Shown here piece by piece: positions 1 to 64,000 of a DNA stretch of 64,000 nucleotides (the first letter of the stretch is position 1; each line of letters opens with the position of its first letter). This DNA is from Cyanobium sp. ATX 6A2 (GTDB lineage: Bacteria > Cyanobacteriota > Cyanobacteriia > PCC-6307 > Cyanobiaceae). The stretch lies in the NCBI RefSeq assembly GCF_024346355.1, contig NZ_JAGQCU010000007.1, forward strand, positions 1-64,000. The letters run 5' to 3'. A model generated the notes under the pieces. It searched no databases and was not told the origin of the DNA. It saw only the letters and a program-made list of their open reading frames with translations. Made by a program: the position numbers and the translations under genes.

Positions 1-534
1 GACGCAGAGCACCATTGCCTTGTCCGGTGGGTTCAGGTAGAGACCGAGGATGTCGCGGACCTTCTCCACAAAGAACGGGTCGGTGGAGAGCTTGAAATGC
101 TTCTGCCTGTGGGGCTGCACTGAGAAGGTCTGCAACCAGCGATGGACGGTGGTTTTTGAGATGCCAGTCGCCGCAGCCAGAGAGCGGGCACTCCACTGGG
201 TACCGCCATCGGCGGGCTTGGTCTGGAGGGTCCGGTTGATCACCTCAGCCACGGTGTCGTCCTCGTAGGTGCGCGGTCGGCCGGGTCTGAGTTCGTCGTG
301 CAGCCCTTCCAGGCCCAGCTCCCGATACCGCTTGCGCCACTTGCCGACCGTCATCCCCGTCAGCCCCATTCGCTTGGCGATGGCCGTGTTGGTTTCGCCA
401 GCAGCGCAGGCCAGCACGATCTGGGCACGCTGAACAATGGAGTGAGGCAGTGAACGGGAGCTGGCGAGGGCCTGGAGCTGCTGAACCTCGTCGTCGCTGA
501 GAACCAGCGGTGGCATCGGACGTCCAAGCGCCAC
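1..534 (-). CDS. IS630-family transposase, N-terminal part (runs off left edge)
   Basis: Reading the minus strand from a GTG gives about 178 codons that stay open to the window edge, so the C-terminal catalytic half lies outside. The N-terminus has the IS630-type layout: a GRP motif just after the start, a helix-turn-helix (AIAKRMGLTGMTVGKWRKRY) and a second HTH around ISKTTVHRWL, then FVEKVRDILGLYLNPP, the segment preceding the first catalytic Asp. An ATG at 516 is an alternative, but the GRP motif conserved in this family lies upstream of it. Family assignment is from motif recognition. Whether the copy is intact cannot be seen. Confidence 0.8.
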   Translation of the reverse strand, partial: MALGRPMPPLVLSDDEVQQLQALASSRSLPHSIVQRAQIVLACAAGETNTAIAKRMGLTGMTVGKWRKRYRELGLEGLHDELRPGRPRTYEDDTVAEVINRTLQTKPADGGTQWSARSLAAATGISKTTVHRWLQTFSVQPHRQKHFKLSTDPFFVEKVRDILGLYLNPPDKAMVLCV

Positions 535-659
535 GGAGCACCTCAGGTGACACTCCTGATTCAAGCTGTTATTTCCGGGACGGCACACTAGGGAGACCCT
601 GGAAAACCCAGCCTGACCACGGGACAATGGTGCTGTGATCACACGCCAGGACTGGGGTG

Positions 660-1280
660 ATGGGGCGTAAGCAGCTGGGATTTGGCGATTACGAGCAGAC
701 CACCGCCAAGAAGCGCACCAATCGGGAGAAGTTCCTGGCTGAGATGGACCAGGTGGTGCCCTGGGGAGCACTGATCGAATTGATCGAGCCCCACTACCCC
801 AAGACCGGCAGCAAAGGCGGCCAGCCGCCCTACCCGCTGGCCACCATGCTGCGGGTCCACCTGATGCAGCAGCGGTACTCGCTGAGCGATCCAGCGATGG
901 AGGATGCCTTGATCGAGGTGCCGACGATGCGGTGGTTTGCGGGCATCGACATGCTCAGCAATCGGATCCCCGATGAGACGACGATCCTGGCGTTCCGGCA
1001 CCTGCTGGAGAAGAACAAACTGGGCGAGCAGATCTTTGAAACGGTCAAGGGCCATCTCAAGGACCGAGGGATGGCCATGAAGCAGGCCACGATCATCGAT
1101 ACCACCTTGATCGCCGCGCCCAGTTCCACAAAGAACAAGGCTCATGACCGGGATCCGGAGATGCACCAGACCAAAAAGGGCAACCAGTGGTATTTCGGGA
1201 TGAAGATCCATGCGGGCGTGGACAAGGACACGGGCCTGATCAACACCATCGTCACCACTGCCGCCAAGGCCCAGGGCTGA
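660..1280 (+). pseudogene. IS5-family transposase, 3'-truncated
   Basis: The product is about 206 residues, while IS5-group transposases are about 320. It shows the IS5 order: DUF772-like N-terminus (EPHYPKTGSKGGQPPYPL, MEDALIEV), the first DDE Asp in TIIDTTLIAAPSSTKNK, then QTKKGNQWYFGMKIHAGVD. After VTTAA the family sequence, which should carry the second Asp and the Glu, is replaced by AKAQG and a stop at the edge of a short inverted-repeat element. The enzyme is therefore inactive as it stands. An in-frame GTG one codon upstream is an alternative start. Confidence 0.85.
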
Positions 1281-1354
1281 TTCAAAGTCTCGGCCTGGTT
1301 TCGGTTCTGGTTGCCGCAGCCCAACCCATGCTGAAACTTTGAATCAGCCCTGGG
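1270..1354. repeat. 85-bp element with 19-bp perfect terminal inverted repeats
   Basis: Positions 1270-1288 and 1336-1354 are exact reverse complements over 19 bp, separated by 47 bp. The left arm supplies the stop codon that truncates the IS5 transposase. No T-run follows, so it is not a plain terminator. It looks like two terminal repeats brought together by internal deletion, or a very small MITE. Which insertion sequence it derives from is not known. Confidence 0.8.
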
Positions 1355-1659
1355 TGCAAGGTAGCGACAAGGGGCATAAGATCACCTTGATTGGGCACAG
1401 ATCAATCTCTGAGAACATCTGGTGGAGCAATCCGGCGATGTCTGATCTCAGGAGACGCTCAAGCCCTTGTTGCCCAGAGCTTCCTTAACCCTGGACGGAA
1501 GGAACAGTGTTCAGCCTCAATGTAGACCTCACTTGGATGCCTGCCCTCCCTTTACACTGTACTGTCTTACATGAAAGACCTCCACAGGAAGCGGGCCAGG
1601 CTGATTTCAGCATCCCAGCCATCGCTGTAGGCACGCGATAGTGTTCCTCTTACTGCTCG
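1355..1659. other. Stretch without recognisable gene between IS remnants
   Basis: No frame here gives a protein I recognise. The region lies between the truncated IS5 copy and the IS3 remnant and is probably degraded mobile-element DNA. Confidence 0.5.
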
Positions 1660-1851
1660 TTCGCGACTGGAGGAGGCCCTTACAATGTAAAGGCCCAGCG
1701 TCTTGGGCTTCACTCCAGCAGCCTTTCCCGCTTGGTGCGCCAGGCCCGCATCGACCTCGGCCAGGCCGGTCCCCGCCACCAAGGTCTGCTTAGCAGCGAG
1801 GAGCGCGCTGAACTCAACAGGCTCTGCAATGTCTGTGGACAATCTGATTGA
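1660..1851 (+). pseudogene. IS3-family OrfA (helix-turn-helix) remnant
   Basis: One plus frame reads ...GGPYNVKAQRLGLHSSSLSRLVRQAR..., then LLSSEERAELNRL, and stops. This is the C-terminal HTH and start of the coiled-coil region of IS3-type OrfA (compare the common pattern A..LGV..SSLSRWVRQAR). No start codon or N-terminal half can be followed, and the leucine zipper after ELNRL is lost. The 112-residue open frame on the opposite strand here is its antisense shadow. Confidence 0.7.
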
Positions 1852-1871
1852 ATACTGTTCAACCTGACTGA

Positions 1872-2370
1872 CACGGGACAACCACTGCTGGGACAGCGAC
1901 ATCACCTACCTTCGCACCACAGCGGGCTGGCGATACCTGGCTGTCTGGATCGACCTGTTCAGCCGTCGTGTCGTCGGCTGGACGCTGGATCAGCGGAAGG
2001 ATGCCGCTCTGGTGGTCGAGGCCCTCCACAGTCCCCTCGCTCACCGTCTGGTGGAACCGGAGCAGCTGCTCCGGCACGTGGATCAGGGCAGCCTGTACCG
2101 GGCCACTGACTACCGAGATCTGCTCAGGGAGCAGAAGATTGTTTGCAGCATGTCCGCTAAGGACTGCTGCTGTGACAACTCGGCGGTGGAGAGCTTTTTC
2201 CTACTCTGAATCTGGAACTGCAGCTCAATGACACTCCTTGAGTGCCCATAAGTCCTCTGCAACTGTAGCAGGATCTGGCCTGCTGGATTGAGGCTTATTC
2301 CAATCGAAAATTACGGCACTCATTGATCGATTGCGTTAGCAAAATCCTCTACAAGCTGAAGTTCTTTGCT
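1872..2370 (+). pseudogene. IS3-family OrfB transposase remnant, frameshifted
   Basis: The rve integrase core is readable: WDSDITYL (first Asp), IDLFSRRVVGWTLD, HVDQGSLYR (second Asp) and DNSAVESFF (Glu). Near 2200 the frame shifts by one base. A further frame resumes near 2269 as QDLACWIEAYSNRKLRHS, the usual C-terminal end (YN..R.HSSL). In-frame stops precede the core, so the N-terminal part is missing. All three DDE residues remain readable, but the gene is broken. Confidence 0.8.
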
Positions 2371-2856
2371 GCCTTTGCATTTAGGCCTATGAACCCTGAC
2401 CGCTATCCACGAAATCGGGGGTAACCAGACTTCTAGGCAGAGCCTAGTAGCGATGTGCCTTCGCGCCAACATCGGTGGCCGTGAAGCTGAGATCAGCCCT
2501 GCCCTCCTTCTGTAGAGGCAGAACAATGCAGGAGCCCCATAGTGCAGTGGGAGGCAGAACTCCACATCGGATCTACACCAAGACCGAACGCTGTTCCTGT
2601 CGTGCAGGGTTGACGATGTCGGCAGGCAAAACTATCGATCAAAAAGCTCACATCGTGCACTTCTTCTTATGCTTGGTGAGCTTTGGCGGGGACCTGCTCC
2701 AATCGCCGTATACAGCCGATTGTCGTGCATCTATACATTTCTGTCCTTTTATCTGAGAAGAGTTGTGCCATCATTGGCTAACATCTGCAGATCTTTTTGG
2801 CCGGGGGCGCATAATTCATACTCCTATACCCAGGGAGGCCGTCCAGGGTCAGATGC
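2371..2856. other. Intergenic stretch without recognisable gene
   Basis: Short open frames exist on both strands, but none has a recognisable motif, a ribosome-binding site or family length. Base composition drifts towards AT on the right, continuing into the neighbouring glycosyltransferase-like gene. I see no tRNA, terminator or direct repeat marking a boundary. Confidence 0.45.
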
Positions 2857-3633
2857 TTATTGACCGGACTCAGCTTCATGAAAAGCATCCATAAGTGCGG
2901 CCTTGGCTTTTATGCCAATAGTCCAATTAGCGTGGAAGAGGATAGGATCTCTTTTCCTCTTTGTGGCTTCAGTAGCCGGCTTGAATCTTGCGTAGATAGG
3001 CCCCATGTAACCCACTGGAAACATGACCTGAGACAAGAAATAAACCTTTTTGTAAACGTCGATACAACCTGATATATGCTTATAGAAGGTGGCTTGATCG
3101 TGCTGGCCCTCCCCTGAGATTATGGCGGCACATTGCTCTTTATGCAATGTTTCAAGTAGCGTGATATTGGTCTCGCAGTATTTGAACCCCATAAACCCGG
3201 TGCATGGATGCTTGGGAAATATGTGACTGCCTTCATCTTGAACCAATATGTCATAAGCCTTCCATATCTTGCCAAACGATGCCAATGGGATGGCCGATAG
3301 TACTTTGATATCGGCATCAATAAAGATCGCATCATCTGATTTCGATTTCATCGCTTCAAGCAAAGCAATCCACTTGAAGGACGACTTGATGTTGAAGTCA
3401 AACGAGTTGTAAAGCGAATATTTCGACGGTGAGATCGCGTTAAGCATCTCTGGCCTGCCTAAATCAACAGCTTCCACTCCAAGTCCGGACAGTGTTGATA
3501 GAATGCTGTCCTTGTCAAGGGAATAGTAAATGACGATAGCCTGCTCTGGGTGGGCGGATCGAATTGACTTGACGCTTCTTTCCTGAAGCTCCCATGTTTC
3601 GTTTCCGATTAATAGGCCAACAAAAACTGTCAT
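2857..3633 (-). CDS. Putative nucleotide-diphospho-sugar transferase (GT-A type glycosyltransferase)
   Basis: The protein is 258 residues. A DxD motif in DAIFIDADIKVL (Asp106-Asp108) is the metal/nucleotide-sugar site typical of GT-A glycosyltransferases. It is followed by a region with HPCTGFMGFKY and a late HANWT, as in family-77-like nucleotide-diphospho-sugar transferases. There is no signal peptide or membrane segment, so a cytoplasmic role on a glycan precursor is likely. The gene is clearly richer in A+T and in AAA/ATT-type codons than the housekeeping genes to its right, and it stands alone beside insertion-sequence debris, which suggests lateral transfer. Acceptor and sugar are unknown. 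Confidence 0.6.
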   Translation of the reverse strand: MTVFVGLLIGNETWELQERSVKSIRSAHPEQAIVIYYSLDKDSILSTLSGLGVEAVDLGRPEMLNAISPSKYSLYNSFDFNIKSSFKWIALLEAMKSKSDDAIFIDADIKVLSAIPLASFGKIWKAYDILVQDEGSHIFPKHPCTGFMGFKYCETNITLLETLHKEQCAAIISGEGQHDQATFYKHISGCIDVYKKVYFLSQVMFPVGYMGPIYARFKPATEATKRKRDPILFHANWTIGIKAKAALMDAFHEAESGQ

Positions 3634-3840
3634 TTCAAAGGTTGCTCGGGGTGGCTATCTTGACTGGTGGGGAAAGAGGCTTGAGTGCTCTGAGCTTGAG
3701 AGCGAACAGGGTGGAGTGACGGGCAATCATTCCCGAGGCGATGAATCGCCATATTGATCCACATTTAATGGTCAGAAATCTTCTGTCAAGTTATCCGTTT
3801 ACGGGGTTGCTGGTGATGGAGATCGGTGGGGTGCCAGCCC

Positions 3841-3869
3841 CGCCCCCGCGGAGGCGAGGCACGGGGGCG
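3841..3869. repeat. GC-rich stem-loop downstream of lipA
   Basis: CGCCCCCG and CGGGGGCG can form an 8-bp stem with a 13-nt loop between lipA and the glycosyltransferase-like gene. No T-run follows on the minus strand, so a role as lipA terminator is only possible. Confidence 0.35.
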
Positions 3870-3899
3870 TCCCCCTTCAACTAGACGGCCACGGCGCAT

Positions 3900-4820
3900 T
3901 CAATCAGAAAAGCCAGCTACCTTTCTCGGAAATCTCCGGGGCGGCACAACAGGTCTCGGATTCTCTCTCATCAGCCGCCTCACCTCCCCAGCGTGGTAGC
4001 TGCTGCGCGTCAGCGGTGAGCTCACCACCTGCAGAAAGCCCATTTCCTGCTCCCCATGCCGGCGGTAGCCTTCGAACTGCTCCGGCGTCACGAAGCGGTC
4101 CACCGGCAGGTGCTTCGGGCCGGGCGAGAGGTACTGACCGATGGTCACGATGTCCACGGCGTGACGCCGCAGGTCAGCCATCACCTCCAGCACCTCCTCA
4201 TCGCTCTCTCCTAGCCCCACCATCAGCCCGGACTTGGTGAAGGCGCGTGGCCAACCCTCGCGCACCCGCTGCAGCAGCTCCAGCGACCGTTCATAGATGG
4301 CCTGAGGCCGGGCCCGCCTGTAGAGCCTGGGCACTGTTTCGATGTTGTGGTTGAACACGTGGGGCGCTGCCTCCATCACGGCGGCCAGGGCGTCCCAGTT
4401 GCCGCAGAAGTCGGGGATCAACAGTTCGATCGTGGTGTCCGGCGAGCGGCGGCGCACCGCCTCGATGCAGGCCACGAACTGGCTGGCGCCGCCGTCGGCC
4501 AAGTCGTCGCGGTTCACGGCGGTGATCACCACGTGGCGCAGGCCCAGGCGCTCCACCGCTTCCCCCAGCCTCTGGGGCTCGGTGGAATCGAGGGCCCGCA
4601 CGCTTTTGTCGAAGTCGATGTCGCAGTAGGGGCAGGCCCGGGTGCAGCCGGGCCCCATGATCAAAAAGGTAGCGGTGCCGCCGGCGAAGCACTCGCCGAT
4701 GTTGGGGCAGCTGGCCTCCTGGCACACCGTGTTCAGCTTGAGGTCCGCCAGCAGGTCGGCCACCGCCCCGATGCGCTCCCGCTGGGGGGCCTTGACGCGC
4801 AGCCAGTCGGGTTTCAACAC
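3900..4820 (-). CDS. lipA: Lipoyl synthase
   Basis: A radical SAM enzyme that inserts two sulfurs into protein-bound octanoate to make lipoate for 2-oxoacid dehydrogenases and the glycine cleavage system. Both iron-sulfur sites are visible: the auxiliary cluster cysteines in [15 protein letters not shown] (C33, C38, C44) and the radical SAM motif CTRACPYC (C59, C63, C66). The C-terminal RSSYHAGE carries the conserved Ser ligand. I chose the GTG at 4820 ([10 protein letters not shown]...), giving 306 residues as usual for the family; the TTG next to it is equally possible. The frame stays open upstream to 5063, but that stretch crosses a tRNA gene and is not coding. Confidence 0.92.
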
Positions 4821-4969
4821 GGCGGCAGGGACCCGGATCGGGCCGGCGGGAGGGCAGGAGCTGACTTTAGAAATATCACGCCAGGCATGGTCTGCGACCA
4901 GCCCAGTTTCAGGGGGGGGGAGGCGGCTCCAGGCTTCTCCTTGCGGGCCATCCCCTAAAGTCCAGCCAT

Positions 4970-5043
4970 CGGGATGTAGCGCAGCTTGGTAGCGCACTTC
5001 GTTCGGGACGAAGGGGCCGCAGGTTCGAATCCTGTCATCCCGA
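4970..5043 (+). tRNA. tRNA-Pro (anticodon CGG)
   Basis: A 74-nt cloverleaf: acceptor stem CGGGATG/CATCCCG, D arm GCGC...GCGC, anticodon stem CTTCG/CGAAG with loop TTCGGGA (anticodon CGG), and T arm GCAGG-TTCGAAT-CCTGT. CCA is not encoded. It lies in the leader of lipA on the opposite strand, and its last nine bases overlap the 3' end of the cobalamin gene. Confidence 0.95.
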
Positions 5044-6858
5044 CTTGTCAGTGAGCTCGGCACCCGGGTAACCCCTTGGTGTCACCACCCAGCCCTCCTG
5101 CTCTCTGGTGCTGCTGTTGCCCATCAGCACCAGGGTGAGCATGTCCACCTGGTCGAGCGGCAGAGCATCCAGTCGGTGCACGCTCACCCGCTCGGCGTCC
5201 CGTCCCAGCTGCCGGGCCAGCACCACCGGGGTGGAACCGGGACGTTCGCCCAGCAGGATCTCTCGGGCCCGCTCCAGCTGCCAGTGGCGATCCCGCGAGC
5301 GCGGGTTGTAGAGCGCCACCACGAAATCGCCCGCCGCGGCCGCCCGCAGCCGTTGTTCGATCACGGCCCAGGGGGTGAGCCTGTCGCTGAGGCTGATGGT
5401 GCAGAAGTCGTGCATCAGCGGAGCGCCCACCCGGGCGGCCGCCAGCTGCAGCGCGGAGATGCCGGGGTGCACCGTGAAACCGGGCCGGCCATCGCCGGGT
5501 TGCTGGAGCCACAGCTCCAGGGCCAGGCCCGCCATGGCGTAGATGCCGCTGTCTCCCGAGGACACCAGGGCCACGTTCAGCCCCTGGCTCGCCAGCTCCA
5601 GCGCCAGCTCGCAGCGCGCCCGCTCTTCGGTGAGCTGGCCGTCGCAGCGCAGCTGGTCGGGCCGGCGCAGGGGCTCCAGCAGATCGAGATAGAGCCCGTA
5701 GCCCACCCACACCGTGGCTTCAGCGAGGGCCCTGCGGGCATCGGGGGTGAGCAGATCGAGCCGCCCCGGGCCGCTGCCCACCAGGTGCAGATGTCCGCGC
5801 TGCGGAGCCCACTGCCCATCGGCCTGGGCAATCGCCAGGGTGGCGGCGCCCTGCTCCCCGCCTGCGCCATGGAGCACCTGCTTCCCCGCCAGCAGCCCTG
5901 CCTTGGGACCGGCCGCCAGCAGCGCGGCCGCCTCGGCCACGCTGGCCGTGCCCATCTCGGCCGCCACCACCGCTGAGGGGTTGGGCACCGATACCGCGTC
6001 CAGGTGGGCGGCTGAGAACCAGCGCAGGGGCCAGTGGCGGCGCCGGGCCAGCTCCAGCAGGGCGGGTTCGTCGGCCTTGCGATCGATGCTGGCCAGCCCT
6101 GCCACGGCCTCGGGGGCCAGCTGCAGCTGCTCCAGTCGCCCGTCCACCAGCCGCTCCAGCAGCTCTAGGCAGGTGTGGCGCTCACAGCCGAGCCCCAACC
6201 ACAGCCCGGGGGGGTGCCAACGGCAGCCGGGTCCGGCGTGGATGGTGATCAGCAGATCCGCCTCACCCTCGCTGTGCGGATCGCTGCACGCCCGCAGGCT
6301 CAGCCCGGTGGCGGCCTGCAGCTGCTGCCAGCGCCGGTTGCCGGCGCTCTGGCTCACCACCGGGGCCGCCCGCGGTGCCGTCTCAGCCTGGGCCGCCCGT
6401 TTCATCAGTGCCGTCCAGTCGCCGCCCGAGCCCCGCCGCCAGCCCCAGGCCCGGCCGAAGCTGTCCAGCGCCAGCCGTTGCCGACCGCCGCTGCTGCCGG
6501 TGCTCACCAGCTGGGCTCCCAGCACGGCGGCCACCTGCTGGCCGAGCGCTTCGGCCCCGGCCTGATGGCCCCCCAGCAGCGGGATCACAAAGCGCCCCTG
6601 GGGATCGAGCACCACCACGGCCGGATCCCGGTGCTTGCCCGCCAGCAACGGGGCCACCAGCCGCACCACCAGTCCGCAGGCACCCACCACCACAAATCCC
6701 CGCGCGCCCGTCCAGTGCTCCCGAAGCCAGCCAGGCAGGGGGGGATCGCCGCAGAGAACCGGCGGCGCTGTCAGCAGCCCCGCCTGCAGCAGGGGCATCA
6801 GCAGAGCCTCCCCCCCGGCACTGAAGCTGAGCCCCCAGAGGCCGCCGTTGTTGCTCAT
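5035..6858 (-). CDS. cobJ: CbiG-CobJ fusion: cobalt-precorrin-5A hydrolase / precorrin-3B C17-methyltransferase
   Basis: A 607-residue two-domain enzyme of cobalamin (or pseudocobalamin) biosynthesis. Residues about 1-340 resemble CbiG, which opens the lactone ring of precorrin-5A. Residues about 355-600 are a tetrapyrrole methyltransferase of the CobJ/CbiH type, with [17 protein letters not shown] at its start, [13 protein letters not shown] in the middle and [11 protein letters not shown] late. A single gene carrying both steps occurs in cyanobacteria. It starts inside the stop codon of the upstream lipoprotein gene (ATGA), so the two are translationally coupled. Its stop codon lies within the 3' end of the convergent tRNA-Pro. 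Confidence 0.88.
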
Positions 6859-8066
6859 GCCGCCGACTCCGGCTGCCCGTTCGGGGACAGCCCGTTCACG
6901 CTGGTGCCCTCGCTCTCCTGGGGCGCCTCCTCGGTGGGCAGCGCTTCCGCCGGATCAGGCCCATCCCCATGCCCGCGTGGCTCGGCATCGGCTTGCGCAG
7001 CGGCTGCGGGCGCAGTCTCTGCAGCGGCTGGTTCGGCCGGTTCTGCAGGCTCCTCTTGCGCAGGCTCCTCAGCGGTGGCGGCCTCGGGGTCTGCAGCCGG
7101 GGCCGTGCCCAGCACCTGCGCCAGTTCCTCCTCGCTCAACGCTCCCCCCAGCCAGCGGGGCCGCGGGCCGGCGGCCCCCAGGGTCACCTCCCGCACCAGC
7201 GTGTTGAACGGGGGATTGAGAGGCTCGCCGCGCTCATCCACCAGTTCCATCAAGAGGCTGTTGCTGCCGGTGCGCCAGCCCTTGAGCCACAGCGGGGCGT
7301 TCTGGTCCACCAGGAAACTGTCGCCGTTGATCGTCACCCGCAGCCGCCAGCGGGCGTCCCCCTCGCGCAGTCCCTGCAGGGGCGCATCCTGCAGCAACCA
7401 GTCGAGCAGCACCGGCTCGGCGCCTGCCAGCTCCGCTGGACTGGCCACGATCAGCTGCGGCGTGCCCGGTGCCGGCACGCCCAGCGGATTGATGGCCACC
7501 CGGTGCAGCCGGATCTGGGCGGAAGCCCCCGGGTTCTTCACCACCTCCCCCCAGGGCCGAACGGCCGTGACGGTGATGCGGTGGCTGCCCGGGGCCAAAG
7601 GGTCCATCGGCACGGCCAGATCGAAGCGCTCGGCGGTGGCGCCGTCTCCTGTGAGGCGCAGGGGCGGTTCGTCATCCACCTGCACGGCCAGATGGGCCCC
7701 AAGGCCAAGCGGGCCGGCATCGGTGAGTGGCCAGTCGCTGCCGCGGATACGCAGGGTCCAGCTCCCGGCAGGGAGCAGGCTGCCGTCCTCAGGGGCGGTG
7801 ATGGCCAGCTGCGGCCTGTGCTGATCGAGGGCTTGCCGCAGCTGCTGCACCGGCGGCGGTGGCGCCACCTCCTGCAGGCGGCCGGCCGCTCCGGCCGCGC
7901 CCAGGGGCAGGGGCTCAGGGGCGCCGCTGTTGCGGCTGAGCCGGGAGCAGCCGGAGGGCGCCAGCAGCACCAGCAGCAGGGCTCCGCTGAGCAGCACCCG
8001 CAGCAGCCGGCGCCATTGTTTGCCAGCTCCGCCGGCCCGCACCACCCTCACCCGCCCTGTCCCCAT
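6855..8066 (-). CDS. Putative lipoprotein, Ala/Glu/Pro-rich C-terminus
   Basis: The product has about 403 residues from the ATG at 8066. A basic N-region is followed by a hydrophobic stretch (LLRVLLSGALLLVLLAPSGC), where LAPSGC fits a lipobox, so a lipid-anchored exported protein is predicted. The middle (about 90-310) reads like beta-rich domains with phrases such as LAITAPEDGSLLPAG and TAVRPWGEVV, resembling Ig-like folds. The last about 90 residues are Ala/Glu/Pro-rich low complexity. An in-frame ATG at 8126 would add 20 residues but moves the signal peptide away from the N-terminus. It overlaps cobJ by ATGA. Function is unknown; coupling to a corrinoid gene hints at, but does not prove, a related role. 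Confidence 0.7.
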   Translation of the reverse strand: MGTGRVRVVRAGGAGKQWRRLLRVLLSGALLLVLLAPSGCSRLSRNSGAPEPLPLGAAGAAGRLQEVAPPPPVQQLRQALDQHRPQLAITAPEDGSLLPAGSWTLRIRGSDWPLTDAGPLGLGAHLAVQVDDEPPLRLTGDGATAERFDLAVPMDPLAPGSHRITVTAVRPWGEVVKNPGASAQIRLHRVAINPLGVPAPGTPQLIVASPAELAGAEPVLLDWLLQDAPLQGLREGDARWRLRVTINGDSFLVDQNAPLWLKGWRTGSNSLLMELVDERGEPLNPPFNTLVREVTLGAAGPRPRWLGGALSEEELAQVLGTAPAADPEAATAEEPAQEEPAEPAEPAAAETAPAAAAQADAEPRGHGDGPDPAEALPTEEAPQESEGTSVNGLSPNGQPESAA

Positions 8067-8126
8067 GGATCTGGAGGCATTCTGCTGGCCCGGACGGCTT
8101 GCCTCCAGTCCGGCCGTCAACCGCAC

Positions 8127-8530
8127 CAGTAACGGTAGGGATATGATTCAAATGACGCGAATGAAGACTAGTCGATATAGCTTTCTTTCCTTCAGGTGCC
8201 AGTCGTGCACTGGGGATCGGGGGTATTGAACCTTTGTTACTGAGCCCAGAAGCATCTTGAGCGTGGCTCTTATGCTGCGCCGAGCGGTCCCCTATCTGGG
8301 GCCTGGCCCCAGCCTCCACAGCGGTTTTGCGAATCCTCGCCTTTGGCGAGCCCTCGCTGAAGCCGCTGCGGCTGGAGCCCATGGACGGCCCCGGTTCGCC
8401 CGGTCCGTCCATGGGGCCCGATCACGGCGCCTCCCTCGCTGGTTTCCAGTTCCTGGTTTCCAGCGGATGAGGCCTCGCTCCCCAGGGGTGGGGACCCCCA
8501 CCTCGACTCTGTCCCTCGAGGAAACACTCG
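8127..8530 (+). promoter_or_regulatory. psaA upstream/leader region
   Basis: About 400 bp without a gene between the divergent lipoprotein gene and psaA. The first about 120 bp are AT-richer (positions 8150-8200) and are the likely promoter area, though I cannot assign -35/-10 boxes. The rest is GC-rich and full of potential stem-loops, consistent with a long structured 5' UTR. A GAGG at 8518-8521 lies ten bases before the psaA ATG and is the likely ribosome-binding site. Confidence 0.6.
8378..8415 (+). promoter_or_regulatory. Strong stem-loop in the psaA leader
   Basis: CCCATGGACGG (8378-8388) and CCGTCCATGGG (8405-8415) form a perfect 11-bp stem, and the 16-nt interior can pair further (CCGG...CCGG). 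It is about 115 nt upstream of psaA and lacks a T-run, so an mRNA stability or translation-control element is likelier than a terminator. Confidence 0.6.
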
Positions 8531-10834
8531 ATGACCATCAGCCCACCAGAGCGTGGGAAAAAGGCTGAGGCCATGGTCGACCGGAACCGCGTTCCGGCCA
8601 CGTTCGAGCTTTTTGAAAAGCCCGGGCATTTCGACCGCAGCCTGGCCAAAGGTCCCAAAACCACAACCTGGATTTGGAACCTCCACGCCAACGCTCACGA
8701 CTTCGACAGCCACACGAGCGACCTCGAAGAGGTCTCTCGCAAGATCTTCTCGGCTCACTTCGGCCATCTGGCCGTCATTTTCATCTGGCTGAGCGGCGCC
8801 TTCTATCACGGTGCCCGCTTCTCCAATTACACCGGCTGGCTGGCTGACCCCCTGCACGTCAAGCCTTCAGCTCAGGTGGTCTGGCCGATCTTTGGCCAGG
8901 AAATTCTCAACGGCGATGTGGGTGCCGGGTTCAACGGCATTCAGATCACCTCCGGTCTCTTCCATGTCTGGAGGGCATGGGGCTTCACCAACGAGTACCA
9001 GCTGCTCGTCACCGCCATCGGCGCACTGGTAATGGCTGGCCTGATGCTCAACGCCGGGGTCTTCCATTACCACAGAGCCGCCCCGAAGCTGGAGTGGTTC
9101 CAGAACGTTGAGTCCATGCTCAACCACCACCTGGCTGGCCTGCTGGGTCTGGGCTCCCTCTCCTGGACAGGACACCTCCTGCACGTGTCCCTGCCCACCA
9201 CGGCCCTGATGGATGCCATCGATGCCGGTGAGCCCCTGGCCATCAACGGCCAGACCATCGCCTCCTATGGCGATATTCCGCTCCCCCACGAGTTCCTCAA
9301 CCAGGACGTCATTTCCCAGCTGTATCCAGGTTTCGGTGCCGGCATTTCTGCCTTCTTCACCGGCAACTGGGCGGCTTACAGCGACTTCCTCACCTTCAAG
9401 GGCGGCCTCAACCCCGTCACTGGAAGCCTATGGATGACCGATATCGCCCACCACCACTTGGCGATCGCGGTGCTGTTCATCGTTGCCGGTCACATGTACC
9501 GGACCAACTGGGGCATCGGCCACAGCATCAAGGAAATCCTGGAAGGTCAGAAGGGTGATCCCCTGCTGTTCCCTGCCACCAATGGGCACGACGGCCTGTT
9601 CGAGTTCATGACCACCAGCTGGCATGCCCAACTGGGTGTGAACCTGGCTCTGTTCGGCTCGCTCACCATCATCGTGGCGCATCACATGTATGCGATGCCG
9701 CCCTATCCCTACATTGGGATCGATTACCCCACCCAGGTGTCGCTATTCACCCACCACATGTGGATCGGCGGCTTCCTGATCGTCGGAGCCGGTGCCCACT
9801 CGGCCATCGCACTCATCCGCGACTACGACCCGGCCAAGAACATCGACAACGTTCTGGATCGGGTGCTGAAAGCCCGTGATGCCCTGATCAGCCACCTCAA
9901 CTGGGTGTGCATTTTCCTGGGCTTCCACAGCTTCGGCCTCTACATCCACAACGACACCATGCGTGCCCTGGGACGTCCCCAGGACATGTTCAGTGACTCC
10001 GCCATTGCTCTGAAGCCAATCTTCGCGCAGTGGATCCAGGGTCTCCATGCCGCCGCCGCCGGCACCACCGCTCCCAATGCCCTCGCGGGTGTGAGCGAGG
10101 TGTTCAACGGCTCCGTGGTGGCTGTGGGTGGCAAGGTTGCGGCTGGCCCGATTCCCCTGGGCACGGCGGACTTCATGGTCCACCACATCCACGCCTTCAC
10201 GATCCACGTCACCGTGCTGATCCTGCTGAAGGGTGTGCTCTATGCCCGCAGCTCCCGCCTCGTCCCCGACAAGGCGAACCTCGGCTTCCGCTTCCCCTGC
10301 GACGGCCCCGGCCGTGGCGGGACCTGCCAGGTCTCAGCCTGGGACCATGTGTTCCTGGGTCTGTTCTGGATGTACAACTCCCTGTCGATCGTGATCTTCC
10401 ACTTCTCCTGGAAGATGCAGAGCGACGTGTGGGGCACCGTCAATGCAGATGGCAGCGTCCAGCACATCACCAACGGCAACTTCGCTCAGAGCGCCATCAC
10501 CATCAATGGCTGGCTGCGTGATTTCCTGTGGGCCCAGGCCGCACAGGTGATCAACAGCTATGGCTCCAGCTCCAGTGCCTATGGCCTGATGTTCCTGGGT
10601 TCCCACTTCATCTGGGCCTTCAGCCTGATGTTCCTGTTCAGCGGCCGCGGCTACTGGCAGGAGCTGATTGAGTCCATCGTCTGGGCTCACAACAAACTGA
10701 AGGTGGCGCCGGCCATTCAGCCCCGTGCGCTCTCCATCACTCAGGGCCGTGCCGTGGGTGTCGCTCATTACCTTCTGGGCGGCATCGCGACCACTTGGTC
10801 CTTCTTCCTGGCCCGCATGATTGCGGTCGGCTGA
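8531..10834 (+). CDS. psaA: Photosystem I P700 chlorophyll a apoprotein A1
   Basis: One half of the photosystem I reaction-centre heterodimer in the thylakoid membrane. It binds P700, antenna chlorophylls and, with PsaB, the Fx [4Fe-4S] cluster. The 767-residue length is normal. The invariant Fx loop [12 protein letters not shown] carries Cys590 and Cys599. Many His-rich helices ([37 protein letters not shown]) supply chlorophyll ligands. It is followed after 18 bp by psaB and they form one operon ending at a strong terminator. The start chosen ([11 protein letters not shown]) has a GAGG ahead of it and matches the family N-terminus. Confidence 0.99.
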
Positions 10835-10852
10835 CCTTTCTGACCTTTCCCA

Positions 10853-13069
10853 ATGGCAACGAAATTTCCTTCGTTCAGCCGGGGTCTGGCGCAGGACCCG
10901 ACAACCCGCCGAATTTGGTACGGGATTGCCACGGCTCACGACTTCGAGAGCCACGACGGCATGACCGAGGAGCGGCTTTACCAGAAGCTGTTCTCCACCC
11001 ACTTCGGACACCTGGCCGTTATCGGCCTCTGGGTTTCGGGCAACCTGTTCCATATCGCCTGGCAGGGCAACTTTGAACAGTGGGTCGCCGATCCGCTGAA
11101 TGTCCGTCCCATCGCTCACGCGATCTGGGATCCCCACTTCGGTGAAGGGGCCATCAACGCCTTCACCCAAGCCGGTGCCTCCTCTCCGGTGAATGTGGCC
11201 TACTCAGGCCTCTACCACTGGTGGTACACGATCGGCATGACCACCAATGCCGAGCTGTACCAGGGCGCCATCTTCATGATGATCCTGTCGGCGTGGGCTC
11301 TCTTCGCCGGCTGGCTCCACCTCCAGCCCAAGTTCCGGCCTTCCCTGGCCTGGTTCAAGAACGCTGAATCACGACTCAACCATCACCTGGCGGTTCTGTT
11401 CGGCTTCAGCTCCATCGCCTGGACCGGTCACCTGGTTCACGTGGCCATCCCCGAGTCCCGCGGCCAGCACGTGGGCTGGGACAACTTCCTCTCGGTGTCG
11501 CCTCACCCGGCAGGTCTGGGGCCCTTCTTCACCGGCAACTGGGGGGTCTATGCCCAGAACCCTGATACCCAGTATCAGCTGTTCGGCACGACTGAAGGTT
11601 CCGGTACAGCCATCCTCACCTTCCTGGGTGGCTTCCATCCCCAGACCGAAGCGCTCTGGCTCACTGACATCGCCCATCACCACCTGGCGATTGGTGTGAT
11701 CTTCGTGATCGCCGGCCACATGTACCGCACCAACTTCGGTATCGGCCACTCGATCCGCGAGATTCTCGAAGCCCACAATCCCCCCAAAGGCACGCCTTTC
11801 GGCGGCGCCCTCGGAGCTGGGCACAAGGGTCTCTACGACACCGTCAACAATTCACTGCACTTCCAACTCGGTCTGGCCCTGGCCAGCCTTGGGGTGGCCA
11901 CCAGCCTGGTGGCGCAGCACATGTATGCGCTGCCGTCCTATGCATTCATTGCCAAGGACTACACCACGCAGGCAGCTCTTTACACCCATCACCAGTACAT
12001 CGCCATCTTCCTGATGTGCGGTGCCTTCGCCCACGGTGCGATCTTCTTCATCCGTGACTACGACCCCGAGGCCAACAAGAACAATGTTCTGGCCAGGATG
12101 CTCGAGCACAAGGAAGCGATCATCAGCCACCTGAGCTGGGTGTCTCTGTTCCTCGGCTTCCACACCCTGGGTCTCTACGTCCATAACGACGTGGTTGTGG
12201 CCTTCGGTACCCCCGAGAAGCAGATCCTGGTGGAGCCGGTGTTCGCCCAGTTCGTGCAGGCCTCCTCCGGTAAGGCCCTCTACGGCATGGACGTGCTGCT
12301 CTCCAACTCAGAGAGCATCTCCTCCACGGCCGGCGCCGTCTGGCTGCCCGGTTGGCTGGACAGCATCAACTCCGGCACCAACTCCCTGTTCCTCCAGATC
12401 GGTCCTGGTGACTTCCTGGTGCACCACGCCATCGCGCTGGGTCTCCACACCACCACCCTGATCCTGGTGAAGGGTGCCCTGGATGCCAGGGGTTCGAAGC
12501 TGATGCCCGACAAGAAGGACTTCGGCTACTCCTTCCCCTGCGACGGCCCCGGCCGTGGCGGCACCTGCGACATCAGCGCCTGGGACGCCTTCTATCTGGC
12601 TGTCTTCTGGGCCCTGAACACCGTGGGTTGGGTCACCTTCTACTGGCACTGGAAGCACCTCGCCATCTGGCAGGGCAACGTGGCCCAGTTCAACGAATCC
12701 AGCACCTATCTGATGGGCTGGTTCCGCGACTACCTCTGGCTCAACAGTTCCCAGCTGATCAACGGCTACAACCCGGCCGGCACCAACAACCTGGCCGTCT
12801 GGGCCTGGATGTTCCTGTTCGGTCACCTGGTGTGGGCTACCGGCTTCATGTTCCTGATCTCCTGGCGGGGCTACTGGCAGGAACTGATCGAAACCATCGT
12901 CTGGGCGCACCAGCGCACTCCGCTCGCCAACCTGGTGGGCTGGCGTGACAAGCCCGTGGCTCTCTCGATCGTTCAGGCCCGTGTGGTGGGTCTGGCTCAC
13001 TTCACGGTGGGCTACTTCCTCACCTATGCCGCCTTCCTGATCGCCTCAACGGCTGGCAAGTTCGGCTGA
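10853..13069 (+). CDS. psaB: Photosystem I P700 chlorophyll a apoprotein A2
   Basis: Partner of PsaA in the photosystem I core. It has 738 residues, as usual. The N-terminus [20 protein letters not shown] is characteristic. The Fx motif [12 protein letters not shown] supplies Cys563 and Cys572, and the C-terminal [21 protein letters not shown] segment contains the last helix. It is co-transcribed with psaA; a GC-rich hairpin with a T-run begins about 40 bp after the stop codon. Confidence 0.99.
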
Positions 13070-13110
13070 CCTTCACCCGACCCTGACCACCCCCTCGAGG
13101 GACAACGCCA

Positions 13111-13134
13111 CCCCGGCCAAGGCCGGGGTTTTTT
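13111..13134 (+). terminator. Rho-independent terminator of psaA-psaB
   Basis: CCCCGGCC-AA-GGCCGGGG forms a perfect 8-bp stem followed directly by six T residues. Confidence 0.93.
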
Positions 13135-13157
13135 CATGCTTGGCCCCCGTTCGTGCC

Positions 13158-13499
13158 TCAGCTTCCAGCCCCTGGCTCCTGGGGCTGGCTTTTGCTCGCC
13201 TCCAGATAGTTGCTGCGCACGTAGCCCCAGTCTTCGCAGCGCAGCTCATCGCCATCGGTGATGGCCCGCTCGCCGTGCTGGCACTCCACCATGGCCTGAT
13301 GCCCCTGGCGCATCAGGGCTTCGTTGAACCTGGCGTCGCAGCCGGCCAACGCCACGCCGAGCGGGAGCAGGCCGCCCAGGCAGGCTCCCGCCCAGCGCCG
13401 CTGCCTGCCTTGCTTGTGCTGGCGAAGACTGTGGTGGTGAGGGCTGTGGTTGTTAGGGCTGTCGTTGCAGCGTTGGCGGATCAGCTCTGGAGTGTGCAT
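13158..13499 (-). CDS. Small putative lipoprotein
   Basis: The product is 113 residues. After a polar His/Asn-rich start comes an RQRRW basic patch and a hydrophobic segment ending in LALAGC-like sequence (GVALAGCDARF), which fits a lipoprotein signal, though its N-region is unusually long. The mature part is short and charged, with two more Cys (VECQHGERAITDGDELRCEDWGYVR) that could form a disulfide. The ATG lies immediately after the psaL terminator hairpin, so it probably has weak or separate transcription. No homolog is named. Confidence 0.55.
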   Translation of the reverse strand: MHTPELIRQRCNDSPNNHSPHHHSLRQHKQGRQRRWAGACLGGLLPLGVALAGCDARFNEALMRQGHQAMVECQHGERAITDGDELRCEDWGYVRSNYLEASKSQPQEPGAGS

Positions 13500-13500
13500 G

Positions 13501-13524
13501 AAAAAAGCCCCGCTGAGCGGGGCT
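13501..13524 (-). terminator. Rho-independent terminator of psaI-psaL
   Basis: On the minus strand AGCCCCGCT-C-AGCGGGGCT is followed by a run of Ts, about 45 bp after the psaL stop codon. Confidence 0.9.
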
Positions 13525-13567
13525 GGTGATGGGTGGGAGTGATGGATTGGCTGGGGTTGCGGAGCCC

Positions 13568-14056
13568 TCAGCCTGCGCTCCAGACGCCGCCCAGGTGAGC
13601 CAGGGGGCTGGAGAGGGCAATGCTGGCCAGGAACCAGGCGAAGGCGGCGCCGCCGCAGCCACCGAGCCAGAAGCCGCTGGCGAATTCAGCCCAGCCGGCC
13701 TTGGTGAACAGGTCGGCGGGAGGATTGTCGATGGTGGCATCGGCGGGTTGCACGTTGGGACCGCTCCCCGCAGTGCTGTAGATCGACAGGCAGACGGTGA
13801 GGATCGACACCAGCCCGATCGCGCCCAACAGGCCGGCGGTGCTCGCGTAGTCGGTCATGCGCAGGGGGCCGGTGAAGGCGAACGGCCCATACAGCAGGTA
13901 GCCATGGGCCATGCCCACCTCAAGGCCCCGGCGGTTCGGTGACAGGGAGGGGCGATAGGCGGGCAGCGCGTTCAGAAAGGCCTTGCTGAAGTAGCTGCTG
14001 TTCACAGGAGTGGCCAGATTGCCGACGCAGGGGTCGGCCACGGGGGTCACAGTCAT
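13568..14056 (-). CDS. psaL: Photosystem I reaction centre subunit XI
   Basis: A small membrane subunit of photosystem I needed for trimer formation. The ATG at 14056 gives 162 residues. Recognisable segments are [40 protein letters not shown] (binding surface to the core) and three hydrophobic helices, the last ending in a Gly/Ala-rich tail. The frame stays open upstream over psaI, but that part has no PsaL homology. psaI lies 50 bp upstream, and a terminator follows. Confidence 0.97.
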
Positions 14057-14106
14057 GGGGTGGTGGAAAAGGGCTGGACTGAGTAGGGCTGGATGGAGGG
14101 GCTGCC

Positions 14107-14223
14107 TCACTCGGTGGCTTCGATCACGTTGAACAGCAGGGCCATGGCCACAGCTGCGCCGAGGATGCCCACGAGGGGAACCAGCACGGAAGGCATCCAG
14201 GCGGCAGCGAAATCTCCAGTCAT
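14107..14223 (-). CDS. psaI: Photosystem I subunit VIII
   Basis: A 38-residue single-helix protein reading [20 protein letters not shown] and ending NVIEATE, with the hydrophobic core and terminal acidic residues expected of PsaI. PsaI sits next to PsaL at the trimer centre of photosystem I. It is directly upstream of psaL in the same direction, the usual psaI-psaL pair. A TTTACA on the minus strand 29-34 bases upstream of the start might belong to a promoter or an RpaB half-site. Confidence 0.92.
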
Positions 14224-14313
14224 GACAATGGCCGATACTTACCATCTGTACTGTAAAGATCGCCGTTGGGTGCGCCTTTTGGCCGCCCCGCTGGCGACAT
14301 AAAAGTTCAACCC

Positions 14314-14841
14314 ATGGCACCGTCGATCCTTGCTGGGGCCGCTGCCCTGTTGCTGTTCCTCACCTGGAGTTTGCGTCGCCGCACCCCGCCGGCGCTGCTG
14401 CGCTCCACCGACGCCAGCGCCATCGCCGCCCTCAACCGGGCCCAGATCACCCTGCTGCGTACTGGCCCCGGCCGCAGCGACGGAGCGCAGGCCACCGGCA
14501 CCGCCCCCTCGGCTGGCGTTGCGGCTCAACGGACTGCCAATGAGATCGCCGATGGCGTCATTCCGCCCACCGCCGACGCGCGCCAGCGCGCCCAGCTCAA
14601 GGCCCGCCTCGAGCAGCAGCTGCGCGGGGATGGCCAGCAGCGCCTGCAGGCCATGGGCATCGCTCGGCGCTGGGGACAGCCGGACGTGCTGTCGGTGCTG
14701 CGCCGGGGCCTGCGCGATGTGGATCCCCGGGTTGTGCGGGAGGCGGCTCGCGGCCTGGAGCGCTTCCGCTGCTGCCCCTGCTCCGCCGCCCGCGCGCGCC
14801 CTCAGCTGCCGCTGCCCCGCAACGTCTCGCGCACGCGGTAG
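14314..14841 (+). CDS. Hypothetical membrane-anchored protein with HEAT-like end
   Basis: From the ATG at 14314 the product has 175 residues. It begins with a short hydrophobic helix ([17 protein letters not shown]) followed by RRR, so an N-terminal anchor with the rest in the cytoplasm is predicted. Residues about 100-155 are helical and charged, with [15 protein letters not shown] and [20 protein letters not shown], reminiscent of one or two HEAT-like repeats. The last about 20 residues overlap the convergent glycosyltransferase gene. I do not recognise the family. Confidence 0.55.
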
Positions 14842-15752
14842 ATCGGTCGACCCTGGCTCTCGTGATACGTGCGCATCTGCAGCTCGGCCAGCAAGCCGAA
14901 GCAGAACAGCTGCACGCCGGTGAGGAAGCTGATCAGGGCCATCAGCAGCAGTGGCCGATCCCCCAGATCAACCCCCAGAATCAGCTTCTCGCCCACCAGC
15001 CAGAGGCTGATCAGCAGCCCCGCGCCCATCGCCGCCAGCCCGCCCCCGCCGAACACGTGCATGGGTCGGGTGAGGAAGCGCTTCATGAACCACACCGTGA
15101 GCAGGTCCATCAGCACCCGGTAGGTGCGATCGATGCCGTAGTTGCTGCTGCCGAAGCGGCGGGGCTGGTGGTTCACCTGCACCTCGGCGATGCGGGCTCC
15201 CTCGATCGCCGCCAGGGCGGGCAGGAAGCGATGCAGCTCGCCGTAGAGGTTGAGGTCGGCGATCACCTCGCGTCGGTAGGCCTTCAGGGAGCAGCCGTAG
15301 TCGTGCAGACGCAGGCCGGTGACGCGCCCGATCAGGCGATTGGCGAGTGTGCTGGGCAGCAGGCGGCTGAGGGCAGCGTCCTGGCGCTGGTGGCGCCAGC
15401 CGCTCACCAGGTCGTAACCCTCTTCAAGGCGCCGCAGCAACAGGGGGATGTCGCGGGGGTCGTTCTGCAGATCGCCGTCGAGGGTGACGATCACATCCCC
15501 CCGGCTGGTGTCGAAGCCGGCGGCCATGGCGGCCGTCTGGCCGTAGTTGCGGCGGAGCAGCACCGCCACCAGCTCCGGAGTGGCAGCCTGCAGCTGCCGC
15601 AGCACTGCCGGCGTGCCATCGCCCGAGCCGTCATCCACCAGCACCAGCTCGAAGCCCAGTCCCAGGGGACGCAGGGCGCTGAGCAGGGCGCTCACCAGCA
15701 GCGGCAGGCTCTGCGCTTCGTTGTAGAGCGGTACCACCACCGAGAGTTCCAA
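14802..15752 (-). CDS. Family 2 glycosyltransferase, DPM/GtrB-like
   Basis: The protein has 316 residues. The GT-A domain shows SVVVPLYNEAQSL at the start, VDDGSGDGT for nucleotide binding, TLDGDLQNDP with the catalytic Asp residues, and QPRRFGSSNYG. Two hydrophobic helices at about 235-290 anchor it in the membrane. This layout is that of polyprenyl-phosphate mannose/glucose synthases (GtrB, DPM1-like), which load a sugar on a lipid carrier on the cytoplasmic face. The exact donor cannot be told. It lies in the same direction as the neighbouring NlpC/P60 gene, 24 bp away. Confidence 0.85.
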   Translation of the reverse strand: MELSVVVPLYNEAQSLPLLVSALLSALRPLGLGFELVLVDDGSGDGTPAVLRQLQAATPELVAVLLRRNYGQTAAMAAGFDTSRGDVIVTLDGDLQNDPRDIPLLLRRLEEGYDLVSGWRHQRQDAALSRLLPSTLANRLIGRVTGLRLHDYGCSLKAYRREVIADLNLYGELHRFLPALAAIEGARIAEVQVNHQPRRFGSSNYGIDRTYRVLMDLLTVWFMKRFLTRPMHVFGGGGLAAMGAGLLISLWLVGEKLILGVDLGDRPLLLMALISFLTGVQLFCFGLLAELQMRTYHESQGRPIYRVRETLRGSGS

Positions 15753-15776
15753 GGCGCCGCCGCAGCTGGGGGGAAC

Positions 15777-16565
15777 CTACGCGGGCAGGGGGCTGCCATC
15801 GTGGCAGCGCATCACCCGCCCGGCACCGCGCAGTTCCCGGCGGTAGTGCTGAGCCACCGGGTGCGCGTTGCGGGGGCTGAGGTTGTCGATCCCGAGACCG
15901 TTGCGGCCGTGGGCACGACCCGAGCTGTGCAGATAGCGCCCCCCGCCCAGATGCAGCCCCACATGGGTGCAGCGCTGCGGGCTGCCGAAGAAGATCAGAT
16001 CACCCGGCTCCAGCAGTTGGCTCTGGCCGGGACGCACGGCCACCGGCTGGCAGAAGCGCTCCTGCAGGTAGGCGTCGCGGGGAAGCCAGATGCCCACGCT
16101 GGCGAAGGCGGCCTGCACCACTCCGGAGCAGTCGAAGTTTGGGCCCACGGTGCCCCCCCATTGATAGATGTTGGGGCGCTCCGCCGCCGCCAGGGCCCAG
16201 GCGAGCACCTGGGGCAGCAATGGCTGAATGGCGCAGCGCTGCAGCAGCCGCGGCCGGGGTCTGGTGGAGGCCACGGCGATTCCAAGCAGCGCCGCCGGGT
16301 TCACCCAGCCTGGGTAGCCATCCTCCAGCAGCCGCACCCGCAGCCGCCTCGGCTCCACCAGCGGGCCGCAGGCCGGCCCTGGGCTGAGCACCTGCAGCCG
16401 CCGCCCTCGGGCGGCCTGGGTCGCCAGGCCGTCGCCGCTGGGCCGGGCATGCAGGTTGAGGGCGGCGCGCAATTCCCAGATGCTGCCGGGCCGCAGCAGC
16501 TCTCCCGCCACCGGCGTGCCGGCGCCCGGCGCTGTATCGGCTGACTCGAGGGGCAGGGAGGGCAT
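15777..16565 (-). CDS. NlpC/P60 family cell-wall peptidase with SH3-like domain
   Basis: The protein has 262 residues. An SH3-like region (about 25-95, containing LRAALNLHARPS and YPGWVNP) precedes an NlpC/P60 domain whose catalytic Cys146 is in NFDCSGVVQ, with His201 in THVGLHLG and a further His213 in GGRYLHSSG. Such enzymes cleave peptidoglycan stem peptides at D-Glu-diamino-acid bonds. No clear signal peptide is visible, as in other cyanobacterial members with an SH3b module. It is divergent from the hydrolase gene to its right. Confidence 0.85.
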   Translation of the reverse strand: MPSLPLESADTAPGAGTPVAGELLRPGSIWELRAALNLHARPSGDGLATQAARGRRLQVLSPGPACGPLVEPRRLRVRLLEDGYPGWVNPAALLGIAVASTRPRPRLLQRCAIQPLLPQVLAWALAAAERPNIYQWGGTVGPNFDCSGVVQAAFASVGIWLPRDAYLQERFCQPVAVRPGQSQLLEPGDLIFFGSPQRCTHVGLHLGGGRYLHSSGRAHGRNGLGIDNLSPRNAHPVAQHYRRELRGAGRVMRCHDGSPLPA

Positions 16566-16585
16566 GCCTAATCTCGCCGCAACGG

Positions 16586-17527
16586 TTGCCGGAAGTGATG
16601 GCGTTCTACAGCTCCAGTGCGGCCATGGGCCAGACCCTGGCAGATCTGGTGCGGGCGCTGGAACTGCAGGGTCGCTCCGGCCTGGCCCAGAGGCTCTCGA
16701 TCACCTGGGTGCGCTATCCGGCCTCCCTGCTGGCTTGCGGAGCTGCCGACGGCCTCGCTACCCCCCCTGCTGCGGCCCAGGGGGCGAGCTGGGGCGGCAA
16801 CCGTCAGCTCTACCCGGCCAGCGTGGTGAAGTTGGTGTATCTGATCGCCGCCGAGGCCTGGCTGCAGGACGATCTGCTGGTGGACGACCCCGAGCTGCGC
16901 CGTGCCCTGGCGGCCATGATCCAGGACTCCAGCAACGACGCCACCGGGCTGGTGGTGGATCTGCTCAGTGGCACCACCAGCGGGCCGGCGCTGCCGGCGG
17001 CGGCGATGGCCAGCTGGATCGAGCAGCGGCAACTGGTGAACCAGTGGCTGGCCGCGCTGGGCTGGCCTGAGCTCGAGGGCGTGAATGCCTGCCAGAAAAC
17101 CTGGGGCGACGGGCCCTTCGGTCGGGAGCGGGAGTTCTACGGGTCCAGCCTGGAGAACCGCAACCGCCTCAGCAGCGATGTCACCGCCAGGCTGCTGCAG
17201 GCGGTGATGGCTTCAGCGCTGGTGTCGCCCCCGGCCTGTGGGCGGATGCAGGCCCTGCTGGCCCGCAGCCTCGACCCCGGGCAGCGGGCGGCCGATCCGG
17301 AGAACCAGGTGGATGGTTTTCTCGGCGAGGGGCTGCCGCCGGGGGCGCGGTTGTGGAGCAAGGCCGGCTGGATGAGCCAGGCGCGCCACGATGCGGCCTA
17401 TGTGGAGGTGGATGGCCATGCCCCTTTTGTGCTGGTGGCATTCAGCGAAGGTGAGGCCTGTGCGGCCGACACCACCCTGCTGCCCGAGATCGGCCGCAGG
17501 CTCAGCGCCGCCTGCAGGATCGCGTGA
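16586..17527 (+). CDS. Class A beta-lactamase-like serine hydrolase
   Basis: The product has 313 residues. The class A motifs are present in order: SxxK in YPASVVKL (Ser79, Lys82), SxN in DSSNDATG (Ser115-Asn117), and KAG in LWSKAGW (259-261) in place of KTG. No signal peptide is seen. Cyanobacterial proteins of this kind are usually called serine hydrolases and need not destroy beta-lactams; a peptidoglycan-related or general peptidase/esterase role is possible. A second ATG at 16598 is an alternative start. Confidence 0.75.
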   Translation: MPEVMAFYSSSAAMGQTLADLVRALELQGRSGLAQRLSITWVRYPASLLACGAADGLATPPAAAQGASWGGNRQLYPASVVKLVYLIAAEAWLQDDLLVDDPELRRALAAMIQDSSNDATGLVVDLLSGTTSGPALPAAAMASWIEQRQLVNQWLAALGWPELEGVNACQKTWGDGPFGREREFYGSSLENRNRLSSDVTARLLQAVMASALVSPPACGRMQALLARSLDPGQRAADPENQVDGFLGEGLPPGARLWSKAGWMSQARHDAAYVEVDGHAPFVLVAFSEGEACAADTTLLPEIGRRLSAACRIA

Positions 17528-17534
17528 GTAACAA

Positions 17535-17623
17535 CGGAGAGGGAGGGATTCGAACCCTCGACAGAAGTTGCCTCCTGTAACTCCTTAGCAGGGAGCCGCT
17601 TTCAACCACTCAGCCACCTCTCC
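17535..17623 (-). tRNA. tRNA-Ser (anticodon GCT)
   Basis: An 89-nt minus-strand class II tRNA: acceptor GGAGAGG/CCTCTCC, D arm with GAGTGGTTGAAAG, anticodon loop CTGCTAA (GCT), a long variable arm TTACAGGAGGCAACTTCTGT and T arm GAGGG-TTCGAAT-CCCTC. It is read towards the hydrolase gene, with only eight bases between them. Confidence 0.95.
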
Positions 17624-17641
17624 AGGGGCTCGAAGAGCTTA

Positions 17642-18880
17642 TCAGCGCGCCGTGGATCCACCGCCGCAGGCCAGCCTGGGCAGCCGGTGCTTGAAGCCGC
17701 AGAGGATCTCCCAGGGGATGGTGTCGCAGCGAGCGCTCCACTCACTCGGGGTGATCTCCTGGTCACCATCGCCGCCGAGCAGGGTGACCACCGCTCCCAC
17801 CTCCAGGGCCGGGCAATCGGTGGCATCCACGATCAGCTGATCCATCGTGATCGCACCCACCTGGGGCAGCCGCTGCCCGCGGAACAGCACCTCCAGCTGG
17901 TTGCTCAGGGCCCGCGGCACCCCATCGGCGTAGCCGATCGCCAGCACGGCCAGTCGGCTCGGCCGCTGGGTGCGGAAGCGGTGGCCGTAGCTCACCCCCA
18001 CCCCCGCCGCCAGCTCACGGATGAGGCTGACGCGGGCACGCAGGCGCATCGCCGGCTGAAGCGCCACCACCCCGCTCAGGTGGGTCGCCGGCGGGTGCCC
18101 GTAGAGGGCCAGCCCCACCCGCGCCAGGTCGTAGTGCAGGCCGGGGTTGCTGAGGGCGCCGGCGGAATTGGCCAGATGGCGGCACACCGGATCGAGGCCC
18201 TGCTGCTGAAGGCTGGTGAGTACGGTCTCAAAGCGCTGTTGTTGCTGCCTGGTGAGGCCATCGTCCTCGCCGGGGGGGAGATCGGCGCTGGCCAGGTGGG
18301 TGTATACGCCGGCCAGCTGCACCGCCTCGAGCTCCGCGATCGCCGCCACCAGCTGGGGGCCCTGCTCCCAGTCCACCCCCAGGCGCGCCATGCCCGTGTC
18401 CAGCTTCAGCTGCAGCGCCATCCGGCGGCCCTGGCCGCTGGCCAGGTTGTGGCAGAGCAGGGCCTCCCGCCGGCCGCTGATGGTGGGCATCAGGCGCCAG
18501 TGCAGGCAGGAGCGCAGTTCCTGCTCATGGCAGAGACCGCCGAGCACGAGCACCGGAGCCTCGATGCCGGAGCGGCGCAGTTCGATGCCCTCGGCCAGAG
18601 TGGCCACCCCCAAACTGGAGGCCCCGCCGGCAAGCGCCGCGCGGGCCACGGTGAGGGCCCCATGGCCATAGCCATCGGCCTTGACCACAGCCATCAGTTC
18701 ACTGGTGGCGAGATGGCGACGCAGGGACCTGGCGTTGGCCTCGATCGCCGCCGCATCCACCTCTACCCAGGCGCGTTGGCGCTCCAGCCCGGAGGTCTCC
18801 GGCGGCTGGGGTGACGGCTCGCTGCCGGCCAGCCGGCCTGGCTTGGTGGCCTGGGTCACGGAGTGGCATCTGGATTCCAT
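17642..18880 (-). CDS. alr: Alanine racemase
   Basis: A PLP enzyme that converts L-alanine to D-alanine for peptidoglycan. The PLP lysine is Lys67 in AVVKADGYGHG, and the second catalytic base is Tyr298 in GVSYGHRF. KLDTGMARLG, HLANSAGAL and AIGYADG are also family signatures. It has 412 residues, slightly long because of about 33 poorly conserved N-terminal residues; no later Met lies before WVEVD, so the ATG at 18880 is kept. That start region overlaps the spacer in front of the divergent HNH gene. Confidence 0.95.
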   Translation of the reverse strand: MESRCHSVTQATKPGRLAGSEPSPQPPETSGLERQRAWVEVDAAAIEANARSLRRHLATSELMAVVKADGYGHGALTVARAALAGGASSLGVATLAEGIELRRSGIEAPVLVLGGLCHEQELRSCLHWRLMPTISGRREALLCHNLASGQGRRMALQLKLDTGMARLGVDWEQGPQLVAAIAELEAVQLAGVYTHLASADLPPGEDDGLTRQQQQRFETVLTSLQQQGLDPVCRHLANSAGALSNPGLHYDLARVGLALYGHPPATHLSGVVALQPAMRLRARVSLIRELAAGVGVSYGHRFRTQRPSRLAVLAIGYADGVPRALSNQLEVLFRGQRLPQVGAITMDQLIVDATDCPALEVGAVVTLLGGDGDQEITPSEWSARCDTIPWEILCGFKHRLPRLACGGGSTAR

Positions 18881-18925
18881 CTAGCATCGCCCCTAGCTGC
18901 CTCCCTGGCGTGGGCCGGTGCTGAG

Positions 18926-19471
18926 ATGGGCCATGTTCTCGTCCTGAATGCGTCCTACGAACCGCTGAATATCACCAGCTGGCGGCGCGCCATGGTGATG
19001 TTGCTCAAGGGCAAGGCCGAAGGCCTCGAGCACGATCCGGCCCGGGTGATTCGTGAAGACCTGCTGCTGCCCACGGTGATTCGCCTGCGTCAGTTTGTGC
19101 GTGTGCCCTACAAACCGCTGCCGCTGACGCGCCGCAATCTCTTCCAGCGCGATGGTCATCGCTGCCAGTACTGCGGCTACAGCGGTGAACGGCTTTCGAT
19201 TGACCACATCCTTCCCCGCAGCCGTGGCGGACCCGACAGCTGGGAGAACGTGACCACTGCCTGCCTTCCCTGCAACGTGCGCAAGGGCAATCGCACGCCC
19301 CGCGAGGCAGCCATGGCCCTGGCGCGGCGCCCCCACCGCCCCCTCAGTGGCCCCGGCTTTGAGGCCTCCCGGCTGGTGCGCGCCGGGTTGCATCGTGAGT
19401 GGGCCAAATATGTGATCGGCCTTGAGGTGCTTGACGCCGACACCGGAGACGGCATCCGCCTGGTGGCCTAG
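18926..19471 (+). CDS. HNH endonuclease family protein
   Basis: The start at [16 protein letters not shown] matches the conserved N-terminus of this cyanobacterial group; the longer open frame overlaps alr. The product has 181 residues. The HNH domain shows CQYCG (C80, C83) and CLPCN (C113, C116) as zinc ligands, with [11 protein letters not shown] (catalytic His94) and WENVTTAC between. Such stand-alone HNH proteins are common next to housekeeping genes and have no assigned substrate. Its stop codon shares the palindrome CTAG with that of prfA on the other strand. Confidence 0.85.
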
Positions 19472-20556
19472 GTGGCGGTCAGCTCCTCCAGCTGCTGCGC
19501 CTGGTCGGCGGCGATGCAGGCGCCGATTAAGTCACTCAGCTCGCCGTTGAGCACTGGCTCGAGGGTGAAATTGCGGCCCAGCCTGTGGTCAGTGACCCGG
19601 TTGTCCTTGTAGTTGTAGGTGCGGATCTTCTCGCTGCGGTCGCCGCTGCCCACCTGGGCCAGGCGGGCTGAGCGTTCGCGGGCATGGGCCTGGGCCAGCT
19701 CGCGCTCGTAGAGCTTGGCCCGCAGGATCTCCAGGGCCAGCTCGCGGTTCTGCAGCTGGGAGCGCTGCTGGGTGCAGAAGATGCGGATGCCGCTGGGGCG
19801 GTGGAACAGGTCCACGGCCGTCTCCACCTTGTTCACGTTCTGGCCGCCTGCGCCGCCGGAGCGGGCGGTGCTGATCTCCAGATCGCCGGGCTCGATCCGC
19901 ACCTCCACCGGATCGGCCTCGGGCATCACCGCCACCGTGGCCGTGGAGGTGTGCACCCGGCCCTGGGATTCGGTGGCCGGCACCCGCTGCACCCGATGGA
20001 CGCCGGCCTCGAACTTGAGCTGGCTGAACACCCCCTCGCCCCGAACGGCCAGGATCAACTCCCGGTAGCCCCCCAGCTCGGCCTCCGAAGCGCTCACCGG
20101 ATCCACCCGCCAGCCCGTGCTCTGGGCGAAGCGCTCGTACATGCGGGCCAGGTCGCCGGCCCAGATCGCCGCCTCATCTCCCCCCGCCCCGGCACGGATC
20201 TCCAGCATCACGCTGCGGGCGTCGCGGGGGTCGCTGGGCAGCAGGGCGAGGGTGAGTCGCTGCCGCAGCGCTGCAATCTCCCGATCCAGCTGGATCAGTT
20301 CCTCAGCGGCCAGGGCGGCCATGGCCGCGTCGTCGCGCTGCTCACGCAGCAGGTCGCCGGCCTGGCGGTGCTCCTGCTCCAGTTGCTGCAGGCGCTGCTG
20401 GTCGAGCACCAGGGGTTCAAGCCGGGAGCGCTCGCGGGCAATCCGCTGCAACTGGGCCGGGTTTGAGGCCACATCGGGATCGGCCAGCTGCCGCTCCAGC
20501 GTTGCGAAGGTGCGGCGGGCCGTCTCCAGGCGCTCGTGCAGCAGGGAAGGGTCCAT
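19468..20556 (-). CDS. prfA: Peptide chain release factor 1
   Basis: Recognises UAA/UAG and releases the finished chain from the ribosome. The ATG at 20556 ([10 protein letters not shown]) gives 362 residues, the usual length. The RF1 specificity tripeptide PAT is in [10 protein letters not shown] (193-195), and the catalytic GGQ is in [13 protein letters not shown] (237-239). This distinguishes it from RF2. It is the last gene of the long minus-strand translation cluster, about 120 bp after rpmE. Confidence 0.97.
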
Positions 20557-20678
20557 ATCGGGATCCTGGCAGCGTCCGCTGCGGCAGATCAGCACAAAGC
20601 CGGATACCTGGTGGCATCCGGCCGTTGACAGCCCCCAAGGGCGAGGCGACTCAGGCAGTGGCGCTCAGAAAGTTGCGC

Positions 20679-20978
20679 TCAGGCCTCGGCCTCAGAGGGG
20701 TTGGCCTCGGAGGAGCTGGCCTTCGAAGCGTTGCCCTCGCTGGGCTTGGCCTCTGGGCTGGCGCTGCTGGGGCCGGCCATGCCGTATTTGCGCATGAAGC
20801 GATCCACCCGACCTTCGGTATCGAGGATCTTCTGGGTGCCGGTATAGAAGGGATGGTTCCCACTCCACACGTCGACGTGGATTTCGGGATGGGTGGAGCC
20901 GGTGGTCATCACCACCTCCCCATTGCAGATCACCTTGGCGTCGGGATACCAGGTGGGATGGATATCGGCCTTGGGCAT
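20679..20978 (-). CDS. rpmE: Ribosomal protein L31, with C-terminal extension
   Basis: The protein has 99 residues against about 70-80 for most bacterial L31. The core reads KADIHPTWYPDAKVICNG, HPEIHVDVWSGNHPFYTG and GRVDRFMRKYG. Only one Cys (VIC) is present, so the CxxC zinc site of the C+ type is missing. About 30 residues of Ser/Glu/Ala-rich low-complexity sequence follow the core. The ATG is separated from the rpsI stop codon by two bases, so it is in the same operon. Confidence 0.95.
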   Translation of the reverse strand: MPKADIHPTWYPDAKVICNGEVVMTTGSTHPEIHVDVWSGNHPFYTGTQKILDTEGRVDRFMRKYGMAGPSSASPEAKPSEGNASKASSSEANPSEAEA

Positions 20979-20980
20979 GG

Positions 20981-21382
20981 TCAGCGCTTGGAGAACTGGG
21001 GAGCTTTGCGGGCTTTCTTCAAACCGTACTTGCGACGTTCCTTGGCGCGGGGGTCGCGACTGAGATGGCCCTCGGTTTTGAGGGGGCCACGGTTCTCAGG
21101 GGAGAGGTCACACAGGGCACGGGCCGCCCCCTGCTTGATGGCGTCTGCCTGACCGGTGAGGCCGCCTCCGCGCACGTTCACCAGCAGGTCGTACGCGCCC
21201 TCCAGACCCAGGGTCTGCAGGGGGGCCTTGACGGCCGCCAGATAGACGGGGTTGTAGTTGAGGTAGTTGTCCCCGGGGCGACCGTTGATGGTGACCGATC
21301 CACTGCCAGGCACCACCCGCACGCGGGCCACGGCGGTCTTGCGGCGACCGGTACCCCAGTAGACGACGTTGGAGGAGCTCAT
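20981..21382 (-). CDS. rpsI: Ribosomal protein S9
   Basis: Small-subunit protein whose C-terminal tail reaches the P-site tRNA. It has 133 residues from [20 protein letters not shown], with [20 protein letters not shown] and the basic end [13 protein letters not shown]. The ATG overlaps the rplM stop codon as ATGA, the standard rplM-rpsI coupling. The longer open frame upstream is an out-of-family shadow of rplM. Confidence 0.98.
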
Positions 21383-21831
21383 CGGGCAGCAGCGGCGGGA
21401 TCGAGGGCGAGAACCTGGGGATTCTGGGCAGCGTGGGGATGGTCGCTGCCCTTGTAGACCTTCAGCTTGCGGAACAGCTGGCGGCCCAGGGTGTTGTGGG
21501 GGAGCATGCCCTTCACGGCCTTCTCCACGATGCGCTCGGGAATCCGGGCCTGGAGGTGGGCGAAGGTTTCGGTCTTCATGCCCCCGGGGCGGCCGGAGTG
21601 ACGCCGATACAGCTTCTGGGTGGGCTTGTTGCCGCTCACCCGGATCCGCTCGGCATTGATGATCACGACGAAATCGCCGGTGTCGAGGTGGGGGGTGTAG
21701 CAGGGCTTGGTCTTGCCCCGGAGCACGGAGGCCACCTCGCTGGCCAGACGGCCGAGCGTCTGATCCGCTGCGTCCACCAGATACCACTGGCGGTCAATCG
21801 AATCGATGGAGGGGAGGGGAGTTTTGTTCAT
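21379..21831 (-). CDS. rplM: Ribosomal protein L13
   Basis: An early-assembling large-subunit protein. It has 150 residues from [20 protein letters not shown], with [28 protein letters not shown] and the [18 protein letters not shown] end. It is translationally coupled to rpsI. About 160 bp separate it from truA, longer than most gaps in the cluster. Confidence 0.98.
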
Positions 21832-21994
21832 AGCGCCTGGTCGGGCACCGGCAGGCCGTAGGGGGCGGAGCGGCGTTGCTCGCGTTGTCCTCAACCTACC
21901 GCTTGGCCCCTGGGGGCTCTGCGGCTCGGCGGTTGGGGCAGCAGGGCTGCGATGCAGCAGCCACAGCTGGTGGGCATCTCCGGTGTGGAGAGTG

Positions 21995-22936
21995 TCAGCG
22001 GGGCGGATCAACTGGCTCGGCATCCAGGCTTGGGCCTGATGTGCCGGGATCCCGGAGGTGTTCCGGTGGCCGGAGACCTGACGGCCCACAGGCCAGTGGA
22101 TCGCAGCCCGGTGGATCACATGGATCCAGCTGATACCGCGGCTGGCAATCATACCAGGCGGCCTGTGGGAACACGGGCTGCGGATAGCCCACGCGCAGCA
22201 GGCACAGTCCCTGGGGGGGAGCGGCTTCCTTCACCGCCGCCCGCTGCCCCTGGCGCCAGCGCCGCTCAAAGTCGTCGGCCTGCAGCCGCCCCTCCCCCAG
22301 GGCCACCAACTGCCCCATCAGCAGCCGCACCATGCCGTAGAGGAAGCCGCTGGCCTGCAGTTCCACGGTGATCAGATCTCCCTGGCGCAGCACCCGAGCG
22401 TCCTGGAGGCAGGTGCGGCTGTGACGGCGGCGACTGCCGGAGCGCTGGAAGGCCGCGAAGTCGTGCTCGCCCAGCATCGGCGCCAGGGCCGCGTCCATGG
22501 CGGCCTCGGCGATCGGCCGTTGGTAGCGGTGCCAGCTCCACGGCGCCAGGAACAGGTTGGGCCGGGCGCCGTTGTAGATGGTGTAGCGGTAGCGGCGATA
22601 GCTGGCCGAGAAGCGCGCATGCCAGTCGGGCGGCACCGTGGTGGCGGCGCGCACGCGCACGGTCTGCGGCAACCGGCCATTGAGCGCCTTGGGCCAGCGC
22701 TGAGCCGGGATCGGTCCGGCGCAATCGAAGTGCACCACCTGGGCGGCAGCATGGACCCCCGTGTCGGTGCGACCCGCAGCCACACAGCGACCCGATCCCT
22801 GGGGATCGAGTGCAGCGAGCGCATCCTCCAGCGTGGCCTGCACGCTGGAGGCGTTCTGCTGGCGCTGCCAGCCATGGAAGGCGCTGCCGTCGTATTGCAG
22901 GCAGAGCGCGACGCGACGCAGCCCGGGGCTGGACAT
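21995..22936 (-). CDS. truA: tRNA pseudouridine synthase A
   Basis: Makes pseudouridine 38-40 in the anticodon arm of tRNAs. The ATG at 22936 gives 313 residues. [12 protein letters not shown] and the catalytic Asp in [10 protein letters not shown] are present, as are [11 protein letters not shown] and FAAFQRSGS. The last about 45 residues, Pro/Asp/Cys-rich ([17 protein letters not shown]), extend beyond the normal end. The gene follows rplQ after about 50 bp, a typical cyanobacterial order. Confidence 0.95.
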
Positions 22937-22985
22937 CAGGGCAGCATGGTGCTGCTGGGGCACCTGGAAAGGTGCCTGGTGGGTC

Positions 22986-23336
22986 TCAGACCAGTTCGAT
23001 GATCGCCATCTCGGCGTTGTCGCCACGGCGCGGCACCGTGCGCAGGATGCGGGTGTAGCCACCGCTGCGGTCGCCGTAGCGGTCTTGGGCCTTGTCGAAC
23101 AGGGCGTGCACGAGCTGTTTGTCGTAGATGTAGCCAATGGCGCGGCGGCGGGCGGCGAGGCTGCCGTCCTTGGCCAGGGTGATCATGCGCTCGGCCTCAT
23201 CCCGCAGAGCCTTGGCGCGGGCCTTGGTGGTGGTGACCCGCCCTTCGCGGATCAGCTGCGTGGTGAGGCCGCGCAGCATGGCCTTGCGTTGGTCGGCGGG
23301 GCGTCCCAGCTGGGGGACTCGGCATTGGTGTCGCAT
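22986..23336 (-). CDS. rplQ: Ribosomal protein L17
   Basis: Large-subunit protein near the peptide exit tunnel. It has 116 residues, with [20 protein letters not shown] at the start and [21 protein letters not shown]. It stands between rpoA and truA, as is usual in bacteria, 35 bp after the rpoA stop codon. Confidence 0.97.
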
Positions 23337-23371
23337 GGTGCTTGGGTCGGGAGGGGGTCGAAGGCCGCCGA

Positions 23372-24310
23372 TCAGGCGCTGGTGCGGCTCTGGGGCAGGG
23401 TGATGCCGATGCGCTCAAGCGCTTCGATCACTTCATCGGCTGACTTGGAGCCGAAGTTCTTGATCTCGAGCAGATCTTCATAGCTGAAGCCCATCAAGTC
23501 GCTCACCGAGTTCACCTGGGCGCGCTTGAGACAGTTGTAGGCGCGCACCGAAAGATTGAGTTCTTCCAGGGGGATCTGGGCTTCGGCTGAAGGCTCCGGT
23601 TCCTGGCCAGGCTCTTCCTCGGCGGTGAGGCTGGCCAGGGGCTGGAACAGGGCGATCAGTTGATTGGCCGCCTGGGCCATGGCGTCATCGGGGCTGAGGC
23701 TGCCGTCGGTCTCGATCTCCAGCCGCAGCCGCTCGCGCGCTGAGCCACCCTCACCCACCGCGGTTTCATCCACCGTGTAGTTCACCCTCTGGACGGGCTT
23801 GAAGACGGCGTCGATCTGAAGCAGATCGATGGCGCTGGTGTCCTCGGTGTGGCGGTCGACGGGCCTGTAGCCCACACCCCGCTCCACATGCACCTCCAGT
23901 TCCAGGCTGTGACCATCGGCCACCGTGGCGATCAGGCGGCTGGAATCGATCACCTGGACCTGGGAGGAGAACTGCAGATCAGCAGCGGTGACGGTGGCTG
24001 GCCCCGTGGCCACCAGACGGCCGATCTCCAGCTCGCGGCTGCGGCTGTTGACGGCGATCTGCTTGCAGTTCAGCAGGATGTCGAGCACGTCCTCGCGCAC
24101 CCCCGGAACGGTGGCGTACTCATGGTTCACCCCGGCGATGCGCACAGCGGTGATGGCGCTGCCCTCGAGGGCACCGATCAGCACCCGACGCAGGGCATTG
24201 CCGAGGGTGGTGGCCTGTCCGCGGTCGAGCGGACCAATCAGGAAGACCCCGGTCTGCGAGCGGTCGTCGTCGACCTGATGCTCGATCCGGTCAATTTGGT
24301 AGTGCAGCAC
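23372..24310 (-). CDS. rpoA: RNA polymerase subunit alpha
   Basis: Dimerises to nucleate RNA polymerase assembly and contacts activators and UP elements through its C-terminal domain. It has 312 residues. The N-terminal domain has [22 protein letters not shown] and the C-terminal domain has [19 protein letters not shown] and [18 protein letters not shown]. An acidic linker ([17 protein letters not shown]) joins them. It lies between rpsK and rplQ. Confidence 0.98.
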
Positions 24311-24361
24311 GGCTGAAGGCTCGGAGGGTTGGTGGGCGTCCCGCAGAGGGGGAGGGGAGGC

Positions 24362-24754
24362 TCAGACGCGACGACGCTTGGCACGGCGGCAGCCGTTGTG
24401 GGGCAGCGGCGTGACGTCGCGGATCAGGGTGATTTCCAGGCCTGCCACCTGGAGGGCGCGGATGGCTGTTTCCCTGCCGGAGCCCGGGCCACGTACCAGC
24501 ACCTCGATCTGGCGCATGCCCTGGTCGAGGGCCCGGCGGGCGGCGGCTTCAGCGGCGGTCTGGGCGGCGAAGGGGGTGCCCTTGCGGGCTCCCTTGAAGC
24601 CGCTGGCACCGGCTGAACTCCAGGCGATCACTTCACCGGCCGTGTCGGTGATCGACACGATCGTGTTGTTGAAGGTGCTCTGGATGTGGGCCACGCCGTT
24701 GGGAACGTTGCGCTTGGTCTTCTTGGGACCGGACTTCTGGGGAGGCTTGGCCAT
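24362..24754 (-). CDS. rpsK: Ribosomal protein S11
   Basis: Small-subunit platform protein near the mRNA exit. It has 130 residues from [20 protein letters not shown], with [31 protein letters not shown] and [13 protein letters not shown] at the end. A 239-bp gap separates it from rpsM, unusually long for this operon. Confidence 0.98.
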
Positions 24755-24993
24755 GGGAGAAACCTGCTGGTGCAGGGAGGTGTTCGGGTAGAGACGGAGG
24801 TTCTGGTGACGGCGCGGCGGTGACAACTGGAGGCCCGATCCATGGCCCACCCGCAAACGGATACCCACAGCGGTGGGGTCTTGCGGTCGGTTGAGGAATC
24901 GGGACCATCAGCAGACCGAGAGCCCCAAGCAGGGGATGGCCGGCAGAGCCCGGGGGTGGTGGGGGGAGGCCCCAGCGCGTGGGGGCCGTGGGG

Positions 24994-25359
24994 TTACTTC
25001 TTCTTGCCCGCCACGGTCTTGCGCGCCCCGCGGCGGGTGCGGGCATTGGTGCGGGTGCGCTGGCCGCGCACGGGCAGCCCGAGGCGATGGCGACGGCCGC
25101 GCAGGCAGCCGATGTCCTGCAGGCGCTTGAGGGCCATGCCCTCCTGGCGGCGGAGGTCTCCCTCGAGCGTGAAGCTGTCGGCGGCACCGCGCAGCTTCTG
25201 CACGTCGCCGTCGCTGAGATCCTTCACCCGGATGTCCGGGTTCACGCCGGCTTTGGCGAGAATCTTCTGGGCGCGGGTGAGACCGATCCCATACACATAG
25301 GTGAGGGCAATCTCAACCCGCTTGTCGCGGGGGATATCGACGCCGGCAATCCGAGCCAC
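24994..25359 (-). CDS. rpsM: Ribosomal protein S13
   Basis: Small-subunit head protein that contacts the large subunit and tRNAs. I chose the GTG at 25359, which gives [20 protein letters not shown] as in all family members, and 121 residues; the longer open frame adds ten residues with no homology. [35 protein letters not shown] and GKKK are diagnostic. Confidence 0.97.
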
Positions 25360-25438
25360 GGGCAAACAAGTGAAGGGCAGAAAAAGCACACCGCAAGGGT
25401 GGGCAAGGGTGGCCCCTGGGGGCCATGGGCCAGAGCTC

Positions 25439-25552
25439 TCAGCCCTGGCGCTGCTTGTGCTTGGGGTTGGTGCAGATCACCATTACCCGGCCGTGGCGAC
25501 GGATCACCCGGCACTTATCGCACATCTTCTTGACTGAGGCACGCACCTTCAT
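25439..25552 (-). CDS. rpmJ: Ribosomal protein L36
   Basis: A 37-residue zinc protein: [20 protein letters not shown], then [14 protein letters not shown]. The zinc ligands are C11, C14, C27 and H32. It lies between adk and rpsM, its normal place. Confidence 0.97.
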
Positions 25553-25612
25553 GGCAGTGTGCTCTCCAATTTTGCAAACCGACAACCTATCACAGCGGTC
25601 AACCCTGCCATC

Positions 25613-26167
25613 TCACTCCAGCAGGGCGGTGATGCGCGCGCCGATCTGCTCCACGGTTCCGTGGGCTTCCACCGGCTTGAGCAGGCCTTGCTCCCGGTAG
25701 TAGTGGATCAGAGGCGCGGTCTGCTCGCGGTACACCTCCAGACGGTGGCGGATGACATCCTCGTTGTCGTCGGCACGGCCACGGCTGAGCAGGCGCTGGA
25801 TCAGCACCGCATCGTCGAGTTCCAGGAGCACCACCAGCTCGATCGGCTGGCCCAGCTCAGCGAGCAGGGCCGCCAGGGCCTCCGCCTGGGGCAGGTTGCG
25901 CGGGAAACCATCGAGCAGCCAGCCGCCACCTTCGGCCTGCCCCTGGAGCCGCTGCCGCACGATGGCCAACACCAGGGCATCGCTCACCAGTTCACCGCGG
26001 GCCATCACCGCTTCGGCCTCCTGGCCCAGGGGGCTGCCGGCGGCCACTTCGGCCCGCAGCAGGTCGCCGGTGGAGAGGTGCAGCAAGCCATGGGTGCTGG
26101 CCAGCAGCTGGGCCTGGGTGCCTTTGCCGGCGCCGGGAGGGCCGAGGAACAGGAGACGGTGCTTCAT
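25613..26167 (-). CDS. adk: Adenylate kinase
   Basis: Interconverts ATP, AMP and ADP. The start MKHRLLFLGPPGAGKGTQAQ at 26167 matches the family; upstream codons in the same frame are not conserved. It has 184 residues, the short form lacking a long LID domain. The P-loop GPPGAGKGT, LSTGDLLR (AMP site), DGFPRN and GRADDNEDVIRHRL are all present. It follows secY after 61 bp, the usual secY-adk order. Confidence 0.97.
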   Translation of the reverse strand: MKHRLLFLGPPGAGKGTQAQLLASTHGLLHLSTGDLLRAEVAAGSPLGQEAEAVMARGELVSDALVLAIVRQRLQGQAEGGGWLLDGFPRNLPQAEALAALLAELGQPIELVVLLELDDAVLIQRLLSRGRADDNEDVIRHRLEVYREQTAPLIHYYREQGLLKPVEAHGTVEQIGARITALLE

Positions 26168-26228
26168 CGCGGGCGGAGCCTGAAAACGTGGGTGGGTGGT
26201 TGCGGGACCTGAAGGCAAGCCTCCCCGA

Positions 26229-27548
26229 TCACTGACGCACCATGCCCTCATAGCGCTGGGAGATCACGTAGGTCTGCACCTGCTTGGCCGTGTCGATGGC
26301 CACGCCCACCAGGATCAGCAGCGAGGTGGCGCCGAGGCCCTGGAAGGTGCGCACCTGGGTGGCTCCCTCCACGGCGGAGGGAATGATTGCCACAGCCCCG
26401 AGGAACAGACCACCGAGCAGGGTGAGCCGATTCTGCACTCCACTGAGGTAGTTGGCGGTGGCGGACCCCGGCCGCACCCCGGGGATGGCCACGCCGCCCC
26501 GCTTGAGGTTGGTGGCGATGTCCACGGGGTTGACCGTGAGGGAGGCGTAGAAGAAGGAAAAGCCGCAGATCAGGGCGAAGAACAGCAGGGCGTACAGCCA
26601 GGGGGTGCTGCTGTTGGGGTTGAGGTAGCCAGCCAGCTGGATCAGCCAGGGGGCTCCGGTGAGGTTGGCGATGGTGAGCGGCAGGAACACCACAGCCGAG
26701 GCAAAGATGATCGGCATCACCCCGCCGGCGTTGAGCTTCAGGGGCAGGTAGCTCTGGCGAGCGGCCAGCACCCCGGCCCCACCCACCTGGCGCTTGGCAC
26801 TCACGATCGGGATGCGGCGGTTGCCCTCCTGCACGAAGATGATGCCCACGATCGTGACCAGGAACACCAGCACCAGCACGACGATGCCGCCCACGGTGCT
26901 GCGATCCCCGCTCTGGGCCAGCTCGATGGTGGAACCCAGGGCTCTGGGCAGGGTGGCCACGATGTTCACGAAGATCACCAGCGAGGCGCCCTGACCGATC
27001 CCCCGCTCGGTGATCACTTCGCTGATCCACATCACCACCATCGAGCCGGTCACCAGCGCCAGGGCGGTCTGGATCACGAACACGGGTTCCGACAACCCCT
27101 GGGTGGCGTACTGGCGCAGGATCAGGGCGAAGACGATGCTCTGCAGAATCCCCCAGCCCAGGGCCACGTAGCGGGTGATCTGGGCGATCTTGCGCCGGCC
27201 GGCCTCACCCTCGTTCTTCTGCAGGTCCTCAAGCTGGGGAATGGCCGCCGTGAGCAGCTGGATGATGATCGAGGCGTTGATGAACGGCAGGATCCCCAGC
27301 GCGAACACGCCCAGGGTGGAGAGGCCCCCGCCGGTGAAGATGTCGAGGAAGCCGATCAGCTGACCGCCGCGGGCCAGGAACTCCTGAAAGGCCACCCGGT
27401 CGATTCCGGGCACCGGGATGTAGATGCCCAGACGCACCACCAGAAGCAGGCCGAGGGTGGTGAGCACCCGGTCGCGCAGTCCCTTGGACTGGATCAGCTG
27501 GCCGAGAATTTCGCCGGCACTGGGATTGCGTCCCCGACTGACGAGCAT
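26229..27548 (-). CDS. secY: Preprotein translocase subunit SecY
   Basis: Membrane channel of the Sec pathway, working with SecE, SecG and SecA for export and thylakoid insertion. It has 439 residues with ten hydrophobic helices. Recognisable segments are YIPVPGIDR, GILPFINASIIIQLL (plug and lateral gate region), TRYVALGWGILQSI and the C-terminal loop RPGSATANYLSGVQNRLTLLG. It stands between rplO and adk. The long open frame on the opposite strand is an artefact of high GC. Confidence 0.98.
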   Translation of the reverse strand: MLVSRGRNPSAGEILGQLIQSKGLRDRVLTTLGLLLVVRLGIYIPVPGIDRVAFQEFLARGGQLIGFLDIFTGGGLSTLGVFALGILPFINASIIIQLLTAAIPQLEDLQKNEGEAGRRKIAQITRYVALGWGILQSIVFALILRQYATQGLSEPVFVIQTALALVTGSMVVMWISEVITERGIGQGASLVIFVNIVATLPRALGSTIELAQSGDRSTVGGIVVLVLVFLVTIVGIIFVQEGNRRIPIVSAKRQVGGAGVLAARQSYLPLKLNAGGVMPIIFASAVVFLPLTIANLTGAPWLIQLAGYLNPNSSTPWLYALLFFALICGFSFFYASLTVNPVDIATNLKRGGVAIPGVRPGSATANYLSGVQNRLTLLGGLFLGAVAIIPSAVEGATQVRTFQGLGATSLLILVGVAIDTAKQVQTYVISQRYEGMVRQ

Positions 27549-27662
27549 GGTGACTGGGGCGTGTGGGAGGAACGGTGGTTCGCAAAAAGCCGCCCGCCGG
27601 ACGACCGGTCGGACGGCTCAGACCCTAGGGCCTCGGGGGAGGACCTCAGGCAGGACGTGCAC

Positions 27663-28112
27663 TCAGATCAGCTCGCAGCTGCCGCCGGCGGCCTCGATCT
27701 TGGTGCGGGCACTGGCCGTGAAGGCGGCTGCCTGCACCGTGAGCGTCGCCGTCAGCTCGCCATCACCGAGGATTTTCAGAGGGTGCTTGGGGCTGGTGAC
27801 AATGCCGGCCTCGACCAGGGACTCGAGCGTCACCGTGCTGCCCGCCGGGCAGTCGGCGAGCTTGCCCACATTGAGGACGGTGAAGGACTTGGGGTTCACC
27901 AGCTCAAAGTGCTTGAGCTTGGGGATGCGCCGGTAGAGGGGCATCTGACCACCCTCGAACCCGGGACGGGTGGGACGGCCGGAGCGGGACTTCTGGCCGC
28001 GCATGCCGAAGCCGCAGCTGGCGCCCTGACCGGCGGCGATGCCGCGACCCTTGCGCAGCTTGCGACGCCGGGCCCCGGGGTTGGATTTGAGGGACTGGAG
28101 AGTGATGCTCAT
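27663..28112 (-). CDS. rplO: Ribosomal protein L15
   Basis: Large-subunit protein. It has 149 residues with the Gly/Arg-rich start [20 protein letters not shown], then [19 protein letters not shown] and the C-terminal [19 protein letters not shown]. It follows rpsE directly; no rpmD (L30) gene lies between them, as is normal in cyanobacteria. Confidence 0.98.
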
Positions 28113-28121
28113 GGCGAGGCC

Positions 28122-28769
28122 TCAGGAATAGATCTGCTCGAGGGAGATGCCCCGCTCCTGGGCGGTCTCCTTGTGGGTGCGCAGCAATCCCAGGGCGTCG
28201 ATGGCTGCGCGGGCGTTGTTGAGGGGGGTCTTGGAGCCCAGACGCTTGGCCAGGACGTTCTTGATGCCGGCCAGCTCCAGCACCGTGCGGATCGAACCGC
28301 CGGCGATCACCCCGGTGCCCGGTGCGGCGGGGCGGATCAGCACACTGGCGGCACCGTCGTGACCATTGCTGAGGGTGGGGATGGAGCTGTGACGGGTGAG
28401 GGGCACCTTCACCAGGTGCTTCTTGCCATCGGCCACGCCCTTGCGCACGGCGCCGATCACATCGCCGGCCTTGCCGACGCCGACGCCCACCTGGCCCTTT
28501 TCATTGCCCACGACGACGATGGCCCGGAAGCTCATCTTCTTGCCGCCCTTCACCGTCTTGGAGACGCGACGGATCTGCACCACCCGCTCCTGCCATTCGG
28601 AATCGCGCTCCTGGCCGCGGCGGCCATCGCGTCCACGACCGCCGCGGCGGTCGCCGCCGCCCCGGCCTTCACTGCGTCCGCGGCGCTCCTGCTGGCCACC
28701 AGCTGCCGCCGGCACATCGGCTGCCGCCGGGACGTTGCTGGTCTGAACTTGATCGTTGGTTTCGGTCAT
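28122..28769 (-). CDS. rpsE: Ribosomal protein S5
   Basis: Small-subunit protein acting in accuracy and mRNA unwinding. It has 215 residues, longer than the usual about 170, because of an Arg/Gly-rich N-terminal extension ([20 protein letters not shown]). The core has [52 protein letters not shown] and [17 protein letters not shown]. Such extensions are seen in other cyanobacteria. Confidence 0.98.
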
Positions 28770-28783
28770 GGTGAGAGCAGGGA

Positions 28784-29149
28784 TCAGAACTGAAGGCCCG
28801 CTTCCCGGGCGGCATCAGCCAGGGCCTTGACCCGGCCGTGGTACAGGTTGCCGCCGCGATCGAAGACCACCTGGGAGATGCCCTTGGCGAGGGCTCGCTG
28901 CGCCACCAGCTGGCCCACGGCCAGCGATGCATCGCAGCTGGCAGGGCCCTTGAGGTTGGAGCGGAGCTCCTTGTCGACGGTGGATGCCGAGCAGAGGGTG
29001 CTCTGGGCGTCGTCGTCGATCACCTGGGCATAGATGTGGTTGTTGGAGCGAAACACGGCCAGACGTGGACGCACGGCGGTGCCGCCGAGATGGCGGCGCA
29101 GCCGGCGATGACGTTTCTGGGTCTGCTGTTTGCGGGAAAGGGAAGACAT
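28784..29149 (-). CDS. rplR: Ribosomal protein L18
   Basis: Binds 5S rRNA in the central protuberance. It has 121 residues, with [20 protein letters not shown] at the start, [12 protein letters not shown], and [20 protein letters not shown] at the end. It lies between rplF and rpsE. Confidence 0.97.
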
Positions 29150-29181
29150 GGGAAAACAGGGTAAAGGCGCTCAGACAGACC

Positions 29182-29721
29182 TCATTTCTTGCCGGTCTTA
29201 CCGGCCTTGCGCAGGATGCGTTCGCCCTCGTACTTGATGCCCTTGCCCTTGTAGGGCTCGGGCGGGCGGATCGCCCGTACCTTGGCGGCCTCATTGCCCA
29301 CGAGTTCCTTGTTGGCACCCGACACCACCACGGTGGTGTTGCCCTCCACCGCGAAGCTGATGCCATCGGGCGGGGTGAGTTCCACCGGATGGCTGTAGCC
29401 GGCGCTCACCACCAGCTTCTTGCCCTGCACGGCGGCCCGGTAGCCCACACCGGTGATCTCGAGCTTGCGGCTGAAGCCCTGGCTCACCCCTTCGACCATG
29501 TTGGCCACCAGGGTGCGGCAGAGACCGTGGCGCTCGCGGCAGCGGCGGCTGCTGCTGACCGGTGCCACCACCAGGGTGGTGCCCTCATGGCTGATGCTCA
29601 CCCCCTCGGGCAGGGTGCGGCTGAGTTCCCCTTTGGGCCCCTTGACAGTGACGTCGAGGCCGTTGAGGCTGACGCTCACCTTGTCGGGGACAGGGATGGG
29701 TGCTTTACCGATACGTGACAT
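29182..29721 (-). CDS. rplF: Ribosomal protein L6
   Basis: Large-subunit protein near the GTPase centre. It has 179 residues with [34 protein letters not shown] and the repeated-domain end [18 protein letters not shown]. It follows rpsH after 15 bp. Confidence 0.98.
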
Positions 29722-29736
29722 GGATCGTTCTCCTGA

Positions 29737-30138
29737 TCAGTAGACGTAGCACAGCACTTCACCGCCCACGCGCTGCTTGCGGGCGTCGCGGTCGCTCATC
29801 ACACCCCTGGAGGTGGAGATGATCGCCACTCCGAGGCCGCCGAGCACCTTCGGCAGCTGGCGGTTGTTCTTGTAGATGCGCAGGCCGGGCTTGCTGACGC
29901 GCTGCACCGAGCGGATGGTGGGCTGGCGGTGCTTGCCGCTGTACTTCAGCTCAAGCACCATCTGGCGCCGGATGCCTTCGCCTTCCTCGCTGATGCCAGC
30001 GATGAAGCCCTCCTGCTGGAGCACATCGGCGATACTGCGGAGCAGCCTAGAGGCGGGGATGCTGGTTGTTTCGTGCCGCTTCTCACTCGCATTGCGGATG
30101 CGGGTGAGCATGTCGGAAATGGGGTCGTGATTGGCCAT
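29737..30138 (-). CDS. rpsH: Ribosomal protein S8
   Basis: Binds 16S rRNA early in assembly and is an operon autoregulator in some bacteria. It has 133 residues with [40 protein letters not shown]-type sequence and the end [15 protein letters not shown]. The gene before it is rplE directly; rpsN (S14) is absent from this position. Confidence 0.98.
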
Positions 30139-30158
30139 GGATCAGGTCCGAAGAGGGC

Positions 30159-30698
30159 TCAGTTGCTGCGGAACGGCATTCCCATCTCGCGGAGGAGGGC
30201 CCGGCCCTCTTCGTCGTTACGGGCAGTGGTCACGATCGTGACGTCCATGCCACGAATCGCATCGATCTTGTCGAAGGAGATTTCAGGGAAGATGATCTGT
30301 TCGCGGATTCCCAGGGTGTAGTTGCCGCGTCCATCGAAGCTCTTGGGGCTCACACCGCGGAAGTCGCGGATGCGGGGCAGAGCCAGGTGGATCAGGCGCT
30401 CCAGGAAGGCGTACATGCGCTCACCTCGCAGGGTGGTGACGACCCCGATCGGCATGCCCTGGCGGATCTTGAAACCGGCGATCGCCTTTTTGGCCCGGGT
30501 CACCACCACCTTCTGTCCGGTGATGGTGGCGAGTTCCACGATGGAGGCCTCGAGGGCCTTGGCGTTCTGCGCCGCTTCGCCGAGACCACGATTGACGGTG
30601 ACTTTCACCACCTTGGGGACCTCGTGGATGTTGGAGAGATTCAGATCCTTGAGGAGTTTGGGCTGAATCGTCTCCCGATAGCGCTGTTTCAGGGACAT
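30159..30698 (-). CDS. rplE: Ribosomal protein L5
   Basis: Binds 5S rRNA and contacts P-site tRNA. It has 179 residues with [56 protein letters not shown] and the end [16 protein letters not shown] gap of about 100 bp separates it from rplX. Confidence 0.98.
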
Positions 30699-30800
30699 GA
30701 CGGGGGAGGGGGGATGCGCTTCTGGTCGGGGTCAGAAGGCGGGCGGAGATCGAAGAGGAGGACAGAGGACGAGGGCTGGAGGGGAGGCCGGAGGCGGCGC

Positions 30801-31157
30801 TCAATCCAACACTTCTCCCGTTTTCTTGAGGCGGCGCTTTTTCATGCCGTCCTGGTCGACCACGATCTCCACTCGGCTGACCACCTTGTTGGTGGTGGAG
30901 TAGAGCATCACGTTGGAGGCATGCAGTGAGGCCTCTTCGGTGACGATGCGACCGGTTTCGCCTTCCTGGGTGGGCTTCACATGGCGGGTGCGCAGGTTGA
31001 TGCCCTGCACCACCACCCGGTTTTCATAGGGCAGGGTGCGCAGGACCTCACCGGTCTTGCCCTTGTCCTTGCCGGCGATCACCTGCACGGTGTCGCCCTT
31101 CTTGATGCGCAGCTTGATGCGCACGGCCGCTTTGGCCCTCGGGGTTGCTGTTGCCAT
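30801..31157 (-). CDS. rplX: Ribosomal protein L24
   Basis: Assembly-initiating large-subunit protein. It has 118 residues; the KOW motif is in [20 protein letters not shown], followed by [16 protein letters not shown]. Only one base separates it from the rplN stop codon. Confidence 0.97.
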
Positions 31158-31158
31158 C

Positions 31159-31524
31159 TCAGATCACCTCCGGGGCGAGGGACACGATCTTGGTGAAGTT
31201 GCGCTCGCGCAGCTCCCGGGCAACCGGCCCGAAGACGCGGGTGCCCTTGGGGTTGTTCTCGGTGCCGAGAATCACTGCGGCGTTGTCATCGAAACGGATC
31301 GCATTGCCCGTTTCGCGTCGCAGGGTGGCGCGCGTGCGCACCACCACGGCCTTGACCACATCGGACTTCTTCACGCCCATGTTGGGCATGGCGTCCTTGA
31401 CCGCGGCCACGATCACATCACCAACGTGGGCGTAACGGCGGTTGCTACCCAGCACGCGGATGCACTGGATGCGCTTGGCGCCGCTGTTGTCGGCGACGTT
31501 GAGGAACGTTTCCTGTTGAATCAT
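31159..31524 (-). CDS. rplN: Ribosomal protein L14
   Basis: Large-subunit protein at the intersubunit bridge. It has 121 residues and reads [20 protein letters not shown], with [20 protein letters not shown] and [20 protein letters not shown]. It is the usual neighbour of rpsQ and rplX. Confidence 0.98.
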
Positions 31525-31537
31525 TGTTCGGTCCTCC

Positions 31538-31789
31538 TCAGTTGGCGTTGGTGGTGGTGATCACCTCGGCCACGGTCCACCGCTTGGTGCGGCTGAGCGG
31601 ACGGGTTTCGGTGATGCGAACCCGATCACCAACCTTGCAGCCGTTGGTTTCATCGTGAACTTTGTAGCGCTTGGTGCGGCTCACCGTCTTTTTGTAGATG
31701 GGGTGGGGGAAGCGGTTTTCCACCGCGACCACCACCGTCTTGTCCATCTTGTCGCTGACGACGGTGCCGACCCGTTCCTTGGTTGCCAT
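31538..31789 (-). CDS. rpsQ: Ribosomal protein S17
   Basis: Primary 16S rRNA-binding protein. It has 83 residues with [39 protein letters not shown] and [20 protein letters not shown]. It lies between rpmC and rplN. Confidence 0.97.
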
Positions 31790-31806
31790 GGGAATCGAGG
31801 GGGGAA

Positions 31807-32043
31807 TCAGGAGGCGATTTCTGCCGAGGTGGCAGTGGTGCTGCCGGAGCGTTGACGCTCGTTGCGCACCGTCAGCAGGTGGGCCAGCTTGATGCGGGCT
31901 GCCTTGAAGCGGTGGGGATGTTCCAGCCGGCGTATCGCCTGCTGGAAGCGCAGATCGAACAGTTCACGCCGGGTGGCGTTGATTCGTTCATCGAGCTCGC
32001 TGTCGGCGAGCTGGCGCACATCGGTGATCTCGGGACGGGCCAT
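31807..32043 (-). CDS. rpmC: Ribosomal protein L29
   Basis: Protein at the tunnel exit near the trigger factor site. It has 78 residues with a helical core [20 protein letters not shown] and [17 protein letters not shown] short Ser/Thr-rich tail follows. The ATG lies two bases after the rplP stop codon. Confidence 0.96.
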
Positions 32044-32045
32044 GG

Positions 32046-32540
32046 TCAGGACTCCAGGGAAACGGCGGGCGCGGCAGCCTCAGAGCCGCTGGCCTCGGAC
32101 GCGGTGACCGCGGCTGCGGCCTCTTGGTCGGCCAGGGTGAGGAACTTGGTCTTGACCGGCAGTTTGTACTGGGCCAGTCGCATGGCCTCCTGGGCGATTT
32201 CGGGGGTGATGTCGACCCCACCCATCTCAAACAGGATCCGGCCAGGCTTGATCACGGCCACCCAGAATTCGGGGTTGCCCTTACCGGAACCCATGCGGGT
32301 TTCGGCCGGGCGCATGGTGACGGGCTTGTCGGGGAAAATCCGAATCCAGATCTTGCCGCCCCGCTTGACATAGCGGGTCATGGCGCGGCGGGAGGCCTCG
32401 ATCTGGCGCGAGGTGATCCAGCCGCACTCCTGGGCCTGGAGGGCGTATTGCCCGAAGGCAATGGTGTTGCCGCGGGTGGCGATACCGCGCATGCGGCCGC
32501 GCTGTTGCTTGCGGAATTTGACGCGTCGTGGACTCAGCAT
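32046..32540 (-). CDS. rplP: Ribosomal protein L16
   Basis: Protein near the A site and peptidyl transferase centre. It has 164 residues, longer than the usual about 140 because of an Ala/Ser/Glu-rich tail after about residue 138. The core has [39 protein letters not shown] and [19 protein letters not shown]. Confidence 0.98.
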
Positions 32541-32556
32541 GGTTCAGGCCTCCTGA

Positions 32557-33285
32557 TCACTCGCGGTTGGAGCGGTCTTCGAACTGTTGGGGCTGCCGGC
32601 TTGCCCGGCGGCGGGGGGCGGCACCCATGGGGGCCTGGTCCTGCTGACCAGGCAGCACCTCGCCCTTGAACACCCACACCTTGATGCCCAGCACCCCGTA
32701 GGTGGTGGTGGCCACGCGGGTGGCGTAATCGATGTCGGCCCGCAGGGTGTGCAGCGGCACCCGGCCTTCCCGGGTCCATTCTGTGCGGGCGATCTCGGCG
32801 CCGTTGAGCCGTCCGCTCACCTGGATTTTCAGGCCGAGCACGCCAGCCCGCTGGGCGCGCTGCACGGCCATGCGGATCACGCGGCGGAAGGCCACGCGCT
32901 TCTCCAGCTGCTGGGCGATGTACTCGCCCAGCAGGAAGGCATCGGCGTCGACACGCTCCACCTCCACCACATTGATGCGCACCTGGCGCTGGGCGTCGCC
33001 CACGGTCTTCTGAATTCCGGCGCGCAACTCCTCGATGCCGCTGCCCTGTCGGCCAACCAGCACCCCGGGACGGGCGGTTTTGAGTTCCACTTCGAGCTGG
33101 TCGGCCTTGCGGGCGATCAGCACATCGGAAATGCCGGCGGAACCGTATTTCTTGTGGATGAACTTGCGGATGCGATCGTCCTCCTGAAGGAGGGTCGGGT
33201 AGGTCTTGCTTGGGGCGTACCAGCGGGAGCGGTGGTCCTGGGTGATCCCCAGGCGCAGGCCGGTTGGATGGATCTTGTGTCCCAT
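32557..33285 (-). CDS. rpsC: Ribosomal protein S3
   Basis: Protein of the mRNA entry channel. It has 242 residues with [20 protein letters not shown], a KH domain around [19 protein letters not shown], and the C-terminal domain [19 protein letters not shown] short Arg/Gln-rich tail follows. Confidence 0.98.
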
Positions 33286-33304
33286 CGGTCGGTGTCCTCG
33301 GGGT

Positions 33305-33658
33305 TCAGGTGGTGGGAGCCACAGCGATGCTGATGTGGCAGGTCTGTTTCTTGATTGCGTAGGCGCGTCCCTGGGCGCGGGGCCGGAAGCGCTTCAGCGA
33401 CGGACCCATGTCGGCATGGGCCTGGCTGATCATCAAGGTGGCCGGATCGAGTCCGAGGTTGTGCTCGGCGTTGGCCACGGCACTGCGCAGCACCTTGGTG
33501 ATCGGTCCGGTGGAGCGATAGGGCATGAACTCCAGCAGGATCAGGGCGTCGCGGTAGCTCCGGCCCCGGATCTGATCGAGCACCCGGCGCACCTTGGAGG
33601 CGGAGCCGCGGATGAAGCGGCCATGGGCCACAGCCTGACTGGGGGTGATGTTGGCCAT
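33305..33658 (-). CDS. rplV: Ribosomal protein L22
   Basis: Its beta-hairpin lines the peptide exit tunnel. It has 117 residues with [40 protein letters not shown] and the hairpin-end [20 protein letters not shown]. Confidence 0.97.
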
Positions 33659-33662
33659 GAAT

Positions 33663-33938
33663 TCAGCGACCTCCTTTTTTGTCTTTGATGTGGCCCTTGA
33701 AGGTGCGCGTGGGGGCGAATTCCCCTAATTTATGGCCCACCATCTGCTCGGTTACGTAAACCGGAACGTGGGATCTGCCGTTGTGCACAGCGATCGTGTG
33801 GCCGATCATCATCGGCAGGATGGTGGAGGCTCGTGACCAAGTCTTGATCACCGACTTGTCGTCGGCGACATTCTGCTTTTCAACCTTGCGCAGCAGGCTG
33901 TCAGCAACAAATGGACCTTTTTTGAGTGAACGTCCCAT
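33663..33938 (-). CDS. rpsS: Ribosomal protein S19
   Basis: Head protein that contacts S13 and tRNA. It has 91 residues from [20 protein letters not shown], with [20 protein letters not shown] and [16 protein letters not shown]. Four bases separate it from rplV. Confidence 0.98.
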
Positions 33939-33973
33939 GGCGGATTAAGCGGTGAGCAGAGCGGTGTGGGTCA

Positions 33974-34837
33974 TCAGGAATCGCGTCCGCCACGGCTCCG
34001 CTTGGAGGTGCGGCGACGTTTGCGCAGCACAAAACGGTTGCTGGGCTTGTTCCGCTTGCGGGTTTTGAGGCCGAGGGCCGGCTTGCCCCAGGGGGTCACC
34101 GGGCCGGAGCGGCCGATGGGGGCGCGGCCCTCACCGCCACCGTGGGGGTGGTCGCAGGGGTTCATCACCGATCCGCGCACCTCCGGACGACGGCCAAGCC
34201 AGCGCTTGCGGCCCGCCTTGCCGAGGCTGGTGTTGCGCACTTCGGCGTTGCCGACTGCTCCGAGGGTGGCGTAGCACTCCCGGCGCACCAGACGCACCTC
34301 GGTGGACGGCAGCTTGAGGGCCACGTAGTCGCCCTCCTTGGCCATCACCTGGGCACTGGCGCCGGCGGTGCGCACCATCTGTCCACCCCGACCGGCGTAG
34401 AGCTCCACGTTGTGAACACTGGAACCGAGGGGGATGGCCGAGAGCGGCAGGGCATTGCCGGTTTCGATCGGCGCCTCGGGCCCGGCCACCACCTGCTGGC
34501 CGATCTCCACGCCAGCAGGCGCGAGGATGTAACGCTTCTCGCCGTCTCCGTAGAAGAGCAGGGCCAGCCGCGCGTTGCGGTGGGGGTCGTAGTGGATGGC
34601 GGCCACCTTGGCCACGACGCCGTGCTTGTCGCGACGGAAATCAACCACCCGGTAGAGGCGCTTGTGGCCGCCGCCGCGGTGGCGGCAGGTGATCACGCCG
34701 CGGTTGTTGCGGCCCTTGCGGCGGTGCTTGGCCACCACCAGACCCTTGACGCGATCGCGGCCGGTGATCTCAGCAAAGTTGCTGGCCACGCGGGTGCGGG
34801 TGCCTGGGGTGATGGGGCGGTAGTTGCGGATTGCCAT
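33974..34837 (-). CDS. rplB: Ribosomal protein L2
   Basis: Largest conserved protein near the peptidyl transferase centre. It has 287 residues with [60 protein letters not shown] and [20 protein letters not shown], the last holding the conserved His. Confidence 0.98.
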
Positions 34838-34852
34838 GTGATGTCAGATCCC

Positions 34853-35155
34853 TCAGGACTCGGGGAACAGCTGGATGGCGTCGCCTTCTGCCAGGCGCAC
34901 CACGGCCTTTTTCACCTGGGCGCGCTTGCCGGCGAAACGGCCGACGCGGCGGGTGCGGCGCGGTGGATTCATGGTGCTGACGCCCACCACCTTGACCTCG
35001 AAGAGTTCTTCGATGGCTGCCTTGATGTCGGGCTTGGCGGCCCGGTGGTCTACCTCGAAGGTGTACTGGTTGAGCTCGAGGGCCTGGGTGGCCTTCTCGG
35101 TGATCAGCGGCCGACGGATGACATCCGCGAGACGCCCTGCAAAACGCTCACTCAT
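34853..35155 (-). CDS. rplW: Ribosomal protein L23
   Basis: Docking site for trigger factor and SRP at the tunnel exit. It has 100 residues with [20 protein letters not shown] and the C-terminal basic part [20 protein letters not shown]. Its start overlaps the end of rplD by eight bases. Confidence 0.97.
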
Positions 35156-35783
35156 CGCCGTAGACCTCCTGAATCTTCGCGAGTGCCTGCTCGCTCACCA
35201 CAAGGTGGTTGGCGTGCAGCAGATCGAACACGTTGAGTTGATCAGCGGCGATCAACTTCACCTTCTCGAGGTTGCGCACCGAGCGGCGCACCACCTCGCT
35301 GGGACTGTCGAGCACCAGCAGCACCTTGGCGCCGGCTTCGATGCCGAAGCGGGCCAGGGCGGCGGTGATTTCCTTGGTTTTGGGGCTGTCGAGGGACGCG
35401 CCGAAGTCCTTCACCACCGTGATGGCGTCGACGCGGCTCATCAGGGCCGTGCGCAGGGCCAGGCGACGCTCCTTGCGGTTCATCGCCAGGCTGTAATCGC
35501 GCGGCTTGGGCCCGAAGATCACCCCGCCGCCGGGCCGCAGGGGTGTGCGGATCGAGCCCTGGCGGGCGCGGCCGGTGCCCTTCTGTTTGTAGGGCTTGCG
35601 GCCGCCGCCGGCCACCTCCGCCCGGGTGAGGGTGCTGGCCGTGCCCTGGCGGGCGTTGGCCAGCTGCCGCACAACAGCCCGCTGCACCAGGTCGGCGGCG
35701 GAGCTCTCCTTGGCGACTTTGAGGGTGAGGTCGGTCTTGCCGGCCTCTTTGCCCTGCCAGTCGCGGATGTCACAAGTAGCCAT
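35148..35783 (-). CDS. rplD: Ribosomal protein L4
   Basis: Tunnel-constriction protein; it autoregulates the S10 operon in E. coli, which is not shown here. It has 211 residues with [60 protein letters not shown] and a helical C-terminal domain. Confidence 0.98.
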
Positions 35784-35794
35784 GGTTTTGCTCC

Positions 35795-36442
35795 TCAGTT
35801 GCCGCTCTTGGCGCCCACCCGGTTTGCCGGGCAGATGTTGAGCAGGGCGCCGGGCTTGCCGGGCACCGAGCCCTTCACCACCAGCAGATTGCGCTCGGGA
35901 TCCACCTTGAGAATGGTGAGGCCGCGGGTGGTGATCTGCTTGCCGCCATAGCGGCCGGCCATGCGCTTGCCGGGATACACGCGGCCGGGGGTCGTGCCGG
36001 CCCCGGTGGAGCCCGGCAGTCGGTGGTTCTTGGAGCCGTGGCTCATCGGACCGCGGCTGAACCCGTGGCGCTTCTGATAGCCGGAGAAACCCCGACCCAT
36101 GCTGTCGCCGCTCACATCCACCTTCTGGCCGGGCTCGAACGCGCCCACCGTCACGGGGGCGCCTAGCTCGAGACCGTCGAGGCTCTCGACCCGATACTCC
36201 TTGAAGTGGCGCAGGAGTTCATCGCCCGACTTGGCCAGGTGGCCGCGGGAGGGCTTGTTGACGAGCTTCTCGCGCACTTCGCCGAAGCCAAGTTGCACGG
36301 CGGTGTAGCCGTCGGTGCTGCTGGATTTGAGCTGGGTGACGCGGCAGGGACCCGCCTCGATCAGGGTGACCGGGATGGACCTGCCCTCGTCGTCGAAGAA
36401 CTGGGACATGCCCAGTTTCTTCCCAAGAATGCCGATGGACAT
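35795..36442 (-). CDS. rplC: Ribosomal protein L3
   Basis: First gene of the cluster; the protein lies near the peptidyl transferase centre. The ATG at 36442 ([20 protein letters not shown]) gives 215 residues. [39 protein letters not shown] and [15 protein letters not shown] are diagnostic. The open frame continues far upstream but without homology. No rpsJ is found ahead of it; the next gene upstream is divergent. Confidence 0.98.
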
Positions 36443-36487
36443 GGGAGGGAGGTGAAGCGCCAGCTGGACATCCGGTGGTTCCCGAAT

Positions 36488-36503
36488 CCCGGACGGGTCC
36501 GGG
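36488..36503 (-). promoter_or_regulatory. Hairpin in the rplC leader
   Basis: CCCGGAC-GG-GTCCGGG forms a 7-bp perfect stem whose near end is 46 bases upstream of the rplC ATG. Its position would suit a leader control element. Confidence 0.45.
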
Positions 36504-36813
36504 CTCCGGGGGGAAGCCGGAGGGCTGCAGCAGTCGTGATGGTCGAGCTTGGCCTTGGTGGCCGCATGGGACTGACCAGTCAGGCCCGATGCGCAATCCA
36601 GGGAGCTAGCGAGACGGATCAGGACCCGTTCAGCGGCGGCTGGGACTTTCCTGGACCGGACCGCTGGACGCGGCGCGTTCAAGAAGTTTCCCGACGGGGC
36701 GAGTGAAGGCCCAACCCGTGTAGCCGGAGAAGATCACCACCACTGGTGATCTGGTGTCAGGATCTGGAGGCCCGGCTAGCGGACGGGCACAGATGTCTGG
36801 CACAGCGAATAAA

Positions 36814-36833
36814 TGTACCCCATGGGGGGTACA
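36814..36833 (+). promoter_or_regulatory. Palindromic operator-like site upstream of ndhN
   Basis: TGTACCCC-ATGG-GGGGTACA is a perfect 8-bp inverted repeat with a 4-nt centre, ending about 60 bases before the ndhN ATG. It does not fit NtcA (GTA-N8-TAC) or the cyanobacterial LexA box. The binding protein is unknown. Confidence 0.5.
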
Positions 36834-36894
36834 CCCTCCCCTCGCTCGCCTTGGCGCTGCTGCTGTCAGACTTCACCCAGCCATCCAGCACACG

Positions 36895-37350
36895 ATGCCG
36901 CTGCTGCTCTCCGGCCGGGGCTTTCGCCAGGAGCTCGAGCGCGCCGGCGCCCTGGCCCTGTTCGCCCCCCTTGAGGGCGGCGCCGAAACCCGCCTGATGC
37001 GGCGTTTGCGCGCCGCTGGCTACCGGGCCCAGCTCACCTCCGCCCGCGGGCTGGGTGATCCGGAGGCCTTCCTGTTTCAGCTGCACGGGGTGCGTCCCCC
37101 CCACCTGGGGCACCAGAGCGTGGGCCGCGGTGCCGCCGTGGGCGAGGCCTACCGGGTGATGCCCCAGCTCGGCGCCCTGCTGGAGGGCAATCAGCCGATG
37201 CTGCTCTGGCTGCTGGAGGGGCAGGTGCTCTCCTCCGCTGAGCTGGCCTCGCTGGTGGCCCTCACCCGCCGGGAACCCAGGCTGCGGGTGGTTGTGGAAA
37301 TGGGAGGTGCCCGGTCTTTGCGCTGGCAGCCCCTCAGCGAGCTGATTTGA
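36895..37350 (+). CDS. ndhN: NAD(P)H-quinone oxidoreductase subunit N
   Basis: Peripheral subunit of the cyanobacterial NDH-1 complex, found only in oxygenic phototrophs, acting in respiration, cyclic electron flow and CO2 uptake. The ATG at 36895 ([20 protein letters not shown]) gives 151 residues. [40 protein letters not shown] and [16 protein letters not shown] match the family. Its stop codon overlaps the start of ldpA. Confidence 0.93.
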
Positions 37351-38381
37351 TCTTGCCGGGCCGGATTCCGGCCCCTCCGCTGCCACCGGAGGCCGCCCTG
37401 GCCAGCGGTCGCTGGGTGAAGTGGATTGCCGGTGCCAGCAACCAGGATCTGGCGGCAATCGAAGATCTGGCTGGGATCTATGCCCTCGCCGGCGCCCACT
37501 GTCTGGATCTGGCCGCCGATGCGGCGGCGGTGGCGGCGGCGCGGCGGGGGGTGGCCTGGGCTGTGGTCCACGGGGCAGCGCGGCCCTGGCTGATGGTGAG
37601 CCTCAGCGATGGCGAGGATCCCCACTTCCGCAAGGCCTGGTTCGATCCGTCCCGCTGTCCACCCAGCTGTCCGCGGCCCTGTGAGCGGGTCTGTCCGGCC
37701 CTGGCCATCGGTGAGCAGGCCGCCGGGGCGCCGGGGGTGTTGGCGGAGCGCTGCTACGGCTGCGGCCGCTGCCTGCCCGCCTGCCCGCTGGGGTTGATTG
37801 AGGAGCGCTCGCGGGTGCTGGAACCCGAGGCGGTGGCTCCGCTGCTGGCCGAGCTGAGGCCCGAGGCGGTGGAGCTGCACACCAGGCCTGGCCGCCAGCG
37901 GGCCTTCGAGCAGCGCCTTGATCAGCTGCTGGCCAGCGGCCTGTCCCTGCGACGGGTGGCCGTGAGCGCCGGCGCCGAGGTGTCCACAGCGGAGCTCTGG
38001 CAGCGCTTTGCCGCCCTGCGCGCGCGCGGCTTGCGCCCGCTGTGGCAGCTGGACGGGAGGCCGATGAGTGGAGATGTGGGCGATGGCACCGCCCGGGCGG
38101 CGGTGGCCCTGCTGGCCCGGCGCCGGCAGCGCATGCCGCCAGGACCGCTGCAGCTGGCCGGGGGCACCAACGCCCGCAGCCTGCCGCTGCTGGAGGCCAC
38201 GCCGGCCCTGGCCCGTGCCTGCGCCGGCGTGGCCTTCGGTGGGGTGGCGCGCCGCCTGCTGCAGCCGCTGCTGCTGCAGGGCCAGAACCGCGGGGGGACG
38301 TTGCGCCACGATTCCGAGCTGCAGCCCCGGGCCCTGGAACTGGCACGGTCGCTGCTGCGGCCCTGGCTAGAACGGACCTGA
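37347..38381 (+). CDS. ldpA: LdpA-like iron-sulfur protein (light-dependent period)
   Basis: LdpA in Synechococcus elongatus senses redox state through iron-sulfur clusters and adjusts the circadian clock to light. This protein has 344 residues. Two cysteine sets are visible: C104, C108, C112, C116 in [15 protein letters not shown], and C136, C139, C142, C146 in [13 protein letters not shown], each followed by Pro as in ferredoxin-type [4Fe-4S] sites. The predicted start is TTG, overlapping the ndhN stop codon (TTGA), so the two are translationally coupled; a second TTG six bases later is possible. The C-terminal half looks TIM-barrel-like. Confidence 0.85.
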
Positions 38382-38401
38382 TCCACCCAGGGGTTCCCCC
38401 G

Positions 38402-40090
38402 GTGTCAACGCAGCAGTCACCCCAGCGCATCACCGACGATCTCGATCGGCTGCTGGCGGTGCTCCCGGCTGCGGTGGCGGCGGCCCTGCCCAGCGGCCAG
38501 GAGCGTGACCAGCTGCTGGAGGTGGTGCTGGATCTGGGCCGGGTGCCCGAAGCCCGTTACCCCGGCCGGGCGGTGGAGCTGGGTGATCGGCCCATCGAGC
38601 GCGGCGACCTGGCCGCGGTGGTGGAACGCCTGGGCGCCTTCGGCGGCGACAACCGGGCCGGTATCGAGCGCACGCTGCACCGCATCAGCGCCATCCGCAA
38701 CCGCGCCGGTGAGATCGTGGGCCTCACCTGCCGGGTGGGTCGGGCCGTGTTCGGCACCGTGGCGATGGTGCGCGACCTGCTTGATGCCGGCCAGTCGCTG
38801 CTGCTGATGGGCCGGCCCGGGGTGGGCAAGACCACGGCCCTGCGTGAGATCGCCCGGGTGCTGGCCGATGAGCTGGGCAAGCGGGTGGTGGTGATCGACA
38901 CCAGCAATGAAATCGCCGGCGACGGCGACATTCCCCATCCCGCGATCGGCCGCGCCAGGCGCATGCAGGTGGCCCGGCCGGAGCTGCAGCACCAGGTGAT
39001 GATCGAGGCCGTGGAGAACCACATGCCCGAGGTCATCGTGATCGATGAGATCGGAACCGAGCTGGAGGCCCTGGCAGCCCGCACCATCGCCGAGCGGGGC
39101 GTGGTGCTGGTGGCCACCGCCCATGGCAACGCGCTCGACAACCTGATCAAGAACCCCACCCTCAGCGATCTGGTGGGGGGCATCCAATCGGTGACTCTGG
39201 GGGATGACGAGGCCCGCCGCCGGCGCACCCAGAAGACGGTGCTGGAGCGGGCGGCCGAGCCCACCTTTCCCCTGGCGGTGGAGATGCACAGTCGCCGTCG
39301 CTGGCTGGTGCACGCCGACGTGGCGGCCACGGTGGACGCCCTCCTGCGCGGCCAGGCGGCACGGCCCCAGGTGCGGGAACTGGCCGAGGACGGACGCGTG
39401 CACTTCCCGGACAGCCGCCCGCCCACTGCCACTGCCACTCTCTCTGTCTCTGCCTCTGCAGCCGCCGCGCCCCCTGCCCCGGCGCGCCCCCGGCCGGCGC
39501 CCCACCCCCCGGCCCACCGTCAGGGGGCTTTCCTCACTCCGGCCGTTGAGCGGCTCGCAAGGGCGCCGGCAGCGCCGGAGATTCCCGCACGGCAGCCCTC
39601 CCCCCTGCGGGTGTACGGGGCCGGCATCGCCCCCCGCCTGCTGGAGCAGGTGGTGCGCTCCCGCTCCTTGCCCGCCCAGGTGGTGGCCAGCCTGGAGGAG
39701 GCCGATGTGGTGCTGAGTGCGCGACAGCAGCTGGGCCGCGATCCCCAGGTGCGGCGCCAGGCCCAGGAGTTGGGGCTGCCGATCCTGGTGATCAAGAGCA
39801 CGGCGCTGCCCCAGCTGCAGCGCGCCCTTGAGCGGCTGTTGGAGCGCCACCGCCGCGACGGCGCGCCGCCGGTCTCTGAGCCCCTGGCCGGCGACGATCC
39901 CCACGGCGCCATGGAGGAGTGCCGGCTGGCCGTGGAGCAGGTGGTGCTGGCCACGGGGCAGCCGGTGGAGTTGTTGCCTCGCAGCGAGGAGATCCGCCGC
40001 ATGCAGGCGGAGCTGGCCGGCCGTTACCACCTGCGCACAGCCGTGTTCGGCCGGGGGGAGCAGCAGCGCCTGCGGGTGTTCCCGGCCTGA
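38402..40090 (+). CDS. Ycf45-type AAA ATPase with R3H domain
   Basis: From the GTG at 38402, 20 bp after ldpA, the product has 562 residues. The ATPase domain, related to SpoIIIAA and chloroplast Ycf45, has Walker A GRPGVGKT (137-144), [15 protein letters not shown], Walker [15 protein letters not shown] and the sensor-like VATAHGNAL. After a Pro/Ala/Ser-rich linker with CT-rich DNA (near 39420-39470) come a second small domain and a C-terminal R3H-type segment ([19 protein letters not shown]) that binds single-stranded nucleic acid. The biological role in cyanobacteria is not settled. The longer frame starting at 38042 lies in the ldpA region and is not used. Confidence 0.85.
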
Positions 40091-40210
40091 GGATTGGCCG
40101 CCTGACAGGTGGCCGTTGACGAAGGGCAGGCCGCTGTGGGTAACTGGCTAGGCATCCGGTGCTGCCGGTGCTGGAGTGGCCGCGAGAACCCCGGTTCCGC
40201 GTGTCCCCGT

Positions 40211-40282
40211 TGGGCCGTCGCCAAGTGGTAAGGCAGCGGGTTTTGGTCCCGCCATTCCTAGGTTCGAATCCTAGCGGCCCAG
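40211..40282 (+). tRNA. tRNA-Gln (anticodon TTG)
   Basis: A 72-nt cloverleaf: acceptor TGGGCCG/CGGCCCA, D arm GCC...GGC, anticodon stem GCGGG/CCCGC with loop TTTTGGT (TTG), T arm CTAGG-TTCGAAT-CCTAG. It lies 19 bp ahead of the HAD gene. Confidence 0.95.
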
Positions 40283-40301
40283 TTTTTCGAGCTTCCACAC
40301 C

Positions 40302-41075
40302 ATGCCGGACACCCCGTTGCTGGTGTGCGACTTCGACGGCGTGCTCGTGGACGGCATGCCGGAGTACTGGTGGTCGGCCCGTCGCGCGGTCCTGCAGCTG
40401 CAGCCCGGCCTGGCTCTCCCCGAGCAGGCCCCCCCCGGCTTCGCCCGTCTGCGGCCCCTGATGCACCAGGGCTGGGAAATGGTGCTGATGGCGGCGGAAC
40501 TCTCCCGCTCCGATCTGGATCTGGAGGGCCTGCTGGCCGCCTACGACGATGCCCTGCCCCGGGTGCTCAAGGACTGGGGCTGGGGCTCGGAGCAACTCCA
40601 GACTGCGCTCGAAGATGTGCGCCGGCAGGCCCTGGCCCACGACCTGCCGGGCTGGCTGGCCCTGCATCGCTTCTTCCCCGGCGTGGTGGAGCGGCTGCGC
40701 CGGCTGGCCGGCGAGCACAGTGAGTGGCTGGTGCTCACCACCAAGGGAGGTGCCTTCGCCCGCCGGATTCTTGAGGCGGCGGAGCTGGAGCCACGCACCG
40801 TCTACGGCCATGAGCAGGGCAGCAAGCCCGAGGTGCTGGAGCGCTTGCTGGCCGAGGGCAGGCCGCTGTGGTTTCTGGAGGACCGGCGGCCGACGCTCGA
40901 GCAGGTGCTCGAGCGACCGCAGCTCCAGGCCGTGCGCTGCTTTCTGGTGAGCTGGGGATACCTGGCACCCGGGGACGCCCAGGACCTGCCGGAGAGGATC
41001 CAGTGGCTGGAGCCGGCGCAGTTCCAGCAGCCCCTGGCGCAGTGGCCAGGATCAGATAAAGTACGTGTGTACTAA
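40302..41075 (+). CDS. HAD-superfamily hydrolase
   Basis: The protein has 257 residues. Motif I is CDFDGVLVDG (Asp10, Asp12), motif II VLTTKGG (Thr), motif III is around GSKPEVLERLL (Lys) and motif IV is LWFLEDRRPTLEQV (Glu-Asp). A helical cap lies between about 40 and 130. Phosphatase activity is likely; the substrate is unknown. Its last codons overlap the LexA box of recA. Confidence 0.85.
   Translation: MPDTPLLVCDFDGVLVDGMPEYWWSARRAVLQLQPGLALPEQAPPGFARLRPLMHQGWEMVLMAAELSRSDLDLEGLLAAYDDALPRVLKDWGWGSEQLQTALEDVRRQALAHDLPGWLALHRFFPGVVERLRRLAGEHSEWLVLTTKGGAFARRILEAAELEPRTVYGHEQGSKPEVLERLLAEGRPLWFLEDRRPTLEQVLERPQLQAVRCFLVSWGYLAPGDAQDLPERIQWLEPAQFQQPLAQWPGSDKVRVY
41060..41073 (+). promoter_or_regulatory. 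LexA (SOS) box upstream of recA
   Basis: AGTACGTGTGTACT is a perfect palindrome and fits the cyanobacterial LexA consensus RGTACNNNDGTWCB at every position. It lies 120 bp before the recA ATG and runs into the stop codon of the upstream gene. Confidence 0.85.
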
Positions 41076-41193
41076 GCGCCGCTGAGACGCAGGCCCCCTT
41101 CGGTGGCACTTGCTTGCTGGGACCGTCAGGTCCGTGCCGGCCTCCTTGGCTCCGGCAGGATCAGCCCGCGGTCCGTTCCATCGCGCCATCTCC

Positions 41194-42426
41194 ATGCCCG
41201 CCGACCCGACGGCCGCCAGCTCCAGCGATCCCCGTTCGCACCACCGCCACCCCTCCCCCCACTCCGCCATGGCCCCCACCGGTAACACCGCCAGTGCCGC
41301 TGCAGCTTCTTCGGCAGCTGCCGGGAGCGCCGCCGCTGCTGGCAGCCCCGCCGATGCCCGGGTCGCGGCCGAGCGCGACAAGGCCCTGGGCCTGGTGCTC
41401 AATCAGATCGAGCGCAACTTCGGCAAGGGCTCGATCATGCGGCTGGGGGACGCCTCCCGCATGCGGGTGGAGACCATCTCCACCGGCGCCCTCACCCTCG
41501 ATCTGGCCCTGGGCGGGGGCTATCCCAAGGGCCGGGTGGTGGAGGTCTACGGGCCTGAGAGCTCCGGTAAGACCACCCTCACCCTGCACGCCATCGCCGA
41601 GGTGCAGCGCCGGGGCGGTGTCGCTGCCTTCGTGGACGCCGAGCATGCCCTCGACCCGTTGTACGCCGCGGCCCTCGGGGTCGACATCGAGAACCTGCTG
41701 GTCTCCCAGCCCGACACCGGTGAGATGGCCCTGGAGATCGTCGACCAGCTGGTGCGTTCCGCCGCCGTCGACATCGTTGTGATCGATTCGGTGGCCGCCC
41801 TCACGCCGCGGGCGGAGATCGAAGGAGAGATGGGCGATCTGGCGGTGGGTAGCCAGGCCCGTCTGATGAGCCAGGCGATGCGCAAGATCACCGGCAACAT
41901 CGGCAAATCAGGTTGCACGGTGATCTTCCTCAACCAGCTGCGCCAGAAGATCGGCGTGACCTACGGGAACCCGGAAACCACCACCGGCGGCAACGCCCTG
42001 AAGTTCTACGCCTCGGTGCGTCTGGATATCCGCCGCATTCAGACACTCAAGCGTGGCACTGAGGAATACGGCATCCGCGCCAAGGTGAAGGTGGCCAAGA
42101 ACAAAGTGGCACCGCCCTTCCGCATCGCTGAGTTCGACATCCTCTTCGGCCGTGGCATCAGCACGCTGGGCTGCCTGCTCGACCTCGCCGAGGAAACCGG
42201 AGTGGTGGTGCGTAAAGGTGCCTGGTACAGCTACGACGGAGACAACATCGGTCAGGGACGGGACAACACCATCACCTGGCTGGAGCAGAACCCGCAGCAG
42301 TGCACGGTTGTGGAGCAACTCACCCGTCAGAAGCTCACCGAGGGCTCTGAGGTGTCGGCCAACTCGATGAAGCCACTGGTGGCTGCTGCCCGTTCAGGCG
42401 AGGTGCGGGCCGCCGCCGCCGACTGA
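41194..42426 (+). CDS. recA: Recombinase RecA
   Basis: DNA strand-exchange protein and co-protease for LexA. The ATG at 41194 gives MPADPT..., matching the N-terminus seen in related cyanobacteria, and 410 residues; an ATG at 41269 is possible. About 55 N-terminal residues form an Ala/Ser-rich extension. Walker A is GPESSGKT (120-127), with [30 protein letters not shown] and [20 protein letters not shown] following. A LexA box lies upstream. Confidence 0.97.
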
Positions 42427-42441
42427 TCCCGGACGGCGGTC

Positions 42442-42816
42442 TCAGGACTGGGGTTTGGCTGAGTGCGCCACGCTGTCGACGCCGCCCTGGGCCTCCGCGG
42501 AGGCCGGGGCGGGCTCCTGCAGCACCTGGGCAACGCGCTGAAGTTCCTGAATGGCGTCAGCGCCTTCAAGCTTCACCAACTCATGACCATCGCGGGATTC
42601 CACCCAGCTGATGCCGAAGTCGGACACCAGGAAGCGAACCATGTGGTTGGTCCCCAGGTTGGCCACAAATGAGGCACCAGATCCCTCGAGCCCCTCGCCG
42701 CAGCTGTAGCACGTAGCGGCCAGGCCACGCTTCTGGAGGCTGCCGGCCAGCGCTTCAAGACTGAGCACCAGATCGTGAACGAGACAGCGGTATTGCTCCG
42801 CCAGGCGAGGAAACAT
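42442..42816 (-). CDS. DUF1815 family protein (cyanobacterial)
   Basis: From the ATG at 42816 the protein has 124 residues starting MFPRLAEQYRCLVHDLVLSL, the common start of DUF1815; an ATG two codons upstream is possible. CYSCGEGL and FLVSDFGISWVESRDGHEL are conserved parts. No membrane segment is seen. The family is widespread in cyanobacteria and of unknown function. The last about 25 residues (PAPASAEAQGG...) are extra. Confidence 0.8.
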   Translation of the reverse strand: MFPRLAEQYRCLVHDLVLSLEALAGSLQKRGLAATCYSCGEGLEGSGASFVANLGTNHMVRFLVSDFGISWVESRDGHELVKLEGADAIQELQRVAQVLQEPAPASAEAQGGVDSVAHSAKPQS

Positions 42817-42839
42817 GGGCATCAAGCCAGAATATTCCC

Positions 42840-42858
42840 GAAGAATAAGCTTTTCTTC
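42840..42858 (-). promoter_or_regulatory. Inverted repeat in the DUF1815 leader
   Basis: GAAGAATAAGCTTTTCTTC pairs GAAGAA with TTCTTC around an AAGCTT core, 24-42 bases upstream of the DUF1815 start in a locally AT-rich stretch. Operator or RNA hairpin; function unknown. Confidence 0.4.
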
Positions 42859-42950
42859 AGATTCTTGTGGGTGTAAATACCCATCCCCACACCGGGCTGT
42901 TCCATGTCGGCCGATCGGGAGCGGGAGCTCTCGGCTGCCGCAGCGCTGGC

Positions 42951-43199
42951 TCAGCCGTCGGCGAGTGTCCACAATCCGACCGCGGGACCGATGAACCGCA
43001 CCGTGACCCAGAAGATCGCCAGGGCGGCGATGCCGATCCAGGCCCCCCGGGTGGTGATGGCCACGAAGCGATCAGCCTGGTTGCGGGTGAGCGGCAGCCA
43101 GGGGGCGACCCGCGGGGAGTCGTCCACCTTGGCCGCCGCGCTCGGGCGGCTCTGCCGTGGGGGGAGTCCCTGAATGTTGCGCCGCCTGGCTTCGCCCAT
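42951..43199 (-). CDS. DUF2839 family small membrane protein
   Basis: The protein has 82 residues: MGEARRRNIQGLPPR at the start, PWLPLTRNQADRFVAITTRG, and a single hydrophobic helix AWIGIAALAIFWVTVRFIGP near the C-terminus. This is the DUF2839 pattern found across cyanobacteria. Probably a one-helix membrane protein; no role is known. Confidence 0.82.
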   Translation of the reverse strand: MGEARRRNIQGLPPRQSRPSAAAKVDDSPRVAPWLPLTRNQADRFVAITTRGAWIGIAALAIFWVTVRFIGPAVGLWTLADG

Positions 43200-43273
43200 C
43201 GGATTCGCGTGTGCTCTGCGAGCAGGCTAGTCAGCCTCCTGGGCGGCTCCTGGCGCGTCCGGCCCTAGGGCTG

Positions 43274-44716
43274 TCAGTGCGGCAGCAGCCGGCTCAGCTT
43301 CAGCCAGGGATCAAGGGCGGTGAGCACCTGCCGGCCCCAGCTCCTGCCGCGCAGCCGTCCATCGAGGATGGCCAGGCGCCCCCCTGCGCGGCGCAGACCC
43401 GCCACGGCCAGCTGCAGCCGGGTGAGGCCATCGGGCAGCAGGCGCTCCCGGAACCAGTCGCGACCCTGGCGCCGCAGGGCCTGCACCTGGGCGGCCGTGA
43501 GCGGATCCTCCAGGCTGGCAATCGGTAACAGGGCCACCACCACCTGGCAGGGCAGGGGCAGACGCTGCTGCTGCTCCAGCCACCAGCTCCAGCGGCAGCA
43601 GAGCACGCCGTTGGCCTCCGGTGCGGTGCTCTCCTGCACCACCCGGCTGCCGAATTCGGCGGCCAGGCCACTGGTGAGGGCCCGGCGCAGTGCCCCGTCG
43701 TCGAGCAGGATCACGGTCAGTCCCGCCTGTCCCAGCACCAGACGCCGGCACTGCTCGAGAAGGTGCTGGCCGAAGTGGGGGCTGTTGGGCAGCGGCTGCC
43801 TCAGCGGGGCGAACAGGGGCAGGGGGTCGGCCAGGGGCGGATCCCCCAGATCCACACACACCTGGGGGCTGAGTCCTAGCTCCTGACCCGCCTGGCGGGC
43901 CGGGCCGAGCTGGCCGATCACCACAGCGCCGCGGTGCTCGAGCAGCCCCTGGAGCACCTGCAGGGGTTCCAGGGGCTGACGATGCAGGGTCCACTGCAGC
44001 AGCCGGGAATCGCGCTGGGCCCAGCTGGTCCAGCGCCGGTTGCCGCTGGCCAGCCAGCGGGGCCAGGGCTGGGGCAGGGGCCCCAGCAGGGCCAGCAGCT
44101 GCCGCAGGGGGGCTTCGTCCTCCTCCGCCAGGGGCACCAGGCCGCCGGGGCTGGGCGGATGCCGCAGGACCTGGCGACTGAGCCTGGTGTGGAGCTCCAG
44201 CACTGCGGCGGCCGCGCTCGGCTGGGCGCGCTGCAGCTGGTCCCAGTGGTTGGGCTCCAGCCGGATCGCCAGTGCCTCCCGGAGTCGCCCATCGAGCTGC
44301 TCGACCTCGGGGATCACCAGCTGCCGGTCCGCGAGGATCCGTTGCTGCCAGGCCGCCACCAGCTGGCGGTGGCTGAGCAGCCAGACCCTGGCCTCACCGG
44401 GTTCGTCTCCCTCCAGGCAGGGCAGGGCCAGCCCTGGGTCGGCTGCCATCAGCCGCGGCAGCTCCAGCTGCAGCAGCCGCTGGCGCAGGGGTTCGCTCAC
44501 CACCACCGCCAGGCGGCTGTCGCTGAGGGCCAGGGGCACCAGCAGGCTGATCAGCCAGCTCGGATCAGTGCCCGGGGCCAGGCGCACCAGGGTGTGGTCG
44601 CCGCGGCGCAGGCTGCGGCCCACCAGGCGGCTGAGGGTGAGGTGATGGGGCCAGCGCTCGCATCCTTCCCGCTGCAGCAGGGCCTTGAGCTGGTGGTGGG
44701 CGCGGGCTTCGAGCAT
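43274..44716 (-). CDS. DinG-like helicase relative, degenerate motifs
   Basis: The protein has 480 residues. The C-terminal part resembles DinG/XPD-type helicase domains: FRERLLPDGLTRLQLAVAGL then AILDGRLRGRSWGRQVLTAL, the positions of motif VI and the late ILD.R. region. The QxxGR of motif VI is replaced by QLAVAGLRR and no Walker A GxGKT is visible in the N-terminal half, so ATP hydrolysis is doubtful. Cyanobacteria often carry such a gene next to tyrA. Divergent from tyrA, with 59 bp between. Confidence 0.55.
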   Translation of the reverse strand: MLEARAHHQLKALLQREGCERWPHHLTLSRLVGRSLRRGDHTLVRLAPGTDPSWLISLLVPLALSDSRLAVVVSEPLRQRLLQLELPRLMAADPGLALPCLEGDEPGEARVWLLSHRQLVAAWQQRILADRQLVIPEVEQLDGRLREALAIRLEPNHWDQLQRAQPSAAAAVLELHTRLSRQVLRHPPSPGGLVPLAEEDEAPLRQLLALLGPLPQPWPRWLASGNRRWTSWAQRDSRLLQWTLHRQPLEPLQVLQGLLEHRGAVVIGQLGPARQAGQELGLSPQVCVDLGDPPLADPLPLFAPLRQPLPNSPHFGQHLLEQCRRLVLGQAGLTVILLDDGALRRALTSGLAAEFGSRVVQESTAPEANGVLCCRWSWWLEQQQRLPLPCQVVVALLPIASLEDPLTAAQVQALRRQGRDWFRERLLPDGLTRLQLAVAGLRRAGGRLAILDGRLRGRSWGRQVLTALDPWLKLSRLLPH

Positions 44717-44775
44717 CCGCCGTCAGCCGGTGAGAGGGAATCGTAGGAAGCTGGCCGCAGGGCACTGCAGCAGTG

Positions 44776-45684
44776 ATGACAACACCCCCTCCCCAGGCTG
44801 GCCCCCAGTCCCTTGCCCTGGCTGGCCTGGAGGGCCCGATCGGCCTGGTGGGCCTGGGCCTGATCGGCGGTTCCCTGGGGCTTGATCTGCAGCGCTGCGG
44901 CCTCGAGGTGCATGCCCTGGTGCACCGTGCCGGCACGGCCGAGCGGGCGCGGCAGCGCGGCCTGGCCCAGGTGGTGGACACCGACGCCGCGGTGCTGGCC
45001 GGCTGCCGGCTGGTGGTGCTGGCGTTGCCCCTCGACCGCCTGCTGGATCCCTCCCCCAGCCTGCTGGCCGCCCTGCCGCCCGAGGCGGTGGTGACCGACG
45101 TGGGCTCGGTGAAGGCGCCGGTGCTGCAGCGCTGGCGCGGCCTGCATCCCCGCTTTGTGGCCAGCCACCCGATGGCCGGCAGCGCCGAGGCCGGGGTGGA
45201 GGCTGGCCGGGCGGATCTGTTCCGGGGGCGCCCCTGGGTGGCTACGCCGGAGGCCGGGGGCGATCTCGCCGCCCTGGCCGCCGTTCAAGCGCTGGCCGAG
45301 GCGGTGGGCGCCTGCTGGCTCACCTGTGATGCCGCTGCCCACGACCGGGCGGTGGCCCTGATCTCCCATCTGCCGGTGCTGGCCAGTGCAGCTCTGTTGC
45401 TGGCGGCCGAACGGGGGGCCGCCGGCGGGCCGCCGGAGTGGCACCTTCCCGCGCTGGCGCGTGCCCTGGCCTCCAGCGGCTTTGCCGACACCACCCGGGT
45501 GGGCGGAGGGAACCCGGAACTCGGTGTGCTGATGGCCCGCTGCAACCGCGAGGCGGTGGCCGAGGCCCTGGCCGGCTACCGCCACTGCCTTGATGGGCTC
45601 GAGCAGCTGCTGACCGCGGAGGACTGGCCAGGGCTGGAGGAGGAGCTCGGCCGCTGCCGGCAACTGCGGCCGGAATTCCTCTGA
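44776..45684 (+). CDS. tyrA: Prephenate/arogenate dehydrogenase
   Basis: Oxidative decarboxylation step of tyrosine synthesis; cyanobacterial enzymes usually use arogenate and NADP. The product has 302 residues. The dinucleotide fold is GLVGLGLIGGSLG, with VVLALPLDR, VTDVGSVKAPV and HPMAGSAEAGVEAG (substrate loop) and HDRAVALISHLP later. A GTG one codon upstream is possible. Confidence 0.93.
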   Translation: MTTPPPQAGPQSLALAGLEGPIGLVGLGLIGGSLGLDLQRCGLEVHALVHRAGTAERARQRGLAQVVDTDAAVLAGCRLVVLALPLDRLLDPSPSLLAALPPEAVVTDVGSVKAPVLQRWRGLHPRFVASHPMAGSAEAGVEAGRADLFRGRPWVATPEAGGDLAALAAVQALAEAVGACWLTCDAAAHDRAVALISHLPVLASAALLLAAERGAAGGPPEWHLPALARALASSGFADTTRVGGGNPELGVLMARCNREAVAEALAGYRHCLDGLEQLLTAEDWPGLEEELGRCRQLRPEFL

Positions 45685-45694
45685 GGGCTAGCGG

Positions 45695-47218
45695 TCAGGG
45701 CCGCAGCTCCAGCTCCAGGCCCCGGCTCGCCAGCAGCTGGCGGCAGGCGGTGAGGGCCGAGAGACTCACCCCCGCCGTGCCCTCCCCGGGGTAGATGGCA
45801 TCGCCGCAGAGCCACAGGCCCGCCAGGGGAGTGCGGCTGGCCAGGCCGAAGGGGCCGAAGCAGCGCGGCCGCTGGCCCAGTCCGCCCACGAAGCCGAAGG
45901 GCCGGCTGGTCCAGCGGGCAAAGCCCCGTGGCGTAGCCAGCTCGGCATGCAGCCAGGCCTCTGGAGGCAGGCCCAGGCCGCGCTCCAGACCAGCCTGGAT
46001 CGAGCGCCGGGCTTCGGCCTTGGCGGCGTCGTAGGCGCTGGGCTCGTGGGCGAACCAGGGCCGCGCTGGCGTGAACACGCTGGCGATCACCGTGGCCTGG
46101 CCGGCCGGGGCCCGGCCGTCACCCTCCTGACTCACCGACACGAACAGGGAGCCCGGACTGGTGCCGTCGAACTGCAGGTGGGTGGGCACGGAGTCCGGCA
46201 GCGCCGGCCGCGGCACCGCCCCGTAGAGCACCAGGGCACCGGAGGGATCCCCCAGCCCCTGCAGGCGGCGGCGGTAGCCCTCAGGCAGGGCCTCGCCGAG
46301 CAGCTCCGGCAGGCTCTGGGGCGGGATGGCCAGCACCACGTCGCGGGCGATGAGGCGGCTGGGGGGGCGGTTGCGGTCGCTGTTCACCGCCAGTTCCCAG
46401 AGGCCGGAGGCGATCCGGCGCAGACCGGTGAGCCGGTGCCGCAGCCGCAGCCGGCCTCCGGCCTGTTCCAGCGCCACCTCCAGTTGATCGCTGAGGGCCT
46501 GCATCGAGCCGTGCAGATGCCACAGCCCCAGGGGCTCCTGGGCCACGGCCAGCACCGTGGCGCCGTACAGGGCGGCGGTGCGATCCGCCGGTTCCTGGGA
46601 GTAGAGCCGCAGCTGCAGATCCAGAAAGCGCCGTAGCCGCCGGTCGCCGGCGCAGCCGCACAGGTGCAGCAGGTCGGCCACGGTGGCGGCGGCCAGCACT
46701 CCCGAAGCCAGGTTGGCCGGCCCCAGGGCCCTCAGCGTCCGCGCCAGGTCCCAGGGGGTGCGGGGCGGCAGCACCGGATCGCCGGCGGCAAAGTGCCAGT
46801 TGGCCCGGTGCAGGGCGGCGCAGAGGCGCCAGAACGGTTCGCTGCCGGGAAAATGCTTCTGGCGCTCCTCCTGCCAGCGGCGGGGATCTCGCCAGAGATG
46901 CACGGGCTCGCTGCCGTCGTCGAGGTGCACCACGCAGGCTGGATCCAGGGGGGTGGCGGAGGGCAGCGCCACCCCCAGATGCCGGAACAGGCGGGCGTGG
47001 CTGCCCCCGGGCTCCAGCCCCGCCACCTGGGTGGCCCCCACATCAAAGGTGTAGGGGCCGCGGCGGAAGGTGCCGGCGCAACCGCCGCTCTGGTGGTGGG
47101 CCTCCAGCAGCTCCACCGCCAGGCCTGAGCGGGCCAGCAACGCCGCCGCCGTGAGGCCGCCGATGCCTGCTCCCACCACCACCACATCGCGGGGGTCGCC
47201 ATTGCGGAGCTCGCTCAT
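45695..47218 (-). CDS. CrtD-like carotenoid C-3',4' desaturase / FAD-dependent oxidoreductase
   Basis: From the ATG at 47218 the product has 507 residues. The FAD fold is VVVVGAGIGGLTAAALLARS, with GGCAGTFRRGPYTFDVGATQ, ACVVHLDDGSEPVHLWRDPR and, near the end, LWLCGDAIYPGEGTAGVSLS. The middle has RRFLDLQLRLYSQEPA and QEPLGLWHLHGSMQALSDQL. These phrases resemble cyanobacterial CrtD, which desaturates the psi end of the myxoxanthophyll precursor; CrtH (carotene isomerase) is the related alternative. It ends ten bases from convergent tyrA. Confidence 0.75.
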   Translation of the reverse strand: MSELRNGDPRDVVVVGAGIGGLTAAALLARSGLAVELLEAHHQSGGCAGTFRRGPYTFDVGATQVAGLEPGGSHARLFRHLGVALPSATPLDPACVVHLDDGSEPVHLWRDPRRWQEERQKHFPGSEPFWRLCAALHRANWHFAAGDPVLPPRTPWDLARTLRALGPANLASGVLAAATVADLLHLCGCAGDRRLRRFLDLQLRLYSQEPADRTAALYGATVLAVAQEPLGLWHLHGSMQALSDQLEVALEQAGGRLRLRHRLTGLRRIASGLWELAVNSDRNRPPSRLIARDVVLAIPPQSLPELLGEALPEGYRRRLQGLGDPSGALVLYGAVPRPALPDSVPTHLQFDGTSPGSLFVSVSQEGDGRAPAGQATVIASVFTPARPWFAHEPSAYDAAKAEARRSIQAGLERGLGLPPEAWLHAELATPRGFARWTSRPFGFVGGLGQRPRCFGPFGLASRTPLAGLWLCGDAIYPGEGTAGVSLSALTACRQLLASRGLELELRP

Positions 47219-47299
47219 CGCTCCCCTGGCCTCTGCGGCGACGGGCAGACTGATCTGTGCATCCCGCCATGCTGGCAAGCCCTCCGCCGCGGGCGCGTC

Positions 47300-48214
47300 G
47301 TGACTGCCTCCACCCACGACCTGCTGGCCCCCTGGCTCGCCGAGCGGCTGGGTCTGACGCTCCAGGGCATCGCGACTGTGAGCGGTGGTTGCATCCATCG
47401 CGCCTGGTGTCTGCGGCTGGATGGCGGTGAGAGGCTGTTCGCCAAGACCAACCAGGCCTCAGCTCTGCCGATGTTCGAGGCCGAGGCCGCCGGGCTGAGG
47501 GCCCTGGCCCGCTGGGCCCAGCCTCCCCTGCAGGTGCCCATGCCCCTGGCCGTTGGCCTGGCCGGCTCGCTGGCGGTGCTGGTGCTCCCCTGGCTGGAGC
47601 TCCAAGGCGGCGCTGGCGATCACTCCGACGACTGGCGGCAGCTGGGGCGCGCTCTGGCGGAGCTGCACCGGTGCAGCCGTGGGGGCCAGAACCGTGGCTT
47701 TGGATTCGAGGCCGACAACTTCATCGGCTCGGCGCCCCAGGCCAATGCCTGGCACGCCGAGTGGGCCCCGTTCTTCGCCGCGTGCCGCCTCGCTCCCCAG
47801 TTCAGCCGCGCGGCCGCGGCGGGTCGCCCCCTGCGCGGCGCTGCCCAGCTGCTGGCCGAGCTGCCGGCCTGGCTGGGCAGCCATGCCTGTGAGCCTGTGC
47901 TGGTGCACGGGGATCTCTGGAGCGGCAACGCCGCCCTGCTGGCCGGAGGCGGCGGGGGCGCCCTGTTTGATCCCGCCAGCCACTGGGCCGACCGCGAGGT
48001 GGACCTGGCCATGGTTCGCCTGTTCGGCGGCTTTCCGCAGGCTTTCTTCGCCGGCTACGAGGACGTCTGGACGCTGCCGCACGGGGCCGCACAGCGGTTG
48101 CCCCTGTACAACCTCTACCACCTGCTCAACCACGCCAATCTGTTCGGGGGCAGCTACTGGAGCCAGAGCCAGGCCAGCCTCGATGCCCTGCTGCGAGCAG
48201 GGCCGCCGGGTTGA
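47300..48214 (+). CDS. Fructosamine kinase family protein
   Basis: The product has 304 residues from a GTG. Features of the protein-kinase-like fold are VSGGCIHRAWCLRLDGGERL, FAKTNQASALPMFEAEAAGL, the catalytic loop LVHGDLWSGNAAL and FDPASHWADREVDLAM. Such kinases phosphorylate ketoamine adducts so that they come off proteins; the substrate here is not known. It is divergent from the crtD-like gene. Confidence 0.88.
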   Translation: MTASTHDLLAPWLAERLGLTLQGIATVSGGCIHRAWCLRLDGGERLFAKTNQASALPMFEAEAAGLRALARWAQPPLQVPMPLAVGLAGSLAVLVLPWLELQGGAGDHSDDWRQLGRALAELHRCSRGGQNRGFGFEADNFIGSAPQANAWHAEWAPFFAACRLAPQFSRAAAAGRPLRGAAQLLAELPAWLGSHACEPVLVHGDLWSGNAALLAGGGGGALFDPASHWADREVDLAMVRLFGGFPQAFFAGYEDVWTLPHGAAQRLPLYNLYHLLNHANLFGGSYWSQSQASLDALLRAGPPG

Positions 48215-48262
48215 GCGGCGGCGTGTGGGGCGTGCTGTTGACGTTCAGCCCGAATCGTGCGT

Positions 48263-48694
48263 TCAGCCCAGATAGTCAGAGCGCAGGTTCTGGATGCGGG
48301 ACATCACGGCCTGGCGCTTCTCGCCGGTGGTGAGATTCTTCCAGCTCCACTGGCCCACCACCACCAGACCGAGCAACTCCAGCAGCCCGGGCACGATCGG
48401 CAGCAGGTTGATGGTGTCGAGCACGCCCTTGATCAGCACCTGGGCCACGATCACCACCACCAGGATGCCCAGAACCTTGCCGATGCGGCCCATCTGGCTC
48501 CAGTCCACCTGATCGAGCAGCTCGTTCACACGGCCGAGGATTTCGCTGTAGCGCTCGCTGAAGCCAGCACCGGCATCCGCACCGGGCCCGGGGCTGAGAC
48601 TGGCCTCCACGGCGGCGGCCGCATCACTGACGACACTGCTTTCGGCAGCGGTTTCGGCAGCGCTTTCGGCCGCGGTGGAGGGGGTGTCGCTCAT
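48263..48694 (-). CDS. CAAD domain (CURT1-like) thylakoid protein
   Basis: The ATG at 48694 gives 143 residues. The N-terminal half is Ala/Ser/Glu-rich and disordered. Then comes VNELLDQVDWSQMGRIGKVL, two hydrophobic helices (VLGILVVVIVAQVLIKGVLD and VPGLLELLGLVVVGQWSW) and a basic end LTTGEKRQAVMSRIQNLRSD. This is the CAAD domain, the cyanobacterial counterpart of CURT1 that curves thylakoid membranes. Confidence 0.88.
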   Translation of the reverse strand: MSDTPSTAAESAAETAAESSVVSDAAAAVEASLSPGPGADAGAGFSERYSEILGRVNELLDQVDWSQMGRIGKVLGILVVVIVAQVLIKGVLDTINLLPIVPGLLELLGLVVVGQWSWKNLTTGEKRQAVMSRIQNLRSDYLG

Positions 48695-48740
48695 GGGCCC
48701 GGATCGCACAGAACTGGACAATGGTTCATAAGGTATCGGG

Positions 48741-49184
48741 GTGGCCCGCTTTGCGCCAACTGCTGTGGCCTCGCCGCCAGGTCTGCGTGACCAGCTGCAG
48801 CGGTTGTTGTCGCTGGCCGCTCCCGATGAGGGTTGCGCTCTGCTCCTGGGCGAGAGGCCCGAGGCGGAAGGGCTCTGGCGGCTCCGTGGGCTGTGGCCCT
48901 GCCTCAACGACTGGCCTCAGCCGGCCGAGCGGCAACGGCGCTTTGCGATCGATCCACGCGAGCAGCTGCTGGCCCAGCGCTGGGGCCGGACCCGTGGCCT
49001 GGAGGTGCTGGGCCATGCCCACAGCCACCCCCACAGCCTTCCCGAGCCCTCGGCCACCGACCGGCGTCTGTGCGTGACGCCGGCGCTGATGCTGATCCAG
49101 GGCCCCCGGGGCGAGCAGCGCCTCTGGTGGCTGGCCGACGACAGCCCTTCAGTTCTGCCCGTGCCGTGGAGAATGGACGGATGA
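48741..49184 (+). CDS. JAMM/MPN family metallopeptidase
   Basis: The predicted protein has 147 residues from a GTG. The JAMM zinc motif is complete: H94-S-H96-P97 in GHAHSHPHSL and S104-x-x-D107 in PSATDRRL, with the upstream Glu30 in APDEGCALLLGE. Bacterial members of this type cut residues from the C-terminus of ubiquitin-like sulfur carriers or remove such proteins from targets. The gene is 45 bp ahead of a MoeB-rhodanese gene in the same direction, which fits a role in sulfur-carrier processing. The carrier itself is not in the window. Confidence 0.85.
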   Translation: MARFAPTAVASPPGLRDQLQRLLSLAAPDEGCALLLGERPEAEGLWRLRGLWPCLNDWPQPAERQRRFAIDPREQLLAQRWGRTRGLEVLGHAHSHPHSLPEPSATDRRLCVTPALMLIQGPRGEQRLWWLADDSPSVLPVPWRMDG

Positions 49185-49229
49185 TCCGGCCCGCGGCGCC
49201 CGCGGCCACGGCATTCCCCTACTGCCACC

Positions 49230-50402
49230 ATGCTTGCTCTCGACACCAGCGGCGTTCAGCTCAGCCCCGATGAGGTGGCCCGCTTCTCCCGCCATCTGAT
49301 CCTGCCGGAGGTGGGCATGGAGGGCCAGAAGCGGCTCAAGGCCGCTTCGGTGCTGTGCGTGGGTACAGGCGGGCTGGGCTCGCCCCTGCTGCTCTACCTG
49401 GCCGCCGCCGGCGTGGGTCGCATCGGCATCGTCGATTTCGATGTGGTGGATCACTCCAACCTGCAGCGCCAGGTGATCCACGGCACCAGCTGGGTGGGCA
49501 AGCCCAAGATCGAATCGGCGAAGGCCCGCATTCACGAGATCAACCCCCACTGCCAGGTGGACCTCTACGAGACGGCGCTCACCAGCGAGAACGCCCTGGC
49601 GATCATCGAGCCCTACGACCTGGTGTGCGACGGCACCGACAACTTCCCCACCCGCTACCTGGTGAACGACGCCTGCGTGCTGCTGGGCAAGCCCAACGTG
49701 TACGGCTCGATCTTCCGCTTCGAGGGCCAGGCCACGGTGTTCAACCTCGATGCAGGCAGCCCCAACTACCGCGACCTGTTCCCCGAGCCGCCGCCGCCGG
49801 GCATGGTGCCCTCCTGCGCGGAGGGGGGTGTGGTGGGCGTGCTGCCCGGCATCATCGGCGTGATCCAGGCCACCGAGGCGGTGAAGATCATCACCGGCAT
49901 CGGCACCACCCTCAGCGGCCGGCTGCTGCTGTTCGATGCCCTGGGCATGAAGTTCCGCGAGCTCAAGCTGCGGCCCAGCCCCGAGCGGCCGGTGATCGAG
50001 AAACTCATCGATTACCAGGAGTTCTGCGGTGTGGGTGGCACCGCCCCGGGCCAGGAGGAGGCTGGTTCTGTGCCCAGCATCACCGTGGCCGAGCTGAAAA
50101 CGGTGATCGACGGTGAGATTGAGGACATCCTGCTGCTGGATGTGCGCAACCCCCAGGAGGCCGACATCGCCGTGATTCCGGGTGCGGTGCTGATGCCCCT
50201 GGATCGCATCGAGAGCGGCGAGGCGATCGAGGATGTGCGCCAGTTGGCCGCCGGCAAGCAGCTCTATGTGCACTGCAAGCTGGGGGGCCGCAGCGCCAAG
50301 GCCCTGATCGCCCTGGGGCGCCATGGCATCGAGGGCGTGAATGTGAGCGGCGGTATCGATGCCTGGAGTCAGCACGTGGACCCGCAGGTGCCGCGCTACT
50401 GA
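49230..50402 (+). CDS. moeB: MoeB/ThiF-type adenylyltransferase with rhodanese domain
   Basis: The protein has 390 residues. The E1-like domain has CVGTGGLGSPLLLYLAAAGV, IVDFDVVDHSNLQRQVIHG, CDGTDNFPTRYLVND and GMVPSCAEGGVVGVLPG (Cys196). The rhodanese domain (about 282-390) carries YVHCKLGGRSAKA with Cys349 for persulfide. The two CxxC zinc motifs of classical MoeB are absent (NYRDLFP, FCGV). Enzymes of this design adenylate the C-terminal GG of MoaD/ThiS-like carriers and pass sulfur to it for molybdopterin, thiamine or cysteine synthesis. Linked to the JAMM gene upstream. Confidence 0.9.
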   Translation: MLALDTSGVQLSPDEVARFSRHLILPEVGMEGQKRLKAASVLCVGTGGLGSPLLLYLAAAGVGRIGIVDFDVVDHSNLQRQVIHGTSWVGKPKIESAKARIHEINPHCQVDLYETALTSENALAIIEPYDLVCDGTDNFPTRYLVNDACVLLGKPNVYGSIFRFEGQATVFNLDAGSPNYRDLFPEPPPPGMVPSCAEGGVVGVLPGIIGVIQATEAVKIITGIGTTLSGRLLLFDALGMKFRELKLRPSPERPVIEKLIDYQEFCGVGGTAPGQEEAGSVPSITVAELKTVIDGEIEDILLLDVRNPQEADIAVIPGAVLMPLDRIESGEAIEDVRQLAAGKQLYVHCKLGGRSAKALIALGRHGIEGVNVSGGIDAWSQHVDPQVPRY

Positions 50403-50424
50403 GCAGGGGCTGACGGCCGCTGTC

Positions 50425-51636
50425 TCAGTAATCCACGCCGCGCTTGAGATCCACGCCGCGCTCGGCGTAGTGCTTGTGGCACACCATTTCCGAGTGCACC
50501 GCAGCCAGGTCGAAATAGGCCGGACGGTTCTTGCAACGGCCCGTGAGGATCACCTCGGTGTCCGCCGGTTTGCGCAGCAGCGTCTGCACGATCGGCTCCA
50601 CCGGCAGCAGCTCAAGGTCCACGGTGGGATTGATCTCATCGAGGATCACGGTCTTGTAGAGACCGCTGGCGATGGCCGCCCGGGCGATCTCCCAGGCGCG
50701 CTCCGCCTCCACGTAGTCGATCGGCAGCTGCTGGCCCCGCCACACGATGGCGTCGCGCCCGGAGCGCAGATGATCCACCAGGTGCGGATAGCTCTCGCGC
50801 AAGGCGGCGATGGCGGCGTCTTCGGTGTAGCCGCTGCCGCCCTTGAGCCACTGCAGAATCAGCACCCGGTGGCTCTTGTCCTGGCTGATCCCGCGGCCGA
50901 TGGCCTGCAGAGCCTTGCCCAGGGCACTGGTGCTCTTGCCCTTGCCCTCCCCCGTGTAGATCTCGATGCCCTCCAGCCCCAGGCGCAGCCCGCTGCTGCC
51001 CTCCGCCTCTCGCTCGCCGTTCCCGAGCCGGCGCCGGTGCCCCTTCATCTCCGAGTGCAGATCGGCCAGTTGGATCAGTTGGGCCGGAGCCCCGCGGCCG
51101 GTGCAGATCACCTCCATCGCCCCTGGCTTGGCAGCCAGGGTGCGACACACCTCCTCGACATCCAGCAGGCCCAGATCAAGCACCGGGTTGAGTTCATCGA
51201 GCACCACCACCGAGTAGAGATCGGAGGCGATCGCTCCCTTGGCGATGTCCCAGCCCCGCTGGGCCTCCTGGCGATCGAAGCGCGTCACCTCCTCGGCGGT
51301 GAAGAAGTCGCCGCGGCCGGTGCGCACCTGGTCGATGAGATGGGGAAACCCCTGCTGCAGAGCCTCGATGGCGCCGTCTTCGTCGTAGGCACGGCCGGGC
51401 CCCTTGAGGAAGCGCAGCAACAGCACCCGGGTGTGCTTCCGCTCGCAGATCCCCAGGCCGATGGTGCGCAGCACCACACCGAGCGCGGCCTGGCTCTTGC
51501 CCTTGCCGTCACCGTCGTACACGTGCAGCTGGCCGTGGGAGCGCTCGTCGCTGCGGGCGGCTGTGCGGATGCCGATCCCGCCACCGGTGCCGCGAACGCT
51601 GCTCCGCTGCGGCGTGCCGGTGCTGCTGGAGCTCAT
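50425..51636 (-). CDS. Tandem-domain corrinoid adenosyltransferase (BtuR/CobA type)
   Basis: The protein has 403 residues and two copies of the CobA/BtuR fold. The first has GDGKGKSQAALG (P-loop 42-48) and VVVLDELNPVLDLGLL; the second has GEGKGKSTSALG (P-loop 229-235) and KTVILDEINPTVDLELL. Both repeats share GRG..P...I.LAD/H-type ends (EVICTGRG, EVILTGRC). The family makes the adenosyl upper ligand of cobalamin; single-domain forms are about 200 residues and work as dimers, so this may be a fused dimer. It is convergent with moeB. Confidence 0.82.
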   Translation of the reverse strand: MSSSSTGTPQRSSVRGTGGGIGIRTAARSDERSHGQLHVYDGDGKGKSQAALGVVLRTIGLGICERKHTRVLLLRFLKGPGRAYDEDGAIEALQQGFPHLIDQVRTGRGDFFTAEEVTRFDRQEAQRGWDIAKGAIASDLYSVVVLDELNPVLDLGLLDVEEVCRTLAAKPGAMEVICTGRGAPAQLIQLADLHSEMKGHRRRLGNGEREAEGSSGLRLGLEGIEIYTGEGKGKSTSALGKALQAIGRGISQDKSHRVLILQWLKGGSGYTEDAAIAALRESYPHLVDHLRSGRDAIVWRGQQLPIDYVEAERAWEIARAAIASGLYKTVILDEINPTVDLELLPVEPIVQTLLRKPADTEVILTGRCKNRPAYFDLAAVHSEMVCHKHYAERGVDLKRGVDY

Positions 51637-51745
51637 GGCGCGGCATCGATGACCCCGATGCTACCCAGCCTGGCCGGTGATCCAGCACCCCGCAGGGCTT
51701 CCCCTCACCCTGCCAGGATCGCCTCGGCTGCTGCCGGAAGCGCCG

Positions 51746-52591
51746 ATGGCTTTCACCCTGCTCGACCCCCTGTCCGCCCCCCTCGCGCGTGGACTGGATC
51801 AATTGCGCGCCCTGATCGCCCAGCTGCCCAGGGTATTGGTGGCCTATTCCGGCGGTGTGGACAGTGCCCTGGTGGCGGCCATCGCCATGGAACAGCGGGG
51901 TCCGGCCGCCGAAGCCATCACCGGCGTGTCTCCGGCCCTGGCGCCCCACCTGCGCCGGGAGGCGGTTCAGCAGGCTCGCTGGCTCGGCATCCGCCACCGG
52001 GAGATTCCCACGGCCGAGCTGGCCGACCCGGCCTACGCCAGCAACCCCCAGGAGCGCTGCTATGCCTGCAAGCGCGAGCTGCACAGCCTGCTGGCGCCGA
52101 TCGCCGCGGCTGCCGCCGGTGCGGTGGTGCTCGATGGTGTCAACCAGGACGATCTGGGGGACCACAGGCCGGGGATCCGGGCCGCCCGGGAGTTTGGCGT
52201 GCGTTCGCCCCTGGCGGAGCTGGGCATCGACAAGGCCGGCGTTCGCCAGCTCTCGCGGGCCCTGGGGCTGCCCTGGTGGGATAAGCCCGCCCAACCCTGC
52301 CTGGCCTCCCGCGTTCCCTACGGCGAGCCGATCACGGCGGAACGACTGCAGCTGGTGGCGGCGGCCGAAGCCTGGTTGCTGGCTCAGGGCTGGCCGGAGG
52401 TGCGGGTGCGCAGCCAGGGACAGACCGCCCGGATTGAGCTCCCCGCTGCCCAGTTGGGGGAAGCCCTGACCCGCTGGGCCGAGCCCGGAACCAGGACCGA
52501 ACTGGTGGCCGCCTTCCTGAATCTGGGCTTCAGTGCCGTGGCCCTCGATCTGGAGGGTCTGGTGAGCGGCAAGCTCAACCGCGAGATCTGA
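51746..52591 (+). CDS. larE: LarE-like ATP-dependent sacrificial sulfur transferase
   Basis: From the ATG at 51746 the product has 281 residues. The PP-loop is [11 protein letters not shown] (SGGVDS 35-40). CYACKRE (C105, C108) and Cys185 in [14 protein letters not shown] are the cysteines expected in this family; in LarE of Lactobacillus the latter Cys gives its sulfur to the nickel-pincer cofactor precursor. larB, larC and lactate racemase are not nearby, so the acceptor may differ. A 69-bp longer frame upstream is possible. Confidence 0.82.
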
Positions 52592-53030
52592 GCGCCGGTG
52601 TGCGTTCGGCGCCGGCGATGGCGCTGGGGGTTTCGCGGCGGAAGCTGGTGAGCCGGTGGCGGCCGGCCCCGAGTTCAGCGGCGAGCACGGCGCAGGCGCG
52701 CTCGGGCATGGTGTGATCGCCACAGGTGAACACATCCACGGCGGCATAGCCCGACTCGGGCCAGGTGTGGATGGAGATGTGGGATTCGGCCAGCAGGGCC
52801 AGCCCGGTGACGCCCTGGGGCTGGAAGCGGTGGGTGATGAGGTTGAGCAGGGTGGCACCGGCCTGATGGGCGGCGGCGGTGATGGTGTCCCTGAGGAAAG
52901 CCTGGTTGTCGAGCCGACCTGGATCGCAGTCGTAGAGCTCGAGGATGCAGTGTTTGCCAACCGTGTCGCAGCTGGGGGGGGCAGCGGTCCATCCCGGGTT
53001 GGGGTGGAGGCAGGGCAGGCTCTGGGGCAT
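52575..53030 (-). CDS. speD: S-adenosylmethionine decarboxylase proenzyme
   Basis: Makes decarboxylated AdoMet for spermidine synthesis. From the ATG at 53030 the product has 151 residues. The self-cleavage site, giving the pyruvoyl group, is Ser83 in [13 protein letters not shown]; His88 and Cys103 (DVFTCGDH) complete the active site. [12 protein letters not shown] and [15 protein letters not shown] also match. About 20 N-terminal and 20 C-terminal residues are beyond the usual core. Its end overlaps larE by 17 bases. Confidence 0.93.
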
Positions 53031-53058
53031 CAAGGATGGGCCGATGGGGCGGCTCACC

Positions 53059-54192
53059 TTACGAGCCGGACGCGGCAGCGGGGGGCTCCTCCTCCTGCAG
53101 CTGCCCGGCCCGCATCCGCACCACCTGGCAGTGCCGGCGCCAGCCGCCGCTGAAGGCCTGCAGATGGGTGGCACTCACCAGGCACTGGTGGCCCTCGCCA
53201 ACGGCCGCCAGCAACTGCTGCTGGCGGCCAGGGTCCAACTCGGCCAGTACGTCGTCGAGCAGCAGCAGCGGCGGGGTGCCCACCACGCTGCCCACCAGCT
53301 CCAGCTCCGCCAGCTTCAGGGCCAGCACCAGGGTGCGCTGCTGGCCGGCGGAGCCGTAGCGCCGGGCGGGACGCTCCCCCAGCAGCAGCTCCACCTCGTC
53401 GCGATGGGGCCCCACCCCGCACTGGCCCAGGCGCAGTTCCTCCGGCCGCTGGCGGGCCAGCTGCCCGGCCAGAGCCTGCCGCCAGGGCTCTTCAGCCTCT
53501 TCCCCCGGCAGCTCGCTGCCGCTGCGGTAGCGCAGGCTCAGCACCTCGCGGCCGCTGCTGAGGCGGTGCTGCCAGGCGGCTGCCAGGGGCTCGAGACGAC
53601 GCAGGGCCCGATGCCGGCGCCGGTGCAGACGGGTGCCCACCAGGGCCATCTGCTGGTCGAAGGCATCCAGCAGCGCGCCCAGATCCCCTCCTCCCAGGCC
53701 GCGGCGGAGCAGTTGGCTGCGCTGCCGCAGCAGCCGCCCGTAGCGGCTGAGCAGTTCGCTGTAGAGGGGCTCGAGCTGCAGCACCACCCGATCGAGCCAC
53801 TGGCGCCGCAGGGCCGGTTCCCCCCGCACCAGATCCAGGTCGAGCGCGCTGAAGCCCACACAGCGCAGCGACCCCAGCAGATCCTGCTGGCGCTCCAGGG
53901 TCTTGCCGTTGCGGCTGGCCTGCCGCCCCCCCTGGCGCCGCAGTTCCAGTCGCAGCCGGTCACCGTCATCGCTGAGGCCCCGCAGCACGGCCAGCGGTTG
54001 GCCGTGGCGGATCAGATCCCGGTCGCTGGAGCTGCGGTGGGAGCGCAGGCTGCCCAGCAGCTCCACCGCCTCAAGCAGGTTGGATTTGCCTTCACCGTTG
54101 GCTCCCACCACCAGCAGCCGTGGGGCATCCAGCACCAGCTCCAGCCGCTCGATGTTGCGGTATTGGCTCAGCTCCAGGCGGTGCAGCCGAAT
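53059..54192 (-). CDS. recF: DNA replication and repair protein RecF (start codon unusual)
   Basis: RecF loads RecA on gapped DNA with RecO/RecR. The Walker A is [16 protein letters not shown], the signature region is [20 protein letters not shown], and Walker B is [20 protein letters not shown]. The family N-terminus ([17 protein letters not shown]) is readable ahead of the first GTG (54135), but upstream to the next stop codon there is no ATG, GTG or TTG. The ATT at 54192, just before RLHRLEL, is the best-placed start, giving 377 residues; a CTG at 54201 is possible, and an alternative is a base-call error. Confidence 0.85.
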
Positions 54193-54271
54193 GGGTCGCA
54201 GGCGGCCAGCGGCTAAGGTAAGCCGATCGAGAGCGGTCCCCGGGGCGGTGCCGTTCCCGACCCGTGCTCAC

Positions 54272-54345
54272 GGGCATGTAGCTCAGTTGGATAGAGCGTC
54301 AGATTCCGGTTCTGAAAGTCGGGGGTTCGAGTCCCTCCATGCTCG
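54272..54345 (+). tRNA. tRNA-Arg (anticodon CCG)
   Basis: A 74-nt cloverleaf: acceptor GGGCATG/CATGCTC, D arm GCTC...GAGC, anticodon stem TCAGA/TCTGA with loop TTCCGGT (CCG), T arm GGGGG-TTCGAGT-CCCTC. It is read divergently from recF, and a terminator follows. Confidence 0.94.
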
Positions 54346-54356
54346 CTGTCTGTCCA

Positions 54357-54389
54357 CCCTCCCTGCCGCAGCAGGGGGGGATTTTTTTT
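54357..54389 (+). terminator. Rho-independent terminator after tRNA-Arg
   Basis: CCCTGC-CGCA-GCAGGG (54361-54376) with flanking CC/GG bases forms a stem, followed by G residues and a run of eight Ts. Confidence 0.8.
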
Positions 54390-54449
54390 GTGTTCGCCTG
54401 AGGCTTGTGATCAGCCCCGCTGCCGCGCTCGGGTGGCGCTCGGGGGAGC

Positions 54450-54845
54450 TCAGAGGCCCCGGCCCATGGCCCGGATGCCACCGGGATCCACCACGAATCC
54501 CTGCCGCTGCAGGGCCGCTACGGCCTGGGGCGGGGCCGACAGGGAGATGCTGCAGCCCGGCAGCTCGCGCCGCAGCTTGCCCAGGGACGCCTGCACCAGG
54601 GCCAGCAGCAGCTCCGGCTGAGCCGGATCACCGGCGTCGGCCCAGAGGTCCCAGAGGTTGGCGTTGAGGGCCAGGTCACTGGTGCTGCGCACGAAACCCA
54701 CCAGCTGCTCCTCCCGGTTGAGGATGTGCAGATGCCAGAGGCTGCGCTCCAGCACCCGGCGCCAGCGGTGCTCGCCGCGGGCCCGCTCACCGGTTTGCAG
54801 CAACAGGGCATCCAGGGCCAGGAGATCGGGCAGACCCTCGCTCAC
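54450..54845 (-). CDS. GNAT-like acetyltransferase family protein
   Basis: From a GTG the product has 131 residues. LWHLHILNREEQLVGFVRST and LNANLWDLWADA, then LLLALVQASLGKLRRELPGC and ALQRQGFVVDPGGIRAMGRG, look like the beta4-alpha3-beta5 part of GNAT proteins. The frame continues open for 29 codons upstream to the ppc stop codon, in the same frame, with GNAT-like coding character (RLGEGYRLV) but no ATG, GTG or TTG. The true start may therefore be non-canonical. Substrate unknown. Confidence 0.6.
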   Translation of the reverse strand: MSEGLPDLLALDALLLQTGERARGEHRWRRVLERSLWHLHILNREEQLVGFVRSTSDLALNANLWDLWADAGDPAQPELLLALVQASLGKLRRELPGCSISLSAPPQAVAALQRQGFVVDPGGIRAMGRGL

Positions 54846-54932
54846 CAGGCGATAGCCCTCGCCCAGTCGCGGTGCCGGTGGATGGTTTCGGAATGGCAGG
54901 AGCAGGGAGCCCAGGGTGCCCTCGTGTGGTGA

Positions 54933-57900
54933 TCAGCCGGTGTTGCGCATGCCCGCGGCGATGCCGTTGATGGTGAGCAGGGCGCCGCGCAGCAACTCGC
55001 TGCGGCTGTAGGTGCGTCCATCCTGGCGGGAGCCCACGGTTTCGCTCATCGGTGGCTGTCGGCTCTGATCCCGCAGCCGGCGCAGCAGTGCCACCTGCAG
55101 GAAACCCAGGGGCACGATCGTGCGGTTGCGCAGGTCCACCGAGAGTTGCAGGGCCGGGTCGCCATCCAGCAGCCGCCGCCGCCCGGTGATCTTCAGCACC
55201 AGATCGCGGGTGAGGGTGAATTCGCCGGCGATGGTGGCGAAGATCCGCTCGAAGGAGTCCAGGTCTTCGCTGCGGCCCAGGTCCTGCACGTAGTGATGGG
55301 CCAGCTCCATATCCACCTTGGAGAGGGTCATCTCCACCTTGGACATCAGCATGCGGAAGAACGGCCAGCGTTGATGCAGCAGCCGCAGCAGGTCGAGTTG
55401 CTCGGGATCGCGCTCCAGTTCCTCCTGCAGCGCCCTGCCCACGCCATACCAGCTGGGCAGCAGGAAACGGCTCTGGGTCCAGCCGAACACCCAGGGAATC
55501 GCCCGCAGGCTGGAGAGGTCCTTGGCACCGCTCTTGCGCCGGGCCGGGCGGCTGGAGATCTGCAGTTTGCTGATCTCCTCGATCGGGGTGCACTGCTGGA
55601 AGAAGGCCACCAGATCGGGGTTGTCGTGCACCAGAGCCCGGTAGACCTCGCGTGAGCGGGTGGCCAGCCGGCCCATCAGCTCATTCCAGCTGGGGGTGTC
55701 GTCCACCGGGGTGCTCACCAGGCTGTTCTGGATCACGGCGGTGGTGACGGTTTCCAGGTTGTAGAGCGCCAGTTCCGCCAGGGAGTACTTGGAGGCCAGC
55801 ACTTCCCCCTGCTCCGTGATCTTGATGCGGCCCCCCAGGGTGCCGTTGGGCTGGGCCAGGATCGCCTGGTAGGCCGGACCGCCGCCACGACCCACCGAGC
55901 CGCCGCGGCCGTGGAAGATGCGCAGCGCCAGCTCGTGGCGGGTGGCCAGATGCTGGAGGCCGATCTGGGCCTTGTGGATCTCCCAGTTGCTGGACAGGAA
56001 GCCGGAATCCTTGTTGCTGTCGGAGTAGCCGAGCATCACCTCCTGCAGAGGCGGGGTGCCCTCGGCTCCCCCCAGCAGCTGGTGGTACATCGGCTGGCGG
56101 AACAGCTCCTCCATCACCGCCGGCGCCCTCTGCAGGTCCTCCACCGTCTCGAACAGCGGCACCACCAGCAGGGAGGCGTGCTGGGTCACCGGATCCACCA
56201 GCCCCGCCTCCTTGGCCAGCAGCAGCACCTCCAGCAGATCCGACACCGTGTGACTCATGGAGATCACGTAGGTGTGGCAGATGCGGGTGCCGAACTCCTG
56301 CTGCAGCCGCTGCAGCATGCGGAACACCGCGAAGGTCTCGGCCGTGGGATCGCTCCAGCGGGCCGCGGCCGGCACCAGGGGGCGCCGGGTCTGCAGTTCG
56401 TCGAGCAGCCAGGCCACCCGCTGGGGCTCAGCCATCTCCCCATAGGGAACCGGCAGCTGCAGGTAGCGGCTGAGCTCGTCGATGGCGTCGCTGTGGCGGG
56501 TGCTCTCCTGGCGGATGTCGAGGCTGGCCAGGCAGAAGGCGAAGATCTGCACCTGGCTGATCAGATGCTGCAGGGCCTCGCAGCTCAGGCCCGTGCTGTC
56601 CAGGCTCTCCAGCACCAGCTCGAGGTCGTTGCGGAATTCCTCCACGGAGCCGTAGTGCAGCTCGGGGGTGGGGCTGGTGTTGCTGAGGTTGCCGCCGGGC
56701 AGGGGCACGTTGGCGATGGCGTCGCAGGGGGACTCCCAGCCGGCCTCGGCCAGGAGTTCGTTGCGGGCCTCGGTGAGGCGCAGCCGCTCCAGCACGTAGC
56801 TGAGCTTGAGGCGGTAGGGCTCCAGCCGGTAGCGGGCCGCCCGCTCCTCGTAGATCTCGGGATAGCGCAGCCGGTCCATCTCCAGGGATTCCAGCAGCGC
56901 CGGACTCACCTGGCTCCACTGCATCGAGATGCTGAGCTGATCGCGCAGCTCAGTGACCGACTTGATGTAGCGCTCCAGCATCATCTGGCGCTGGTAGCAG
57001 GCGGTGCGCCAGGTGATCTCCGGCGTCACCGAGGGGTTGCCGTCCCGGTCGGATCCCACCCAGGAGCCGAAGGTGCAGAAGGCTTCCCGGGGCACCTCCA
57101 CATCGGGATAGCTCTGGGCCAGGGCCGAGCGGATCCGCTGCCGCAGCAGCGGCATGGCGTCGAACAGCACGTCCTGGAAGTAGTGCAGGGCGTAGTCGAC
57201 TTCGTCGAGCACCGTGGGCTTGAACTGGTGCAGTTCGTCGGTGCGCCACCACAGCCGGATCTCCTCCTCGAGCTGCAGGCGCAGGTTGTGCAGCTCCAGG
57301 GGGTTGATGATCCCCGCTCCCTGCTCCAGTTTCTGGATCAGGGCCGCCACCCGCCGTTGCTTGTGCCGCACCGTGTGGCGCACGATTTCCGTGGGGTGGG
57401 CCGTGAACACCAGCCGCAGGTCTAGGTCGCGCAGGAGGGTCTCGAGCTGGGCCGGGGGCACGTTGAGGCTGCGCAGCCGCTCGAACAGCTGGCGGAAGGT
57501 GACGGGCTCGGTCTGGCTGGCCAGGGGCGGCAGGAAGGGGTCGCTGGCCACCGGCTCGGCCTGGCTCTTGAGGCTGTCGAGATAGGTGTCCTCCTCGATG
57601 TGCTGCTCGAGGATGTTCACCAGCTGGAAGTAGAGGGAGAAGGCGCGGGCCGCGGCGATGGCCTCGGCCAGATCCATCTCCCGGATCAGCTCCACGAAGG
57701 CCGCGCTGCTGTCGGCCTCGTCGTCGGCGTCTTCGTTGAGATCACTGAGCTGCTTGAGGCGCAGCAGCCGGTCGGCCTGATCGGCTGGACATTCACTGCG
57801 CAGCACGGTCTGCCAGAGGTCTTCCACCAGCTCCATGCGCTCGCCGAGCAGGCGCGTGGCCCGGGGGGAGGGCGCGGCGATGGTGGGCACGAACTGCCGC

Positions 57901-57938
57901 ATGGGAACCGGGGTGGCAGTGCGAGACGCGTCGATCAT
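54933..57938 (-). CDS. ppc: Phosphoenolpyruvate carboxylase
   Basis: Adds bicarbonate to PEP to give oxaloacetate, the anaplerotic reaction of cyanobacteria. The ATG at 57938 gives 1001 residues. [20 protein letters not shown] holds the catalytic His, [14 protein letters not shown] and [19 protein letters not shown] are the two other signatures, and [14 protein letters not shown] is the PEP-binding loop. The C-terminus ends MRNTG, as in the family. It is coupled to gshA by ATGA. Confidence 0.97.
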
Positions 57939-59110
57939 CCCAAAACACCCGCCTGCCGGTCTGTGTGGTCGATGGCCAGCCGCTGCTCCTGTGCTGCCAT
58001 GGCTTTGGCCTCGGCGCTGAGGATGGCGGCAATCGAGGCCCCGGCCCGGTGCTGCGCCAACCAGCACATGGCCTGGTTGCCCTCCTGAAGCACCCGCTCG
58101 AGCGGCGCCAGCTGGAGCTCCAGCTGCTGCTGGCGGGCCAGGGGCCTGAGCTCTTCAAGGCCCTCCTCGATCCACTGGCGGCAGCGGATCGGGCGGCCGT
58201 CGCGCCAGTGGTGGAGGAGGGCATCGAGGCTGGAGCGGGCGCTGGCCTGCTCGTTGGCGTCAGCCAGCCGGGCCAGCTCCACCGCGCTCAGGGCACTGGC
58301 CCGCAGCGGATCCCAGCGCTCCGGCGCCTGCAGCAGCTGCTCCAGGCGCAGTTCGCAGAAGGCGGTGATCGCCAGCAGCAGCTGGGGATCACTCACCAGA
58401 TCGCAGATGCGGATCTCCAACCGGTTGAGGTCATGGGGACGGTTGTCGCCGTTGGGGCGTACCGAGGTCCACAGGTGCCGCACGTTCTGCATCTGCCCGG
58501 CCGACAGCTGCTCCTGCATCCAGCCCACGTAGTGCTGGTGATCGGCGAACAGCGGCACCTCGGTTGGGGTGAGTGGGAACTGCAGCCAGCGCTGGGAATG
58601 GGCTCCGGTCACCTGGCCGTCGAGGAAGGGGGAACTGGCACTCAGCGCCAGCAGCAGGGCCGCCTCGCAGCGCAGGGCGCGCAGGCCGGCGAACAGGGCT
58701 GGTTGCCCCGCAAAGGCGGTGCCCGGGGTGAGGCCCAGGTTGATATGCACGCTGGCGGTGACCACCCGGGTGCCGTAGGTGGCTTCGATGTAGGCGTGAT
58801 AGGGGTGGTCGGGATCGGAGCGCTCGAAGCGGGAGCTGTCGCCGCGGCTGAGGGTGCTGCCGGGCAGCAGCGTCAGCCCCTGCGCCGCCAGCCAGGCCCG
58901 CAGCCGGCGGCGGGGCTCCAGCAGCAGCTCCAGCTGGCGGCCGTAGTCGGCTTCCGGTGGGGTGATGTACTCCAGGTTGCGGTGATCGGGCTCGATCACA
59001 AACCCCTCCAGGGCCGCCACCACGGCGGGGCTGCAACCCACCACCGTGCCGTCGGGGCGGCCGGTGAACAGTTCCACCTCGAAGCCCTTCAGCAGGCGTG
59101 GGCTGGCCAT
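57935..59110 (-). CDS. gshA: Glutamate-cysteine ligase (cyanobacterial type)
   Basis: First enzyme of glutathione synthesis. The ATG at 59110 ([20 protein letters not shown]) gives 391 residues, the normal cyanobacterial length. [50 protein letters not shown] and [20 protein letters not shown] are conserved. The frame upstream is a shadow of trpE. It starts 11 bases after trpE and overlaps ppc. Confidence 0.88.
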
Positions 59111-59121
59111 CGAATCCGGCG

Positions 59122-60722
<1,601 letters not shown>

Positions 60723-60726
<4 letters not shown>

Positions 60727-61394
60727 GGCTGAGGCAGCGTGGGCTCGTAGCCGAACAGCTCGAAGTCGCGGCTGTACAGCCGGCCAATGATCTGCCGCTG
60801 TTCAGGCCCATAGGCCTCCTGGAGCTGATGGGCGGCGTTGGTGGTGGTGCCGCGGCGCTCACTGGGCGCCAGGTCCTGCTCGCCGAACAGCCGCTCCAGC
60901 ACCTGGGGCAGGTCGCGGTCGAGGGATTCGACGCGGCCGATGAAGTCGAAGCGGCTCAGGGGCAGGCAGAGGATCTCGACCTGGGGTGCCCAGTGCATGT
61001 CCAGGTGCAGGCCGCCGGCCTCCAGAAACCGGCAGAAGCCCAGGAAGTCACCGGGCTGGCCGTGCATCTCTGCCCAGGCCAGGAAGCGCCGGCCCTGGTG
61101 GCGCAGCCGCCCCACCTTGTCGAGGTAGGCCGAGAGCACGCGGCTGAAGGGGTTACGTACGAACGTGAACACGAAGGCCTCCCGCTCGAGGCGCTGCACT
61201 TCGCGGCTGGAGAGCAACAGGGGTCGCTGGAAGCTGTATTTCGGATCCTTGCGACGCCGGTAGCGCGGCCGGTAGGAAATCTGGCTGGCCAGAGCCGCCA
61301 CGATGGTGGTGTTGGCCGCTTTGGGGATGCGGCTGTAGAAGAACGGTTCCGCCGGGGAGTAGCAGCCGCGGGGGTCGAGTTTGAACAGATCCAT
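60723..61394 (-). CDS. Sulfotransferase family 2-like protein
   Basis: The ATG at 61394 (MDLFKLDPRGCYSPAEPFFY) gives 223 residues. SRIPKAANTTIVAAL (23-30) fits the 5'-phosphosulfate loop and FTFVRNPFSRVLSAYLDKV (80-90) the 3'-phosphate site, both for the donor PAPS. EILCLPLSRFDFIGRVESLD is another family segment. Such enzymes sulfate sugars of surface glycans. It is coupled to trpE by ATGA and divergent from the next sulfotransferase-like gene. Confidence 0.82.
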
Positions 61395-61587
61395 CCGGCC
61401 CCTGTAGGGATAGCGCTGGCAGAACGGGGTGATCAGGCTGGCGGTGCGACGGCAGAGGTCACACCGCAGGCTGCCTGAGAGCTCAGGGCCCTGCGGCGGG
61501 ATGGCGGGGGGCACGGGGCGCGCTGCGGTCGCTGCGGGTGACGCTAGACAATGTCTGTGGGCCTCCAGTCCCCCCGCCCATGCCGAC

Positions 61588-62301
61588 GTGTTCGTGCCCA
61601 TCACGCAGCCCGGTGATCGAGATCCAGCGCTGCCGCGGGTGGTGGCGGTGGGATTCAACAAATGCGGCACCCGCAGCCTGGCCCGGTTGTTCGCCAGGGC
61701 CGGCCATCCGGTGGTGCATCACAAACTGCGGGTCGGCTGGCCCGCGCGGTTGTGGACAACGCGCAGGATCGGACGCTTGATGCGGCTCAATGTGGATGCC
61801 GGCCGTCCGGTGTTTTTCGGGGCGGAACACCACATCTTCTACGGTGATCTGATTGATAGCAGCGCGCAGGGTAGCTTCGATGGCAATACCCTCTATCAAC
61901 GCATTCTGGCTGATTATCCCGACACAATCCTGCTGCTGAACTGGCGGGATCGGGAGGATTGGATTCGCTCTCGGATGCGGCACGGACATGGTGAATTTGC
62001 AGCCCGTGAACGGCGCCTCAGGGGACTGTCCGGCAGCGAGGAGCTGGCCGGGGCCTGGCGGCGGGAGTGGGATCAGCACCTGGCGGCGGTGCGCGGCTTC
62101 ATGGCCACTCGCCCGCAGCAGCTGATTGACTTTCAGCTCGACCACAGCTCCATCGAGGATCTGGTGCTCCGCCTGAGCGCCTATGGCCTCAGGCCCGAAC
62201 ACTTCAGCGACATCGGCCGCAGTCGTGATCGGCAGTTGCCGCCGCCTCTGGCGCTGGCCAAGCGCTGGTGGTCCCACCACCGCCCGCGCAGCCAGGGATG
62301 A
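61588..62301 (+). CDS. Sulfotransferase-like protein (P-loop KCGT type)
   Basis: From a GTG at 61588 the product has 237 residues; the frame stays open upstream to 61429, and the start is uncertain. AVGFNKCGTRSLARLFARAG is a PAPS-loop variant seen in bacterial sulfotransferases, and LLLNWRDREDWIRSRMRHGH sits where the 3'-phosphate site is expected, with RD..DW in place of RNP. It overlaps the next gene by ATGA, indicating a two-gene operon. Confidence 0.7.
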   Translation: MFVPITQPGDRDPALPRVVAVGFNKCGTRSLARLFARAGHPVVHHKLRVGWPARLWTTRRIGRLMRLNVDAGRPVFFGAEHHIFYGDLIDSSAQGSFDGNTLYQRILADYPDTILLLNWRDREDWIRSRMRHGHGEFAARERRLRGLSGSEELAGAWRREWDQHLAAVRGFMATRPQQLIDFQLDHSSIEDLVLRLSAYGLRPEHFSDIGRSRDRQLPPPLALAKRWWSHHRPRSQG

Positions 62302-63065
62302 TCCTCAGCCATCGCCACCGCTTGATCGTGCTGCACTGCCGCAAGGCCGCCGGCAGTTCCATCTGTGTGTCGCTCGCCCGGCTGCTGGGTCCTGCCGATC
62401 TGCAGATCAGCTCCATCGTGGAAACCCTCAGCGAGGGCATTCCCCTGACCCGACGGGTGCGCCGAGAAGCCTGGCGCCACAACCCCGCCAGCCTGGTGCT
62501 GGCCAGCGGCCTGGGCACCCGGATGCACGGCCGGGCCGTGGCCCGTGCCATCGATCACGCCTACCGGCCCCTGCTGGGCCGGAAACCTCCCCATGCCCCG
62601 GCCCGGCGGCTGGCGGTGGCGTTCCCGCGCGAGTGGCGCGACTACCGGAAGCTGGCCGTGGTGCGCAATCCCTGGGACAAGACCGTGTCGGATTACTTCT
62701 GGCGCGTTCAGCGGCTGCGCCGCCCCCCCAGCTTCGCCGCCTATGTGCGGGCGCTGGCGGCCGGACACGACCTGGGCGGGGTGGTGCCGCTGGCCTTCCA
62801 CGACAACTGGCCGATGCTGGCGATCGACGGCCAGGTGGTGGCCGACCAGGTGGTGCGCTTCGAGACCCTCCAGAGCGACCTCACCGCCGCGCTGCAGCAG
62901 CTCGGCGTGGACTGGGATGGTTGGCTGCCCCGCTCGAAGGCTGGGCATCGAGCGGCGGCCGGTGAGGTTGGCTCCAGCTATCGCAGCCACTACACCCCCG
63001 AGCTCGAACGTCTGGTGGGGCGGCTCTACCGGGCCGAGATCGAGCACTTCAACTACTGCTTCTGA
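62298..63065 (+). CDS. Sulfotransferase family 2-like protein
   Basis: From the ATG at 62298 the product has 255 residues. LIVLHCRKAAGSSICVSLAR resembles the 5'-phosphosulfate loop, and KLAVVRNPWDKTVSDYFWRV the 3'-phosphate site (RNPWDKTVSDYF 123-134). VRFETLQSDLTAALQQLGVD and YTPELERLVGRLYRAEIEHF are the usual end. Probably uses PAPS to sulfate a glycan. Coupled to the gene before it. Confidence 0.82.
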   Translation: MILSHRHRLIVLHCRKAAGSSICVSLARLLGPADLQISSIVETLSEGIPLTRRVRREAWRHNPASLVLASGLGTRMHGRAVARAIDHAYRPLLGRKPPHAPARRLAVAFPREWRDYRKLAVVRNPWDKTVSDYFWRVQRLRRPPSFAAYVRALAAGHDLGGVVPLAFHDNWPMLAIDGQVVADQVVRFETLQSDLTAALQQLGVDWDGWLPRSKAGHRAAAGEVGSSYRSHYTPELERLVGRLYRAEIEHFNYCF

Positions 63066-63075
63066 GCAGCGCGGA

Positions 63076-63981
63076 TCACCACGAAGCGCTGGCTCCAATC
63101 CGCTCCAGGAAACGGATGGCGGCGTCGTCGGGCACCACCTGCTGCTCGATCTGGTGCACGGTGCGCATCACCTTGCGCCGGTAGGCAGCCGCCTTGGAGC
63201 GCAGATTGGGCCCGCGCCGGATCTTCTGCTCCAGTTCCTCGCCCGATCGCGTGTAGTAGTGGTTGAGCTGTATGTGTTCGGCGGAGTAGAAACTCGCCTG
63301 GGAGCGCCGGCGCAGCGGCCAGGCCTCGCCCTGATCATTCCAGGTGAGGCTGCCGTGGTCCACCTCCATCCGGTGCACCCGCACCGCTGTGAGGTGGCAG
63401 GGGTCAACGACACACTTGAAATTCACCCCAGCCATGGGATCGGCTGCCCGCAGGCGGTAGTTGGTTACCACGCCGCCGCTGGGCGGCTGCTGGTGGCCGC
63501 AGCGGCCGAACATGTGCCAGGGGAGGGAGAGATTGCGCACCTGAGGGTCGAGGTGGGCCAGGGCTGCATCGAGGCTGGCGGCCTGCTTCGGCACCAGGAA
63601 TTCATCGGCATCGATGAAGGCCATCCAGCGGAACGCGCCGCCGAAATTCGCCGCCGCGTGGGCATAGGCCAGCACCTGATTGTGAATCTCGCGGCGCAGC
63701 AGCTGATCGGCCAGCCGCTGGCCCCAGGGAATCACCCGCAGCTGATCGGCCGCCAGTTCTGCTGCCAACTGATCGAGGGTTGCATCACTGCTGCCGTCGT
63801 CGTAGACAATCACCTGCCGCACTCCGGCAAGCCGGTGGAAGCGGGCCCATTCGCCGATGTGGCGCTCCTCGTTGCGCACCACCAGCACCACAGCTGTGCC
63901 CCAGCGGTGGGGATGCGGTGCCGCTGGGCTCAACCCCAGCCGGGCCATCTTGGTGCGTTGCAGGATCGCGTTCAGCATCAA
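63076..63981 (-). CDS. Family 92-like glycosyltransferase
   Basis: The product has 301 residues. VVRNEERHIGEWARFHRLAG and VIVYDDGSSD form the N-terminal nucleotide-sugar site, WMAFIDADEFLVP carries the DxD (Asp124, Asp126), and LNHYYTRSGEELEQKIRRGP is typical of GT92/DUF23 proteins. An internal ATG at residue 12 is possible. It converges on the sulfotransferase gene, ten bases away, so both may act on the same surface polymer. Confidence 0.78.
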   Translation of the reverse strand: MMLNAILQRTKMARLGLSPAAPHPHRWGTAVVLVVRNEERHIGEWARFHRLAGVRQVIVYDDGSSDATLDQLAAELAADQLRVIPWGQRLADQLLRREIHNQVLAYAHAAANFGGAFRWMAFIDADEFLVPKQAASLDAALAHLDPQVRNLSLPWHMFGRCGHQQPPSGGVVTNYRLRAADPMAGVNFKCVVDPCHLTAVRVHRMEVDHGSLTWNDQGEAWPLRRRSQASFYSAEHIQLNHYYTRSGEELEQKIRRGPNLRSKAAAYRRKVMRTVHQIEQQVVPDDAAIRFLERIGASASW

Positions 63982-64000
63982 GGGCCAGGTTGATGACGGG

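Follow-up and report, generated by a model that had tools for sequence, protein, structure and literature searches.

PsaA and PsaB form the core of photosystem I, and abundant picocyanobacteria need large amounts of both. In the window analysed here, a stretch of 64,000 nucleotides from a contig of Cyanobium sp. ATX 6A2, the two genes follow a leader that a first-pass annotation described as highly structured, and for which it suggested control of mRNA stability or translation, for example in high light. The locus thus raises a simple question: is this leader a conserved regulatory RNA, and at which step would it act upon psaAB? The gene just 3' of psaB is psaL (13568-14320, reverse strand; PF02605, 198.1 bits), which is convergent with psaAB. 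On the left, divergent from psaA, lies a 423-aa open reading frame (6855-8126, reverse strand) with no Pfam match at E 0.001, followed by a single reading frame (5035-6858, reverse strand) that bears CbiG N-terminal, CbiG C-terminal and tetrapyrrole methylase domains. The features discussed below are collected in Table 1.

Table 1. Genes, promoter elements and RNA structures at the psaAB leader of the window
Feature	Position	Strand	Basis or remark
HLR1-like element TTGAACCTTTGTTACTG (reverse strand CAGTAACAAAGGTTCAA), possible RpaB site	8226..8242		conserved pattern; binding putative
-10-like box TATGCT, within the 5' end of the Rfam match	8271..8276	+	TATACT, TATGCT or TATAGT at 196 of 205 strict-pattern loci
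Inferred psaAB 5' UTR, 248 nt, start about A8283	8283..8530	+	promoter rule
5' tract, GGUCCCC (8286-8292) and GGGGCC (8298-8303)	8286..8303	+	alternative foldings: local 5' hairpin, or P1 strand
Hairpin A, CTCGCC/GGCGAG at tip	8309..8375	+	fold; both-side changes in 5 of 6 counted basal pairs, 84 leaders
Hairpin B, 11-bp stem, UUCG tip	8378..8415	+	both-side changes in 6 of 8 counted pairs
Hairpin C, GCCTC..GAGGC arms	8429..8473	+	fold; length variable among relatives
Palt hairpin, GGTGGGG/CCCCACC	8487..8502	+	excludes P1; absent from the Rfam structure
Element 1, CCTCGA, 5' arm of the Rfam 3' hairpin	8501..8506	+	pairs with 8516-8521; six pairs invariant in 84 leaders
Start-codon hairpin	8511..8535	+	predicted fold; outer GUC 8511-8513/GAC 8533-8535, inner UCGAG 8516-8520/CUCGA 8527-8531
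Shine-Dalgarno GAGG	8518..8521	+	9 nt before ATG
psaA	8531..10834	+	PF00223, 1138 bits
psaB	10853..13069	+	PF00223, 1306.8 bits

The first part of the question is answered by a family already on record. Positions 8269..8534 of the forward strand match Rfam RF01752, "psaA RNA", with 65.9 bits against a gathering threshold of 50 (E 8.8e-13) and across the complete model (positions 1-197 of 197), and this leader is the single match in the window genome. The match places the RNA in the potential 5' UTR of the cyanobacterial psaAB operon, here ahead of psaA at 8531 and psaB at 10853. The family was described in 2010 by Weinberg et al. (PMC2864571) as potential psaAB 5' UTRs with three hairpins, which often carry UNCG tetraloops. 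A possible light-linked regulation of psaAB by the leader was already proposed in that paper, whose passage on psaA RNA describes regulation in the species that carry it as unstudied at that time. Literature searches found no experiment on any RF01752 member, PMC2864571 being the sole match to the term "RF01752" among the papers searched. Judged by its sequence, the psaAB 5' UTR belongs to the psaA RNA family: it is a real, conserved and already catalogued cis-acting leader. What is proposed as new is a revision of its 3' structure and a promoter box placed inside the Rfam match. Another Rfam hit, to mir-2968, scored 23.4 bits against a cut-off of 70 and was taken as chance.

The family was found in 21 of 25 Cyanobiaceae genomes, the window genome being counted, versus none of 15 genomes outside Cyanobiaceae. 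A larger Cyanobiaceae sample contained it in 201 of 300 genomes, with 169 above the cut-off. Among the 99 no-match genomes of that sample, 20 were checked for psaA; 10 had psaA with a reduced or divergent leader, while the other 10 gave no psaA match, so that their missing RF01752 is uninformative. A contig titled Bifidobacterium breve (L236) carries a psaA whose product shares 93% identity with the query, and that bin is therefore probably mislabelled or contaminated.

The structure of the leader is strong. The RNA fold of 8280-8545 has a predicted energy of -142.5 kcal/mol (z -5.81), with 0 of 200 dinucleotide shuffles equally stable, which bears out the early description of the leader as highly structured. 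The stems named in that description are also present: the 11-bp perfect stem at 8378-8415 is exact, with CCCATGGACGG (8378-8388) pairing with CCGTCCATGGG (8405-8415); CTCGCC/GGCGAG, placed at 8337-8351, lies one base away at 8336-8341/8345-8350; and GGTGGGG/CCCCACC, placed at 8484-8499, lies about three away at 8487-8493/8496-8502. The CTCGCC/GGCGAG stem is the tip of a longer hairpin, A, which is an addition to that description together with hairpin C and the hairpin at the Shine-Dalgarno sequence and start codon. The window shares gene, position, lineage and sequence with psaA RNA, but its match spans 266 nt versus 197 model positions and includes a larger hairpin A as well as hairpin C. The UUCG of hairpin B folds within a 5-nt loop. 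The window has at least three hairpins, namely A, B and C plus those at the 3' end, and the covariation evidence concerns A and B only.

That evidence comes from 223 Cyanobiaceae leaders, reduced to 101 non-redundant ones (<90% identity). The alignment holds 84 of these, and 17 were omitted as short or divergent (L018, L021, L054, L056, L063, L066, L067, L068, L069, L070, L272, L277, L279, L280, L281, L282 and L284), including L281, which looks canonical and could have been kept; all of the omitted leaders but L069, that is 16 of the 17, were folded separately. A structure made up of hairpin A, hairpin B, Palt and the start-codon hairpin, mapped onto the 84 leaders, has 93.5% of its cells paired. 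Changes on both sides of a pair occupy 203 cells; shuffles gave 84.6, and none of 500 reached the observed value, in a control that leaves the relatedness of the leaders in. Slid versions of the structure give 21-83 such cells. All of the both-side changes are confined to hairpins A and B. On this comparative evidence, the 5' domain of psaA RNA is conserved and carries compensatory changes in hairpins A and B, which, with the Rfam match, agrees with the claim of a conserved structured leader. An absence of conserved stems, which would have told against the early suggestion, was not seen. The CTCGCC/GGCGAG tip in itself, gapped in most of the 84 rows, is no general trait of the family.

Two groups of leaders diverge from this structure. 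Two leaders from one genome (L021 and L065, G015) have a psaA leader of about 57 nt by the promoter rule and no 5' hairpin domain, and retain ACCUCGA and CUCG-AUG. In six others (L272, L277, L279, L280, L282 and L284, from Synechococcus lacustris, RCC307, TMED19 and others), GCUGGGG/CCCCAGC closes a long arm; element 1 and Palt are absent, and UCGAG..CUCGA is kept.

At the 3' end, where the final 30-odd nt of the leader are nearly invariant in the 84-row alignment, two hairpins compete. Rfam pairs CCUCGA with UCGAGG, while the alternative pairs UCGAG with CUCGA, whose final A is the A of AUG. Folding favours the latter. For its inner stem in the window, the predicted probability at 37 C is 0.91. 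At this temperature the start-codon stem has a mean of 0.92 over 85 leaders, whereas the Rfam 3' hairpin reaches a mean of 0.03 over 86; both were computed only on leaders having the Rfam arms (85 and 86 of 101). RNAalifold also selects the start-codon hairpin. Under a strict rule, 86 of the 101 leaders are able to form both hairpins, 8 the start-codon stem only, 0 the Rfam hairpin only and 7 neither, although the rule demands AGG at the end of an arm before it counts the Rfam hairpin, and L054 (GGGG) is thus possibly miscounted. The 8 with the start-codon stem only represent perhaps three lineages. The GAGG itself is predicted to be paired at 0.77 in the window at 37 C. Because the 3' sequence is near-invariant, it provides no covariation for or against either hairpin, and it may instead be conserved for the sake of a protein, an sRNA or the ribosome. 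The Shine-Dalgarno/start pattern has one copy in its own genome, and the conserved 3' block, searched as a single exact DNA pattern in a viral collection, gave 0 matches.

In energy, this start region is unexceptional. At least as stable are 33 of 48 window genes, possibly including psaA itself, in a comparison that uses crude gene starts, some of them probably wrong; by shuffle z, however, the region ranks 4th of the 48. Of 1000 shuffles of the window start region, 113 were as stable (z -1.3), and the mean z is -0.7 over 49 Cyanobiaceae leaders and -1.0 over 46 leaders from outside the family. It is the folding of relatives that suggests, with moderate strength, that the start-codon hairpin is favoured over the Rfam 3' hairpin.

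Other cyanobacteria extend this comparison as a lead only. Many of their leaders carry GAGAGGAGAGUCUC-AUG or something similar, and in several of them a stem is predicted to reach codons 2-3, while those with GGAGGUCGA-AUG have no such arrangement or stem. A partner-swap test first returned 0/5000 for all 78 leaders and 0/5000 for the 46 outside leaders. With one leader per distinct last six bases it gave 4/5000, and 1318/5000 for Cyanobiaceae only. When 24 families were represented by a single leader each, the result was 88-231/20000 by split, the inner stem alone giving 4424/20000 and a split at the ATG 16815/20000. In the sliding control, other splits, some of them in coding sequence, were equal or stronger; the test is therefore non-discriminating and was downgraded. 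Phylum-wide conservation of the start-codon hairpin is accordingly offered as a lead, and as nothing firmer.

How might such a leader work? The reading that we place first, and to which we would give an even chance, is that the psaAB leader is an RF01752 cis-acting throttle on translation initiation with a structured 5' domain. The 3' block would mainly fold UCGAG, the Shine-Dalgarno strand, with CUCGA at the start codon, as the folding models moderately suggest, and the GUC/GAC pairing would extend this stem into codon 2. The start-codon hairpin would throttle initiation on PsaA, and the upstream hairpins may shield the mRNA towards its 5' end or bind a factor. Support from the literature is indirect and by analogy. 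In the chloroplast of Chlamydomonas, a hairpin masking the Shine-Dalgarno sequence of psaA is reported to control translation of a reporter (PMC10639063); against the analogy, the abundance of PsaA protein in the alga was, by the authors' account, unaffected by this thermometer. In Synechocystis at low temperature, the translation efficiency of psaA and psaB is described as going down and ribosome footprints on the 5' UTR as going up (PMC8651088). The other parts of the original suggestion are conjectural: control of mRNA stability would be one possible role, control by the leader RNA in high light is unproven, and a conserved HLR1-like site in the DNA could account for light control.

The strongest competitor builds upon that site. 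It holds that light control of psaAB is exerted on the DNA through RpaB at the HLR1-like site, the leader setting only mRNA stability or basal expression, and we find it plausible while leaning somewhat against it. A sigma-70 consensus scan of 7500-9000 found no site, and the promoter was instead placed by pattern. Under a strict pattern, 205 of 278 loci (53 of the 278 from outside Cyanobiaceae) have a GAACCTTTGTaAC-type element 41-44 nt before a TATRCT-like box, and the spacing is 42-43 nt in 202 of the 205, a near-fixed distance that speaks for this proposal. A relaxed pattern places both element and box in 223 of 225 Cyanobiaceae loci. In the 101 leaders, 12 of 14 positions of the HLR1-like core reach 93% identity or more, which is in part a product of the selection of these leaders by the same pattern.

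The rule used here counts 12 nt from the first base of the -10-like box to the RNA start, and the box at 8271-8276 thus sets the start near 8283. The first Rfam model positions then fall over the -10-like box, and probably lie outside the transcript. A start downstream of 8415, which would have told against the early suggestion, is not indicated, as the inferred start is 5' of every stem; the 84-row alignment was cut at this start and is hence no test of it.

The published HLR1 consensus is (G/T)TTACA(T/A)(T/A)NN(G/T)TTACA(T/A)(T/A), and an activating position is given as about 50-100 nt upstream of the start (PMC11633204). The same source cites HLR1 work on the psaAB promoters of Synechocystis, and the window likewise has an HLR1-like site upstream. 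In S. elongatus UTEX 2973, the start-site signal of psaA is reported to drop in high light (log2 -2.23, PMC6091082), which fits control at the DNA level. However, the window site matches the consensus only in part: by eye, and on the reverse strand, one half-site fits (Cyanobiaceae consensus GTTACAAA; window GTAACAAA, with one mismatch) and the second half is weak. The element also lies 41-57 nt 5' of the inferred start, close to the proximal limit of the activating range, and control through it would leave the compensatory changes in the RNA hairpins unexplained. The window site is best called a putative target, at which RpaB may bind. RpaB control and a role for the RNA are compatible and not mutually exclusive.

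A further proposal takes the hairpins as a binding or localisation signal for proteins of the Rbp2/Rbp3 type, which would carry the psaA message to the thylakoid. In the literature, Rbp3 and RbpG are described as binding or influencing photosynthetic mRNAs, that of psaA among them (PMC11500504). These effects come from Synechocystis and Anabaena, whereas RF01752 occurs in 0 of 15 tested genomes outside Cyanobiaceae, and binding to the leader would be hypothetical. We consider the proposal unlikely.

Slightly deeper in doubt is a bistable switch, in which P1 would oppose Palt, the two 3' hairpins, both using the Shine-Dalgarno strand, would likewise be mutually exclusive, and a signal would shift the states. 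P1, the closing helix of the Rfam structure, pairs 8286-8292 with 8490-8496. P1 and Palt are nearly balanced in the window: forced foldings give -139.6 kcal/mol with P1 and -138.8 with Palt (0.8 apart), and Palt has a predicted probability of 0.76 at 25 C, which drops to 0.48 at 37 C. The relatives do not repeat this balance. The Palt motif is present in 89 of the 101 non-redundant leaders, and at 37 C its predicted probability exceeds 0.5 in 81 of the 89, while P1 exceeds 0.5 in just 2 of them, the window (0.52) and L019. Over the 84 leaders, Palt has 97.6% of its cells paired and no pair with a both-side change; P1 and the Rfam 3' hairpin likewise have 0 pairs with both-side changes, and GC-rich overlapping tracts may yield alternative helices by chance. 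The folding thus moderately favours Palt (GGUG/CACC) over P1 in most relatives, as it favours the start-codon hairpin over Rfam's 3' hairpin. A bolder synthesis, in which the 3' end of the Rfam model is wrong and the core is the start-codon hairpin with the preceding Palt, the hairpin is an old trait of cyanobacterial psaA and the ancestor of the chloroplast thermometer, and P1/Palt switching sets photosystem I synthesis, is a speculation that we would back no more readily than the switch.

That the start-codon hairpin itself is an RNA thermometer, as in the Chlamydomonas reinhardtii chloroplast, appears very improbable. The gene and the position are the same, in that both are psaA 5' UTR hairpins with the Shine-Dalgarno sequence inside; the authors of the algal study mention that a comparable structure is predicted in Synechococcus PCC 7002 (PMC10639063), and the loss of psaA and psaB translation efficiency in the cold, reported for Synechocystis (PMC8651088), points the same way. 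The algal hairpin was, however, tested by mutation, and that of the window is predicted, with flat predicted melting: from 10 to 45 C, the pairing of the Shine-Dalgarno sequence stays at 0.75-0.79 and that of the start codon drops only from 0.76 to 0.55. This flatness leaves a simple thermometer unsupported and lowered its odds.

Transcription attenuation within the leader, for which the strong alternative helices might speak, is the least credible of all, and an intrinsic-terminator attenuator was rejected: as first noted, the stems lack T-runs, and a consensus scan of 7500-9000 for a GC hairpin with a T-run found nothing in the leader and one terminator-like site inside coding sequence (8761-8774; 1.0 expected by shuffles).

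The throttle on initiation is the reading that we carry forward. Once the start-codon hairpin was defined and the structure corrected, the role of psaA RNA, the question raised in 2010, would become testable by a few point mutants.
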